64,000 bases of DNA from Ehretia macrophylla. Lineage: Eukaryota > Streptophyta > Magnoliopsida > Boraginales > Ehretiaceae. Below, in pieces: positions 1-64,000 of the stretch (position 1 is its first letter; each line of letters begins with the position of its first letter). The stretch covers positions 20,905,425-20,969,424 of the forward strand of contig CM075771.1 of assembly GCA_037974665.1 (NCBI GenBank), in the 5' to 3' direction. Both the position numbers and the translations under genes were made by a program. Below the pieces are notes generated by a model, which was given only the letters and a program-made list of their open reading frames with translations, had not been told where the DNA came from and made no database searches.

Positions 1-759
1 AAATGACCACAAATAATCAAAATTTGTTGGTGTCAGTTCTATAAATTGTCCAAAAAATTTAAGTTTAAGTGACTTTATAGCTCTATACGAGCCACTTGTA
101 TTTTTCTCTAATTTTTAACCTGAATCTAAACCTAATTAGGGTTTAGCATACTAAGTTTTCGAGATTGAACTTGAATGCATTCACTACATTTTTCAAATTA
201 TTAATACTTGAGAGTTCTTCAATGCATGTACATTTGGAAGATGTTGATATATCTCAATCATTTTTCTTCCAAAACTATAACCAAGTTTCAAGTAAATTGT
301 TGGTTGAATATTCAATTTCTTGGTTTGTTGTCCAAGAATTTTGTTCACTTTTGAATCTTCAAATTCCAGTTTGACATATTGATCAAAAGAAAAAAAAAAT
401 CCATTTTGACACCATACAACCCCTTTCCTAGAAAGAATTTTCTTTTTTTCTTTTTTGGTATTTTGCCAAGCAGGTACATGATTCAAATTTTCTCTAGCTT
501 TGCCACACATTTCAAGCAACTTCAAAGATTGCAATGGTGGAAGAAAAAAATAAAGGAAAATACAAAAAAACAACGACTAGCATCATTGACTTTTTTCCCT
601 TTTTTTTTTTTTTTTTTGATTACAAGGAACATTGCCGGAAAAAAAAAAAAAAAAAGAAGGAAAACTATGGATTAATCCATCTAGAGGTTGTCGTACCCTC
701 CTTGTCTCTGTCCAATTGTATTGCTTTCCGAGACGCATATATTTGTTTTAAATTTTTTG
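1..759. other. Intergenic, AT-rich, downstream of the TBL gene
   Basis: No supported gene. The stretch is AT-rich and carries homopolymers: a T run near 600-617 and an A run near 640-655. Open frames here are short, of low complexity, and match no family I recognise. The 3' untranslated region of the minus-strand TBL gene should lie in the last few hundred bases. Confidence 0.6.
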
Positions 760-3428
760 CTACAAATAAGCAAAAAATATTTGATTCCATGTATCAGGAA
801 CTCCAGGCAAGCACCAATGAATGCAATCTGCAAAATGTAATGGATCAGCCTTCTGTGTTTCGTTCAACAATTTGCCTTGCAACTCAGTGTAAATTGATGA
901 ATGAGCATCGATTCTATATTCTGATAGTTGCGTTATATTAAGCACAGTAACGGGGACTTTCATCTTCTTTATCACACTGGCCACCACACCCATCATTTGC
1001 TTGTTTGAACCAGTGCTCCAATGGTTCTTCTTTGTGATTGGTTTTGTTTCATTGAAGCACTTGGTGCCATTCTCTTTGCCCCAATCCTCACTCCTGGAAA
1101 AGAGAAAATTGCAGGATTAGCCAAGATTCTTAATTTCATGGTTAAAAGTGTCAAAAACTCTTATGTGTCATTGAAATTGCACGTTAGATCATGTAGTAAA
1201 AAATAATAATTTATAACTCTCTAAAGTTTATAAAAATGTGATTCATTGTCTCTTGTATTTGATAACAACAGGAAAGTTTTTTGACATATTCTTATTAACT
1301 ATAGAGAGTTATTATCTGGTGAATAATAATAATAGTAATTAAGGGTTTTTAGATTATTGTATTTTTACAAGGCCTAACGTAAAATCTTTCAGAATACATA
1401 ATTTATTTTTTTTGCTGTATAGTACACAAAAGATGAAGTGTACTTAACCCCAACACGGACTCAAAAGATGAACTTGCACATGAGATCATCTGGTAAGGTA
1501 ATAATTTAAAATTCCCTATAATTTGTAAGAACATGATTCATTGTCTCGTGTATCTAATAACAATAGAATTTTTTTTTGTCATATTATAATGAAAAAAAGG
1601 GTTATTAAATTATTGTATTGTTACAAGGTTTAACAGAATACCGAAAGCCTTTTTGCTGTCGGAAACAAAAGAGATTGAAGTGTATTTAACCCCCCAAACA
1701 AACAAATATATTATTCATTTTTGTGTAATGTGCAGAAAGGTGGAAGGAGAGGAAATAGACCTCTGATGAGTTGGAGACATCGTAGTAAAGAAGACACGAG
1801 TTTTATTGGGATCAATTGTTGAATCAATCCAATTTGCCCAAGTCTTGAGCCCTATTCTGTAAGAAACAGGCGTGTCCAACTCCTCAGAGCCTTCTTCACC
1901 ATTTGCAAATGATCCCCATCTGTGCTTCATTAAGCAGATCACACATGTCAAAATCAATAATTAATTGTGATTGAGTCGTAAAGAAAACACTATGCGGTCA
2001 ACATAATTAATTAGCTTATGGAAAGGGCACTTAACAGTGACCTGGCCTTCAGACCACTCATCCACCAAACATAAGTATTGAAAACAAGGATATCAATTCC
2101 TGTCCAGTGTTTTGCATGTTTGGCAATTGAATCTACTCTTAATACTCTCTCCTTCGGGTCTAGTATTATTTTGACATCGGAGTTTGATTCAATCAGAAAT
2201 GGAGCCCAATAGAACTCAATCGTCGCATTGTATTCCTGCAAATTAGGTACAATTAGAAACAAAGATGGAGCTACCACCTCATGATCAGCAGGATGACTAA
2301 AATCTAATATATCTATTGGATTTTTTTCTTTTGACAAAAGAAAGGAATTTTTTCTAAAAAGAATTAGGGTATGATTATGCACACTCTCAAAAAAACGTGG
2401 CTCTGCCACAGATTAAAACAAAGGACCACCCCTAAAAGCAAAATGAAACATATAGATGGAGAAAGTGGTTTTCGCGCCTCGTGATTGATATTTTTTTAAT
2501 ACATGGATCACTCCTGAGAAGCAAAACAGAAACACATGATTACAAACAGTGATCATGAATAAGTGGTATCGTCAGATTTATATAGTCGACCCTGCTTAAT
2601 TATATAGGATTAAAAAAAAAAAAATTGGTTTTTCAATAGGAATCTGTTTAATGCAGTTAGAGTTACTACCTTAGCTTTGAACACCGAGTGTACTCGGCCT
2701 CGTTTCATGGACTTTTGATCTTCAGGTATTACAGTTTGGACCAGGCAAACAAAAGATTCCCATTGATTTCTTTGTAGTGAATCGCCTACGAACATTACCC
2801 TCTTTCCTTGAAGTTTGCTTAGGGCAATTTCAGGATTAAATCTGAACGCAAAACGATTACAGAACGTTCATTCAGGTCAAAGCAGACATTATTCGAATAT
2901 GGATGGAGAAAAGACCGTTCTTACTTTGGCAAGATGCAGTCATCTGGCTGCCATTCCCAGTGCTGGTAAAGAGTATCTTTTCGTCCGTTCTTGACACATG
3001 AAAACTGCCTATCAATATATGGACAGCTCCTGTCCGAATACAAAGGCTTAATCGAACGATTAAACACGCATTTTCCATGAACAAGACTGCCTTCCTCCGG
3101 GTCGAACTCAAACCGATCATCTGCAGCATAATTGATTGGATTTTTGTCCACAAGTGATCTGTCATCTGACAATAGATTAACCTGCATTCAGTCCGTCCCA
3201 TTATAATAAACTGACTCCTAACAAAAAACCGCGAATAATCGTACGTGTCATGGACTTTTTAAACTTTGCAGCATTTCGTTTCGCGCAGGGCTTAAACCTG
3301 AAAATGGTTCTGGAAGAAAGAGAACTGATTCTTTCAGTGTACAATAGAGAGATGAAGGCCAAGGCACAGATTGTGATGCTAAGTATAGAGAGGGGTATTT
3401 TTCCCCGTGCAGATTTGATCATGTTCAT
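760..3428 (-). CDS. TBL: TRICHOME BIREFRINGENCE-LIKE (TBL) polysaccharide O-acetyltransferase, six exons
   Basis: Exons on the minus strand: 3428-3245, 3165-2925, 2841-2670, 2235-2042, 1919-1761, 1093-760. Phases add up to 427 aa, usual for the family. Residues about 11-30 form one hydrophobic segment, so this is a type II Golgi protein. The PMR5N/TBL domain follows, with a cysteine-rich start that ends in W-x-W-Q-P-D-D-C. The esterase motif GDS lies at residues 161-163 and the DxxH motif at D406/H409. TBL proteins acetylate xylan, mannan or pectin in the Golgi; which polymer this one uses cannot be told from sequence. The first ATG of an AACATGATC pair was chosen because it precedes the membrane segment. 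The exon 1-2 joint uses a 79-nt intron (donor GTACGA, acceptor TTGTCAG); a nearer CAG acceptor breaks the frame. The last intron, 1094-1760, holds a diverged tandem duplication. Confidence 0.88.
1178..1700. repeat. Diverged tandem duplication inside the last TBL intron
   Basis: Two copies of roughly 230-295 bp, near 1178-1455 and 1476-1695, share blocks in the same order: a GTGATTCATTGTCTC-like block, a block reading TTATTGTAT then TTACAAGG, and an end block GAAGTGTA(C/T)TTAACCCC. Identity is clearly below 90 percent by eye, so the event is old. It lies wholly within an intron. Confidence 0.6.
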
Positions 3429-5800
3429 GGCGATATACAATGGATAACCACAATGCAGAAGACACAGCAAAGCTTAACGGTGAAATAAATGAAATCGAGA
3501 ACAGTTTTGGAGGGCTAATTAGTGAGTGCAACTGAATGATGAGGACATTGATAAACTTTGTTGACTATTTTATTCAAATTTTGAGTAGGAGTGAAGCTAA
3601 AGTCATGTCTGTGGATGGAAAACAGTTAGCTTTAGTTAATGAAATGTGAAATGGTGATCAGCAAGGAAGTTGTCCAGGTAACGTCTTCCTGGGCTCCCCT
3701 TTTCTTTTCTTTTCTTTTTTTCTTTTTTCCTTTTTCGGATATAATAGAGAATAATGACCCGTGGTTTAAATTACAATATATCACTATTTGATCGTTCTAT
3801 TCAAATCTTGAGTGTAGGCTCCTCTTGTCTTTGACATCAAATAGAAGCTATTTGATGGTCCACCACTCATTTTATTCTATAGCTTGCACAGAGTTTTCCG
3901 GGCTCATGCCATTAGGTAGTACAGGTTTTCTCTTCTCTGTGACTTGTGTTTACAGTTACATTATGAAGCAGAACTTTTTTGCTATAATTATATGAACAAC
4001 TAATCAATCAAATAGCACTAAAGCTTGTCGATGATTTATACAGGCCGCCCGATAATTTTATAAAAAATTGGCCACACGGGTCTTAAGAGGGAGATATTAA
4101 CAGGAGTTGATGTACCTTAGAGACAATCGGTGCTTAGCAAACCCCAATTTCTTTTTCCAAAATATATGGGTAGTTTTAGAGAATTAGGGATTTATCTGAC
4201 CGAATTGTCTCGTTGGATGAAGGAATCTTGAGCCTTAAAAATTAATTAGCTCCAGTGATGACCTTAAGTTTATCAAAAATATGTGGGTCGTTTTAATATA
4301 TTTTAAGGGTATTTTTAGTTTAAATAAACGATTAGTCCCTATTAAAAAAAAAGTTTGTAAATAAATATTAAATTATGTGTTATATAATCTCTATTAAACA
4401 AAATCCTAAAATCGTCCCTAAATGTTAAAGTGTTTATTATATGTTATAGTCTCTACTAAAACAAAATTCTAAATCCCCCTAGGCATTAAGATGCTTGATT
4501 TCATAATATGTGCAAGTTCTCCTTGCACAAGTGCGAATATTTATTAGCCCATTTTACAGCACTATTCATACTTCAACTTTACTAATATTTTGTCATGCTT
4601 GGATAGATGCAAAATAATTAACTAGTTATCATTTAAAATTATGACACTCACTTATAAATCATTCATTTATAATGTATAAGATTTAGAATTAAGACGTTTA
4701 GTTATAAACTACTCGTATATCTCACACTAATAATAGACATTCGATATTACATATTTTGCGTAGTTATGTCATCTTTTGAAGTTAATGACAATGACAAAAT
4801 TATTTTATCAAGTCCATTCCTTGCGTAGGCCGTTATGAGGCTATTAAAGACATATAACGACATGAATGTACTTAAAATAGGCATATTAATCATACCGTGC
4901 AAAATTCTATCATTCTTCATATGCACACAGCACATCTATTTTTTTTTTGTCATAACATCACATCTAATTAAGCATGATACTCTATAGGCTATTCATGAAG
5001 TTGAAGGTTTATTGGTTGATGAAATGTAACAGCGTACCTCGCTGTAGTGATGCGTTAGTTGGAAAGGGGCCAAACAGATAACTAGTCAGCTTCCAGGATT
5101 ACGAAGTTGTTGCCCAAAATTGCAATATGAATTTTCTGCGAACCATTATGTCAAAATTCGGCAATTAAAAAGTGGGATATATAGGGCATGAAAATTTAAA
5201 ATTATTTTTAAAAGAAAAAGTTTCTCCTAGTAGTATCGTTATCACTTTAGATGCGAGAGATTTTGATATTTATTTTTTATGTATAACATCTTAAGTAGGG
5301 TAAATTGTTTTGACATCTCTTAAATAAAAAAAAAAAAAAAAAAATTCTGTTATAATCAGTTACAAATACAAGTAGATGTCAGTCTTTCACCGACCTCACA
5401 TTAGTTAGTTCAGGGGCCCATAACTAATTGAAGATCATTAATTGAATGTGTTATAGTGTCACATTAGTGTATCCTTCCAAGTAAACTTACAGATGTTTGA
5501 ACAACATGAAGAAAAGAGTCACTTTTTCTAAAAGCGGTGTTGGGGAATCTAGTAAGTTTATCTACAATTTTCAGAGTATTGTGGCAACGTAGCTAAAAAA
5601 TGGGATGGATATTCAGTGATGACGAACCTTCAACCATCGCATATCGTGCATTTAAAGATGCATTAAAAGTAGAAAAGTTTAGATAGAAATTAAATTCCCA
5701 AGAGTGTGATGGACAACATTTCCATCTAGAAATGAATCAATAAATGTTTTAGCATAGCAATTCCATTAGTAAGAAGAATCTGACTACATTAAATGGTTTA
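3429..5800. other. Intergenic region upstream of TBL
   Basis: No supported gene. It contains the TBL promoter, a pyrimidine tract near 3700-3735, a degenerate two-copy repeat near 4369-4495 (TATGTTATA..TCTCTA.TAAA.CAAAAT..TAAA), and an A run at about 5322-5343. The short open frames have no recognisable domain. Confidence 0.5.
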
Positions 5801-6200
5801 GGATATGTTTGGTCTAATTGTAAAATTTTAACTTTTAAATTGTAGTGATTTTAGTATTAGAGTTTTGGTTAGAAGTGTTGTTGAACAAACGTTGTTGACT
5901 ATTTGGCCTATATCTAGTAATATTGAGATTTTAGAAATTTTGGGGGTAATGTTGGATTTTAAAAAATATGAAGAGGTATATCTGAGAAAGAAAAATAAAA
6001 ACAACTTATCATATTATGTAAAAACAATTTCGCAAAAGATTTTTTTGAAAAACTCTAATTTGAAATTTTTTTTTAACGTTTTTCAGCTTCAACTTTTACC
6101 TAAAAGCACTTTCAAATTTGGGTCAAACATTTTAGTTTCAACTTCTAAATTCACAAAAAGCACTTTTGAATGTCTAAAAATTAGGTCAAACAGAGTCTTA
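5801..6200. mobile_element. Possible MITE with imperfect terminal inverted repeats
   Basis: The left end, ATGTTTGGTCTAATTGTAAA, is an imperfect inverted match to the right end, read on the minus strand as CTGTTTGACCTAATTTTTAGA. The interior is AT-rich and repeats AAGCACTTT(C/T) blocks, common in plant hAT-like MITEs. I found no convincing target-site duplication, so the boundaries are approximate. Confidence 0.4.
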
Positions 6201-6384
6201 ATTGTCATCTTGTTGAGACCTTGACATCCTAATTCCTAAGGGATGAAATTCCTTTTTATTTTTATTTTTATTGATGACCCGAAACTCTCATGGAAAATAT
6301 TTCAAACTCACACAAAGGGTGCTAAACTCCAAAACACATGATTTTTTCAAAAGAAATATAGTCTAGATTAGTTAATAATATTCC

Positions 6385-6849
6385 TACGGCTCCGTTTGTT
6401 TGCAGTAAAATATTTTCCTATAATTTTTTTTCGATGTTTAGTAACACGGAAAATTTGATGAACCGAAAAATATTTTCTGGTCAACGGAAAATTTTAGTTA
6501 AAAAAAGTAAAAAATATTTTTTTTATCCTTTGAGATAATAAAACATTTTATGAAACTCACCCACTTTACCCCTACCCTCAACCCACCCCCTTACCCCACC
6601 GCATCCTACCCCCACCCACCCCCACTCCCACTCCCACTCCCACCCTCTACCCTCTACCCTCTACCCTCTACCCTAATAGCTAACATATATATTATATGTG
6701 TATTTTTTTTTATAAAATTAAAATATTTTTTATTATACATTCAAATATTAAAAAATATTTTTTAATATTTTATTTTTTAAAAAATATTTTTTTTTGAAAA
6801 TATTTTTTTGCCAACAAATTATTTTACATGGCACACAAACGGAGCCGTA
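6385..6849. mobile_element. MITE with TACGGCTCCGTTTGT terminal inverted repeats
   Basis: The left terminus reads TACGGCTCCGTTTGTTTGC and the right terminus is its inverted match (GCACACAAACGGAGCCGTA), so the element is about 465 bp. The GGCTCCGTTTG end is typical of plant hAT-related MITEs. The interior is AT-rich with many AAAATATTTT blocks and one C-rich island at about 6560-6675. I could not find an 8-bp target duplication. Confidence 0.65.
6560..6675. repeat. C-rich simple repeats: CCCACT and CTACCCT units
   Basis: Inside the MITE a strand-biased C-rich tract passes from CCCACCC-type sequence through CCCACT repeats to four or five CTACCCT units ending at about 6674. The 7-bp CTACCCT unit resembles the plant telomere unit (CCCTAAA on this strand) in length and C-richness but is not identical, so I treat it as a minisatellite. 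Confidence 0.7.
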
Positions 6850-7214
6850 AAAGGACATTGTTTTCCGAATGATCAAACACTTTTTCTTGAACTGACATGT
6901 TGTAAAGTATTCCATTAACACACTAAACAACTTTAAAATATTACGTATGATTTGTTTAGTTAAGTGTGATAAACATTTAATTATACTTTTTTTTGGTCAA
7001 TAAATAGAAAAATATCTTTTAATAGAAATAAATAACACTAATAAATCTATATAACTTATCACAAAAATATTTAGTCTAATTTGGTTTTGTGGAGAAATAG
7101 AAGAACAATTTTCTTTTCTTCAATAAAATATCTAAGCCTGTTGCCGCACGAGATTAACTTGGGCCACGTTAATCGCTAAAGAGACTCAACTTTGTTCCAT
7201 CTCGTCTCTTCTCG

Positions 7215-9368
7215 ATGGCTACACTCGCCCACCTCTCATCCCCAGCAAATGCACCATCTTCTCTTCACAAATTTTCTTCCCAAAATACCCTTACTCCTTC
7301 ACTCTATTCACTCCCCTACCACTCTTTCCCATTCCCCTCCATTTCTCTCAGACCCAAAACCAAGACCACATCAAAACCTCGCCACTTGAACGTCGTCGTT
7401 TCAGCTCTCAATAACCTTTCAGACACCGAACTGGTTTCTGTCCCGCCGGAATCTGACGCAATCGCCGGAAAATTCCCGTCAGCTTCTGGCGTATACGCCG
7501 TGTACGATGCGAACAATGATCTTCAGTTCGTCGGCATAACTCGGAACATCGCCGCCAGTGTTGTTACGCACAAGAAGTCGGTGCCTGAGCTCTGCTCCTC
7601 CGTCAAGGTTACACACTTTACATCTACTTATATATATGTATATGTTTCTGATATGCAGTAAAATATATGTATTTATATCTACACTTGAAATGATAAATTA
7701 AAATTATTCATTTTTTTGCAGTTTTCATAGTAATTGAATAAATGTGATTGTTGTATCTGGAAAATTGGAAGCTTTGCGGGGGCGAAGTTGCAATAAATTA
7801 AATAGCTGGGAGGTGATTTAAGTTTTTTTTTTTCCGATCAAATAGAATATAAGTAAATAGATTGCCAAATTGTCATTTGGTGGAAAAATTTGAACACGGT
7901 CAAGCTCACACTTGTTAAATACTAGGAAATAGCCTCTCTACCATAAGGCTGCTTACAACTACTTTTGCCAGAACTTGCCAATCTTAGGAGCCTTATGTGC
8001 TGTTTACGACCTTTATGGACATGGCTCTGGCAGTTAGTAAATTTGTCGAAATATATGCAGATGCTTAGGGAAGGTTTTCTATAGTTTTACCTGTTCAACT
8101 TATGGCGTCTAATTGTTATTCTTAAATGTAGTGCACTACTTTGTGATGCTACGAATTATTTACCTCCCGCCTTGGACAACTGAAATTAAGTTGTGATATT
8201 GTGGTCCTAGTTTAAGCACTTATTTTTCTAGTTTGGTTATCTAATTCAGTCTTGTTTGATTAGGAAAATAGCCGAGGCTATTTGTTGATCTTGATGCTCT
8301 GTTGCTCATATATAACGATCCATGATAGTGAAGATAATCGAAATGCTTGTGGTCCTAGTTTAATCACTCATTTTTCTGGTTTGGTTATCTAACGGAGTCT
8401 TGTTTGATTAGGAAAATAGCCTAGGCTATTCATCAATCTTAATGCTCTATTGCTCACATATAACGATCCATGATAGTGAAGATAATAGGAAATGCAAGCC
8501 TCATTCGATCCAATAAAAGAATGTGAAATGTTGCTTTCAGTAGTTAGATTTCCGTTGCTGAATATACAGTAGATAAGCACGGTATTGGTATATACAGCTT
8601 TCAGGCTTCTAGGATTTGCAACATGTCTAGCCTGTAATGATACAAGTAATGAAAAAGAAAAATAATCCTCTCAATGAATATAGAACTAGTGGAGATGTCG
8701 TACCTGTGACTCCTGTTTCTTTCTCCTCGTGCTCTTGCTTAGTAGTAGACTCAGACACCTTGCTAGTTACTCATGTACTGCTTGGTGAGAAAAGATTAGC
8801 TTCTCATGCATTGGAAGTACTTGTTATTATCAGGATTTGAACATCTTTTAGATTTTGTTTGTAGGTTCAGGTGGTGGAAGATCCTGATAGAACAGCTCTG
8901 ACACAGGCTTGGAAGACATGGATGGAAGAACATATAGCAGCCACTGGGAAGGTTCCACCGGGTAATGAAACAGGAAACACTACATGGGTACGCCAGCCTC
9001 CAAAAAGGAAGGCTGACCTGAGGTTGACCCCCGGACGCCATGTCCAGTTGACAGTTCCTCTGGAGGAGCTCATTGACAAGCTGGTGAAGGAGAACAAGGT
9101 GGTGGCATTCATTAAGGGATCAAGAAGTGCACCCTTATGTGGATTCTCACAGAGAGTCGTGGGTATTCTCGAACGTCAAGGGGTAGATTATGAAAGCGTC
9201 GACGTGCTTGATGAAGAGTATAACAATGGGTTGAGGGAGACACTAAAGAAATACAGTAACTGGCCGACCTTCCCGCAGGTTTTTGTGAATGGAGAATTGA
9301 TTGGAGGCTGCGATATCTTGACTGCCATGTATGAGAAGGGTGAGCTTGCTGATTTGTTTAAGAAGTAG
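7215..9368 (+). CDS. GRXS16: Chloroplast bifunctional monothiol glutaredoxin-S16 type protein (GIY-YIG plus CGFS glutaredoxin)
   Basis: Two exons, 7215-7607 and 8865-9368, join in phase 0 to give 298 aa, close to the Arabidopsis homologue. Residues 1 to about 60 are rich in Ser/Thr/Pro with few acids, like a chloroplast transit peptide. Residues about 85-160 form a GIY-YIG-like nuclease fold (GVYAVYD, then FVGIT). Residues about 190-298 are a monothiol glutaredoxin with the CGFS active site at Cys223-Ser226, [11 protein letters not shown] and GGCDI for glutathione and Fe-S binding. CGFS glutaredoxins carry [2Fe-2S] clusters to plastid targets. Cys127, just before the splice joint, matches the position of the N-domain cysteine reported to form a regulatory disulfide with the CGFS cysteine in Arabidopsis. 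An AATAAA lies at 9427-9432. The 1.26-kb intron holds a tandem duplication. Confidence 0.95.
8200..8497. repeat. Two-copy tandem duplication in the GRXS16 intron
   Basis: About 145 bp at roughly 8204-8347 is repeated at 8349-8495 with some 10 percent difference. Both copies begin TGTGGTCCTAGTTTAA and end CATGATAGTGAAGATAAT. It is confined to the intron and does not touch either splice site. Confidence 0.85.
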
Positions 9369-10028
9369 ATGAATTTTGACTTTAAAGAGCTCTAAAATCA
9401 TGTATTGGCTGCGATAATTGCAATGAATAAAGCTGCCATGTATGAGAAAAACTAAAATTCCTTGACTAGTATCTTTCTGCGTAGCTTTAAATGAAAATGC
9501 GTTTTCATGAGCAAAATAGATAAAGTTTTGAGCTTCTCTAATCTCCAGTAAATCAAACAGTCGAGCTGAATGGATGATGATACATGGTCGCATCCACACT
9601 GTACTTGTTCAGTTTATTTTAAAACAAGAGAATAATGGACCTATTTTAAAGTTGATGAGATTGTTTGAGAATTACTGTAGCTCAACAAACAATGATAGTA
9701 GGGCAAATTGTTCAACTATGAGAAATTTTTCTGTGCGGTAAAACGGTTGTGCGGCCTTAAAATATAAGTGGTGGAGCCACTAATTATAAGTGAGTTAGAT
9801 AGCCGTTTGTGGAAGAGAAGTCAACCCATTATATAACTCTGTGTTTGGGTTAGGTTTTGTTTCGATTTTTTACTTCGAAAAAAAAAACTAATTATAGATG
9901 TATTAAGTATAACTTTAATTGAGCTTCAAAAGCCACAAATTTAATCTCAACAGGTTAGATTAATATGAAGTATTTTAGGGATTTGAGAATTAATACGGAA
10001 CTTGTTCACGTTTTAATTTAAATAAATC
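9369..10028. other. GRXS16 3' region and spacer before the retrotransposon
   Basis: Contains the likely polyadenylation signal of GRXS16 (AATAAA at 9427) and AT-rich spacer. No further gene is supported. The target-site duplication of the Tat retrotransposon begins at 10029. Confidence 0.6.
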
Positions 10029-10033
10029 TTCAT

Positions 10034-10498
10034 TGTCGAGGTCGAATTCTCGCAGTTGAGTTGGTCGGCTACGCTTGCTAAGCTGAACTTTCAGGTCGGC
10101 CTCCGAGTTGAACTTTTCAGGTTGGCTACCTGACCTGCACAAGGAAAAGGAAGGAAAAGGCGGGGTGACGACCCGGATTTTCCCCTCGGGCATGCAAATG
10201 ATTAGTATGTCCGAGCTGGCAAGGTAGCTGAGATCATTTAATGACGAGTTACCTTCGAAATGAAGAGGGTGGAGCTCTATTTATACTAAATTCAGGTCTG
10301 ACAGCATTTAATGCGGTGTAGCTTTATGTCCCATCAATGCTTTATGTCCCATCGGAACAACTGGCACTAAGGTCGGGGTTTTTCGGGGTCGGATCAGCAT
10401 CCAGGTTGGGTATTTAGCTGAATGCGCCGGGCTCGGCTCTGATTAGCCCGTCTCAGCTCGGCGTGGATAACTCACCTCAGCTCGGGGACCTCTCGTCA
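10034..10498 (-). repeat. 3' LTR of the Tat element
   Basis: 465 bp, bounded by TGTCGAGG and CTCGTCA as read on the plus strand. It is 18 bp longer than the other LTR because TTTATGTCCCATC with its spacer is duplicated in tandem near 10328-10360. GTCGG and GCTCGG words recur throughout, as in the rest of the element. Confidence 0.93.
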
Positions 10499-10690
10499 AT
10501 CCCCCCCTAAGTCGAGATCGAGGGGGTAAGATCTAGAATTGGGAGTTGATCCCGAACTGGAGGTGCCCGACCCCAGCAGAGTAGGGATGGCCACGTCAGC
10601 GGGGCATGCCCTTAAGATGGCTGACACGTCACCTGGCGGTTCTGACAAGACGCGACGTTTGGGCTCCTCGAGGCGATTTTCAGAAGTGCC

Positions 10691-10698
10691 TATAAATA
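10691..10698 (+). promoter_or_regulatory. TATA box of the antisense gene in the Tat element
   Basis: TATAAATA lies on the plus strand about 190 bp downstream of the LTR and some 230 bp before the antisense start codon, so the transcript would begin inside the internal region. A probable 5'-UTR intron follows (donor GTACGT after 10862, acceptor CTGTAG at about 10914), putting the start codon six bases into the second exon. Confidence 0.5.
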
Positions 10699-10919
10699 AG
10701 GCCTTGGCATCCAAGATTCATTTCACACTTCGCTTTCAACCTTCAAGAGTTTCAGTTCAGATACCATAGTGGTCAGACGCATTTAGCTCGGAAAGAACCT
10801 TCTCGGGATTTTCAGCTCGGAGCCAGCTAGGTTGGGTCACATTCCGCAGCCAAGAGCAGTAGGTACGTCCTGAATCCCTTTAGTCATTCTTGTACATTTA
10901 TATTCAGTCTGTAGACAGG

Positions 10920-13255
10920 ATGGGGAGGTCGGAGTCGGAAGATTCTCAGGCAATGGAGGTGAGGTCCTATGGTAGGGATGAGAATCCGTCGAGCTCGGAG
11001 CCCACCTCGAATAGAGACCAAGGTGAAGAGAGCACCAGTGCGTCTCAACGATCAGCTCAGAAATCTGGGCCCGGGGAGAGCGATGATGATTGCCAAGTTA
11101 TCTGGGTCAGAATGGCGCAAGAGGAGGCTGAAGCGGATCCTTTGGCCGACCTGGGAGACTTGGAAGATAGGGAAGATAAGGAGCCGCTGAATCAACTAGA
11201 GGGGGTCGAGATGCCACAAAAGTATCTAGTTGGAGTTTCTGCCACCGAGCCGATCGAAGCAGTCCCAGTTAGTGTTGTTCGACCTCAAAGCTCGGCCACA
11301 GCCATCGCTTCTTCAACTTGGGGGAAGAGGATCGAGCAGCTGTTCGCCTGTTACAAGCGTGAGTGCCATTCAACGGTGCAGATGGCCAACGCCAAGCTGA
11401 GGAACTGGTCAGTGGATCATCATCACAAGCTGAAGGTTCCAGGTCGGCACGAATCGGCTTGCTATCCTCCGACCGACCACTTTACCATATACGACCTTGC
11501 ATTCGACGTCATCCAGTTCCCCCTCCCCGGTTTTGTTGTCAACATCTTGAACTATTTCGAGCTCAGCCCAGGTCAGATGTCGCCGAATGATTGGGCTGTG
11601 ATAGTGGCCTTCTATATGTTCTGCCTTGAGAAGAAAGTGGAGCCGACCTTGCGCAGGTTCAGGGATTTCTTTGCGTGCAAACCCAACCCGAAGCAGCTAG
11701 GGTGGTTCCACTTCGCAGCTCGGGTCGGCAACTCCATATTCACCAAGTGGCACTCTTCTAACAAGGGCTGGAATAACGACTATTATTGGGTAGAGCCGGC
11801 TCTGAACTCTGGGTGCAGGTGGGTCTGGATTCCAAGTTTGAGGAAGACCGTCAATGATGACCCCAAGCTCTCAGAGGAGGAACTTGAGGAAGTAGCGGTG
11901 CTCAGGCCCGTGCCCGGGACGCTGATAGACATTGACAGTGTGCTCAAATGGGAGCGGATCTGGGATTCCAAGCTATTTGGTAGGGAACCCAACCTCTCGA
12001 GGGATCATCCTAACCTGCTTCCCGAGCCTGAGGGGAATGCAGGGTCTAGCTCAGAAGAGGGTCAGTTTGCAGGATCAGCGTCCGACCTCTCCATTATCCT
12101 GTCTTGCCAGTCTTTTTAGGTTGGCCTTCGGCTCTTTTTCATTTCTTTCCTCTACCTTTTGCAGATATGGCGGATATGAGAAAACTGGCGTATGCCCAGG
12201 TACGAAAGAAGAACGAGGCCAGCGGCGAGGCTTCAGCTCGGTCTGGCTTAGGAGGTGCTGCTCAGGGTCAGAGGCAGCGGTCCAGTGGCCGAATGCGGGA
12301 GGTCGACTCCGAGGTCTCTTCCAAGGGGGCTTCGGGGTCCCCCTTGCCCAAGAGATCGAGCTCGGGAGTGGCGATCCTGGACCGCTCATCGTCCCGTCCT
12401 GAGAGTAAAAAGCGATCTCGGGCCGAGTACTCCGGGAAAGGTAAGGTTGCGGAGGTGAGCCCTCCCAGCAAAGATTTCATGGAGGTGACCAAGGTGGCCC
12501 GCGACCCCAAGCTGGCAATGGTCCCAGTAGAGCAGCTCTCGCTCGACTTGAGGACGGCCATAGTTACAGTGAATCTTATCTGACTTTTGATATGGTTATG
12601 TTTTTTAGCTCGGCTGATCGTTTTGTTTTCTTTTACATAGGCCGAATCCCACATCCTTTCAGCTCCTAGCTTTCTTGTCAGGGCCTAGACTCATTGCGTC
12701 GAGCTCGAGCAGCGATACATAGATGCCCGGGTCGAGCTCGAGACTCTGAGGGAGGAGGCCGCCCACAGGCGCAAGGCGGACACGACAGAGATCGACCGTC
12801 TAAAAAAGGAGCTTGACGCGGAAAAGTCCTAGCGCGAAGCCGCGGCCAAGGACGTCGAGCGCTACAGGCTAGAAAAGCGTGAGGCCGAGACGAAGCTCCG
12901 GGATTTGGTGGACTGGGTCGGCACCAGAGGAGATAAGGTAATGGAAGCCTTCAAGTCCAGTGATGCGGCCGTGGACTGGTTGGCCACGGAAGGCGGGGCC
13001 ATGGCTAAGTATGTCGAGATGAAATTCTACTTCTGGGGTCAAGTCGCAGCTCGGGAGAGAGCGAAGACCTTTTTCCCTGCTACCAAAAATGACTATATTG
13101 AAATCTTGGAGGCTCCGCCGTCGGAGTTCTGGGAAATTCCTGAGCTTCCAGCCGACCTGACGTCCCAGGCTAAAAAGGTGATAAAATTTATCCAAGAAGG
13201 TATGGACCAGGTCGGGGACGAAGCTGATGCAACCACCGCCGCTCCTCTAAAATAG
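10920..13255 (+). pseudogene. Antisense gene of the Tat element (putative gypsy-type transposon domain plus coiled coil)
   Basis: Three coding exons can be joined in frame: 10920-12060, 12165-12568 and 12641-13255 (introns GTCAGT..GCAG and GTGAAT..ATAG). The first exon encodes an acidic, Ser/Glu-rich N-terminus and then a domain of about 130 residues with YPPTDHFTIYDL, PLPGFVVNIL and SPNDWAVIVAFY, which I recognise as the Pfam putative gypsy-type transposon family (Transposase_28). The second is basic and Ser-rich. The third predicts a long charged coiled coil (about 12700-12900) and a conserved-looking C-terminus. Two in-frame TAG codons, near 12689 and 12830, break exon 3, so this copy is dead. 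Tat elements commonly carry such an ORF antisense to pol; its role is not known to me. It is GC-rich like its host element. Confidence 0.75.
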
Positions 13256-13810
13256 ATTTTTGTAAATCAGCCCGGGTAGGGCTTTGTAATTTCGCCCAGA
13301 TTGGGCTCATTGTAATCGTTTTGTTTTTAATTCTAATGGAATTATTATTTTGTGTTTTATTCGAGTTCGTACTTATGTACTTTTCCTTTCACAAATTTTT
13401 CTTAAGTAAGCGGGGTCGGACCAATATAGTAGACCATTCGAACTTAAGTAAAAAGAACTAAGCTGGACGCGATTAATGAATTATCATCCTAATCCGAGCT
13501 GGTTAACCGGGCAACTTTATAATCGTTGCCAACCCGGACTCGTTAGTCCGATTTAAAATTGGTCAAACTAATGTTGACGAATGTTGAGTTCGAGTTTAGA
13601 CCCAAACTAATATACCGACCGAAGCCGGATTATACTGCGTTAGACCTTAATCCGAACTGGCAAAGCTAATCAAATTGTTGTTGATTATTCCCGAGCTGGA
13701 ACATAGTCCGAGCTGGTTTACTTGATCCTTAGCTCGTGATTAAGCGTGGCCACCGTGTTAATCCAAGTTGGTAGTAGCTTTGTAGCTGAGGCACTTGGGC
13801 CAGGGTCGGA
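13256..13810. other. Tat element internal non-coding DNA before the nested solo LTR
   Basis: Follows the stop codon of the antisense gene. It is rich in GAGCTGG and CCGA words like the rest of the host element. No coding region is supported. AATAATAAAATAC-like AT-rich sequence after 13330 could serve as the 3' end of the antisense transcript. Confidence 0.5.
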
Positions 13811-13815
13811 CATTG

Positions 13816-16800
13816 TGGGAGGCCCGCCCCCGAATAACGCGTGTTACCTTGATTTGCGTGCCATAGACCAAGAATGATATGACTGACCTTGGATCACGTG
13901 CCCTGTCTTGGTTTTCGTGCATGTCTCGTCATTCGTGCCTTGACCTAGAATTATGTGCCTTAATCCTTGACTTACGTGCCCCGATTTTGAATTGCGTGCG
14001 TTATCTCATTTTGTGTACCCTGACCTTGAACTGCGTACTTTAACCTAGATATAGAGTCGTGCCTTGATTTGCGTGCCTTACATTGGTTTACGTGCATTCA
14101 CCTAGGATTGCGAGCCTTAGTCATGAAGTACGTGTCTACCTCGTAGTTCGTGTCTACCTCATGATTCGTGCCTCGTATCGATTTATGTACGTGTCTCGTA
14201 GTGCGTGCCCTAGACCTAGAAAAAGCGTGCCCACACGTTAATCAATAAAGAATCCTACACAAAGCACTAGACTATAAAATAATCCTACAAACACCACTAA
14301 CTATTATTATAATCCTAATTCAAATCTCTACAAAATCCACTAACACCTAAATATTATATTTTAAACTCGCTACAAGACAAAATCTCACAAACCTCTAAAC
14401 ATATCCTATATTCTATTCTTCCTAAAATCCCTAAATACCCAACATTCTCTTACACACATGCTAAAACAATTCAAAAGATGTTCAAAAGATGACACAAAAT
14501 CTGATTTTGCATGCCCAAGGCCAACATTTGCATCAACAATTGCAAAAGCTTCTATTTTCCCTCCTTTCCCTCACTCTCCTCACATTTCTCTCTCTCCCTC
14601 TCATTCTTCTCTCTCAATCTCGGTTTTGGCTGAGTTTTATCTTGCCTTTGCTCATATTCATCAATCCATGGTGCATCAAGACAAACAACAATCAAAGAAA
14701 CTCAAGTAAGCTAGCTAGGATGCAAGAATTACACATGCATGTCCTTTGAGTCTTCATTTCGGCCTTAGGTAAGTTTCTAAGCTTCCATTTCTTTTCTTCT
14801 TGTTCTAACCACATGCATGTACTAAGAGCTTGGCCACTAAGCTAGGAAAAATAGAGAAGTTTGAGTTGGAATCTCGGCTAAGCAAGGAAGAAGAAGAATT
14901 TGAGCTTCATCAAAGTTTTGTGCATCTTCTTGTTGATTTGCTAAGGTGAGAGCTAAAACCTTTTGAAAATCCTTCAAAAATCCACATGCATGCTCTTAAA
15001 TGTATGTCTTTGCTTCTGCATTTGAGATATATGTGTGTTCATAAGCTTCCTCAACCATGCATGGCAAGATTTTGGCTTGAAAATGATGATAGGTGAAATC
15101 GGATTGTGTGACAGCTCTCTGACTTGTTGTTTCGAGGTGAGTTTGGTTAGGAAAATGATGTTGAAAATGCATGAAAATATGTAGGTGCCTAGTTTGGCCA
15201 GTTTTGAACATTTTTTCGCAGAAATAGGCCAAAGCTAATTTCGACTCTAAGGTCCTCAAAATGGCAAATCATTAAAATGTGTCCAAATCTGGAAATCTGG
15301 AAAAAATGAAGCAGGTTTTGGCAGATGCACTGACCTTGTAGAACGAACCAGATTTGACTTAGTAAATGATATCCAAAATGCATGAAATTTGGTGTGCTGC
15401 TAGATTTTTCAGTTCTGGACATTTTTGTCAGAAATGGACTAAGGCTAAATCTGACCCTAAGGACCTCAAAAACGTCAATTATTGAAATGTGTGCAAATCT
15501 GGACAGTTTTGTGCTATCCCACTGTTTCGGCTATAACTATTGATCCCGAACTCCAAATGATGCAAGGTTTGTTTCTGATTTTAGTTCACTTCTTAAGCTT
15601 TAATTTGACATCTTATTCACTAAAATTGGAGATTGTTTGCTTGTCTTAATGATTGTGGGAAAACAGCCTATTGCAGTGAGGGTTTCACTTGGTTATATGC
15701 TTAAAAGATTTGTTGTAACTTCTCTTGTGGTATTAAATGCTTGGGTTTGTGGCGTTGGGATGTTGTGTGGACTGTTTTGAGTATTTGAGGATGTTTGAAT
15801 TAAATGATGCATGACTTGAGATTGATTTTGAGTTGACTTAGGGTTTAATCACACGGGTAAGCACGAAATGAAAATCCCAATGACTAGGTAGGCTTGCTAA
15901 GTGTTGATCATTTGGATATTGTGTGGAATTATATGCTTAGTAGGCTGCCCGTAGATACCCGTATAGCCCTAAATGTGATTTTGAATAGTGCATGTTGACA
16001 AATAGACCTTTCTTGCATCCGAACCCACGTAGATTATTGTTGCATGTTGAATATCAATATTATTTGATTACGTGGACTTCGAAATGAGTTATATGACTTG
16101 ATTTACATGCGTTACATGGCTGCCCGTTTAATGTTCATATAACTCCATATGCTTTCCAAGTGAAATTACTTGTCTTATCGTGCCTCGCTTGTTTACTTGT
16201 CAATGTGCAATCTTATGACTGTCCGGAGACAACCTACTTTGTTGTCCTCCTAATGTGATGTATTAAATGTCATAAATGTGCATTGCATACAAGGTTGTAA
16301 CCTTTCATTCTGGCATGGTAGCGATCACGCACACCGGGCGGCATCGGGCTTGCCGGTGCACCCGTGACTACCACGGTACTAATTCCCTCTCTCGCTTGGG
16401 GGCTAGACTTCCTCGGAGAGTTGGGTCGTAGGATTTCGGGGTACATTCGGAGTACACCCACTTGGCGTGTTGAGGGGATGATTTGAAGTCGGCCGCAACT
16501 ACTTAGAGCAAAAGCTCACCGTATCCTTTTTTATATGTATAAGTACTCTCGCTTGGTTCCTAGAGAACCTCGGGGAGGAAAGACTGATAATTGTGTTCCT
16601 TTACTTTACATTATTGTTATGTACTTATTGTGTTATATTCATGCTTAGAAAAATATTTTCATAAGTTGAACCGGAAAATGAGTTTCAAAACCTATTTCTC
16701 GTTCCCCCTCGCTGAGTTCATAAGGACTCACCTTCTTTTTTGTCACAGGTGCAGCAGATTTGGAACAAGTACCCGAAGTAAATGTGCTTATTGATGATTC

Positions 16801-17430
16801 CTGGGAGTGACTACGTGCTTTTGTGCTTTGCCTGAAAGTGGTTGCTATATGGATATTGTGTTTGATTGCAAAATGTTCATTTTATTGATGTAAATGACCC
16901 CGTTGTAATTTGGGTCTAATTCTGGGATTATACTATCTATAACCGGACGAACTTTTTATTTGGTTGTTTGCTTTCGTTTTCTTAATTAGTAGTTATCGTA
17001 GGCATTCAAACCACTAGATAAACAATCAACTAAGTTAATTCTATCTAATTTTACTTAGGTGCTCATTTGCAAACTAAAAGATAATAGGTACTTGTATGAT
17101 AGGAAATTGACAAATAAACGGGACATAGTTATCATGCCAGGTTATTAATCAAATGAGATATCAAGACAACCAGTGGGCATTTCAATTGATGATAAATAGT
17201 AATCTTAGTTGGAAATGAATTTGAGATGATAAATTTTAAGGCGTTTAGAGAATTAGGTCAAACCAAAGAGCCCAATTACAGCCATTATGCTGCCGGTTTT
17301 CTGAAAAAATTTAGAATTTAGGCCAAAACGGTAAGTGTTAAATCTTCATGAACGGTTAAGTACGCGAAATGACTTGAAAGTTTAGCTCATACCCTAGTCT
17401 AGCCTCTATAGGTCGGGTTGGGGCGTGACA
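13816..17430. mobile_element. Solo LTR of a second retrotransposon (Del/Tekay-like), nested in the Tat element
   Basis: A 3,615-bp block starts TGGGAGGCCCGCCCC and ends GGTTGGGGCGTGACA, and is flanked by the perfect 5-bp duplication CATTG (13811-13815 and 17431-17435). It has no gag or pol, and its base composition and wording differ from the surrounding GC-rich Tat sequence. A GGGGCGTGACA end is typical of long Del/Tekay-type LTRs. The simplest reading is recombination between two LTRs of an element that inserted here. It carries a degenerate GTGCC-repeat zone at 13850-14230. Confidence 0.82.
13850..14230. repeat. Degenerate 20-30 bp repeats with CGTGCC core in the solo LTR
   Basis: Words such as TTGATTTGCGTGCC, TTGACTTACGTGCC, TTGAATTGCGTGCG and ATTCGTGCCT recur more than ten times at irregular spacings of about 20-35 bp. 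The pattern looks like an old, decayed minisatellite at the start of the LTR. Confidence 0.65.
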
Positions 17431-17435
17431 CATTG

Positions 17436-17620
17436 CACTGATCTACAAAATATATTGTATTGAATTCGTATACGAAGTACTTAGGCTTAGGGGCCGATTA
17501 CAAGTAATGTTTTGGCTCGGGGCCTTAATAAGAGATTTCAGCTCTGGGCTGTTACAAAATATTTCAGCTCGGGGCCGTTACAAAATATTTCGGCTCGGGG
17601 CCATTTAGACAAAATACTGC
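17436..17620 (-). repeat. Short tandem repeats between pol and antisense gene of the Tat element
   Basis: Four or so copies of a unit of about 30 bp, GGCTCGGGGCC followed by TTACAAAATATTT with variation, lie at about 17490-17610, immediately 3' of the integrase region in element orientation. Tandem repeats at this place are a known habit of Tat-lineage elements. Confidence 0.65.
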
Positions 17621-17631
17621 TTCAGGTGTTC

Positions 17632-18866
17632 CTAATGCCATGCCTTCTTTAATAGTTTCCCGTTCTTGTCACGAAGGTAGAAGGCTCCAGGTCGGACTTC
17701 TTTTATGACTTTGTATGATCCCTCCCAGGTCGGGGAGAGCTTGTTACCCGAGCGTGGCAAAAAGATAGCCTTTCTGAGAATGAGGTCGCCAATCTTAATA
17801 GGTTTAGGCTTAACCTGCTTGGCAAAGGCTCTTTGCATGGCAGTTTTGCTGGCCAACATTCTGATTTGAGCTTTAGCTCGGAGCTCTTCGGCTAGGTCGA
17901 GCTCTTCACGGATCCGTGCTCATTTTATTTCTGGATCACGGTGGAGGATTCTACTGGTCGGAGACCCGATCTCCCCTGGCAGCACTGCTTGAGTACCGAA
18001 GGTCAGTTCGAAGGGCGATTCTCCCGTTGCCGAGCTGGTGGTGGTCCGCTAAGCCCACAACACCTAGGGAAGAATCGATGCCCACCGGCCCTCTGCTTCC
18101 TCCAGCTTGGTTTTCAGGCCCTACAAAATGATTTGGTTAGTCCTTTCAACTTGGCCATTACTTTGAGGTGAGCAATAGACGAGAATCTAAGGTCGATCCC
18201 AATCTCAGCACATTTGCCTCGAAAGTACGCATTGTCTAATTGCTTGCCGTGGTCAGTAACGATGACCTTTGGCATCCGGCAAATGATATTTTTCCACACA
18301 AAATTCCAAGCTGCCTTTTCTGTTATTCTAGCAACACCTTCAGCCTCAGGCCATTTGGTGAAGTAGTCTACTGCTACAAAGGCGTGCTTCTTTTGGCCTA
18401 CACTGGTTGGCAATGGGCCGATGATATCTAGACCCCACTGATAGAATGGCCAAGGGCTTATCATTACCGTGAAGTCTACCGCTGCCTTTCTCTGTACGTT
18501 GGTGAACCTTTGGCAGGTGTCGCACTTTTATACATACTATTTGGCATCTTGTTTTAAGGTTGGCCAAAAATAGCCTTGCCTTAATGCCTTTCGAACCAAA
18601 GCTTTGCCTCCCAAGTGGTTTCCACATACCCCTTCATGGATCTCACGGAGTACATAGTTTCCCTCCTTAGGTCCAACATATTTCAAGAGAGGCCAAGTGT
18701 AGCCTCTCTTGTAGAGTTGTCCAGCAATGATGACAAACCTTGAGGCCTGTTTCATGAGTTTTCGGGCAGCTTTTTCATCCACCGGGGTCATACCCCCTCC
18801 AAGTAGTCCACGATTGGTTTGGTCCAATGGGCTTAAATTGAGCTCGGCTACGACTTGCACCCCCAA
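17632..18866 (-). pseudogene. Integrase domain of the Tat element, degenerate
   Basis: Minus-strand frames show, in order: a zinc-binding region ending CDTCQ (in a frame broken by stops near 18530), the core start WGLDIIGPLPTS with FVAVDYFTKWPEA giving the first Asp, VTDHGKQLDN with the second Asp (His in place of the usual Asn/Ser after it), then AHLKVM where the third catalytic residue region begins but the frame is lost. A C-terminal piece (17632-17859) reads GDLILRKAIFLP..GKLSPTWEGSYKV-like, usual for integrase tails. No intact active site can be read. Confidence 0.85.
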
Positions 18867-19033
18867 CTAAATGCTCAGTTCGGACACTTCTTCCACATGG
18901 ATCAGGGCAGGTCGGCTCTCACCCAAGGCCAACCTGGACAGGGCGTCAGCCTTCATATTCTCCTATCTCGGAATTTGCTGTATCGTGAATCTTTTGAGCC
19001 CTGAGGTCAAATTCTTGACTCTATTGAGGTAGG

Positions 19034-19640
19034 CTAGCATGGTACTATCAGTGGCTTCAAACTCTCTGATATCTGACTAGAAACCAATTGAGAGTCGACG
19101 CTCAGGTCGATTGTCTGTGCCCCGAGCTGAGCTGCAATTTTCAGCCCCGCAATTACCGCTTCATATTTCGCTTCATTGTTGGACTCCGAAAATGTGAACT
19201 TGAGGGAGTATTGGTGTTCATGTTGGGTTGGGTCGAGGATGACCACCCTAACTCCGCTCCCAGATTTCCCTAAGGCCCCATCCACATGGACCTTACACAC
19301 GTCCTCCAAGTCATGCTCGGCTTGGCTAGTGCATTACACCACAAAGTCCGTGATGGCTTGGGCTTTGATGGTTGTTCTAGGCTGATAGGTGATGTCAAAT
19401 TGACTTAGCTCAACTGCTCATTTCACCAGCCTGCCCGACGCCTCCGGCTTATGCATGATGGACTTGAGTGGGGCATCCGTTATGACCTTAATTGGATGAG
19501 CATCAAAGTATGGCTTCAGCTTCTTTGCCGCCTTGGTGAGCGCGAAGGCGAGTTTTTCCAAGGAAGAGTACCTAGCCTCGGCCCCTTGCAAGGTTTTGCT
19601 GACATAATAGACCGGCTTCTGTTCTTTCCCTTCTTCTCAG
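19034..19640 (-). pseudogene. Dual RNase H region of the Tat element
   Basis: Just after RT, 19640 down to about 19340 encodes the gypsy RNase H (VYYVSKTL, YSSLEKLA, ITDAPLK, LSQFDITYQPR). From 19309 to 19034 a second RNase H follows with VHVDGALGKSGSG and NNEAKYEAVIAGLKIA, DSQLV. Two consecutive RNase H domains are the hallmark of the Tat lineage. A frameshift separates RT from the first domain near 19665 and stops occur at 19625 and near 19330. Confidence 0.85.
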
Positions 19641-19641
19641 A

Positions 19642-21159
19642 CTAGTGCCGCTGCCGCTGCTGTCCCGAGCATGCTAGGTATAGTACCAGTTCCTTCCCCA
19701 CCTCAGGTCGGGATAGCAGGGGTGGCGAAGCTAGATACATTTTCAGCTCTTGGCATTCCGTAGTCCATTCAAAATTCTTAGGATTCCTCAATATTTTAAA
19801 CAGGGGAGCACACTTGTCAGTCGACCTGGACATAAATCTGCTGAGTGCCGCGACCTTGCTTGCCAACACTTGGACGTCTTTCACGCAGGTCAGCGGCGCT
19901 AAGTCAAGTATCGCCTGAACCTTCTCTGGGTTGGCTTCTATTCCACAGGCTGTGACCATGAAGCCAAGAAACTTTCCTACCTTGACGCCGAATGCGCACT
20001 TTTTTAGGTTCAGCTTTATTCCAAAGTGCCCAATTACGCCGAAGGCTTCAGCCAGGTCGGCTACATGATCTTCCGCCCTTCTGCTCTTGACCAACATGTC
20101 ATCTACATAGATCTCCATATTTCGGCCAATCTGATTTTTAAAAACCTTGTTTACCATCCGAGTGTAGGTAGCTCTAGCATTTTTAAGGCCAAAAGGCATG
20201 ACCTCATAGTAGTAGAGACCTTTATCGGTGGTGAAGGCAGTTTTCTCTTTGTCTCCGGGAGCTATCTTGATTTGGTTGTAGCCTTTGAAAGCATCCATGA
20301 AAGAGAGTAGCTCGAACCCAGATGTGGCATCCACCATTTGATCGATCTGAGGTAGGGGAAAGCAGTCATTAGGGCAGGCTTTATTAAGGTCGGTAAAGTC
20401 AATACACAATCTCCATCCTCCTGAGGACTTGGTTACCAGTACCACGTTGGATAACCAAGTTGGGTACTGGATTTCCTTTATGTGGCCGACGTCTAACAAT
20501 TTGTCTACTTCTTCTGCTATGATTTGTTGCTTATCATAATGGAAGTGCATGCGCTTCTGCTTCACCGGATAGTGATTCGGGTCGGCATTCAGGTGATGCT
20601 CAATCACTCCTGGGTCGATACCTGTCATGTCAGAGGCAGACCACGCAAATATGTGTTCATTTTTTAGGAGAAATTGGCTTATACCTTTCTTGAGGTCGGC
20701 AGAGAGTTCACTTTCAATTTTTGCTCTCTTTGTTTCATCGGAGAGTGCCACCTCCTGCAGGTCTTTAGCCGGGCTGCCTCTCTTTGCATCCCTCTTCTCT
20801 TTGGGCAAATTTGGTCCCCAACCAACCTGGTATTTGGGTTGGAGAGAGTTTTCATAGCACTTCTGGGCTGAGAGCTGGGCTCCGCAGATAGTGGCCGTGC
20901 CGGCCGGGGTCGGGAATTTTAGGGCCTGGTGGTAGGTGGAAGGGACGGCCCTTAAATGGTTGAGTGCCACCCAGCCTAAAATTCCGTTGTAAGTGGAGTT
21001 GCAATCCATCACAATGAAGTTGGCTTGCATCGAAACCCGCTTATCTCCGTCTTCCAGCTTCAGCGGAAGGTTAATGACCCCTTCAGCTCGGTGGGCTTGC
21101 CCGATGAAACCAGCTAAAGTGTCCCTCAGTGGCCTGAGTTGGCTCATGTCCAACCCCAT
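19642..21159 (-). pseudogene. Reverse transcriptase of the Tat element
   Basis: A 505-codon open stretch covers the linker after protease and the whole RT palm: WRLCIDFTDLNKACPND, LLSFMDAFKGYNQI, MPFGLKNARATYTRMV and the catalytic YVDDMLVKS. It is the longest uninterrupted piece of pol. It is continuous in frame with the protease segment apart from one TAG just upstream (21160-21162), where the family has Gln. The last residues run out of frame near 19670. Confidence 0.9.
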
Positions 21160-21162
21160 TTG

Positions 21163-21741
21163 CTAAAAAACGCTGAGGAATAAGACTTCCGCCGAGCTCC
21201 CGGTGTCCACCATCAGCCTCTTTACGGTGAAGTTGGCTATTTCAGCGCTGATCACCAGTTGGTCATCGTGGGGCAATATTACCCCCTCCAAGTCTTTTGA
21301 GGAAAATGTGAGCTCCTCCACCCCCGGGGCCGGACCCCGCACCGGTCCATACTCCCTCCCAGCCTGAACATAACCCTTCCTACCTGCCGAGGTCTCCCCT
21401 CCCGAAGCCAGTCCTCCTGCAATGGTCTCAATTACAACCAAACGTCCGCCCCCAACCTGGCGCCTGGGTGGACTCCTCTCTCTATCTCTTTGATCATAAT
21501 TCCAAGTCGGCTGCGGGGCTACGTACCTTCGGAGGGGGCCTCGGGCTATGTGTGCCTCGTTCTCCTGTTTCACGTCTTTGCACTCTTCGGTGGTATGGCC
21601 GTAGTCCATATGGTAGCGGCAATACTTGGTTCTATTGCGCTTCTCGGGTCGGCCTTTCATCCTTAGAGCCGGAGGCAGGTGGTTCTGGTGCTGGATCTCC
21701 ATCAGGATATGCTCCCTTGTGGTGTTGAAGGGAGTGAACAT
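21163..21741 (-). pseudogene. Gag zinc knuckle and aspartic protease of the Tat element
   Basis: This open stretch starts in late gag, shows a CRYHMDYGHTTEEC knuckle-like motif, an Arg/Gly-rich linker and then the protease active site VDTGSSAEVLF. It is one frame off from the preceding gag piece (21632-21862), so a frameshift lies near 21740. It ends in a TAG before the RT segment. Confidence 0.85.
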
Positions 21742-21742
21742 A

Positions 21743-22867
21743 GTGAACCGGGGGTTCTGCTTTGGCTGTTGGGCTACTTGCCTCAGTCGTTTTGGACTTT
21801 ACCCCCAGGTTGGACTCGGGAGGTCTCTCCATTCCTGTTAGCTTCCTTTTCTTTGTCATCATCCTCTTTGCCTGATGGATTTCTTCCTAGTGTATATACC
21901 CTTCTGCTCGTACCATCAGCTCGGATACAGTATCCACGGGGTCAATTGCCAATGAGGATGTAAGGGGGCCCGACTTGAGCCTACTATGGTAAGCCATCAA
22001 CGCCATGGAGTCCTCCAGGTTGGGGATTCAGAGGGACTCTTCATTAAATCTGGCTGTATAAGCCCTCAAATTCTCTCATTTGTGTTGTTTCAACGACAGC
22101 AATGACGAGGTGTGACGCGTTGCACGTCGGCTTCCAGCGAAGCGGGACAAGAAAGCCTCAGCCAGCTGATGAAAATTTGCAATAGAGCAGGGACGAAGTT
22201 TTTGGAACCAGTCCAAGGCATTGCCAACCAGAGTGGTTGGGAATGTTTTCGTCTTCATGAGGTCGATCATATCATGCAAAGTCATATGGTGGTTGAAGTT
22301 TAGTAGGTGGCTGGCTGGGTCTCCGTCCCCATTATAGACTGCCAGGTTGGGCATCCGGTTGCCGGTGGGCAGTGGCGTTGCCAGTACTTCGGGCGAGAGT
22401 GGGCTCACGCCGAGCTGGTTAATGACCTTGGCTATTGCAGCAGCGGTCTTGGCCTGCTCGGGGTCAGCATGGGCCGCCCTCTTTCCTCTTGCCTCCACGG
22501 GTCTCGCCTCCGGCTCCAGGAATCCTTCTCCGTCTTGTGCTCGGGTTCGCCTCGGGGCCAGAATGCGGAACTGTGGGCACATGGGCCACGGTGTAGTTGC
22601 TTGTGGAACTGGGGGTTCCGCAGCTAGCCGGGCTACCTACTCCTTTAGCTCCTGGAACATCTTAAGCATTATCCTCATCTCCGGCGTCAGGCTGGAGTTA
22701 AGGTCTCCATCTGTGTAGGGGTTGGTTTCTAAGGCTAAGTGTATACGTTGGCTCGTTCTAAAGTCGGCTTGGGTTTGATCTTGGCTAGGCACTTGCGTGG
22801 CTTCGAGGCCCCCGTCCGGGTTGGGTGAGTCCTCTACCGGTGCGCTGTGGCTTCTAGTTTGTACCAT
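21743..22867 (-). pseudogene. Gag of the Tat element
   Basis: Reading starts at MVQTRSHSAPVED and continues in one frame to about 21740. It contains the capsid signature NLAVYNGDGDPASHL, ALDWFQKL and LAEAFLSRF, later ARFNEES and IPNLEDSMA. In-frame stops occur at about 22634 (TAG), 22076 (TGA), 22032 (TGA) and near 21888 (TAG). Three stand where the family has Arg or Gln, as expected from C-to-T decay of CGA or CAG. Confidence 0.85.
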
Positions 22868-22915
22868 GATGGTTCCTCAATGAGTAATGAGAAGAGTGAT
22901 AGAAAGAACTCGTTT

Positions 22916-22933
22916 CCCACAGACGGTGCCAAA
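22916..22933 (-). other. Primer-binding site of the Tat element
   Basis: Minus-strand TTTGGCACCGTCTGTGGG lies one base inside the 5' LTR. A PBS of the TTTGGC(A/G)CCGTCTGTGGG form is familiar from plant Tat elements; I have not assigned the primer tRNA. Confidence 0.7.
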
Positions 22934-22934
22934 C

Positions 22935-23381
22935 TGTCGAGGTCGGATTCTCGTAGTTGAGTTGGTCGGCTAAGCTTGCCAAGCTGAACTTTCATGTCGG
23001 CCTCCGAGTTGAACGTTTCAGGTCAGCTATCTGACTTGCACAAGGAAAAGGAAGGAAAAGGCGGGGTGACGACCCAGATTTTCTCCTCGGGCGTGCGAAT
23101 GATTAGTATATTCGAGCTGGCAAGGTAGCTGAGAGCATTTAATGACGAGTTACCTTCGAAATGAAAAGGGTAGAACTTTATTTATACTAAATTCAAGTCT
23201 GACAGCATTTAATGCGGTGCAGCTTTATGTCCCATCGGAACAGCTGGCACTAAGGTCGGGGTTTTCCGGGGTCGGGTCAGCATCCAAGTTGGGCATTTAG
23301 CTGAATGCGCTGAGTTCGGCTCTGATTAGCCTGTCTCAATTCGGTGTGGGTAACTCATCTCAGCTCGGAGACCCCTCGTCA
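22935..23381 (-). repeat. 5' LTR of the Tat element
   Basis: 447 bp, same termini as the partner LTR. Direct comparison shows about 39 substitutions, most of them C/T or G/A. Confidence 0.93.
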
Positions 23382-23386
23382 TTCAT

Positions 23387-23858
23387 TATTCTATTTGATA
23401 CAAATCTTGATGGGTTTAAGCTTAATTAACCGGATTCGTACCTCTTGTCCGGGAACTAATTGGGTGGGCCATGTTCATTACTGTCTAATCCAATAAGATT
23501 CCAATAAGTTTCACTAAAATGAAAAACAACAATAAAACAATTCTATTTTTTGTCAATGAACTCACCTAATTGACCCCCCCCCCCCCCCCCCAAAAAAAAA
23601 AAAAAAAAAACTCACCTAAGCCCCAGCCTAAAGGTACAGAAAATCAACTACAATGTACAACACATGAAGCACGACTAATCGCAATTATATCGCTTAATAA
23701 AGCCACCTGTTTATTTTGACCGTAATAATGCGGAATTCAATGATTGAAACGTCGTCATTTAAGACCATTCCAGCTTTTTCTATACCTCTTCTCCTTCAAT
23801 AAACTCGTCGAAAATTGAGAATTTTAAACCAAAATCAGGAAAAAGAAAAAAATTGAAA
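23387..23858. other. SAC promoter region with a C18-A19 homopolymer tract
   Basis: Spacer between the retrotransposon and the SAC start codon. At 23574-23610 there are 18 C followed by 19 A, and the tract together with four preceding bases is bracketed by the 10-bp direct repeat ACTCACCTAA (23560-23569 and 23610-23619). No gene is supported. Confidence 0.7.
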
Positions 23859-26800
23859 ATGGAAGCTGAAGCAAATGCATCATCAAGAGGCCATTTCAAG
23901 CTATGGAGCGAACTGGAATTACAAGAGTTTGCAGATCAGCTGGTGATCAAATCCTTGGAATCTCCTGACCAAGCCTTCTCCATCAACCGCTCCGATGGAA
24001 ACATCGAGAACGTTAACGGTTTGTTATTTTTTTTTTTTCTATTTTTTTGAGTTTTCTTGTAGTTATGAGTAAAATTAAAGTTAATGAAGGTTTTTTCACC
24101 CATGATTGGAGAATTCATTTTTTTTTAAAATTTATGAAGTATTGCATTACTTTTGTGATGTTTTTGGTGTCCTTCATGTTTTTTTAATCTCGCATTTTCG
24201 TATGTTAAATCCTTTAATTAAGAGATAAATTTGTTGAGGAATGTTGAATGAGAGGGTTTGGTCATTCTTATTATATATAATTGGTATAGATGTAAAAGAA
24301 CCGTGTTTTATCGACTTTGCATTAACTTTCTGCTACAGAAATAATCTGATAATATGGTTTATAAGAACGTGGCAAAAACTCCATGTGTTAACAAATACAA
24401 GGGCAGTGATCCACTTTGTAATAAATTACGGGGATATCATATTATTAAGTTAATAAATCACAGCGTCTCAGGGGTTTATCATATTATTTCGATAATAAAG
24501 TAGCCGTGTTTTGTCACCTTACACCTAAAGATCGGTCCTTGTGAGGAAATTTGCATGTCAGCCCTTTGCTACCTTAAAACTCCAAAATCCAGTTTATAAG
24601 AATGTGGCAAAAATCTATATGTCGTTAACAAACACAGTGGCAGTGAGCCACATTGTAATAAATCACAGGGGTTATCATATTATTAGAGTCACTCTAAAGT
24701 ATAACTTTGACAAAGCATGGTTTTTTTCCACTTTACGTTTAATGATTGCGTTGGTTTCAGCCTGAATGGTTTGACTAATAGGCTGCTGAGGAGTTCATGT
24801 TGTTTTGTCCATTATTACGTAGAAAATTCATGTTTTGTATATTGTGGCAGGAGATGTGGATTTAGGAGATCCTTCAAAAGTGTCTACCATATATGGGGTA
24901 GCTGGAACAATTAGGTTGCTATCAGGTATGCGGTGAACTGTATTCATTGTTAAAATCTTCAGTTGCATATGCATGTGCAACTTTATCTGAGTATTTGCAT
25001 TGGCACTCTAATGTGAAAAGGAGGCAGTGACACAGTGTGCATACTGCATCAGGGACGATGAATTATAGGGATTTCCTCTGGCAACTTGATTGTTTTACAA
25101 AATGTGTTTACAAAGCAAAATTCAGTTGAGGTTCCAGGTGCCCTTAGGTCAATCATAGATATGGACTACAATGGCTAGTGTGCACTTGGATAAATTTAGA
25201 AAATGAAAAGATTTCTGTCCTCTACATCTTTGTCGAACTAGTGTTATTGATCTGTTCTAAATTGTTTATAGGAACACATATTTTGGTCATTACTTCTCGG
25301 AAGGAAGTGGGAAAGTTTCTGGGTTTTCCTGTTTTCCGTGTGACATCTATGAAGTTCTTCTCCTGTAATGAAGCTTCAAGACAGTTAACCAGTCAAGAAG
25401 TATGGTAGTCCTTCCCTTGAGTTGTTACACGGCTTTTTCTTCGGGCTATCATGAGACACCTGTGAAGTGGCAATAATTCAATTGTTGCTAGCAAACTAAA
25501 ATTTTCTCTCTTTTGTTCTTTGGCAGAAAAAAGATGAAGATTACTTCATGAATTTGTTGAAAATTGTGGAATCAACTCCAGGCTTATATTATTCTTATGA
25601 AACAGATATAACACTGAAGTAAGTTAAGCACCTCAGTTACTCCATTCTAAGTGCTCATCATTAGATGAATGTTATCATGTACATTTCTTCATTTGAATGG
25701 GTCTAATATTTTTTATCAGCTTGCAGAGAGGATATAAACGTGCAAGCGGGTGGTGGATGAGTAAACCAGTTTGGAAGCAGGTCAGTTTACGTATTTCTCA
25801 AATAGGTTACTGACTAGTTCATGCTGTTGTGTCAAAGTATGATGATTATACTCTTATTTACATATGCTTGTTGTACACTGAATGATATAGACTTATAAGT
25901 TATCAGCCTCATGTAAGCTATTTGTTTTTGTAAGATTCTCTGGCCTTTTCTCTTAATGGGCACAGATAAACTGCATAGTTCCTTGAAACACACTACCCTC
26001 TATGGGATTCACTAGGGTATTTTCAAGTCAACTCAATTTGATTCTAAGCTGCACGTCTTCACAGATAATAACCTCCGAGTTTCTTTTATTTTGTTTTGTT
26101 TTCTTTTTACCTTCTCCTTTTTCTTTTTTTGTGTGTGGATGGGGGTGGTTGGTGACATGGTTAGATGCCTTTAAGCTTTCTGATCTGCATTGTGGTATTC
26201 CTCTAACTCAATTTGGCCAGTTCTAGACATACTGGCATTGAACATGGCTAGAACTCACCCACAACTTTTAGCAGTTAGAAGAATGTGAAATTTGTACGGG
26301 ATAATGCCCTTCATTTGCGCATAGTATTACCTGTTCTTACTTGCACAGCGTGAAAGAGGTAGTACACTTTATACTTATAAGGCCTTTTTTAGTCCCATTT
26401 GTATAACTAACCCGCATTTTGACATTTGTGTGCATGTAAGTTGAATGATTTAGAAGCACCTATTATTGTTCCAACTCTGATATTCAGATTTACTTGCAGG
26501 CTGATCCAAGATTTGTTTGGAATAGAAATATTTTTGAGGAGCTTATTGAGAATAAGGTAAGAAAGATTTCTTCCACAAAGGATAAGAAAAGGTAAAAAGG
26601 GATGAGGATAAATATATCTCCTCCTCAGTAGAGCTCATGTTGTTCATAACTCTCAAAAGTTTGTCCTTTTTTATTCGAGGGTTAAGTATTACATTTCGTT
26701 CTACAAATAAAACAACCTGCAGCATTAATACAAAGACATTCCATTTCCCTCTACACATATATACTGACAATGTTCATTGAATTTAAAATACATACCATTG

Positions 26801-29800
26801 TATTGCACTTAATGTTTACTGTTAGAACAGTTCCTGATCTTATATGTGCTCTTTTGCAGCTCGATGGGTTCATCATCCCCCTTGTACAAGGAAATATCCT
26901 GCCCTCCCCTTCTGTCTCCCTCTTCCCCTCCCCCGGGCCCCATTTCTAGGTTACTTGAATATTTCATTTGCAGTCAGTAAAGGATGAGTATTGAGTAATG
27001 AGTTATGTACTTCAAACTTCAAATGCCTCCTCAAGAAGCAATTAATTGTGATGTTTTTCCTTAACCAATACTTACGCTTTCAAGTTGGACAACTGAAGTT
27101 AGGAAGTATGCCAGCCACGGTAATGCTAATCTCAAGGAGGTGCACACGACGTCTAGGTGGAATAACTTCTGCTTGTTCTTTATGTTCTCTAGCTGTTGAT
27201 TTGGCTTTCTGCAGACTAACTGACTTCTTCTATTCAATTTAGGAACACGAATGTGGAGAAGAGGAGCTAATCTAGAAGGCGATACAGCTAACTTTATTGA
27301 GACTGAGCAGGTTCTGGAATTTGAGGGGATGAGGTCCTCCTTTTTGCAGGTATTGCTTAAATGCTGTTTTTCAGTTAAAATTCACATTTTTAAGGGTTGA
27401 TCTTGTAGTGCTATGTCCTTTGTAAAGAATATTTGTCTTTGTAGCAAATCAACTGTTGATATTTCAAAGTATGTAAAACTTATTTTTGTCTTTTGTTGGC
27501 GAATACTAAGTCTCAAGTGGCGATTATGCCAAGTGATAAGAGAACAATGTATTACGACTTTTTTTCTTCTTTCTTTTCTTTTTTAAGACAACTTGCCATG
27601 TGTTTCATCATGTACTAAATGTTTTAACCCATCCGTCTGAAATGAGGTTTAGTGGAGTTGGTGCTATCATATGTAGTGGCGGATATACATGTGGGCCAGT
27701 GGGGGCAACGTTAAAATTTCTATGTTATTTAAAAAAAAAAAAATTAAATATCTATGTATTTTTAGTTAAAAAAATTAAATAGCCCCCAAAGAAAAAAAAT
27801 TGTACTTGTATAGTTGAAAAATTATGTATTTTAGCCCCCACTAAGAAGAATTCTTAGATCTGCCCCTGATCATATGGATAGTTTTTTTTAAAAAAAAATT
27901 CTGGTTTTTGTCCAAATGGTGACTTGCTTTTTTTTTTTTTAAAGAAAAAAATTGTACTCCCTTGGAAACTAGGCACAAAATTTCTCACTTTATTACAGTA
28001 TTTCTTATGAGAAACTTGGAATAACCTTATCATAACTGGTTCTCAACCAATATTTTGAGAAAATTTAGACTAACTTTGAAAGATCCTATGTCAATGCACT
28101 TGCTGTTTCACGAAGAAAGCCCGCCCTTCTTTATTCCAGGCACTAATTATAAGCATATACTCTCAATCTCCCTCTTCCCTTTTATGGACTTGTCTCTTTC
28201 TTTGTAGGCTACTTGCAGTTCAGTATATTATATCTATGCACTTTCTTTGTAGGCAACTTGCAGTTCAGTATATTATATATGTGTACATATGTATGTATGT
28301 ACAAATTAAGATTTTTTAATGTATATTGAACATCTCTAAGGCATTCAGTTCTGATCAGAGTAAATTTTTAAGTCATATGCTCCCCCATTAAATTAATATG
28401 TAGACGGGTGTAAGTATAAAGTTCGCATAATGAAAAAGAAGTTAAATTTTCTGGGTTCTTATCAGAAATCTCCATGTGGATCGCTTTTCATTTACATATG
28501 TTAATTACTTGCATGTTTTTGTACTAATCTCTTACTTGGGTTTCAGATTCGGGGTTCAATCCCATTACTGTGGGAGCAAATTGTTGATTTGAGCTACAAG
28601 CCACGACTTAATATCATTAACCATGAGGGAACAGTATGTAACTCCCCCATGATGTTGCTGTGGATATCATAATCTCTATGTTATAACAAGGAGAGCATAA
28701 CTCTTCTTTTTCAATTTCTTCATTTATTTTCAGCCGAAAGTTGTAGAGAGCCATTTTCATGATCTCTCACAAAGATATGGAGAGGTTGTCGCAGTTGACC
28801 TGACAGATAAGGTAAGAAGTTCTTTTAATTTCCTGGTACAGCACTAAATAGCTTTGAAATCCTGCTAGCTATGCTTCCATGTGACTTGAACCCTTCGCTT
28901 AGCTGAGTTGCTAATAGTTTATTAATCATCTTTCAGCTAAAGATGGGCATGTTTCATTTTCTTGAAAATCTGTTCAGTCTTTAGGTCTATTTCACCAATC
29001 TTCTAAATGGTACCTAGTTTTTGTGAGCCTATCAGACACTATCAATGTTATATCCTTACTCCAGTGCGCGCCATCTTCATGCATTTGGCTGCTGTCTTTT
29101 GCTGCAAATTTAACATTTTCATAAGTTCCTCGCGGTAGCAAATGCGTAAGTCTTTGTATATTCTATTTGCCAGCATGGTGATGAGGGTCAATTGAGTATG
29201 GCTTATGCTGCAGAGATGCAGAAGCTGCCCAATGTGAGGTAAATTTTTCTTAAAGGTTTATGTATATTTATCATGGTATTATCATCTTGTCCTTGTTATT
29301 TTATTATCACTCCCGATGGGAGGCATGGTAAGAAACTAATTGATTTCCTTTTTCACAAGTGATTTTATTCTTATCGAAAGAATATTGTGTCAAAAGCTTA
29401 AGTATCTGTTGCATTGACTGTCCATCCAACCTACTATTCATGCTGGTTATGTATTTTGTTTCACATGCACAAATTAGCCTCTTAATTGATAATATCACCT
29501 CTTGTCTAGCAAATTCTATTGTGAAGAAAGTTTATTGATTATTACATACTTGATCTGTTGCTGCTCCAGATATGTGTCGTTTGACTTTCATAGATGTTGT
29601 GGCAACTCAAACTTTGAGAATATACAACTTCTGTATGATCAAATCTCAGAGGATTTTGAGAAGCAAGGGTATGAAAAATTGAGTAAACTATATTATTATT
29701 TTTCCTAGGAAAGAACCCACAATGCAGCTAATCTGGATTTCCACAGCAATGTTTTAATTACATGTTTATCTCAGCTGAGCAGATATTTCCTCATAGATGC

Positions 29801-31610
29801 AGAAGGGAAGATTCTAGCAGAGCAAAAAGGAATTATCAGATCCAACTGTATTGATTGCCTTGATCGGACAAATGTTACACAGGTCTTGATAAACATATTA
29901 ACAATCTGCTTGGAATCCTGAAAACATAAAAACTTATTACAAAACAAAAAATATAAAGTAAAAATAAAGAGAGGGAAAACTCTCTTTCTTGAAATTCTTA
30001 ATGGTCAAATGTGAACGTCATTTGCAAGTGTCATGCTTCCTCATGCATACACATTTGATGTGCAGAGCTACCTGGCCCAAAAATCATTGAATTCTCAGCT
30101 ACAGAGTGTTGGGGCACTTCCTCTCGAGGAGAGCACTTCAATCTGCAGTGAAGATATAGAGATATTGAAATCTTGTATGGACCCTTTTGGATTTTGGATT
30201 TTATAATTAATTGGCGTTTTTAATGAGTGGGGCGATCTTTCTTTGCATAGTCTAAACTATTATGCTATTGTGGTAGTGTGGGTGGAACACGGTGACGAAA
30301 TAAGCCTCGAATATTCTGGAACCCATGCACTAAAAGGAGACCTCGTCAGGTAATACAAGAGAATGTGTTCTCGAATCTAATGCCTTTTGTATGTGACATT
30401 CACTCATCTAACGGTGTAACTGTTGCAGATATGGGAAACAAACAATGGCAGGATTAGTTAAGGATGGGATGAGTGCCCTTTCAAGATACTACTTGAACAA
30501 TTTCCAAGATGGATTACGGCAGGCAAGATACCCAATGAATTGACAAATCAAGTTCCACTTAATCGTAATGAGTTGAGAGTCAAAAAGTGTGGTTTAGATA
30601 TAATAATCATAAAACTTGCTTGAACTGATTAATATGTCTCCTTCACTTCCAGGATGCTATTGACCTGATTAGCGGTCGCTATATTGTCAACAGAAACAAT
30701 CCCTCTCCATTGCAGCCTAGAGGATTTGACTCACTTTCGGTAAGCAATGAAATTCTGGATATCTACAACTTTGAAAGACTGTATACTCCTTTACTGGCTC
30801 TGTTTCTTACTGCTTAGATTTGAGTTTCTTGTAAGACTACCCTTGCTATATCAATATTACACTGGCTTTGTTGAGGTTGCTGCTTTTTCCTCAATTTCAA
30901 CATTTCTTGCTAATGGTTATAAGGCCCTCAGAGCCAAATTGTTACCCAAGATGGCCTTTTATTTATGTCTTTATTGAGTTTAATATTGACCAAAGATGGC
31001 CTCTTACTGTGATGACAACAAAGTGGTTGAAACCTATTGGCTACGACGTAATCCTATGGATTTTGAACACTTAAATGTGGGTGAACTATAATAGTAAAAT
31101 GTATACGAACAATGACATTTTTCCTGATTAATGCTCGGGCAGCTGTTGCATTTAATCATTTGCATGTTCATGGTTTAACCAGACGCGTTCTTCTCTCTCC
31201 CTCCATGTCCACGTGCGCACATAATATGTTCTCTCTTCTCTTTCCTACTTTTGTTTAAACAATCCAAGATTGCATGGATAGATGTTGATTAATGGGATTT
31301 GCAGATTCTCCCAGTAGCATCAGCACTGTTGATAGGAGGATTGACTGTGACATCCATATCACTGAATCAAGGTACCGTTTCTCCTCTACACCATTGTCAG
31401 GCTTTATGGTCACTTGCAACTTTCTTCGATCTTCTCCTTCCCTCGTAACAAAGGGCCTTAATTTGGTCTTACATTCGTGTAGTGGGGCGAAAGACGAATC
31501 ATTTCGTATCCTCTGTACTCTGTGCTGGTGTAACTGCTGGAGTGATGGCTCTAGTTAAGGCAAATGGAAGGCAGCTCTGTTCTAAACCTCGGCTATGTGG
31601 ACTTCTATGA
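23859..31610 (+). CDS. SAC-domain phosphoinositide phosphatase (SAC1-like, plant SAC6/7/8 group), 20 exons
   Basis: Exons: 23859-24018, 24851-24925, 25272-25399, 25527-25618, 25720-25780, 26500-26556, 26860-26893, 27076-27156, 27243-27349, 28547-28633, 28734-28811, 29174-29238, 29570-29668, 29783-29882, 30066-30174, 30277-30349, 30429-30522, 30653-30739, 31305-31371, 31483-31610; 593 aa with every phase closed. The SAC domain fills most of the protein, with [18 protein letters not shown] and the catalytic CX5R(T) motif NCIDCLDRT (Cys397, Arg403). Two hydrophobic segments near the C-terminus ([17 protein letters not shown] and [15 protein letters not shown]) form the hairpin that anchors this subgroup in ER or other endomembranes. 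The enzyme removes phosphate from PI4P and related lipids. Intron 7 is U12-type AT-AC, intron 17 is GC-AG, and intron 9 carries a hAT MITE. Confidence 0.93.
26894..27075 (+). other. U12-type AT-AC intron (SAC intron 7)
   Basis: The 5' splice site reads ATATCCTGCC directly after codon fragment GGA-A. The branch-site consensus TTCCTTAAC is perfect at 27057-27065. The intron ends in TTAC, 10-12 nt after the branch A. Splicing ATATCC..AC restores QGSFQ, the residues seen here in SAC proteins; no GT-AG choice nearby does so. These are the defining marks of a minor-spliceosome intron. Confidence 0.93.
27674..27868. mobile_element. hAT-type MITE in SAC intron 9
   Basis: 195-bp element flanked by the perfect 8-bp duplication ATCATATG (27666-27673 and 27869-27876). 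Ends TAGTGGCGGAT and, inverted, CAGGGGCAGAT fit the hAT CAGNGGCGGAT type. The interior is A/T homopolymer-rich with GCCCCC near both ends. Confidence 0.85.
30523..30652 (+). other. GC-AG intron (SAC intron 17)
   Basis: Exon end TTA-CGG-CAG, intron start GCAAGATA, acceptor TTCCAG. The joint gives GLRQDAIDL as in other SAC proteins. Reading on to the next GT meets a stop (TGA at 30541). Confidence 0.88.
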
Positions 31611-31644
31611 TTGTGTCTTGTGTGGACTTCTATGATTGTGTCTT
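31595..31644 (+). repeat. 25-bp tandem duplication across the SAC stop codon
   Basis: TGTGGACTTCTATGATTGTG plus CTTG occurs twice in direct tandem with no difference (about 31595-31619 and 31620-31644, unit 25 bp). The first copy includes the TGA stop at 31608-31610; the second lies in the 3' UTR. Confidence 0.85.
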
Positions 31645-33088
31645 GTAAAAATGGTTCATTGCTAGAACACTGTACATTAGCATTGAAAATAAAAAGGTTT
31701 CTATATTGAAAATTAACAAATTTCTGTTGTGTAACATTATTTAAATTATTACGATATTTACACGAATTTCAACAATAACAAATTTCTGTTGTGTACATTA
31801 TCTAAATAATTACGATATTTACACGAATTTCAACTCATGTATTATATTTGAACATCATTTTCCTTTAAGTTCTAAGAAAGCATATTCATCTCTAGTTAAG
31901 AAAGTGAAAGAAAAAACTTCAAAAAATAGGAGGAAGAGAAGAGTAGCTCTAAGGGCTCTACAAATGTTGTTTACTTTGCATTTACTTCCTTTTTGCTTGA
32001 TTCAGTTTGAGGGGCTAGATACATTTATCAGTATAAGATATATATATCTCTTGTTCCAAGAGCTAAAGAACCGAAAAAATAGAACTGCTTAAGCATTGAT
32101 GGATAAGTTTTTGCTCATGAAACAAATAACGATTGAAATTATTTATTTGATATTTATTTCATTATAATTCAAGTCAACGTTTCAAATATAATCTCGTTTA
32201 AATTATTAAAAGATAAAATTTCATGCAATTCTCTTGTATGAATATTAATTCGCTTTTACTTCTTATTACTTAAAGAATATAGTACGTGTTACGCCAAATA
32301 CAATTTTCACTTATTCCTCCCAAAACAAAGAGTATAATACGTATTTTTCTTTGAAACTGAAAAAGAGAAAAATAGAAACACAATCTACAAAATTGAGGGC
32401 CTTGTTTGCAATTTAAAGGAGCATAACATTCTGGGGCCATATCACAATATTGTAAAATATTTAGGTGCAAATTGGATAGGGAAAAACATTACCTCAAAAC
32501 TTGAACAACTAGTGAGAACGCGAAAAGAGCAAGAGGCGGGAAGTGTCGTGTACCACTCACCACCCTCAGCTACGGCGGTCTCCGGCCACTTTAACAGCTT
32601 GCTCCACCGACCGGAAAAATCCACGTCAGCTTTCTGGACAAAAGGCAAGTTTCAAAATTACAGCTAAAAATTGATTTTTTTTAGTATTATTTTAAGGTTT
32701 AACAGATAATAATATCTCCGACAAAAAAAGAAGAAACTAATAATAACATTTTTAAGGTTTATCATATAAAGCAACTATAGATAATTTAATACATTGTGTT
32801 GATTATGTTTCTTCTGCTTCTTTAATAAAATTTAGTTAAGCTGTGTTTGTTTGCTTAGAATTAGGCCTCTATTGGACAATTTTACATTCAAAATTGAATT
32901 GATTCTTTTTCTCGATTCCGATTCCACGTTTTGAATTCCAAGCAAACAAACACGGCCTTAGGGAATTTCTGGTTATGTTTTCTTGAGGCATATGATCTTT
33001 TCATGTTAGAAGAATCAGGAAGGTGAGTGTCGGTCATGTTTTAGTTGTGTAACATGGAAGTCACGGCTCCCATAAGCCTGTGTACATT
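31611..33088. other. Spacer downstream of SAC with small repeats
   Basis: A two-copy repeat of about 70 bp (AACAAATTTCTGTTGTGTA to ACGAATTTCAAC) lies at roughly 31706-31771 and 31776-31836. A small MITE is at 32839-32957. A GC-richer patch at 32515-32645 gives a short minus-strand frame without recognisable homology. No gene is supported. Confidence 0.5.
32839..32957. mobile_element. Small Tourist/Harbinger-like MITE
   Basis: 119 bp with inverted ends: left AGCTGTGTTTGTTTGCTTAGAA and right, inverted, GGCCGTGTTTGTTTGCTTGGAA. It is flanked by TTA on both sides, the usual 3-bp target of PIF/Harbinger-type MITEs. Confidence 0.7.
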
Positions 33089-33175
33089 GTAAAAAAAAAT
33101 GGCTCCAACCGGGCCAACCCTTTCCCGGACCCTGCACATAGCTGAAATTACTTTGTACACCGAGCTGCTTTTATG
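33089..33175 (+). mobile_element. Au-type SINE, 5'-truncated
   Basis: The 3' part of the plant Au SINE is recognisable: CCCTTTCCCGGACCCTGCAC, CATAGCTG and TACACCGAGCTGC before a T-rich end. The tRNA-like head is missing or too diverged to mark. Confidence 0.7.
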
Positions 33176-33224
33176 TTGGAAGAACCAGAGTCGCTCTTAT
33201 CTAAATAAAAGACAGTCTGGTCCA

Positions 33225-33345
33225 TAAAGCTCCTTCTATGTGTGGGGTTCGGAAAGGGTTAGACCACTTTGGGTCATTACCTTGCATTTTTAAGGGAAGG
33301 TGTTTACATGATTCAAATTCGTGACCTTTAGTTCACTCATAAGAA
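33225..33345 (-). mobile_element. Au-type SINE, inverted relative to its neighbour
   Basis: Read on the minus strand it shows the B-box-like GGTCACGAATTTGAATCATG, then ATGCAAGGTAATG, GTGGTCTAACCCTTTCCGAA and CCCCACACATAGAAGGAGC, which is the Au order. Its 3' end faces that of the plus-strand copy about 50 bp away. Confidence 0.65.
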
Positions 33346-33536
33346 AATTGAAATTAAATATAAAATGACCCCAACAACGGTCAGAGTTGCTAATTCAATT
33401 TGGTGAACAACATTATTGCCAAATACTAAGTAAAATTGATCAGTTATTAGTGCTGTAACGGTGGTTGGGAAGTGAAAGTTGACTCAAGCTCAATATCTGT
33501 ATGCAGTGAGAAAATTAGAAGAGTGTTGAAGAGAGA

Positions 33537-33869
33537 ATGGCAAAGCATCATCCTGATTTGATTATGTGCCGAAAGCAACCAGGAATTGCTATAGGACGGC
33601 TATGTGAGAAGTGCGATGGCAAATGCGTGGTATGCGATTCTTATGTGCGACCTTGTACCCTTGTTCGAGTCTGTGATGAATGCAACTATGGATCTTTTCA
33701 AGGCCGATGTGTTATCTGTGGAGGTGTAGGGATATCTGATGCCTATTACTGCAAAGAGTGCACACAGCAGGAGAAAGACAGAGATGGGTGTCCAAAGATT
33801 GTCAACTTGGGGAGTGCTAAGACTGATCTGTTTTATGAACGGAAGAAATATGGCTTTAAGAAAAGATGA
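33537..33869 (+). CDS. PHF5A: PHD finger-like domain protein 5A, SF3b 14-kDa subunit (PHF5A/Rds3)
   Basis: An intronless 110-aa frame, exactly the length of this very conserved protein. It starts [20 protein letters not shown], carries many CxxC pairs (CEKC, CVVC, CDEC, CVIC, CKEC) that fold into a zinc-finger knot, and ends GFKKR. PHF5A sits in the SF3b complex of the U2 snRNP, also present in the U11/U12 di-snRNP, and helps hold the branch-site adenosine. The ATG is fixed by conservation. Any intron would be in the 5' UTR, which I cannot delimit. Two Au SINEs lie within 450 bp upstream. Confidence 0.96.
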
Positions 33870-34728
33870 TCTAGGTAATGGTCTTTCCTCCTCCTAATTG
33901 CTCAAACACATCTGTTTTGTTCTTTGTATCAGTTTAATTTGGTTATTTGTAAGACACCAGTGCTTGTGTGTCGTTATGAAGACTTCGTGGTCAATTATGT
34001 TATGCTGCACCGGTCTCATCTAGGGAACGTCTATAACATTTTGAGAGGATGTTAGTAGTATAAAAGTAAAGTTGCAGATATTGCTCTCATTTCTCTATTT
34101 GAGTGGCATTATCAGTGATGCTCAAGAACTAAGTTTGGGTTCATGGTTTTGTAAGTTGTTGGATGGGTAAGGCAATGTCGTCTATCTAGAGTTGGGTGGA
34201 CTGGTTGAGTAGTAACCTGTTATAAACAGAGGTTTTGAGTTTGAATCACGATTTCGACCTCCATTGTACCAAGAAATAAAAGGCAATGTGATCCTGGTAT
34301 TAACTCATATGCTGGGGAAACCCTCACGCGTTCCTTTCATTCCTATATTTTCGTTCACCTTTGTGTTCTTGGATGAGCTATAGGAATGACATTGCCTTTT
34401 CTTTCTAGCCTGGTGATCAAACTCTATATGTTGAACGCGACGAAAATTAGTCATTTTTGTGTTGAATTGTTGCTATGAAAATTATGTTGATCATCATGTA
34501 TCTTCTTACTTCTAAATTACTAATGCGGGTTAATGTTACACCCTCAGTGGGCTGTTTTTGATATGATCTGCCTCTAAGAATTATATGTCATTACCTCTAT
34601 CCATATGCACTTATCAAATGTATATGGTGGTGTAGAAGTAAATAGTGTCGTTGGTCATGTTTCCAAGGTGGTAGCATAATTTTTCCTGTCTTTTACGTGA
34701 TTTTGATTTTAATTTTTTAAAGAGGAAA
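33870..34728. other. PHF5A 3' region and spacer
   Basis: AT-rich spacer. Around 34185-34300 a B-box-like GAGTTTGAATCACGATTTCG could be the remnant of a tRNA-derived SINE, but I cannot assign it. No gene is supported. Confidence 0.4.
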
Positions 34729-34920
34729 CTTGGCACAATGGTAAAGTTGTATCCTTTAATCTGGTGGTCACAAGTTCAAGTAATGAATTCAGAGTCTTAG
34801 GGTAACAGTAAAGTTGTAGCCGTATGATTCGAAGATCATAGATTCAAGTCATGAAATGACCTCCTGCCTTTTCGCAGGATAAGGCTGAATATAATAGATT
34901 CCAAACTACCCAAATCCTGC
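34729..34920 (+). mobile_element. Dimeric Au-like SINE
   Basis: Two tRNA-like heads follow each other: TTGGCACAATGGTAAAGTTG with GGTCACAAGTTCAAGTAATG (34729-34797), then GGTAACAGTAAAGTTGTAGC with AGATCATAGATTCAAGTCAT (34800-34856). The Au body follows only the second head (TGCCTTTTCGCAGGATAAGG, AATATAATAGATTCC). The arrangement is head-head-body on one strand. Confidence 0.65.
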
Positions 34921-37000
34921 TTGACAAAAAAAAAAAAAAAAAACTACCCAAATTCTGCACATTGTATGAGCTTGGTGTATGAAACTGCCCTTTGATTTTA
35001 ATTCAGGGTCATAGTAGCTCTTTATTCTTGGTGTGCAGAGGATATGGATGCGCAACTTTGAACTATTGATATCCGAATAAAGCCAAATATTTATCGTTAA
35101 TCACGTTGGACTTCGGACAACAAGTGACGTAAAGACCTCGTATAATCCTTGTCCGATAGTTACCGACTACGATTTCGTTAGGCCCAAGTGTTGACTAGTG
35201 GTAGGTAAAACGAGTAAAGAGAACAAGCCTTAGGTTTCAAATTTTTCCGATCATTCAACCAAATTCGTTAGACAAGCTTCCCCTCCCAAATTCGACGATA
35301 CTTGTTTACTTCTTTCTCATTAATTCGTAAAGCTACGTATATCCGTTAGTTGTTCCGAAAAAGCAACACCTTTGGGTTAAATTCTGGGCATGGCAAGAGT
35401 TTCTTACTCCTGCATCGAACTAGTTATTTATACCATGTTTGTTCATCTTGTAATTATAATTTTCTTAAATGTATACACACATTTCCAAACATTTTAGTTG
35501 GACGCCTGACTTTAACATATGATAAAATTTACACACATGGACCCTACCCCTATTGTGTAGACTCTACCCTAGTTATTGTCGGACGTTTGTAAGAGTTATA
35601 TACAAATTTGCTATCGAGGACTCGTTTGAAGTTTCTTGGACACATACCCCCCTCCCCCAACCGCCAACATATAGAGTCCTTTCTCCTTTATCTGGTAGCG
35701 TTTGTCAAGCAAGCCATGTCTCAACTTGATTGCACCCTTTTCTTTATCCTGCAGGCGCATAAGGTTTGTCTTAGGATGCTAAAGTACGAATCAATGCATG
35801 ACAAAAGAGAGGCGCCATGTTTGCTTTAACTCCCCTTGTCTATGGCCGCACATGCAAAATGTGCGTCATATTTGGTAAAGAAAGAAGCAAAAGCTACCCA
35901 TTTTGTCTTCAAGTTGGTGCAACTGTTTTGCCTATCAAGTAAGAGACAAATCATTTACGTGCTCTAGACGACAAAATCCGCGGATAGCCTCATCCTCTTC
36001 TTTCTTTTTGTGTCTCTCGGAGTTTTCAGTTCTCAGTCGGTGAGTGCTTGTGGGGGCTGTAAAATAATATATAGCGCGCACCTTCACCTGGCTATGCTCA
36101 TTATTCACCTCACATTAGCAACACATGGGAAATATCTCCCAGTCTCCTTTCTTTTTTCTGTGACTGCAAGTTAGGTCGGAAAATTCTTGTATTTACAAAT
36201 GACCATTCAACTCCTTAAATATAAAAGTAAATTCTAAAAATATATGGCTTATATATTTGTGAGAGAAGTCGAATGACCGAAGGTCACATACAAGAACTTC
36301 CCGTTAGCTAGTGGTATAGTGCAAAACATAGACTAATTCCGAATAAATTTTGTGTTTAACTAATCTAAAATATGTCTCTTCTAGACCAGGACATGCGTGT
36401 CAGAAGTTGAACCCTAGTATGAACTTGAAAAATCATGTCTCTTTATTTTACGTGTTTGCAAAGTTTAGCTAGTGATGACTTGTTTAAACATAGACTTGTT
36501 TATGATTCGGATTCAATCCAATTAAAAGATATATTCTTCAAGACTAATTTTGGATAAATTTTATGTTTAACTAATTTGAAATATGTCTATTTTTAATTGA
36601 GACATATATCTCAAAAATTAAACCTTAATATAAACTTGAAGAATTATGTCTCTTCGTGATTAGATCATATTTTTTGTCATGAAAAAAGAGAAATATCTCT
36701 GATATTGTTTGTCCCTGATCACGCGCTGCCCTCTTGGTGTTTCCTTTGTCTACTTATAGTTGAAGCAGCCAAGTGCCTGGTCTTAGACAAACATTGAAAC
36801 TGTAGCCTTACTCTTTAAGCATTCACAGAATACTTCCCTACCAAGTAAAATATGACGCCATAAAACTCATATAAATCCAATCTACACCATCACTCAACAT
36901 TAATAGCAATTCATCCTTTTCCCACCAACTCTTTCTTTATATACAAAAATTCCCTGTGTACACTTGTGTATCCACCATCAAGTCATCACAATATATCACT
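34921..37000. other. Spacer upstream of the DOG1-like gene
   Basis: A poly(A) tract (about 34926-34943) is flanked by an imperfect direct repeat AAACTACCCAAAT.CTGC (34903-34920 and 34941-34958). A two-copy repeat of about 115 bp with GACTAAT..GGATAAATTTTATG-type sequence occurs near 36331-36445 and 36541-36655. A TATA-like CTTTATATACAAA lies at about 36935-36947, 55-65 bp before the DOG1-like start codon. No gene is supported. Confidence 0.5.
36936..36945 (+). promoter_or_regulatory. TATA box of the DOG1-like gene
   Basis: TTTATATACA precedes the ATG at 37001 by about 55 bp, giving a 5' UTR of only some 25-35 nt if transcription starts about 30 bp downstream. Confidence 0.45.
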
Positions 37001-37741
37001 ATGCCTTTGAGTTCAACCAACAACAATGCCAGAGCCTTTGAGGCGTTTCTTGAAGGCTGGCTGGCTCGCCAAGAAACCTTGTTGCATGATCTCCTTTCTG
37101 TACAAGAAAGTTTTGATGATGGTTCTGATGATCATGAGGATGAGATCAGAGGCCTCATTGCTCGTGTTCTTGCCCATTATCAAGAATACTTTGAAGAAAA
37201 ATCAAGAATGGCCAACAGGAATGTATTCCTCATGTTCTCACCAACTTGGTTCACTCCATTGGAAAAGGCTTTCCTTTGGATTGCTGGGTTCAAACCCTGT
37301 TTGGCTTTGAACCTAGTCATGACCTCTGTGAGCGATTTAACAGAAGATCAAAGAGACAGGCTCGAGGAGTTGAAGTTTGAGACAAAGGGTGAAGAGAAAG
37401 TATTGGTTGAAGAATTCGCAAAGATGCAAGAAAGTGTTGCAGCACCACCATTGGAGGATCAGGCAAGGCAGGACGGAGCCCGAGGGTGGCGGCCGGTGGA
37501 TGGACAGGTCATGAGAGCGGTGGACACTGTGCTTGAGACACTGAAAACATCAATGGAGAATTTGATTACTCAGGCTGATATGTTGAGGACAAGGACAGCT
37601 GAAAAGGTGGTGGGCATTCTTAGTCCGGTTCAAAGTGTGAGGTTCTTGGCTGCTGCTGCTCAGCTTCAACTCAGAATCAGGACGCTGGGAAAACAAAAAG
37701 AGGCTGAAAGGATTCACAATGCACTATCAAATGGATGGTAG
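37001..37741 (+). CDS. DOG1-domain protein (DOG1-like)
   Basis: A single-exon 246-aa protein. Reading can be extended 45 bp upstream only through a GTG start, so the ATG at 37001 (MPLSSTNNNARAFEAF) was chosen. The DOG1 domain runs from about residue 10 to the end: FEAFLEGWLARQETLLHDLL, the acidic stretch DDHEDEIRGLIARVLAHYQEY, then SPTWFTPLEKAFLWIAGFKP and a C-terminal helical part with LSPVQSVRFLAAAAQLQLRI. DOG1 controls seed dormancy through heme binding and PP2C phosphatases, and the domain also occurs in TGA bZIP factors; this protein has no bZIP. Its own role is unknown; by length it groups with the DOG1-like (DOGL) proteins. Confidence 0.9.
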   Translation: MPLSSTNNNARAFEAFLEGWLARQETLLHDLLSVQESFDDGSDDHEDEIRGLIARVLAHYQEYFEEKSRMANRNVFLMFSPTWFTPLEKAFLWIAGFKPCLALNLVMTSVSDLTEDQRDRLEELKFETKGEEKVLVEEFAKMQESVAAPPLEDQARQDGARGWRPVDGQVMRAVDTVLETLKTSMENLITQADMLRTRTAEKVVGILSPVQSVRFLAAAAQLQLRIRTLGKQKEAERIHNALSNGW

Positions 37742-39342
37742 ATCTTCATTGTAGGAGGATTTGGGTATGTTAAAAACTTTAAAAATATAATTAGTAGTAA
37801 ATAAAACAACCCTTTAAAATGGTTGTGTTGTAACCTATATAGTATGGATAGCTTGGCTCTAGATATCTAATAGCCCAATTAGCATCTCTCCAATCTGGTG
37901 TCTCTCCATTTTGTAAAAAGTTTTTCAGAGGAGATGTCTCTTCCACCACATTTGGGAAATATGAATACATGTTGGATAACTAAATAAATTCCTATTGTAC
38001 TATCTAATAAGCAATTTTATGTTTAAAATGTTTAAGGTTGATGGGTCATTCTCCAAAACATCTGCTTTTGTCTAGTTTATCAATTTATATCACTATTTCA
38101 GTAACATTTCAATATGACGGACGTTTTGAAAAAAATTTCATGAAAGAGAGATTTAATCGTGCCTTCCTACAGTTTTAAGTAAGCTAAGATGTATGAGTAA
38201 TTAATGTGCTATCATGGTCCGTGTGTATATTTATATGCTCATGATATAGTGATAGTTAAGGGCGTCTAGAAATTCACAGCATTTTTATAAAAAAAATGTT
38301 TGATTTCCTAACTTTTACACACTTGTAGCCTCGTTATCATCGGCAAAAGATGATATAGGAGAGAGAGAGAGATAGAGAGGAGAAAAGATGTAGCAAGAAG
38401 GGAAAACAATGGTAGAGATCAACCAGGAGGCACATGGGTCTGAACATGTTTCCTGGAAAATAAGACAAAAGCACTAGATAACTAGATTTTAATACATTTC
38501 ATAAGATTTTATAGCCAATTGACAAATCGTATCTCCTCACAGTAGAGGGTTGGTGCAAGACATGCAGCAATGGAGATTAGAATTTTCCTTTTCTTCTTCT
38601 TCTTCTTCATTTTTTCCCTTTCTTTTTGCAATCTTATTTACCTTAGGATCCAACACTTCGCACAACCAAACAGTACAGTTTGACAAGCATCATGGATCCA
38701 ACAATCACCTTCCTATCAAAACCTTGGAGGTGTTACGACCGATTCTACAATTTCAACAATAAACAAGAGTTCAATTTCAATATGCCTTCAAAAAAGTCGA
38801 AAATTGCATTTTTTGCTAATAACATATTCACTCTTTTGCTAGTTGAGTCAATAGCGAAGTCATATTCAAATGAGGGTGAAAAAAATCATTATATTTAATT
38901 TCTTTACTATACAAGTGCATTTTTTGGCATTTCTCATTACATGAGTACAGATCATGACTTTATATAAATACATACCCGAATCATAAGGTTCTGAGTGTGC
39001 ATAACTTATCATAAACACGCTAATAAAGATTCTCCTATTTGTTGTTTCTATATATGTAATTGTATATTTGCTTCTTTTTCTTTCTGACACGTAACGTACA
39101 AGATAGGTTTCTTAGTGAAAGATATTAATTGATGGTACGTAGCAACGATGCCAATGCTGGACTCCTCTCTTGTTAGCATGTGGTTTTGAATACTAAGGCC
39201 AGCAACGTACTGCAATTATATCTGCTAGCATTATCATCATCATGAGCACGACATGAAATGTTAAACATATTCGAGTACAGGCCCACTAGCTCTGTGTTTG
39301 ATGCATGGCTGAGTTTGCACAACAAAGAGGACGATGATGGTA
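37742..39342. other. Spacer downstream of the DOG1-like gene
   Basis: No gene recognised. A GA-rich patch lies at about 38360-38400 and a TTC-rich patch at 38590-38612. Some short foldback potential exists near 39160-39215 but does not resemble any microRNA I know. Confidence 0.4.
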
Positions 39343-39665
39343 CAGTGTATATGGCGTTATGCTAGATTATAATATCCAACCAAAATGACAAAATGCATAA
39401 TTTTCTTCTTTATTTTTTCAATTTGTTGATTTTAGTATAACCACAATCTTGTAAATTCTATCTACTAATCATTGGAAATGAAAACAGAAAAAGGGGCAGA
39501 TTATAATCAGTGTATATGGCGTTATGCTAGATTATAATATCCAACCAAAATGACAAAATGCATAATTTTCTTCTTTATTTTTTCAATTTGTTGATTTTAG
39601 TATAACCACAATCTTGTAAATTCTATCTACTAATCATTGGAAATGAAAACAGAAAAAGGGGCAGA
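39343..39665. repeat. Apparently perfect 158-bp tandem duplication beside tRNA-Ala
   Basis: 39343-39500 and 39508-39665 look identical over 158 bp by direct reading, separated by TTATAAT. Both begin CAGTGTATATGGCG and end GAAAAAGGGGCAGA. The second copy ends seven bases from the 3' end of the tRNA gene and supplies its T-run terminator. Confidence 0.9.
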
Positions 39666-39672
39666 GAGCAAA

Positions 39673-39745
39673 TGGAGATGCGGGGTATCGATCCCCGTAC
39701 CTCTCGCATGCTAAGCGAGCGCTCTACCATCTGAGCTACATCCCC
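39673..39745 (-). tRNA. trnA-AGC: tRNA-Ala (AGC)
   Basis: The minus strand folds as a full cloverleaf of 73 nt: acceptor GGGGATG with CATCTCC and discriminator A, D-arm GCTCAGATGGTAGAGC (A box), anticodon arm CTCGC-TTAGCAT-GCGAG with anticodon AGC, and T-arm CGGGG-ATCGATA-CCCCG (B box). There is no intron. A run of five T follows about 14 nt downstream as a pol III terminator. The sequence looks like the usual plant tRNA-Ala, so the gene is probably active. Confidence 0.97.
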
Positions 39746-41143
39746 TTGCTGGCTATTATTCTAAACAATTCTATGTTATCAAATAGAAACTCACTTGTAT
39801 AATTATGGCTCCTTAGACTATCTTCAATAGGGTCTTCAAAATACAAATTTTTTCAAATTTGAATATTTTTAGAGATCCCAGTCTCTAAAAAGTATTATTA
39901 ATGATTTAAATATACATGAAATTCATTACTTTTGTCAACTTTTAAGTTAAAATAGAGATTTAGTCTCTATTTTTGGTTTTAAAATGCTTTTTAGAGACTA
40001 AAATATCTAAAAATATTCAAATTTAAAAAATTTTATATTTTAAAAATTCCATTAAAAATACCTTTAATGCGTAAAATTCATTTACTACGAAACATGTTTA
40101 CATTTGCTGAAACAAGTCTATGGCTTGCTGAAACATTTTGATTGACGTGAGACAACTTAAACATCATTTTATCATTATATTTTGCTTTGAAGGCATGCAT
40201 TACATAAGACTTGCTTTCTCCTACTTCACTAGAGTGATCGTGACATTTTGATAGAAGTATGAAAATAGTAACTATCATAACTTCTGAGATTAATTATATT
40301 TTTGAGAAAGTTTTCTTTTCATAATTTGAATTTTCTTTTACTTCCATGAAACAATGCTTCATGTCGAATATAATAATTCATTACTCCCTAGCATCCCTCT
40401 TTTTCCCTTTTGTTTCACGAGACATTGTTGCGGATATTGTTTTATCATTCTTCTCATGTGAATAACTCTATCGTTTTTTTGAACAAAAAAAAAAACACTC
40501 TATCATTTTGAATTTGAAATAGTTATTTTGTTTTATGTAAACAATTATCATTAATGCGATATTTCTTTAGTTATGTGTATCAGAATACTTTTTGCAATTA
40601 TAATAAAAAAATACAATTGAGGTAGCACACAATATAAGAATAGTAGATCAAACGATTGAAAATGAGTCGGATGAAATAATTTAATTAGAATTTAATATGT
40701 ATAAAATTAATAAAAAAGAGATCTCAGAAACAAAATTTGAGTTTGTTTGATTTAGGCTGGTTTGTAAAACAAAAATATAATTAAGTATCACTTATTTATT
40801 CATGAGTACAATAGTCATAACATTATAAAATAAAATAAAAATAAAATAAAAATAAAAAAGTTACATCGAGAACAACAACATAGGACAATTTGGATAATTT
40901 TAAAAATAATTTGGATGTTTGGAATTTACGCATAAAAATGGTGGGGCCGGTTGACCCAATCAACTACTCTGTAACCAGAACGTTTCATCTTTCACCTGCG
41001 ACACTTTCAAACACATCTAGCATTTGAATATTACTTTTTGACAACAAAACACAAAGCAAAATACTATATACTAATACTATACGAAGCTAAGCAAAGAACA
41101 ATACGAAAAGCAACGTTGAGAAGAAGCTCTCATTAACATCGCC
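39746..41143. other. Spacer upstream of the tomosyn gene
   Basis: AT-rich with simple AAAAT repeats near 40825-40858. It includes the promoter and 5' UTR of the tomosyn gene. No gene is supported. Confidence 0.5.
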
Positions 41144-44100
41144 ATGTTTGCGAAGCGCCTATTGCAGAAGGCCATCCATCATCATCATCAGCAGGTAATT
41201 TCGCGATCACTCGTTGGCTTCATCATCAGTTTCACTCTCTTGAATCTATTGACTAATTCTCTGATTACAATTTAGCTTCATTTTTAGGAATTAACTCTTG
41301 TTAATACTATTATATATATATATATATATAAACATTTACATCTCATGTGTGTGTGTGTGTGTGTGCGCAAATTCATGTTATCGATTCTGATTGTAGCTGT
41401 CAGGAGAATATAATTTGAAAGAATGCTATTTTTTGTTTTTTTTTTTTTGTTTTTAATTTAGCAGAATTTAAGTGGTGGTGTGACGTCAGCGGACGTGGAT
41501 GTCCGGACCATCTTACATTATGGAGTCCCCTCCACAGCGTCAATTCTTGCTTTTGATCCGATTCAACGTCTATTGGCGATTGGCACATTGTAAGTATAAA
41601 GTATGGATGATAAATCTCGGCAATGTGAAAGATAATTTACAAAGTTTAGCTATTCATTTGTGATATACTATGTTTGATTGATGGTTACCTTTACTCGTGA
41701 AGATGGCACTATGAATAATGTTATGATGTCGAAGTATTGTGTTATATATACAAAAAATTTTGTGAATTGAAATGAGTACAAGATTGAAAGTCAGTATATT
41801 ATCTGAATTCTGAGACTAACAAGCAATTGTACTGTACATCTATACATCTTTATCCTTTTAAGACTCACTTGCTCTACTTCCTTGATGCAAATTCCATGCA
41901 GGGATGGTAGAATAAAAGTGGTGGGCGGCGATAACATTGAAGGGCTTCTCGTTTCCCCAAAGCAGCTGCCTTATAAATATTTGGAGGTCTGTCTTTGATT
42001 TACACACTGACTTCCGATTGTGCAGATATGGAAACAACAGATAATTGCTTGGTGCCACTCATCCATCTTTGACCGATATCAAATCAATTTCTTTAAATGA
42101 AAGTGGTTCTTAATTAGTTTTATTTTTTACACATTTTTTGCCTCTTTTTTCTTTTAATATTTTCCCCTTTTATCTGCAGTTTCTTCAGAATCAAGGCTTT
42201 TTGATCAGCATTACAAATGAGAACGAAATACAGGTAGAATTTGTTTATGAAAATTTTTATTACTGTTCACAAACTGACATCCAAGCATCAATTTTTATCA
42301 AGATGGAAACTGAATTACGACTTCCATATTATACATCCTTCTTGTTTTACTTTCTATCGATTAACAAGTTCATGCTGCTCTTATCCTCTCAAGATTTAAT
42401 GTTCTGCTTTCATTTTCAGCTCATAAAAGTTTGTTTCTATTGATTTAAAGAGTCTTTGCAGCTTGTACGAAATAAATCATCATAGCTATAGACTATAGAG
42501 ACTCAACTAGTAATAATGTATGCATCACACTTTCCTGGCATTAACACTCTTTGGACACCATATAAGATTGAAGATCCACTCTCCTTTGACCATGTTCACA
42601 CGGGAAGTCTCATCACCTATATCATGAGTAGGACGCTTGGCTGCTTAGCGACTGGGGAAGTTTAAATCATAATTTTACCATATATGAAAAACAACATTGT
42701 TAATTAGTCTTAGCGTTACAATTGAAAGAGCATTGCAACACAAGTGAAATCCTAAAAATCCTTGTTCGTGTTTCTTGATATTCCTCATTGCATGAGAAGT
42801 CTGGAGAGGTAGCAGTCTTGCTACATCTTAACACAACTAATATCTCAGCAAAAGTTGTCCTCTGAGAAAGACATGTTATATATTTAGAAACAATAAGAGC
42901 CTGAATCTATGATCTTTCATGCCTTTGCAGGTTTGGAATCTGCAAAGCAGGTGTATAAGTTCTACCTTACAGTGGGAATCCAATATAACAGCTTTCTCTA
43001 TACTCATTGGCTCCCATTTCATGTATGAAACTGATGAGAAACACGGGATTCTTGAGTTTAACATGAGCACATTTTTGGAGGCTGTGATTTACATAACCAT
43101 TTTTGCTTATTCTTCTAGGTATGTTGGAGATGAATATGGAATAATCTCTGTTTTAAAGTATGATGCTGATAATGGGGAGCTTTTGCAATTTCCATATAAT
43201 ATATGTTCACGTTCTCTTCAAGGTGATAATTGTTTATGCTTACTGAGTTGCACCTGTAATATGTTAGAGTTCTACACATTTAGTTTTCTGTCTTTCCGTC
43301 AGATGTATTTTAATCTAATTCCTCTGCTATATGCTATTCCACAGAAGCAGCTGGTCTTTTGTTTCTTAGTCGTCAACTCATAGTTGGAGTTCTTCCACAG
43401 CCTTGTTCTTCTGGGAGTAGGCAAGATATAAGCAGTACTTAAAGCTTCTCTAGCCTTTTTCTTTAACATACAAAAGTAATACATTTGATAATTTCTTTAA
43501 TTCTGTCTGCATATTACTCATCTTCTTAAAATTATCTTGTTATAGGTTTTAGTGACTCAGGGATCTTCCTAGAGTCACTATTAAGCGGAAAATGGCATAC
43601 TAAATGCATGTGCAAGCATAAACTTGTTGAATTGAATAACTTATGTCCTCTTTCAAATTAGAAATTTACAAATTTATTGATCACTGAGAAGGAACAAGAC
43701 TCAGTCGAATATGAGAAGTTTTACTACACAGAATTACGTAGGAAGAAAAGAAAAAGCCAATAATACTATGCAATGGATCAATTAGATCAACTATAAGCCT
43801 CTATATTGTAAAATAAGAATACTATATAGTGAACTAAGATGTTCTTTATTCCCTGCACTGCAGAGTGGTGATTGCATATGAGAGTGGACTTATTATATTA
43901 TGGGACATTGTTGAGGCCCGGATTATTACTATCTGGGGTGATTGCATTCTCCAGTTGAAGGATGAAGTTGATCCTCCACGTGAAAGAGAGGCCAGCCTTG
44001 AAGACGATAAACATCAGCATCTAGAAGAGAAAGAGATAAGTGCTCTTTGCTGGGCGTCCTCTGATGGGACCATTCTTGCTGTTGGATATGTAGATGGGGA

Positions 44101-47100
44101 CATTTTATTTTGGAGAACATCAATAGTTGCCTCTAAAAAAAGCCAACAAGCTGAATTATCATGTGATGTTGTTAAGCTACAGTTGTCATCTTCTGAAAAA
44201 AGACTTCCTATTATTGCCTTACAATGGTGGGAAAATGAAAAATCCCGTCATGATGGTGATGGTCAAATTCTTATCTATGGTGGCGATGAGATAGGAGGTG
44301 ATGAATTTGTCACAGTGAGTTCGTGCATACCTTTTCTATTAATTATATCTTATCAATTTTGTCCCCTTTTGGGTCTACATATTATATCTACAAAATGTGT
44401 AATATTATGCTCCTTTCTTTCTGTTTAATTCATTACAGTCTTCTTCTCCATTGATGCATTGATATACGAAAATCCAATATCCTGAGGTAGAAGACGATCT
44501 GCTTGTTTACTATCAAAGCAACATTAGACGTTTAGATACTAATATTATTTTCTCCAGTAATTCAGTATTTATATGTGGTTCTTTATTTACCATTATATAT
44601 ATGCTCAAAGTTTTATCCTTTTAGATTCTTTTATGAAGTAAACCTATTAGTCATTATCTTAGGGCAAGATACTGAGCCCTTTGGTTGAGTTAGCTCTGCT
44701 TCCCACTGCAAATGAGTATTAAGAAAAAAAGAAATAGATCAAATGGCAAGAGGTCTAGCCTTTTAGTTGAGTGACATCGTTTTTGTACTAGTCTTACTTA
44801 TTCGGCAAACAGGTGCTTCAATTTGAAAGAAGTGCATTAGCCTCGTTGAGCAGGATGGTTTTGTTGTATATTTTGTAGGTTCTGCGCCTTGAATGGGCAT
44901 CTGGAATGGAGAATTTAAAATGTCTTGGCCGTGTGGACCTCAAACTTAGTGGATCTTTTGCAGATGCTATCTTATTACCCACTGCTGGGACAATGGGAAG
45001 ATATGAAAATGCTGCTCTATTTGTATTGACCAATCCTGGGAAGTTGCAAGTTTTTGATTGTGCTAGCCTTTCTTCTTCGGTGCTTCTGAAGGAGAAGAAT
45101 TTTCCTGTATCTTCTCTAGACTTTCCTGCAGTAATACCAACTATTGATCCTTGCATGACTGTGTCAAAGCTCTTTAGTCTGCCTACAGCTGGAAACTTGT
45201 CACAAGCTTTGGCAAAGGTAATGTAGATTGTCAACACATATGGACGCCAACTATTTCTTACTTTCTCCTTTCATTATATTTGCAGTCCCTTTATCCTTGA
45301 ATCACTTACATATACTTGTGTATTTTCTCAGGTAGCTGCACTAAAGAAATTTAATACTACATCAAACTTGCCCAATGGTGCAAAGAATTGGTTTCTAACT
45401 GGGGGTGTACTAAATCATTTGCTTATTAGCAAGGATAAGAGGATTGAGAGGGTGTATGTAGCAGGTTATCAGAATGGATCTGTACGGATATGGAATGCCA
45501 CTTATCCAGTCCTGTCACTCCTTTGTGTTATAGACAGTGAGGTAAGAATTTTATTTGGGAGATAAACTACAAGCACTTGGAAGATTTATATATGAAAAGA
45601 CTTCACTCTTGATCTGAACAGGTTGTAGTCATCTAATGATAACTCTTCTCTTATAAAATGCAGATCAAAGGCATAAATTTGGCTGGTTCAAGTTCTCCAG
45701 TGTCAAAAGTGGACATCTGCTTTCAGACTCTAACATTAGCTATTGGCAATGAAAGTGGTCTGGTCAGAAATGCTTAATCAGTTGATATACTATAGGCTAT
45801 ATATATTTTTGTACAACATTGATATTTTGTAGTTTTGAACTCATATAGGTATACCTCCATAGCCTCAATAGCCGTGATGAGACAAGCTTCCATTTTGTTA
45901 CAGAAAATAAAAGTGAAGGTAATCATAAAAGTACTTCTTATCTGTTACTGCTTCTTTCTTGTAAAGTAAACTTGAAATGAGTTTATAAGATAACATGGGT
46001 CATAAGCTTCTCTTCTGCATCTTAATACGATTCTTTGGCCACGTTTCAAGACTGTAGTCATGAGTTTAAGTTCTGGGATGGAAAAGAAGGAAATTCTGTT
46101 TGATGTAGATTTTGAGAGTATACTCCATCAGACTCTCAATTATTTGCATTGTTCCAGCAAATGTGCCTGCCGGAAATTTGAACTCACAATTTTCCATAAA
46201 TTTTTCAATCATTGCTGGCATATATACTTATTATATAACAGTTATACAACTAAATGGTCTGGAAGGTTAGAGTAGTGTCATATATTTCAAAAAGTTGGAA
46301 GGGGAGTAGTTTGTGTTCATTTCATTGATATACATTTTGACCACAACTCATGCTACGTGATAACGCTGCATGAAGCATATCTCCAAATGAGTGTCAGTGA
46401 TGGATTTATGAATTATGAAATTTTAATAATGGCATTCTTTCCTCCCATAGCTATCTGAAAACGTTCTGGTAAATAATTATAGTTTCGATGTTTTGGAACA
46501 GCCTCAACGCTTCTCTCTATATTGGATTTAACTTTATGCAACATGATTCACAGTTCACAGTTTCCCCCAAGTTGAGGGGCCTAATTGTAGAGCGGTATTT
46601 GGCCTCCTTGATTCCCGGATTCAAGCACTGGAATTTTCAAAAACTGGAGCCAAACTTGTTGTCGGATATGAATGTGCACGCGTGAGTTGAATGTTTTCTT
46701 TCTTTCTCTCCCTTAAATTCCTACTTGTTTCATTTGAGTTCTATAATTGGATATTATGTTTGTTCCGTGCCTCGAAGAACAATTAATTCAGGGTTATCAT
46801 GCCTCCTTTTTCAGATTGCGGTACTTGATACAAAATCACTTTCGACCCTGTTCTTAACAGACAATATTTCCAGCTCTACTTCTCTACTGGTGTCAGTGGT
46901 TTGGAAAGATTATTTGCAGAGTCAGGTCAAAAAGCTGAACCATGCAGGATCAAAACTTCCAGATGACCATGTGGAGGAATATATATTAATCTTAACAGAT
47001 GATTCAAGGCTATATGTTGTCAATGGCAGTGCTGGCAACATGATTAGTTCGCGGCCAATGCACTTAAAGAAACAGTCAACTGCCATTTCAATGCACGTTA

Positions 47101-49855
47101 TAGGCAAGTAGCCCTTTTATCCAGATATGTTGATATTTTGTATTTGCTTTCCCTTACTGCCCTTGACTTTTGTATTTCAGAAAGCAGAACAGCAGTTGCG
47201 AAAAGATTGAATGAAAACCTGGCACGACATTCCTCCAGTGATGATGTGGCCGGTGATGAGCCTCCTCGGGACATAACTGCAAGTGAAAGCCCTAAATCTG
47301 AGACTGAATGTTGCTCTTCAGAATGTAATTCCTCTGCAGACTGTCTAAAGAATTCATATCTTTTACTTTGTTACACAAATGCAGTCCGTGTATTTACTAT
47401 GAAGTCCGTGATTCAGGTAAGTCTATATCGCTCTTATGTCTCACTTGCACTAGTTTTATCAGTATTTGTTCACCAGCCACATTCATCTGTTCATCAGGGA
47501 GACAGTAAATCAATGTGTAAAATCAAACTAGCAAAGCCTTGTTGTTGGACTACAACATTTGCGAAAGATGAGGAGGACCATGGGCTGGTGTTACTTTATC
47601 AGACAGGAGATATTGAGATCAGGTAAGCCACTTAGTCCAACATTTCCACTCTGCTAGTTAAACCAGATTTTAGTTGAACTCTACTACTACACTCAAATAC
47701 TGAATGCTCTGTATATGTGCAGATCTTTGCCAGATCTAGAACTGGTGAAAGAGTTCTCCTTAATGTCAGCTTTAAGGTGGAACTTCAAGGCTAAAATGGA
47801 GAGGACAGTTAGCGCCAGCAGTAATGGGTATATCGTACTGGTAATGCTTTCTGCATATTCTGATAAAAGGATTAATTGGTAGAAAGCTTGATTCTATGTC
47901 CTAATTTTACTAAGGCGTTGGTGTATCTTGGATAGGTTTTAGTTAATGACACGCTTAGCTTGATGCACCAAGTTAAGAACTGAAATGACAATTGAGTTAA
48001 TTATCCTTCAATTGGCACTGCTTGAAAAATAGATTTTTGAGTCATTGTGTTAGTTATATATATATATATTCTTTTAATTTTAGTCTTGTTAGTCCGCATG
48101 CCACGCACCTGCTATAATAGTTGACTTTTATGATAATACTTTTCTAAATATTTTATTGGATTTCATAGGTACATGGATGTGAAGTGGCATTAATTTCTAT
48201 ATTAGCAAGTGAAAATGATTTCAGGTATCTCAAATTTTCAATTAATCATATTGTCTTGGCAAGTGCATGATAAAGCATAATAGAAGGCCTCCTGAGAAAT
48301 TGTAGACTATGCTAAATGACTGCATGGATTATTCTAGGATCCCGGAATCTTTACCTGGTCTTCATGATGAAGTGCTTGCAGCAGCATCCAAGGCTGCCAT
48401 GAGTGTTTCTTCATATCACAAGAAAAAGCAGGTTCAATTAAATTAATTTGGTCTTTTGAGATTTATGTCTAGCAATCTTCCATTGTTTCATATCCGGTTC
48501 TCAATTATGGAGCCACAGGGAATTGGCTTGGGAATTTTAGGTGGTATTGTTAAAGGACTCAAGGGCGGAAAATTGAACAATTCCTTGGATCGTGCTTCTA
48601 CTTTTAGTCATCTAGAGGGCATCTTTATGAAGAACCCATTTCCAGAACTGTGTACAACATCCGCAGAGAAGCAGGAAGATGCTGAGCTCAGTATAGGTCT
48701 CATCTACATTCTGTTATGAATTTATGCTAAGCTCAGATTTTGAGGTGTATGTTTCCAGTTTTTGCTGTGTGGCTCAAAAACTGTCTTTTGATCCAGATGA
48801 CATTGAGATTGACGACACACATGTGCCTCTCACAGCTACTTCATCACATGAAGTACAAAAGAATGAAAAAGGTATAAAAAAGTTATCCTCTGTGATCTCA
48901 ATTGCGGAAGCAGTTCATGAGAGTAACTATTTTCATTCTGTGTTGTAGGAATAAAGAGTGACAGAGAAAAATTGCTCGATGATGGGGTTACTGAGGCAAA
49001 GCCCAGACTTAGAACACCAGAAGAAATTATAGCAACATATAGAATAACTGAGGTGAGTTTTTAAGTTTGTATTGTGCATCGAACTGGAACCTACCTTAAC
49101 GGGCATCATGTTTTTTGTTTAATTTGTGATCTCAGGATGCATCGTCTGCAGCTGGACAAGCAAGAAACAAGCTATTAGAACGCCAGGAAAAACTTGAGGT
49201 AAATATACCCTAATTCCCTGACTTACATTTTATCAGGTGTAATTGATGGACAGAAATGAGTTTTGTTATAGTTGTCTCCAAATACAGAATGGTGAAAACA
49301 GTGAATTTCTCCGGAAAAAAAAAAGTGTCATTAGGACATTTTAGCCATAGCAATTTTGGGGGAATTGGTGTGAAGAAACAATTATGTGATGCAACAACAG
49401 AGAAGATCTTTGTGGCATGACGATGGGTCGTTCAGCCACCAGTCTATGATGCTACGTGGATTAGGTCAAGAAAAAGGAAGAGCATCACATGCAGACTCTT
49501 GCAGAAAAGACTCGTTGAGAGAGAGGGAGGGATGTATAGATGAAGGGTTGAACGTCTATTATCAAAACTTGCTTGGTCAATCACTTTTCACAGATTCTCA
49601 ATTTTCCATCAATATTTTCTTCCGAAGATTTATATTGATTAGATTGGAGATCTTAACATGTTTCCATGTTTTCTACTTCTGCAATCAGTAATTTTCTTGA
49701 AAATTTTAATTTATTAATGGCCATCTTCACGTTATTTCCATCAGAGGATCGGCAAGAGAACTGAAGAACTGCGAAGTGGAGCTGAAGACTTTGCGTCATT
49801 GGCTAACGAGCTTGTTAAGGAAATGGAAAAGCGGCGAAAATGGTGGCAAATTTGA
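41144..49855 (+). CDS. Tomosyn / lethal(2) giant larvae-like SNARE regulator (TYN1/SRO7-like), 24 exons
   Basis: Exons: 41144-41194, 41462-41589, 41902-41986, 42180-42233, 42931-43022, 43119-43222, 43345-43420, 43864-44314, 44879-45217, 45332-45541, 45664-45762, 45849-45918, 46554-46681, 46815-47103, 47181-47416, 47498-47622, 47723-47840, 48169-48224, 48338-48431, 48519-48696, 48797-48871, 48949-49052, 49136-49198, 49745-49855; 1,111 aa, all phases closed. WD40-type repeats run through most of the protein as the expected double propeller (ILAFDPIQRLLAIGTLDGRI, ESGLIILWD). The C-terminal 60 residues are an R-SNARE coiled coil with the central Arg in TEELRSGAEDFA and no membrane anchor. Tomosyn/Lgl proteins bind syntaxins and restrain exocytosis. 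Introns 7 and 14 start with GC. Intron 1 ends in a TAGCAG double acceptor and contains TA and GT microsatellites. Intron 23 is the longest late intron. Confidence 0.94.
43421..43863 (+). other. GC-AG intron (tomosyn intron 7)
   Basis: The exon ends GGG-AGT-AG and the intron starts GCAAGATA. The next exon begins AGTGGTGATTGC after CTGCAG. Only this joint gives R-V-V-I-A-Y-E-S-G, while the GT at GTAGGC one codon earlier leads to a stop. AG/GCAAG is the usual strong context of GC donors. Confidence 0.9.
47104..47180 (+). other. GC-AG intron (tomosyn intron 14)
   Basis: Exon end ATA-G, intron start GCAAGTAG, acceptor TTTCAG before AAAGCAGAAC. Using the GT four bases downstream instead shifts the frame into a TGA, so the GC site is required. 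The intron is only 77 nt. Confidence 0.88.
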
Positions 49856-50701
49856 TAAATATTTTGAACGAATGGTGCGTGAAGATTCTGTGACTGCTTT
49901 GATTTTGTGCTCTCCGGACGTAAAAGGGAAAAGTTTCAGGAGAGATTTCAATATGCTCTCCGGACGCAAGGGAAAAGCTTCAGTAGAGGTATCAAAGGCC
50001 AAGCATGAGTTTTTCCCATATTCAGCCGCATGTACTTAAAGCCCAAAGGTGTTTGATCAGTAAACTTTTGTTTCAACAGTCGTGTTCCAGAGCTGCGGAA
50101 TAATCAGCGTCACACCCCTTACCCCCAGGATTAGCATTGCCAGAGGGAAACATTTCAAGAAAGAAAGCTGGAGGAACTCAAATGTAAGTGTAGTTGTAGA
50201 GTTTGTTACCACAGTGACATGATTGCCGCTTTCATCAGCACAGAAGTCGTCAACTCTACCACAGAAAGCTATAAAGAAAGTATAAACAACTGTAGGACAT
50301 GACTTGTATGTAAAAGCTGTTTGTTATAAGCATCGGATGGTACTTTGTAGAGATGCAGAGCAAGCATAAAATGTTTTGCTGCCTTTTTCTTTCGTGCAAA
50401 GACAAAAGATAATATATCAATTCAAAGCATATAGATATTTATATATGAACACATCTCGCAGGTCGTTTTAGGTTGCCAATTTTGTGAGTTAAGCTATGAT
50501 GAGCCAGTAGTTATCGATCAATGCAGAACCATCCCGTAATAAATCAAAAGTTATACGTATTTCAGTCGCTTTTTGCAGGACACAACATTTAGGACGTAGA
50601 TTTGTGTTACTAAGTTATTTATGAAACCAATATAACATGTGAAAAACTGAATATAGTGCAGCAGCAATTATACAGACAGTCTAGTGGTAGCCTCCCGGCT
50701 T
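49856..50701. other. 3' regions of tomosyn and the convergent SelT-like gene
   Basis: Two genes end tail to tail here. A diverged repeat TGCTCTCCGGACG..AAGGGAAAAG occurs at about 49909 and 49953 in the tomosyn 3' UTR. No other gene is supported. Confidence 0.5.
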
Positions 50702-52530
50702 CTATGACCAGGACGATCCACCAAGGCCATCTACAACTCTTGAACTAGCGATCCTTCGACCAACAAGATCTTTTAACTCGATCTCTCCTGGGAACCTGTT
50801 CTCCTTTAACTTGGAGAAAACCTACATCACACAAGAAAAGTAGATAAGCATGCATTAGACTTTAGAGAATCAAATCATGCACACCTTTAACTCGGAGGAG
50901 ATATTGCACGCATGGAGCTAACAGATGAGATGACTATGAACAAAAATGAGTAGTTACCTAAGATTCCTCTAGCCGACCCCACTTGGTTAAGCCTAAATTT
51001 GGTTGGTTATAATTCCTTGATTTCTTCTCCTGTATGGATGTTATCCTATATGGCATTACATTTCCTAACCCAATAAAGTTACACATATCTGCCAGGAGCT
51101 TTGAACAAAGCAATGCAAAAAAGTAGCAATAAGATACACATATCTGCCAGGAGCTTTGGATGAACATAGAAATTCAATACAAGAAACTTCCGACTTGCAT
51201 CAGTAACTGAGAAAGGAGAAATAGAATTTACCAGATCACCGTTGCAGTAAACTTCAAAAGCACCAGAACCTTGCAAGAAGGACTGAAGGGTATTCCCAAG
51301 GAGCCAGATGCTTGCAATGGATCCAAATTTATTAGCTCGCAAGGAATAGTACCATTGAGGTGGTACTGAGTACCCCAACCTGGGAAAAATTTGTTCACCT
51401 GCCATAATGATCCCCATTGCACCAAACTGAATGATGGGAACCAGTTTGCTCAATAAGCGCTTTGGAAGTGGAGGGGGATAATTTGCAAGAACAACATTAA
51501 TTCCAGGAAACTGAGTTTCTAACATATTTTTCATTGTCACTGCAGTCCCCCTGCCAGAAAGATCGTGATCCAAATGTTAGAAACCATAGATAGACTAAAC
51601 CTTAACCCCACTTAGTGAGGTCGGCTTAAAACGCGAGATCTGAAATAAAAGCAAAGCATGTATACAGTGTAAATGTACAACCAAGAGCATGAAAGATAAG
51701 ATGCTCATGAACAGTTCCTTGCCGTATTGTGCGTGCTTGATGCTCTCATAAAAGTCTTACAATTCCAACTGACCTATATTACATGGACTTAAGTGTCGAG
51801 AAAGATGTGCGTCCCGGTGTCAGATTTGCCTACAAAAATGATTTGAAGATGCAAGATTTCGGCTATAAATTGTCCAAAATGCAGTTATGTGGACGGGGAC
51901 TTGTCTTTAGAGAAAAATCATTGTCAATGTATTCCGATAATTATGTTTATATGATGACTGTAAGCTTTCTTAAATAATCTATAAACAGAAGTAACAAGAT
52001 ATCAATACGAGCGTTGCTATATGTCACCAGACTAAGTCCTCATACTCTACATGGTAATATGAGAGAAATTTGGCGTTTAATACAAGAATTTTGGCGGGGT
52101 GAAGCTTCAGCTGGGCGACGCAAATCTTTATCCGTTAATTACTTATATGTGTGTATGAATGTATGTAAATTGAGAATACCTGTAAGAGCAAGAGGAGCAG
52201 AAGTCAATGTTGACCGTGTTACCAAAGCCAATTGCACCGATGCCATTGGTCGTCTGCAAAATTCCACAAAAAAATAAAATTATATATAGTGTCAGATTAC
52301 TCATGTTATCGAGCAACAAAAATTAAAGGGTAATCAAAAATTTTCAATTTTTTGTTATATAAGCTGACCTGGGTTGGGGAATCTAGCCTTTGTTGTTGGG
52401 TCACTGTTGGGGGTGTCGTGTGGTGGTGGTGGTGAGCGGGTTTGGGAGGCGGTGAAGCAAAGAGGTTGAATATGTCTGAGCATAACAGGAAGATTGGTAA
52501 ACCCACCAGCAGTATTTGATTTCGATCCAT
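50702..52530 (-). CDS. SelT-like (selenoprotein T homologue) thioredoxin-fold protein, Cys form
   Basis: Four exons on the minus strand: 52530-52369, 52253-52180, 51550-51232, 50821-50702; 224 aa with all phases closed. An ATG one codon upstream (52533) is equally possible. Residues 2-28 are hydrophobic (signal or anchor), followed by a Pro/His-rich stretch. The thioredoxin-like fold has the redox motif C73-S-S-C76 (NIDFCSSCSYRG), where animal SelT has CxxU. The rest follows SelT: FPGINVVLANYPPP, VPPQWYYSLRANK, GNTLQSFLQGSGAFEVY. SelT proteins are ER oxidoreductases; the plant function is little known. The U1 snRNA gene starts 440 bp away, divergently. Confidence 0.92.
51083..51160. repeat. 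23-bp direct repeat in a SelT intron
   Basis: ACACATATCTGCCAGGAGCT plus TTG occurs at about 51082-51104 and 51136-51158, with a GCAATGCAAAAAAGTAGCAATAAG-type spacer between. It lies in the intron between exons 3 and 4. Confidence 0.7.
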
Positions 52531-52893
52531 CATCGCACACACAGACACAGAGAGGTAGGAGACAAGGAGAGGTGTGTGGGAGAGAATCTCACGATGACTT
52601 ATTCTAGTTGACAATTCTAGCCAAAGAAAGGTTTGGTACTATAATGTCTTTTTTATCCTTTTTCTTAAACATGTCATTATTATAGCTGCAAGAGCAAGAG
52701 AAGGCACTGAGAAGAGAACCAAAGTCTGCTATATTTCGAAGAGTCAATTAATCTTCGTTTAATAAATTAATGCTTCCATTAAAGTCTGCAACATTGCGTT
52801 GGTTGTGTGTGTTCTTTTATTGCCATTGTTAAGCTCACAGCTTCATATAGAGCTCCCCAATGGGAAGAATAGTTTGCTAGTTGTTTTCACTTC

Positions 52894-52904
52894 ATCCCAC
52901 ATCG
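52894..52904 (+). promoter_or_regulatory. Plant snRNA upstream sequence element (USE)
   Basis: ATCCCACATCG matches the plant USE consensus RTCCCACATCG exactly. It lies 33 bp before the TATA-like box, the spacing typical of pol II snRNA genes in plants (pol III genes have about 10 bp less). Confidence 0.92.
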
Positions 52905-52937
52905 AATCTTTGTGCCTTGCGTTAGTTAAGCGCGGAC

Positions 52938-52944
52938 TATAAGA
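52938..52944 (+). promoter_or_regulatory. TATA-like box of the U1 gene
   Basis: TATAAGA lies 31 bp before the mapped RNA 5' end at 52969, in the right place for U1. Confidence 0.85.
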
Positions 52945-52968
52945 ACGGGACCAAGTAGAACGAGAAAC

Positions 52969-53127
52969 ATACTTACCTGGACGGGGTCAATGGGCGATCA
53001 TCAAGGCCCATGGCCTAGGTTGGTGACCTCCATTGCACTTAGGAGGGGTGCCCGCCTAAGGTCAGCCCAAGTGGTTGAGCCTACGTCATAATTTGTGGTA
53101 GCGGGGGCCTGCGTTCGCGCGGCCCCT
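52969..53127 (+). ncRNA. U1: U1 spliceosomal snRNA
   Basis: Starts ATACTTACCTG, the sequence that pairs with 5' splice sites. Stem-loop I (ATGGGC..GGCCCAT), stem-loop II with the U1A-type loop ATTGCAC closed by CCTCC/GGAGG, the Sm site AATTTGTGG (53090-53098) and the terminal hairpin GGGGGCC-TGCGTTCGCGC-GGCCCC are all present, about 159 nt. USE and TATA upstream and a pol II 3' box downstream complete the gene. U1 snRNP recognises 5' splice sites at the start of major spliceosome assembly. I see no disabling change, so this is probably a working copy rather than one of the many U1 pseudogenes. Confidence 0.95.
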
Positions 53128-53137
53128 ATCCAATACG

Positions 53138-53144
53138 AGTTTAA
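53138..53144 (+). terminator. snRNA 3' box
   Basis: AGTTTAA fits the plant pol II snRNA 3'-end signal AGTNNAA and lies some 10 nt beyond the last hairpin, as expected. Confidence 0.7.
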
Positions 53145-53215
53145 ATACTATTTAGTCTATGTCGATCATTACATCTGACTGACTTCATTAAATCTGACCT
53201 ATATTGTTATTATAT

Positions 53216-54266
53216 AGGGTAAATATTACATTATCTTTTTATGTTGTACATAATTACTACAGCGTCTTTTTATGATTTAAATTATTACGATACCTTTTAT
53301 GTTTTTAAAAGTGATAACATAATCTCCTAGCGTTACATTTTCTATTAAATGTGTATGTCACGCATTGCTGATGCAAGTTGATACTTTTTTTAGCTTTAAA
53401 TAAAACATAAATGGACCAAAAAGCCCTTGCTTCAATAAAATTCATATGTTAGACCAAAAAAAAAAAACAAAAACCACAAGAACATTAAAAAAAAAATTTA
53501 CAAAAGTTATCTTCCAAACACCCCCCACCCCTACCCTCACCCCAACGCACCCCTCCCCCACCCCGTGGTGCTCCAACGAAGCAGTCATGCTGCTGCTCCG
53601 ATGAGCGGCAGCAGATAAAACTGAGGTTTTGTTATTGTATGCCATTATATTATTTTTTTTCCCAACAAGAATTTTGTATTTGTTTAATTATACTCTAATA
53701 CTTATTCACACATTTGCTGTGTAATAACCTCCAAAATATGTATTACTTTACAAAATTTCAACTAAACTTTGATTCCATTTGCGTTGCTTCTACACAGAAT
53801 GATTATGTCCAATCGGATCAACAAGCTTTCTACTATATAGAGAAGGCGGTTGACCAGGTAGTACCGAATGCATGTTTGGATGATTAGTACTTCCATTATA
53901 TCCTTAAAATCCTGACTGGTTTTTCTATCTTATAGTTGCATCCAGGCGCTTTCTATCAACGCTGCTGCTCCGACGAACAGCAGCAGCGTGGGTGTGGGGG
54001 GCAGCTTGGGGTTAGGGTAGGGGGTGGGGGGTGGGTTGGAGAAGATGAAGAATAAAGAATAAATAAAAAATAAAAATAAATACATATTAAAAAAGGGACA
54101 AATTGGTCAGTTCAATAAATTTATTAACAGTGTTACACAAAAATTAATGGGAGGGAATTATATGATCACTTTTAAAAATACATGGGGTATTGTGATAATT
54201 TTCAAATCATAGAGGGGTGCCGTAATAATTATGTCTAACACAAGAGGATAACGTAATATTTACCCT
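53216..54266. mobile_element. Foldback element 1, 7-bp target duplication
   Basis: 1,051 bp, starting AGGGTAAATATTACATTATC and ending in its inverted match, flanked by the 7-bp repeat ATTATAT (53209-53215 and 54267-54273). The arms are inverted copies over about 300-400 bp at perhaps 70 percent identity. Each holds short units of the type (G)TAATTA..CCTTTTATG-TTTTTAAAAG, then a C-rich (left) or G-rich (right) tract and a GCTGCTGCTCCGA block. The centre (about 53650-53940) is unique AT-rich DNA. There is no transposase. I cannot place it in a named superfamily. Confidence 0.8.
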
Positions 54267-54273
54267 ATTATAT

Positions 54274-57200
54274 ATTGTGGGCTTGGTCTGCGTGACAACT
54301 ATTACTTGGTCAGATTGAATTTGGGGTTTGTTTCAATATAATTGGCATACTTCATTTTTAAAAAAGCCCAATCTTTAGTCAAAGTAATACTTCATAGATT
54401 ATACACGTATTTACAGAATGGGCCCGAACGCAAATTCTCGGAGAAAAAGCAACCAAAGTACAAAGGCCCAAAATCTGGTCACATAGTAAATGGTGCAAAC
54501 AAACTCGGCCAAATCTTGAAAACTAGCAGGGCTAGGGCTTTGGCTTTTGCTTTTGCTCATCCTTAAATTTTTTATAAAGAGAAATTCATGAATAAATTAT
54601 AAATTTGGTGCAATTTATTTTAATGTTATAAATTTCGTGGTGAAATAATATATTCTGATTCATAATATTAAGATCAAGTCAAAAAAGAAGCTCAAACTCA
54701 AAATTTTTAATCTACAAGCTAACGCTTTCACGTTTTGTTTTAGCAGGACTATTACTCTCTATCCATACATTTGCTTGTGGAAATTTAATGTTGTTGCCTT
54801 AATTGAACACACTAAACCTGTGCATAGGTTAGGAAGTATTCCTTTGGCTAGAGAACTATGAGATCATTAACCATCGCTCTCAACCGACATAAGAGAACAT
54901 AAAAAGTCAACAACTTCGGCTGCATGGGATCACCCAACAAGAGTTATAAATCAGGCGCAAATTCTTCAAAGTCTCCGACATGCATGAAATTTTTCCTCTG
55001 CAGAATTTGGCCTTGGGCCCCATGAAATAAAAAAATGGGTCCTAATACCGAAATGTCTGAATTTCGGACAAAAACACTTAACGACATATAAATGTGGAAT
55101 AAAGACGCACAATAAAAAAATAAAATTTTGGATTTAGAATCACATTTTACGTGAATACTTTGACCCTCCTATAAATTAACACTAACAATGAATATCGCTC
55201 AAATTATTCTCTCTTAATTCAAATTTTACATGGTTTTGTACACCAAGTGTTACTTGAAAATCCTAGCAAAAAATAAACAACAAAGAAGTGTTACTTGAAA
55301 ATGAGATCCTCTTAATTGAAAAAAGAAAATGGTGTGACATTTATAACTCAAGAAATGAAAAATAGGTAATGTTATATAAGAGGTAATATATAGTATTGTT
55401 TCCTAGTTAAATTATCTTTAATTTCATGAAAACTGTAATGTCACTAAAGAATCTATAGAATAATGATTCTTATACTTTTGATATGTTGATGGTCTATTTG
55501 GTGATTTGGGTCACTTTATTTAGAACACGAGGAATAGAGTAGTCAAATGTCATTTAATATAGATTTATCTCAATCTAACTCTACCTACACTTTGACAAAA
55601 AAGAATAAAAATAAAAATAAAAAATACTCCACCTTCTTTAAAATTGACGCTTCGGATAATCTCAATTTACGTTTTCATTACCAATTGATGGTACATGTAC
55701 AAGTAAATTCTTGTTGTGTTAATTGAAGATCCAAGAATGTTACTTGTCTTATAGAGGAAATACACCAATAGATTTAACTTTTTAAATAGTATGCATGGTT
55801 AATTTACTCTCCGATGATTTATAAAAAGTCCAAATTGCATTAAAAAAAAATTAAAGTGCTTGATTAAACGGAGAAAAGAAGTAGCTTTGAAGTTTTCCAC
55901 CAAATATCATATTGAAAAATTACAAATAGATGGTTTTGGTCTTCATTCACATACACTTATTTGTAATATAGTGAAACCAAATCCCAACATTGAAGTATAA
56001 AATCTAAATTATGCATCCAACAATGCAATTGTTAGTCCCAAAAAAAAAAAAACAAAACAATGCAATTGTTAGATTTGCATTCAATGGCATAATATCATAT
56101 TTTTTTATGACAATTTTTTTTTTAACTCATAATAGATGTATTAAATTCTGGTACACATGAACCTTTTAAAAAGAGGTATAATTTATATTAATTAGATATT
56201 AATTCCATGACTAGACGCAAAAAAATTAATTGAATCTGAAACGTGACTAAATCTTCTACTGCACCGCGACATGTTCAACTAATAGACAAACTTTGGATTA
56301 TTCCTTGCTAATCTTGTCACGTCCTCACATAGGGTTAAACAAATTACGTTAACACGGTGTAGTATGAAATAAAATCCGTACAATTGCACACTGCTACTAG
56401 TCAAACCACATGTATGTGCCTCCACCTAGCGTGTTGAATCTTGGTCTATGAAATTTCTCCATAATCGTGTGAACTCAAACATAATTTCAATGCATAATAG
56501 CCCACCTCATCTTTCTTCAATAATTCAACAGCTCTACGACAAAATAAATTTTTAAAAAAAAAAGAATAATTCAACAGCTCTCTCTTGTCCATCTGAATGC
56601 AGCCGTGTTCATATTAAAGCACGCATCTCATATTAAAGCACACATCTCAGGGATAGAACTAGTATTTTAAAATTGAAGAATCGAGATTCAAATAAAAATC
56701 TTTATAACAAAGATCGTTAATTTATTTTTAATAATACTATATAAATTTTTTTAGCGATAATAATTTTTTTTAAATGATACTACAATATAACCTTTTTAAA
56801 TTAATAGCGTTAGGACCACTAAATTCTATTAATTTAGTTAGATATTAATTTATCAATAAATTAATAGCTATTAATTTATAGAGATATTTTAATTTTTTTT
56901 ACTTTATAGTAAACATATTATGATTATTATATTTTTTTTAAAAAAATTGACTTGTATTTTTTCGATCCAATTTAAAAAGATAAAATTTAATTTAGTAAGA
57001 TTAGAACAAAGTTTTTTTAATCTCGTATCCAAGTCCTTGTACGATTAGAATGATAACTAATTTGTCTAATCTTGTATCCTAATCCTTGTAGGATTATTAT
57101 AATTTTTTCTCTTTAAATAATTAAATATGAGATTCAACTAGATTTGAAATTCAACAAAAGACAAGTTACTCTTGATTCATATTTTAAGAAAACTTCATAA

Positions 57201-57664
57201 TCAATTTATTATGTACTTTTTAGTTAATTATTAATTTATAAAATATTTGAGTCAATAAAATATAATTTTTAAAAAAAATGTATTATCTTATAATTTTATC
57301 GAATTTATCAATTTTTTACACTGGTCCCAAGTCGGGACCGAACATTTTTATTAATTAAAATAAATTATTAATTTATCGAGTATTAATTTAAAGAGATTCT
57401 ACTGTACATCAATTTTTTTTTAAAAAAAATCTTAGAGTCTCGACCCCGGCCTAGCTTTGCCCTGCTTATGACTACCAAAATAAAAAAAAAAAAAAAAAAA
57501 ATACATTGTTCTCTATCACTTGCTCCGATACACTCTCGATGATAAGTGCATAAAAGCTGTTGTATCATCTTCTATATATTATTATTCAGCTATCGTTTTT
57601 CAACAACTTCACTATATACTATGGCCACTTTGATTAGTTCTTGATAGCTCTCTTGATTTCTAAC
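54274..57664. other. Long AT-rich intergenic region
   Basis: No gene is supported over 3.4 kb. A possible nonautonomous hAT-like element with CAGGG-type ends may span about 56649-57466 (left CAGGGATAGAACTAG, right inverted CAGGGCAAAGCTAGG), full of ATTAATTTAT words, but no target duplication is visible. Poly(A) tracts lie at 56040-56052 and 57482-57500. Confidence 0.45.
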
Positions 57665-59081
57665 ATGGCCAACTCAGAGAAACCATCTTCGGCCAAGTGT
57701 TTCTCAGGCCTCATGCGCAGGCTTTTGTGCAGTGGCAGCCTCCCAACGCACCCATCTGATGATATGTTTATCGAGTGCAAAAGCAAAGTTATTGATCATC
57801 CTGAAGGAGTTTCGAAACCAAACGTGCAAGCTGCATCAACACCAGGCATAGTGGCAAGGCTAATGGGACTAGATTCATTGCCTAATATCAATTTATCACC
57901 AAAACAAACAACATTTGGTTCATTTCTGCGTAGCAGGTCAGCTAATTCCCTTGATTACCTCCCCGCACCCTTTGATTTAAACAAAAAGCTTCAGCACAGA
58001 AGAGTTAAGACATCGATATCATTTCGCGAAGTTTCTGGCTCTGTACATCAGGATGGACATGAGCATTTCGTTGTCGTACGGTTTGAGAAAGTACTGAACG
58101 AAGAGAAGGAAGAAAAAGGATTGCGAATGAGAAAATTACCAGAGGTGAGATCATGTCGACAGGTAAAGCAGAAGAGGGTGGTGCAGAGTAAAGTCTATGA
58201 CAACAATGGAGAAAAATTTATGGTGAAGAAGTCATCGAAGAGGGTAAAAGACTCGAAGAGAGTGCATCCTAGATCGTCCTTGAAGGTTGAGAATGTGACA
58301 TCTCAGAGAAAAAATAACAGTAAAAGAGCAAGGCCAGGTTTAAAGGAGAGAAGGTTGATGAAACCAGTTGACTCCAAAGAAGCATCTGCTCAAGTAGGCT
58401 TCAAGAAGTTGGGAAAGAACAAATATTTGGGTAATAAGCTAAGACTCGATTGTCACACAGAAAATACAAGTCCAGCCTTAGACTTATGCCTTCTACATTC
58501 TCAGTCGCATCAAAAAGTTACTAAACCAGGTTTGTATCATGAAATGTTTCTCATTGCGCAAAACAATCTATCATGTTCTACTTCTTTTTTTTTTTGTTTT
58601 TTTGTTATAATAGATGTTGAAACTATTATTCGAACTTAAAACTCTAATTATAACGGGTTGCTATTCACTATTCCACCCAACTCTTGAGTTTACGATGTGT
58701 CATTTTTTAGTAGTCTTACAATGTTTCAAGTGAGAAATAATTATTGTGTCTTGTGATTTCTTTTGTACAGGGAATTCAAGGCCAACAAATCCAAAGAATT
58801 GCCCACAAGGATTCACAAACATTGAGGGATCACTTTGCAATAATAAACGAAAAAGCGCAATCGCAAGCAATTTTGAGGAGCCAATGAAGACTTTGGAGAC
58901 CGATTATTACACGAAGATGCTCACAGATATCTGCAGATTGTCTGAAGATGATATTAAAGGGACATCTTGGGTAGATTGTCAAGTGTTGTCATTTGAAGAT
59001 TTAGAAGAGATATGTGTCCATTTTGGCCAACAAATTTTCGAATTACTACTGAACCAGGTAGTTGATGAGCTTCTAATATGA
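57665..59081 (+). CDS. DUF3741 / TRM-like protein
   Basis: Two exons, 57665-58529 and 58771-59081, join in phase 1 to give 391 aa. An earlier GTG/ATT-frame extension to 57641 is possible but the ATG at 57665 (MANSEKPSSAKC) is the natural start. Residues 59-73 carry the DUF3741-associated motif STPGIVARLMGLDSLP found in the TRM/LONGIFOLIA group, some of which bring TON1 and protein phosphatase 2A to microtubules. The middle is strongly basic (many Lys/Arg/Ser) and probably disordered. The C-terminus, from YYTKMLTDICRL to LLNQVVDELLI, is acidic and helical like the conserved TRM tail. The protein is short for a TRM; which member it matches is not clear. Confidence 0.78.
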
Positions 59082-59688
59082 CGAAATAAATGGCATCATG
59101 ATAGGCGAGAAATTAAACTCATCGACACTGTCAATTAAGCTTTGTAATTGTTGATTTAAGAGTTGTTTATCTATGTAGGGTAGCTTATACAAACATCCCT
59201 TGTAACACACTAAAAAAGAATGTCATGACCAGTCAAAATTGACCATTTCGTCAGAGAATTCTCGATCTAAAAATTCTTCAGTCAGCTCATTGCTTAATCG
59301 TCTATAGACATTTGTGTGGCCCACTGACATGTGGAGTCTACGTGCCAGTGATTAGGTGATTTTAGGCAATGGGCCGACCAAAGTTCAACCCTTCTCAATC
59401 CGACTTTTGGACTTCTAGACCAATTTTAAAATAGACGGTGAGCTTTACATCGACAATAAAATTCAGAGTTAATATTGTTTTTTTGTCAAAAAAAAGTTAT
59501 AACATGGAAAGTATTTCACAAGATGGGCCTAGTAGCGCGGCTCAAGAGAAAGAAAAATATGTATGATGGGCTAAGTTCATAGTTGAGCCAGACTAAAGTT
59601 GGAAGCAAAACAAAGGCCCAAACTCAAAACAGAACCAAGGCCCAACTTTAGAACCAGATACTACCTGGTGCCTATCTTTTAAAATAAT
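59082..59688. other. Spacer downstream of the TRM-like gene
   Basis: Presumed 3' UTR of the TRM-like gene and plain spacer; no gene or repeat recognised. Confidence 0.4.
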
Positions 59689-59822
59689 GGTTTAGGCCTT
59701 TGTTCTATGTAAGTTACCGCCCTGTATGCGAAGGGTTCCGAATTTGATTCTCGTTGGTTACATATATGTGTTGTATGGTCTTTAGACCTCCCTTAAGTCA
59801 AAATAAAAAATAAAAAATTATG
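59689..59822 (+). mobile_element. tRNA-derived SINE candidate
   Basis: A B-box-like GGGTTCCGAATTTGATTCTC is followed by GACCTCCCTTAAGTC and an A-rich tail (AAAATAAAAAATAAAAA). The CCTCCCTTRAGT block before the tail is shared with the inverted copy at 59946-60075, which suggests one family. Confidence 0.5.
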
Positions 59823-59945
59823 GGCTAGAACTGCCAATGCAAAATGGTAGCGAAAAGCACCATGAATATCGTCAGAGTCAAACATCGACCGGATCAACTA
59901 CAAGTAGACAACCATTTCTTCCTTCTTTGAGGAGAGGGGATCACT

Positions 59946-60075
59946 TTTTTTTTTTATACTCAAGGGAGGCTTGAGTTATTAAATTTTACATTAGTTACTT
60001 AAGATGTTGCACACAAGATATTGATCTCGATCTCTCGCACTTTAATCGAGAATCATACCACTAGACCAATTGGCC
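59946..60075 (-). mobile_element. tRNA-Pro-derived SINE candidate
   Basis: Read on the minus strand, the head GGCCAATTGGTCTAGTGGTA followed by TGATTCTCG closely matches the 5' half of plant tRNA-Pro including its A box. The B-box half is decayed. The body ends GCCTCCCTTGAGTAT and a run of A. A target duplication was not found. Confidence 0.6.
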
Positions 60076-61661
60076 AATGGTAGGATTTGGGTATCTTTAC
60101 TCGAGAACAAAAACCCTATCCCAACAAAGGAAACCCACAAAAAGACCCCGAGAAAACAAGTGGACTTGAGCAAGGTAGAGAGATCAAGCAAATGATTAGT
60201 GCATTGAGTGTGAAGTTTAATGCACCATGCATGCATTAAGTAACTTATACACCATTAATGAGCACATTGCTATGTGTTTAGATGATTATACCTTTCCATT
60301 AGAGGAAAGGATAATCTTGAAAAAGGTAAGCAATCTTCAAAGACGGAAAAATTTGACTAAGGTGGCTCAAATTTTTTTAGGTTTACTTTTCTTTGTGTTT
60401 CTTCCATGGTTACCAACTTACCTTTTATAAACTTTTTATCTTCTAATTAAGATGATGTCCAAGTACTGGAGGTGGTGCTCAGGTTTCTATTTGTAACTAC
60501 AAGAAAGCAGAAAAATCTGCTGTAATTTTGTTTGACAAAAGAAAAAACTACCGGCAAAAAATGGGAATAAAGTTCTTCTTTTTCGTCTTCTATGAAGTTT
60601 CTAAAGTATAATAATATGTGTTTGTTCAGATGCAAATTAAGAAACGAGATCGAGAAAGTGAAGTCTAATTCCATTTTCAAGCTTCAATTCCTCCGGAATG
60701 CATCCATCCATCAATATGTTTTTGACGAAATAACTCCCTTTGAATACCTTGCAAAACATATATAGAACGAAAGTCCACGTGCAATTGTGAATTCAAAGTT
60801 GACAAACCATTGTTGTATTGGGAAGAAGAGCAAAGCAAAGAAGAAGAAAAAGGAAAAATAAAAGGAAGAAGAGAAAGAGGAAGAAAAAGGAAAAAAACAG
60901 CTAAAAGTGAAAATAAATAGGCCGCTGCTACTGTTAACCGCCAACTATTTTGATCCTTTACCGGTAGTTAAGAAAATCACCGGCTATGGAATAGCCAGTA
61001 TATGATGTTCTAGTGTTGGTAATACATTAACTTACGAAATAGTTGACCGTTAAAGCTTAGAAAAACAACATTGTATATATACTTGAATTTCTTTTGTGCT
61101 ATTTTGTAAAAATAAATGGGGTGTTGGTCTCCATACAAAGTGGATGACATATATAGTGAATTGGCCATATATAGCCATGAAGAGCCGGAATTGTGTTCTT
61201 TAGTGAGGTGAGAGAGGAGGTGTACAAGGGTTAAGGGCTAGGGTATGACCAAAAACTTCTAATTGTGAATATTCATCTCCTATAGAATTTTGCTGATTAG
61301 AAAAAACGGTTTTCATGACGAATTAGTTTTACAGGGTCGGATGAATTCAACAATAGACACTTATCATTGTGTGTGCTCGTCTGGCCTGATTTTCATGTTT
61401 ACTCTTTCTTTCCCTTAATTAGCAGTGTGTGTGGTGTGTGTAAAATTTATCTTAATAGCTATCTCGCTTCTACTAGACTTAACACAATATAGACCCGAAA
61501 ATTTAAACTTCTAAATTAGCGTATAAGAGAAGCCCTCATGGGCAAAAGAACACAAAAAGAACAAACTACCATGTAAACGAAAGTTGTAAAACAAACCTCT
61601 CCAAGGCTTTTTCTTTCGTCCAAAACAAAAAAATAAAAAAACCAAAGTTAGATCGAGCTTG
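60076..61661. other. Intergenic region between SINE and trihelix gene
   Basis: No gene is supported. A GA-rich patch (about 60826-60900) produces spurious low-complexity frames. The 3' UTR of the trihelix gene should lie just before 61662. Confidence 0.5.
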
Positions 61662-62419
61662 CTACATTTCTTCTCTCCTAAGCTTGTTAAGCAGTGCTGT
61701 AATAAGGGCATCTCTCTTCTCAGCTCTAGCTTCTTCTCTAATCCTGCTTTGTTCTTCTCGCTCTCTCCACCTCCTTTCCATCATCCTTCTCTCATTTTCC
61801 AATGCCTCCATTGTTTGTCTCCACTCCATTTCTTTTAGCCTTCTTTCTTCTTCTCTTGCTTCGTAAGCTTTCAGCCATTGCATCTCCATTTGCATCTGTT
61901 GCTTCATGAAATCATCCAAAATCTCCTTCACACCACTGATTATGTTTACACTGCTAATGCTGCTACCAGGATTCACACTAGCCTTAACCTTCCTTTTCTT
62001 CTTACTTCCACCCTTTTCGCCATCGCTTTCGTCATTGTCGTCTTCTTCATCAGATGAAAGCTGTGTCGATTTCTTCTTCGATCCACTGGCTGATCCACCA
62101 CCTTCAGCCTCAATCCACAACATTCTTTGCATCCTTGCTGCAATTATTGCTTGCAGCTCATTGTAAAATGGAAACTGTTGCCGCATACCTTCTGCCTCCA
62201 TCGTTTCACATCCCTACATAAATATATAGCTCGTGAGAAAAAAAAAAAAAAAAAAAATCTTTACAATATACCCATGAAATAAAAAATAGGTCAAGAGATA
62301 TGACCCTGATCTCATTCGAAAAACAACAAGCACATTATATCTTCAATTACATAAGAAGTATCTGTGTAATGAGCAAAGTGATGATCCAGAAGACAAGAAT
62401 CTTGTTTTATTTACTGTTA

Positions 62420-62484
<65 letters not shown>

Positions 62485-62767
62485 TCACACACACACACAT
62501 ATACATATGTACCTTGTATCGGGTAACGAGGTTTTTCCACTTGGACTTGCACTGTTCAGCGCTTCGATTGTAACCCTTTTCCTTCATCTTTGCGGCTATA
62601 ACTTCCCAGAGAAGCTTGTTGCGTTTGGTCTCCATGAACGTCGGATCGAGCTCGGCCCGAATCATTAGAAAATCCCTCGTTTCTTGAATACTCCATTGAG
62701 GAAACCTATCACCACTTATATGATCAATATTCACAGTACCATATGTATGATGTTGGAGAGGGTCCAT
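61662..62767 (-). CDS. Trihelix transcription factor, GT-3a/GT-3b type
   Basis: Two exons on the minus strand, 62767-62513 and 62213-61662, join in phase 0 to give 268 aa. The trihelix DNA-binding domain occupies residues about 24-86: [40 protein letters not shown] and [13 protein letters not shown], with the three spaced aromatic/Trp positions. [12 protein letters not shown] follows as in GT-3 proteins. Then come an acidic/Ser stretch, a Lys-rich nuclear-localisation-like KKKRKVK, and a long Glu/Arg-rich coiled coil (about 180-265) for dimerisation. GT-3 factors bind GT elements in the nucleus. The intron carries a long TA microsatellite next to its donor site. Confidence 0.92.
62424..62500. 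repeat. TA microsatellite followed by CA repeat in the GT-3-like intron
   Basis: About 29 uninterrupted AT/TA units (62425-62483) are followed by a short CA run (about 62484-62499). The tract starts only some 15-30 nt from the exon 1 donor site at 62512 on the minus strand. Confidence 0.9.
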
Positions 62768-63318
62768 ATATATATATATAAAACACTAAAACCAGCTTCT
62801 ATTTTGATAGAAGTATAAAACTAGAACAGATTGTGATGAAAGGAAAGGTAAAAAGATCGGTAAGGAAAGGAACTGAAAGGATTTTATACGAAAGCGTGGT
62901 ATGGTGTGAAATGAGAATTTGTCAATGGAAAAGAATAATTCGATAACTAGGTGTCAACGGGAACGTTGTGCTGCTGGTTTTGATATCAGAAAATGATAGA
63001 GGACTAATCAACAAAGAAGGAAAAGAAAATTTGCTTTTTTTTTTTTTCTTCCCTCGCTTGCTTCACTTGGCTTTCTTTTTCCTTCTCTTGTACAGTTCTC
63101 GTCCTATCTCATCTCTCTACGCGGAAACTCTCTATCTCTATTATTTTAGCTTAAGAAAATAATTTATTTTGACACAATGGTTTGACATTCACATTTGTTC
63201 ATATTGCATTTTGGTATCGTCACGCTTACGAGTGTAATGAGATGGGAATGGGTATTGGTGGGGGCTTTTATTCGCTGTGACCAGTTGTATAATACTACTT
63301 GTTTTACAAGCTTTCTAT
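62768..63318. other. Promoter region of the GT-3-like gene
   Basis: Contains TATA-rich sequence directly before the start codon (62769-62780 on the plus strand), which may act as promoter or belong to the 5' UTR. A T run lies at about 63036-63048. No other gene is supported. Confidence 0.4.
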
Positions 63319-63325
63319 TTTTAAA

Positions 63326-63748
63326 CAGGTAAATAGCGTATTACCTCCTATATTTTATTAAAAATGTACAATACTCTCATGTGTTTTAAAAATTAGCTGA
63401 TTACCACTTGTGTTTTGTGAAAAAATGTATAATACCCTCATGTATTTTAAAAATTAGTTGATTGCTCTCCTGTGTTTTTATAAAAATAGCTGATTACCAC
63501 ATGTGCTTTTTAAAAATTAGTACTTTTGTTAGAAAATATAAGGGAGAAATCAGCTACTTTTATAAAATACAAGGGAGTAATCAGCTACTTTTATAAAAAC
63601 ACAGGAGGGTAATCAGCTAATTTTTAAAACACAGGGGGATATTGTACACTTTTAACAAAACACAGGTGGGTAATCAGCTAATTTTTAAAATACATGAGAT
63701 CTTGTGCATTTTTAGTAAAATACAGGGAAATAATACGTTATTTACCTG
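63326..63748. mobile_element. Foldback element 2, with inverted arrays of short repeats
   Basis: 423 bp, starting CAGGTAAATAGCGTATTACC and ending in its inverted match (CGTTATTTACCTG), flanked by TTTTAAA (63319-63325 and 63749-63755; the match extends to TTTTAAACAG if the element is taken to start at GTAAATA). Each half is made of about four units of 40-50 bp containing TTTTTAAAA(A)TTAGCTGATTACC, and the two halves face each other. End sequence and plan resemble foldback element 1. Confidence 0.78.
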
Positions 63749-64000
63749 TTTTAAACAGATATTGTTATTAAAGGTGTAATGTAAAGCTAATCTATCTGCG
63801 AACTGTATGTAATTCAGAAGGAAATTACTTATGACTTATACACTCAAAAATTAGATAAAAAGATAAGATAGTGATTTGTAGTAATTAAAAATTTTAAATT
63901 AAAACAACGGGTTCGACCTGCACTGCACCAAAAAAGAAATCAGGTATGTATAATTGTATTTTGTATATATGTCGTCTATTGGTGGTGACAAAAAAGTGGC

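Follow-up and report, generated by a model that had tools for sequence, protein, structure and literature searches.

A candidate U12-type AT-AC intron in a Sac1-type phosphatase gene of Ehretia macrophylla, with U12-like GT-AG counterparts in two paralogues

The window considered here is a 64-kb stretch of DNA (G000:C8:20905425-20969424), and the genome searched with it comprises 1.58 Gb in 20 contigs. The principal gene of the window consists of 20 coding exons and runs from ATG to TGA (Table 1). The joined exons amount to 1782 nt including the stop codon and, in the exon-model translation, specify 593 residues with no internal stops. The protein matched the Pfam domain Syja_N at 264.3 bits (E 1.9e-78, cut-off 27), and the closest solved structure is that of yeast Sac1 (4tu3, E 5e-74; 3lwt, E 1.7e-72). 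CX5R(T/S) is the catalytic motif of Sac1-like phosphatases; in exon 14 this motif is intact and aligned to RTNCMDCLDRTN of yeast Sac1. Judged by its sequence, the gene encodes a Sac1-type phosphoinositide phosphatase, with putative PI4P phosphatase activity. The protein has in common with plant SAC clade II (AtSAC6, AtSAC7/RHD4 and AtSAC8) the Sac1-like domain and yeast Sac1 as best solved relative. Two C-terminal transmembrane segments are a mark of clade II, and hydrophobic C-terminal stretches were discernible by eye in the predicted protein.

Table 1. Positions of the phosphatase gene, the parts of it discussed in the text, and other features of the window
Feature	Position	Strand	Remarks
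SAC-domain (Sac1-like) phosphoinositide phosphatase gene	23859..31610	+	20 coding exons
Exon 7	26860..26893	+	11 residues and the first base of a Ser codon
Intron 7, predicted U12-type, AT-AC subtype	26894..27075	+	182 nt, phase 1; based on signals, frame, homology and a co-located intron in each of the paralogues C2 and C7
Predicted U12-type donor, ATATCCT	26894..26900	+	
Predicted branch site, TTCCTTAAC	27057..27065	+	branch A at 27064
AC acceptor	27074..27075	+	
Exon 8	27076..27156	+	SFQVGQLKL...CTRRL
Exon 14	29783..29882	+	CIDCLDRTN (catalytic CX5R motif, exon-model translation); downstream of intron 7
Intron 17, GC-AG	30523..30652	+	CAG|GCAAGA; probably U2-type
Glutaredoxin-matching reading frame	8871-9368	+	CGFS type by eye
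Gypsy-type retrotransposon remains	19642-22582	-	matches to gag and reverse transcriptase; roughly 1.3 kb before the SAC ATG
C run followed by A run	23574-23610		roughly 250 nt before the SAC ATG
Short direct repeats	31597-31830	+	two copies of a unit of about 25 nt and, further on, two of one of about 60 nt (by eye); at and after the SAC stop codon
DOG1 domain reading frame	36956-37741	+	
tRNA-Ala (AGC) gene	39673-39745	-	
U1 snRNA gene	52969-53129	+	full length, 150.8 bits
VARLMGL motif reading frame	57641-58639	+	

Of the 19 introns of the gene, 17 are of the GT-AG type; the exceptions are intron 7 (AT-AC) and intron 17 (GC-AG). At intron 17, GC in the window gene corresponds to GT in the two paralogues described below, and these paralogues have GC at intron 2.

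U12-type introns carry the donor consensus ATATCCTTT, with RTATCCT at the intron start as the form that defines membership, and the branch-site consensus TTCCTTRAY, with the branch A about 10-15 nt from the acceptor; they also lack a strong 3' polypyrimidine tract. Exon 7 of the window gene terminates in ...GTACAAGGAA at 26893 and intron 7 starts with ATATCCTGCC at 26894; the intron terminates in ...CAATACTTAC at 27075, and exon 8 starts with GCTTTCAAG at 27076. The donor core ATCCT (+3 to +7) is matched at 5/5 positions in intron 7 versus 1-3/5 in the other 18 introns of the gene, and the branch site at 9/9 versus 4-7/9. Introns 6 and 17 reach 7/9 at the branch site, with donors that are not U12-like. 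The pyrimidine fraction near the 3' end of intron 7 is 0.70 and that of the other introns 0.45-0.85, so this trait is not distinctive. At donor position +8 intron 7 has G rather than the T of the consensus, and the 8-letter word ATATCCTT is absent there. In donor, branch site, short distance from branch site to acceptor and AC end, intron 7 is as plant U12-type AT-AC introns are; apart from the G at +8, nothing essential differs. The sequence-only reading had placed a U12-type AT-AC intron at 26894..27075 in a SAC phosphatase gene, with an ATATCCT donor, a perfect TTCCTTAAC and AC 10-12 nt later. The exon model, the SAC-domain match and the splice signals all agree with it, and the AC lies 11 nt after the branch A. 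It had also called AT-AC introns a minority of U12 introns, in keeping with a share of 13-26% in four plants given in Table 2 of PMC7367187, the part of that source consulted.

The combination of signals was compared with chance expectation. The pattern was defined as ATATCCT followed within 3 kb by TTCCTTAAY and by AC 6-16 nt past the branch A, and chance was modelled by simulating 64 kb of sequence 150 times with a first-order Markov model and scanning both strands. In the window, the pattern occurred once on the forward strand and not on the reverse strand; per 64 kb and both strands, the mean expectation was 0.23 matches, or 0.06 with donor and branch site less than 500 nt apart. The single match is compatible with AC ends at 27071 and 27075, only the latter of which suits the reading frame. 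Taken alone, ATATCCTT was found 3 times (3.91 expected) and TTCCTTAAC twice (0.90 expected). Lone words of this kind are common, and therefore the weight rests on their combination, located exactly at the exon boundary that homology demands.

Conventional U2-type splicing could have operated at nearby GT-AG (or GC-AG) sites, with the U12 signals being coincidental. We enumerated the splice pairs between the start of exon 7 and the end of exon 8 that keep the frame, contain no stop and leave introns of more than 40 nt. There were 41 such pairs (12 GT-AG, 8 GC-AG and 21 AT-AC), so frame-keeping GT-AG pairs do exist. However, QGSFQ was restored by one pair only, 26894/27075, whose phase-1 join A|GC supplies the Ser of LVQGSFQ; even with any end letters allowed, this was the sole pair producing LVQGSFQVGQ. 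The earlier claim that GT-AG splicing cannot restore QGSFQ holds for all 12 GT-AG pairs. Against the peptide of the C7 paralogue, the scores were 94 for the AT-AC pair 26894/27075, 72 for the best of the GT-AG pairs and 62 for the best of the GC-AG pairs. The best GT-AG pair (26914/27098) has a poor donor, GTCTCCCTC, and turns SFQVGQLK into NILPSPS, which breaks the homology.

Spliced alignment gave the same result. Employing part of the C2 paralogue protein against positions 25500-28700 of the window, the alignment picked 26894-27075 with a score of 345.1, versus 331.7 when limited to GT/GC-AG, with a script in which AT-AC ends cost a penalty and U12 motifs earned nothing; the comparison is not fully independent, in that the window protein had guided the modelling of C2, in which ATCCT donors also received a bonus. 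The residues at the C2 join derive from the DNA of C2 itself. The GT-AG reading, moreover, offers no account of the corresponding U12-like intron in two paralogues, and we regard it as highly improbable.

These paralogues lie on contigs C2 and C7. Their Sac1-type proteins are 46.3% (C2) and 48.1% (C7) identical to that of the window gene and 88.8% identical to each other; two is a lower bound for the number of sister genes, as the search scores the best candidates only. Of the 19 intron positions and phases of the window gene, each paralogue has 18; the exception, the first intron, is displaced by one codon in C2 and by two codons in C7, within a poorly aligned stretch. At the codon and phase of intron 7, both paralogues have an intron of the form GTATCCTTG...CAG, a U12-like GT-AG subtype with the branch A 11 nt from the end; the branch-like sites, AACCTTAAT and AATCTTAAC, each match TTCCTTAAC at 6/9 positions. 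Judged by sequence only, the sister introns would belong to the U12 class. The U12 feature is not peculiar to the window gene, since both sister genes found have a U12-like intron there. Six other SAC loci are of clade I type by sequence. Three of them (L011, L012 and L014) read through this region via VALVYGFFKQ with no intron at this codon, and in L013, L015 and L016 that stretch was not found by pattern search.

An AT-AC intron might also be excised by the major (U2) spliceosome, as for human SCN4A intron 21, and terminal dinucleotides alone are not proof of class, as a portion of PMC2831892 points out. According to the same portion, however, +5 is G in those AT-AC introns of sodium-channel genes that are of U2 type; in intron 7 it is C, within ATCCT. 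Its branch site is a perfect U12 type, and the donors of the paralogues are U12-like. We give this route very little credence. Least probable of all is a pseudogene or an error of assembly, which would make the intron irrelevant: the reading frame stays open through all 20 exons, usable splice sites delimit each of the 19 introns, the catalytic motif has been preserved, and each paralogue shares all but one of the intron positions. A processed copy was sought with a 432-nt spliced stretch (exons 4-9) against the genome, and only the exons of the gene itself were recovered (6 matches), in a search whose low sensitivity is indicated by its also missing the paralogues.

U12-type AT-AC splicing is supported as the sole reading found that fits splice signals, frame, homology and paralogues alike. 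Almost certainly, 26894-27075 is a genuine U12-type AT-AC intron of a Sac1-type gene, inherited from before the gene duplication and with a switch of subtype in one lineage. Because codon and phase of the U12-like intron agree between the window gene and the paralogues, a U12 intron most likely stood there before the window gene split from C2/C7. In the two sister genes it is present as the predicted GT-AG subtype of U12 intron, and one lineage most likely switched subtype after the split. In passages of PMC2831892, AT-AC and GT-AG subtypes are mixed in 36 U12DB clusters; switching is described as widely held to be one-way, with AT-AC to GT-AG as the proposed direction, and this view is said to need revision. 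As in those clusters, the same U12 position here carries both subtypes; in U12DB, however, the positions compared are orthologous, whereas here they belong to paralogues in one genome, three Sac1-type phosphatase genes.

The genome was also examined for components of the minor spliceosome. It has one U12 snRNA gene (90.9 bits). The box of this RNA that recognises branch sites, GAGTAAGGAAAA, can pair with TTCCTT(A)AC once the branch A is skipped; on the same terms, the branch site of intron 7 would form 8 base pairs with the GTAAGGAA box in the U12 RNA. The predicted U12 pairing energy is -9.5 kcal/mol for the branch site of intron 7 versus -5.8 and -4.1 kcal/mol for those of the paralogues. 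U11 was found twice, both copies starting with AAAAAGGG, and U6atac 7 times (best 88.9 bits). Predicted pairing of the donor of intron 7 is -4.8 kcal/mol with U11 and -4.6 kcal/mol with U6atac, versus -6.0 and -5.5 kcal/mol for the paralogues; it is weaker because +8 of the intron 7 donor is G, not T. For U4atac the search gave no match in the genome, and the same search was silent in control genomes too. On C19, a locus of the DIM1 family codes for a protein resembling TXNL4B, with E 4.6e-44 to PDB TXNL4B and 6.8e-18 to U5-15kD/Dim1. Three matches to the CCDC84/CENATAC family fall in one locus on C13. In Arabidopsis, AT-AC introns reportedly require DROL1, the plant TXNL4B orthologue, according to a citation in PMC11039992; in human cells, CENATAC is reported to be required for AT-AN minor introns (PMC8280824).

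We strongly infer that excision of intron 7 depends on the minor spliceosome. U11 would read ATATCCT and U12 would read TTCCTTAAC; U6atac would then take the place of U11 at the donor, and the AC 11 nt past the branch would be joined so that A|GC encodes the Ser of QGSFQ. Were intron 7 retained, translation would run through 29 codons of exon 7 and intron sequence and then reach a stop. This stop lies far upstream of exon 14, and therefore the predicted protein would be truncated before, and would lose, the catalytic CX5R motif.

AT-AC U12 introns are of a known kind; what is new here is the contrast, within one genome, between an A-type intron and its G-type counterparts at a single homologous position. 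Among the literature matches listed, no paper linked a SAC gene (including SACM1L) to a U12 intron and none reported a subtype switch between Sac1-type paralogues; an entry in supplementary tables, in the Arabidopsis DROL1 study or in ERISdb, U12DB or IAOD is quite possible. SAC gene names are absent from the main text of an Arabidopsis U12 paper (PMC4892727), as far as the accessible portion of that text extends.

Gene finders restricted to GT-AG/GC-AG introns would misannotate the SAC domain of this protein. Arabidopsis sac6/7/8 double and triple mutants have delayed or lethal embryos, according to the section of PMC8717918 consulted; a family that is essential in combination in that plant seems linked to the minor spliceosome through each of the three genes identified in this genome. 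With equal branch spacing on both sides, the A-type/G-type contrast would serve as a clean internal control when asking how selectively DROL1/TXNL4B and CENATAC act on the two subtypes. A more speculative idea, to which we attach only a minor chance, is that loss or reduced expression of the A-type-specific factors (TXNL4B/DROL1, CENATAC) would silence the window paralogue only and general defects of the minor spliceosome would hit all three genes; PI4P phosphatase output would then be a graded readout, with paralogue-specific control exerted via the end letters of an intron.

The window also contains a gene for an RNA of the major spliceosome, U1 snRNA (Table 1). Its 5' end, ATACTTACCTG, is intact, and upstream of it lies TCCCACATCG, which we take to be the plant snRNA upstream element.
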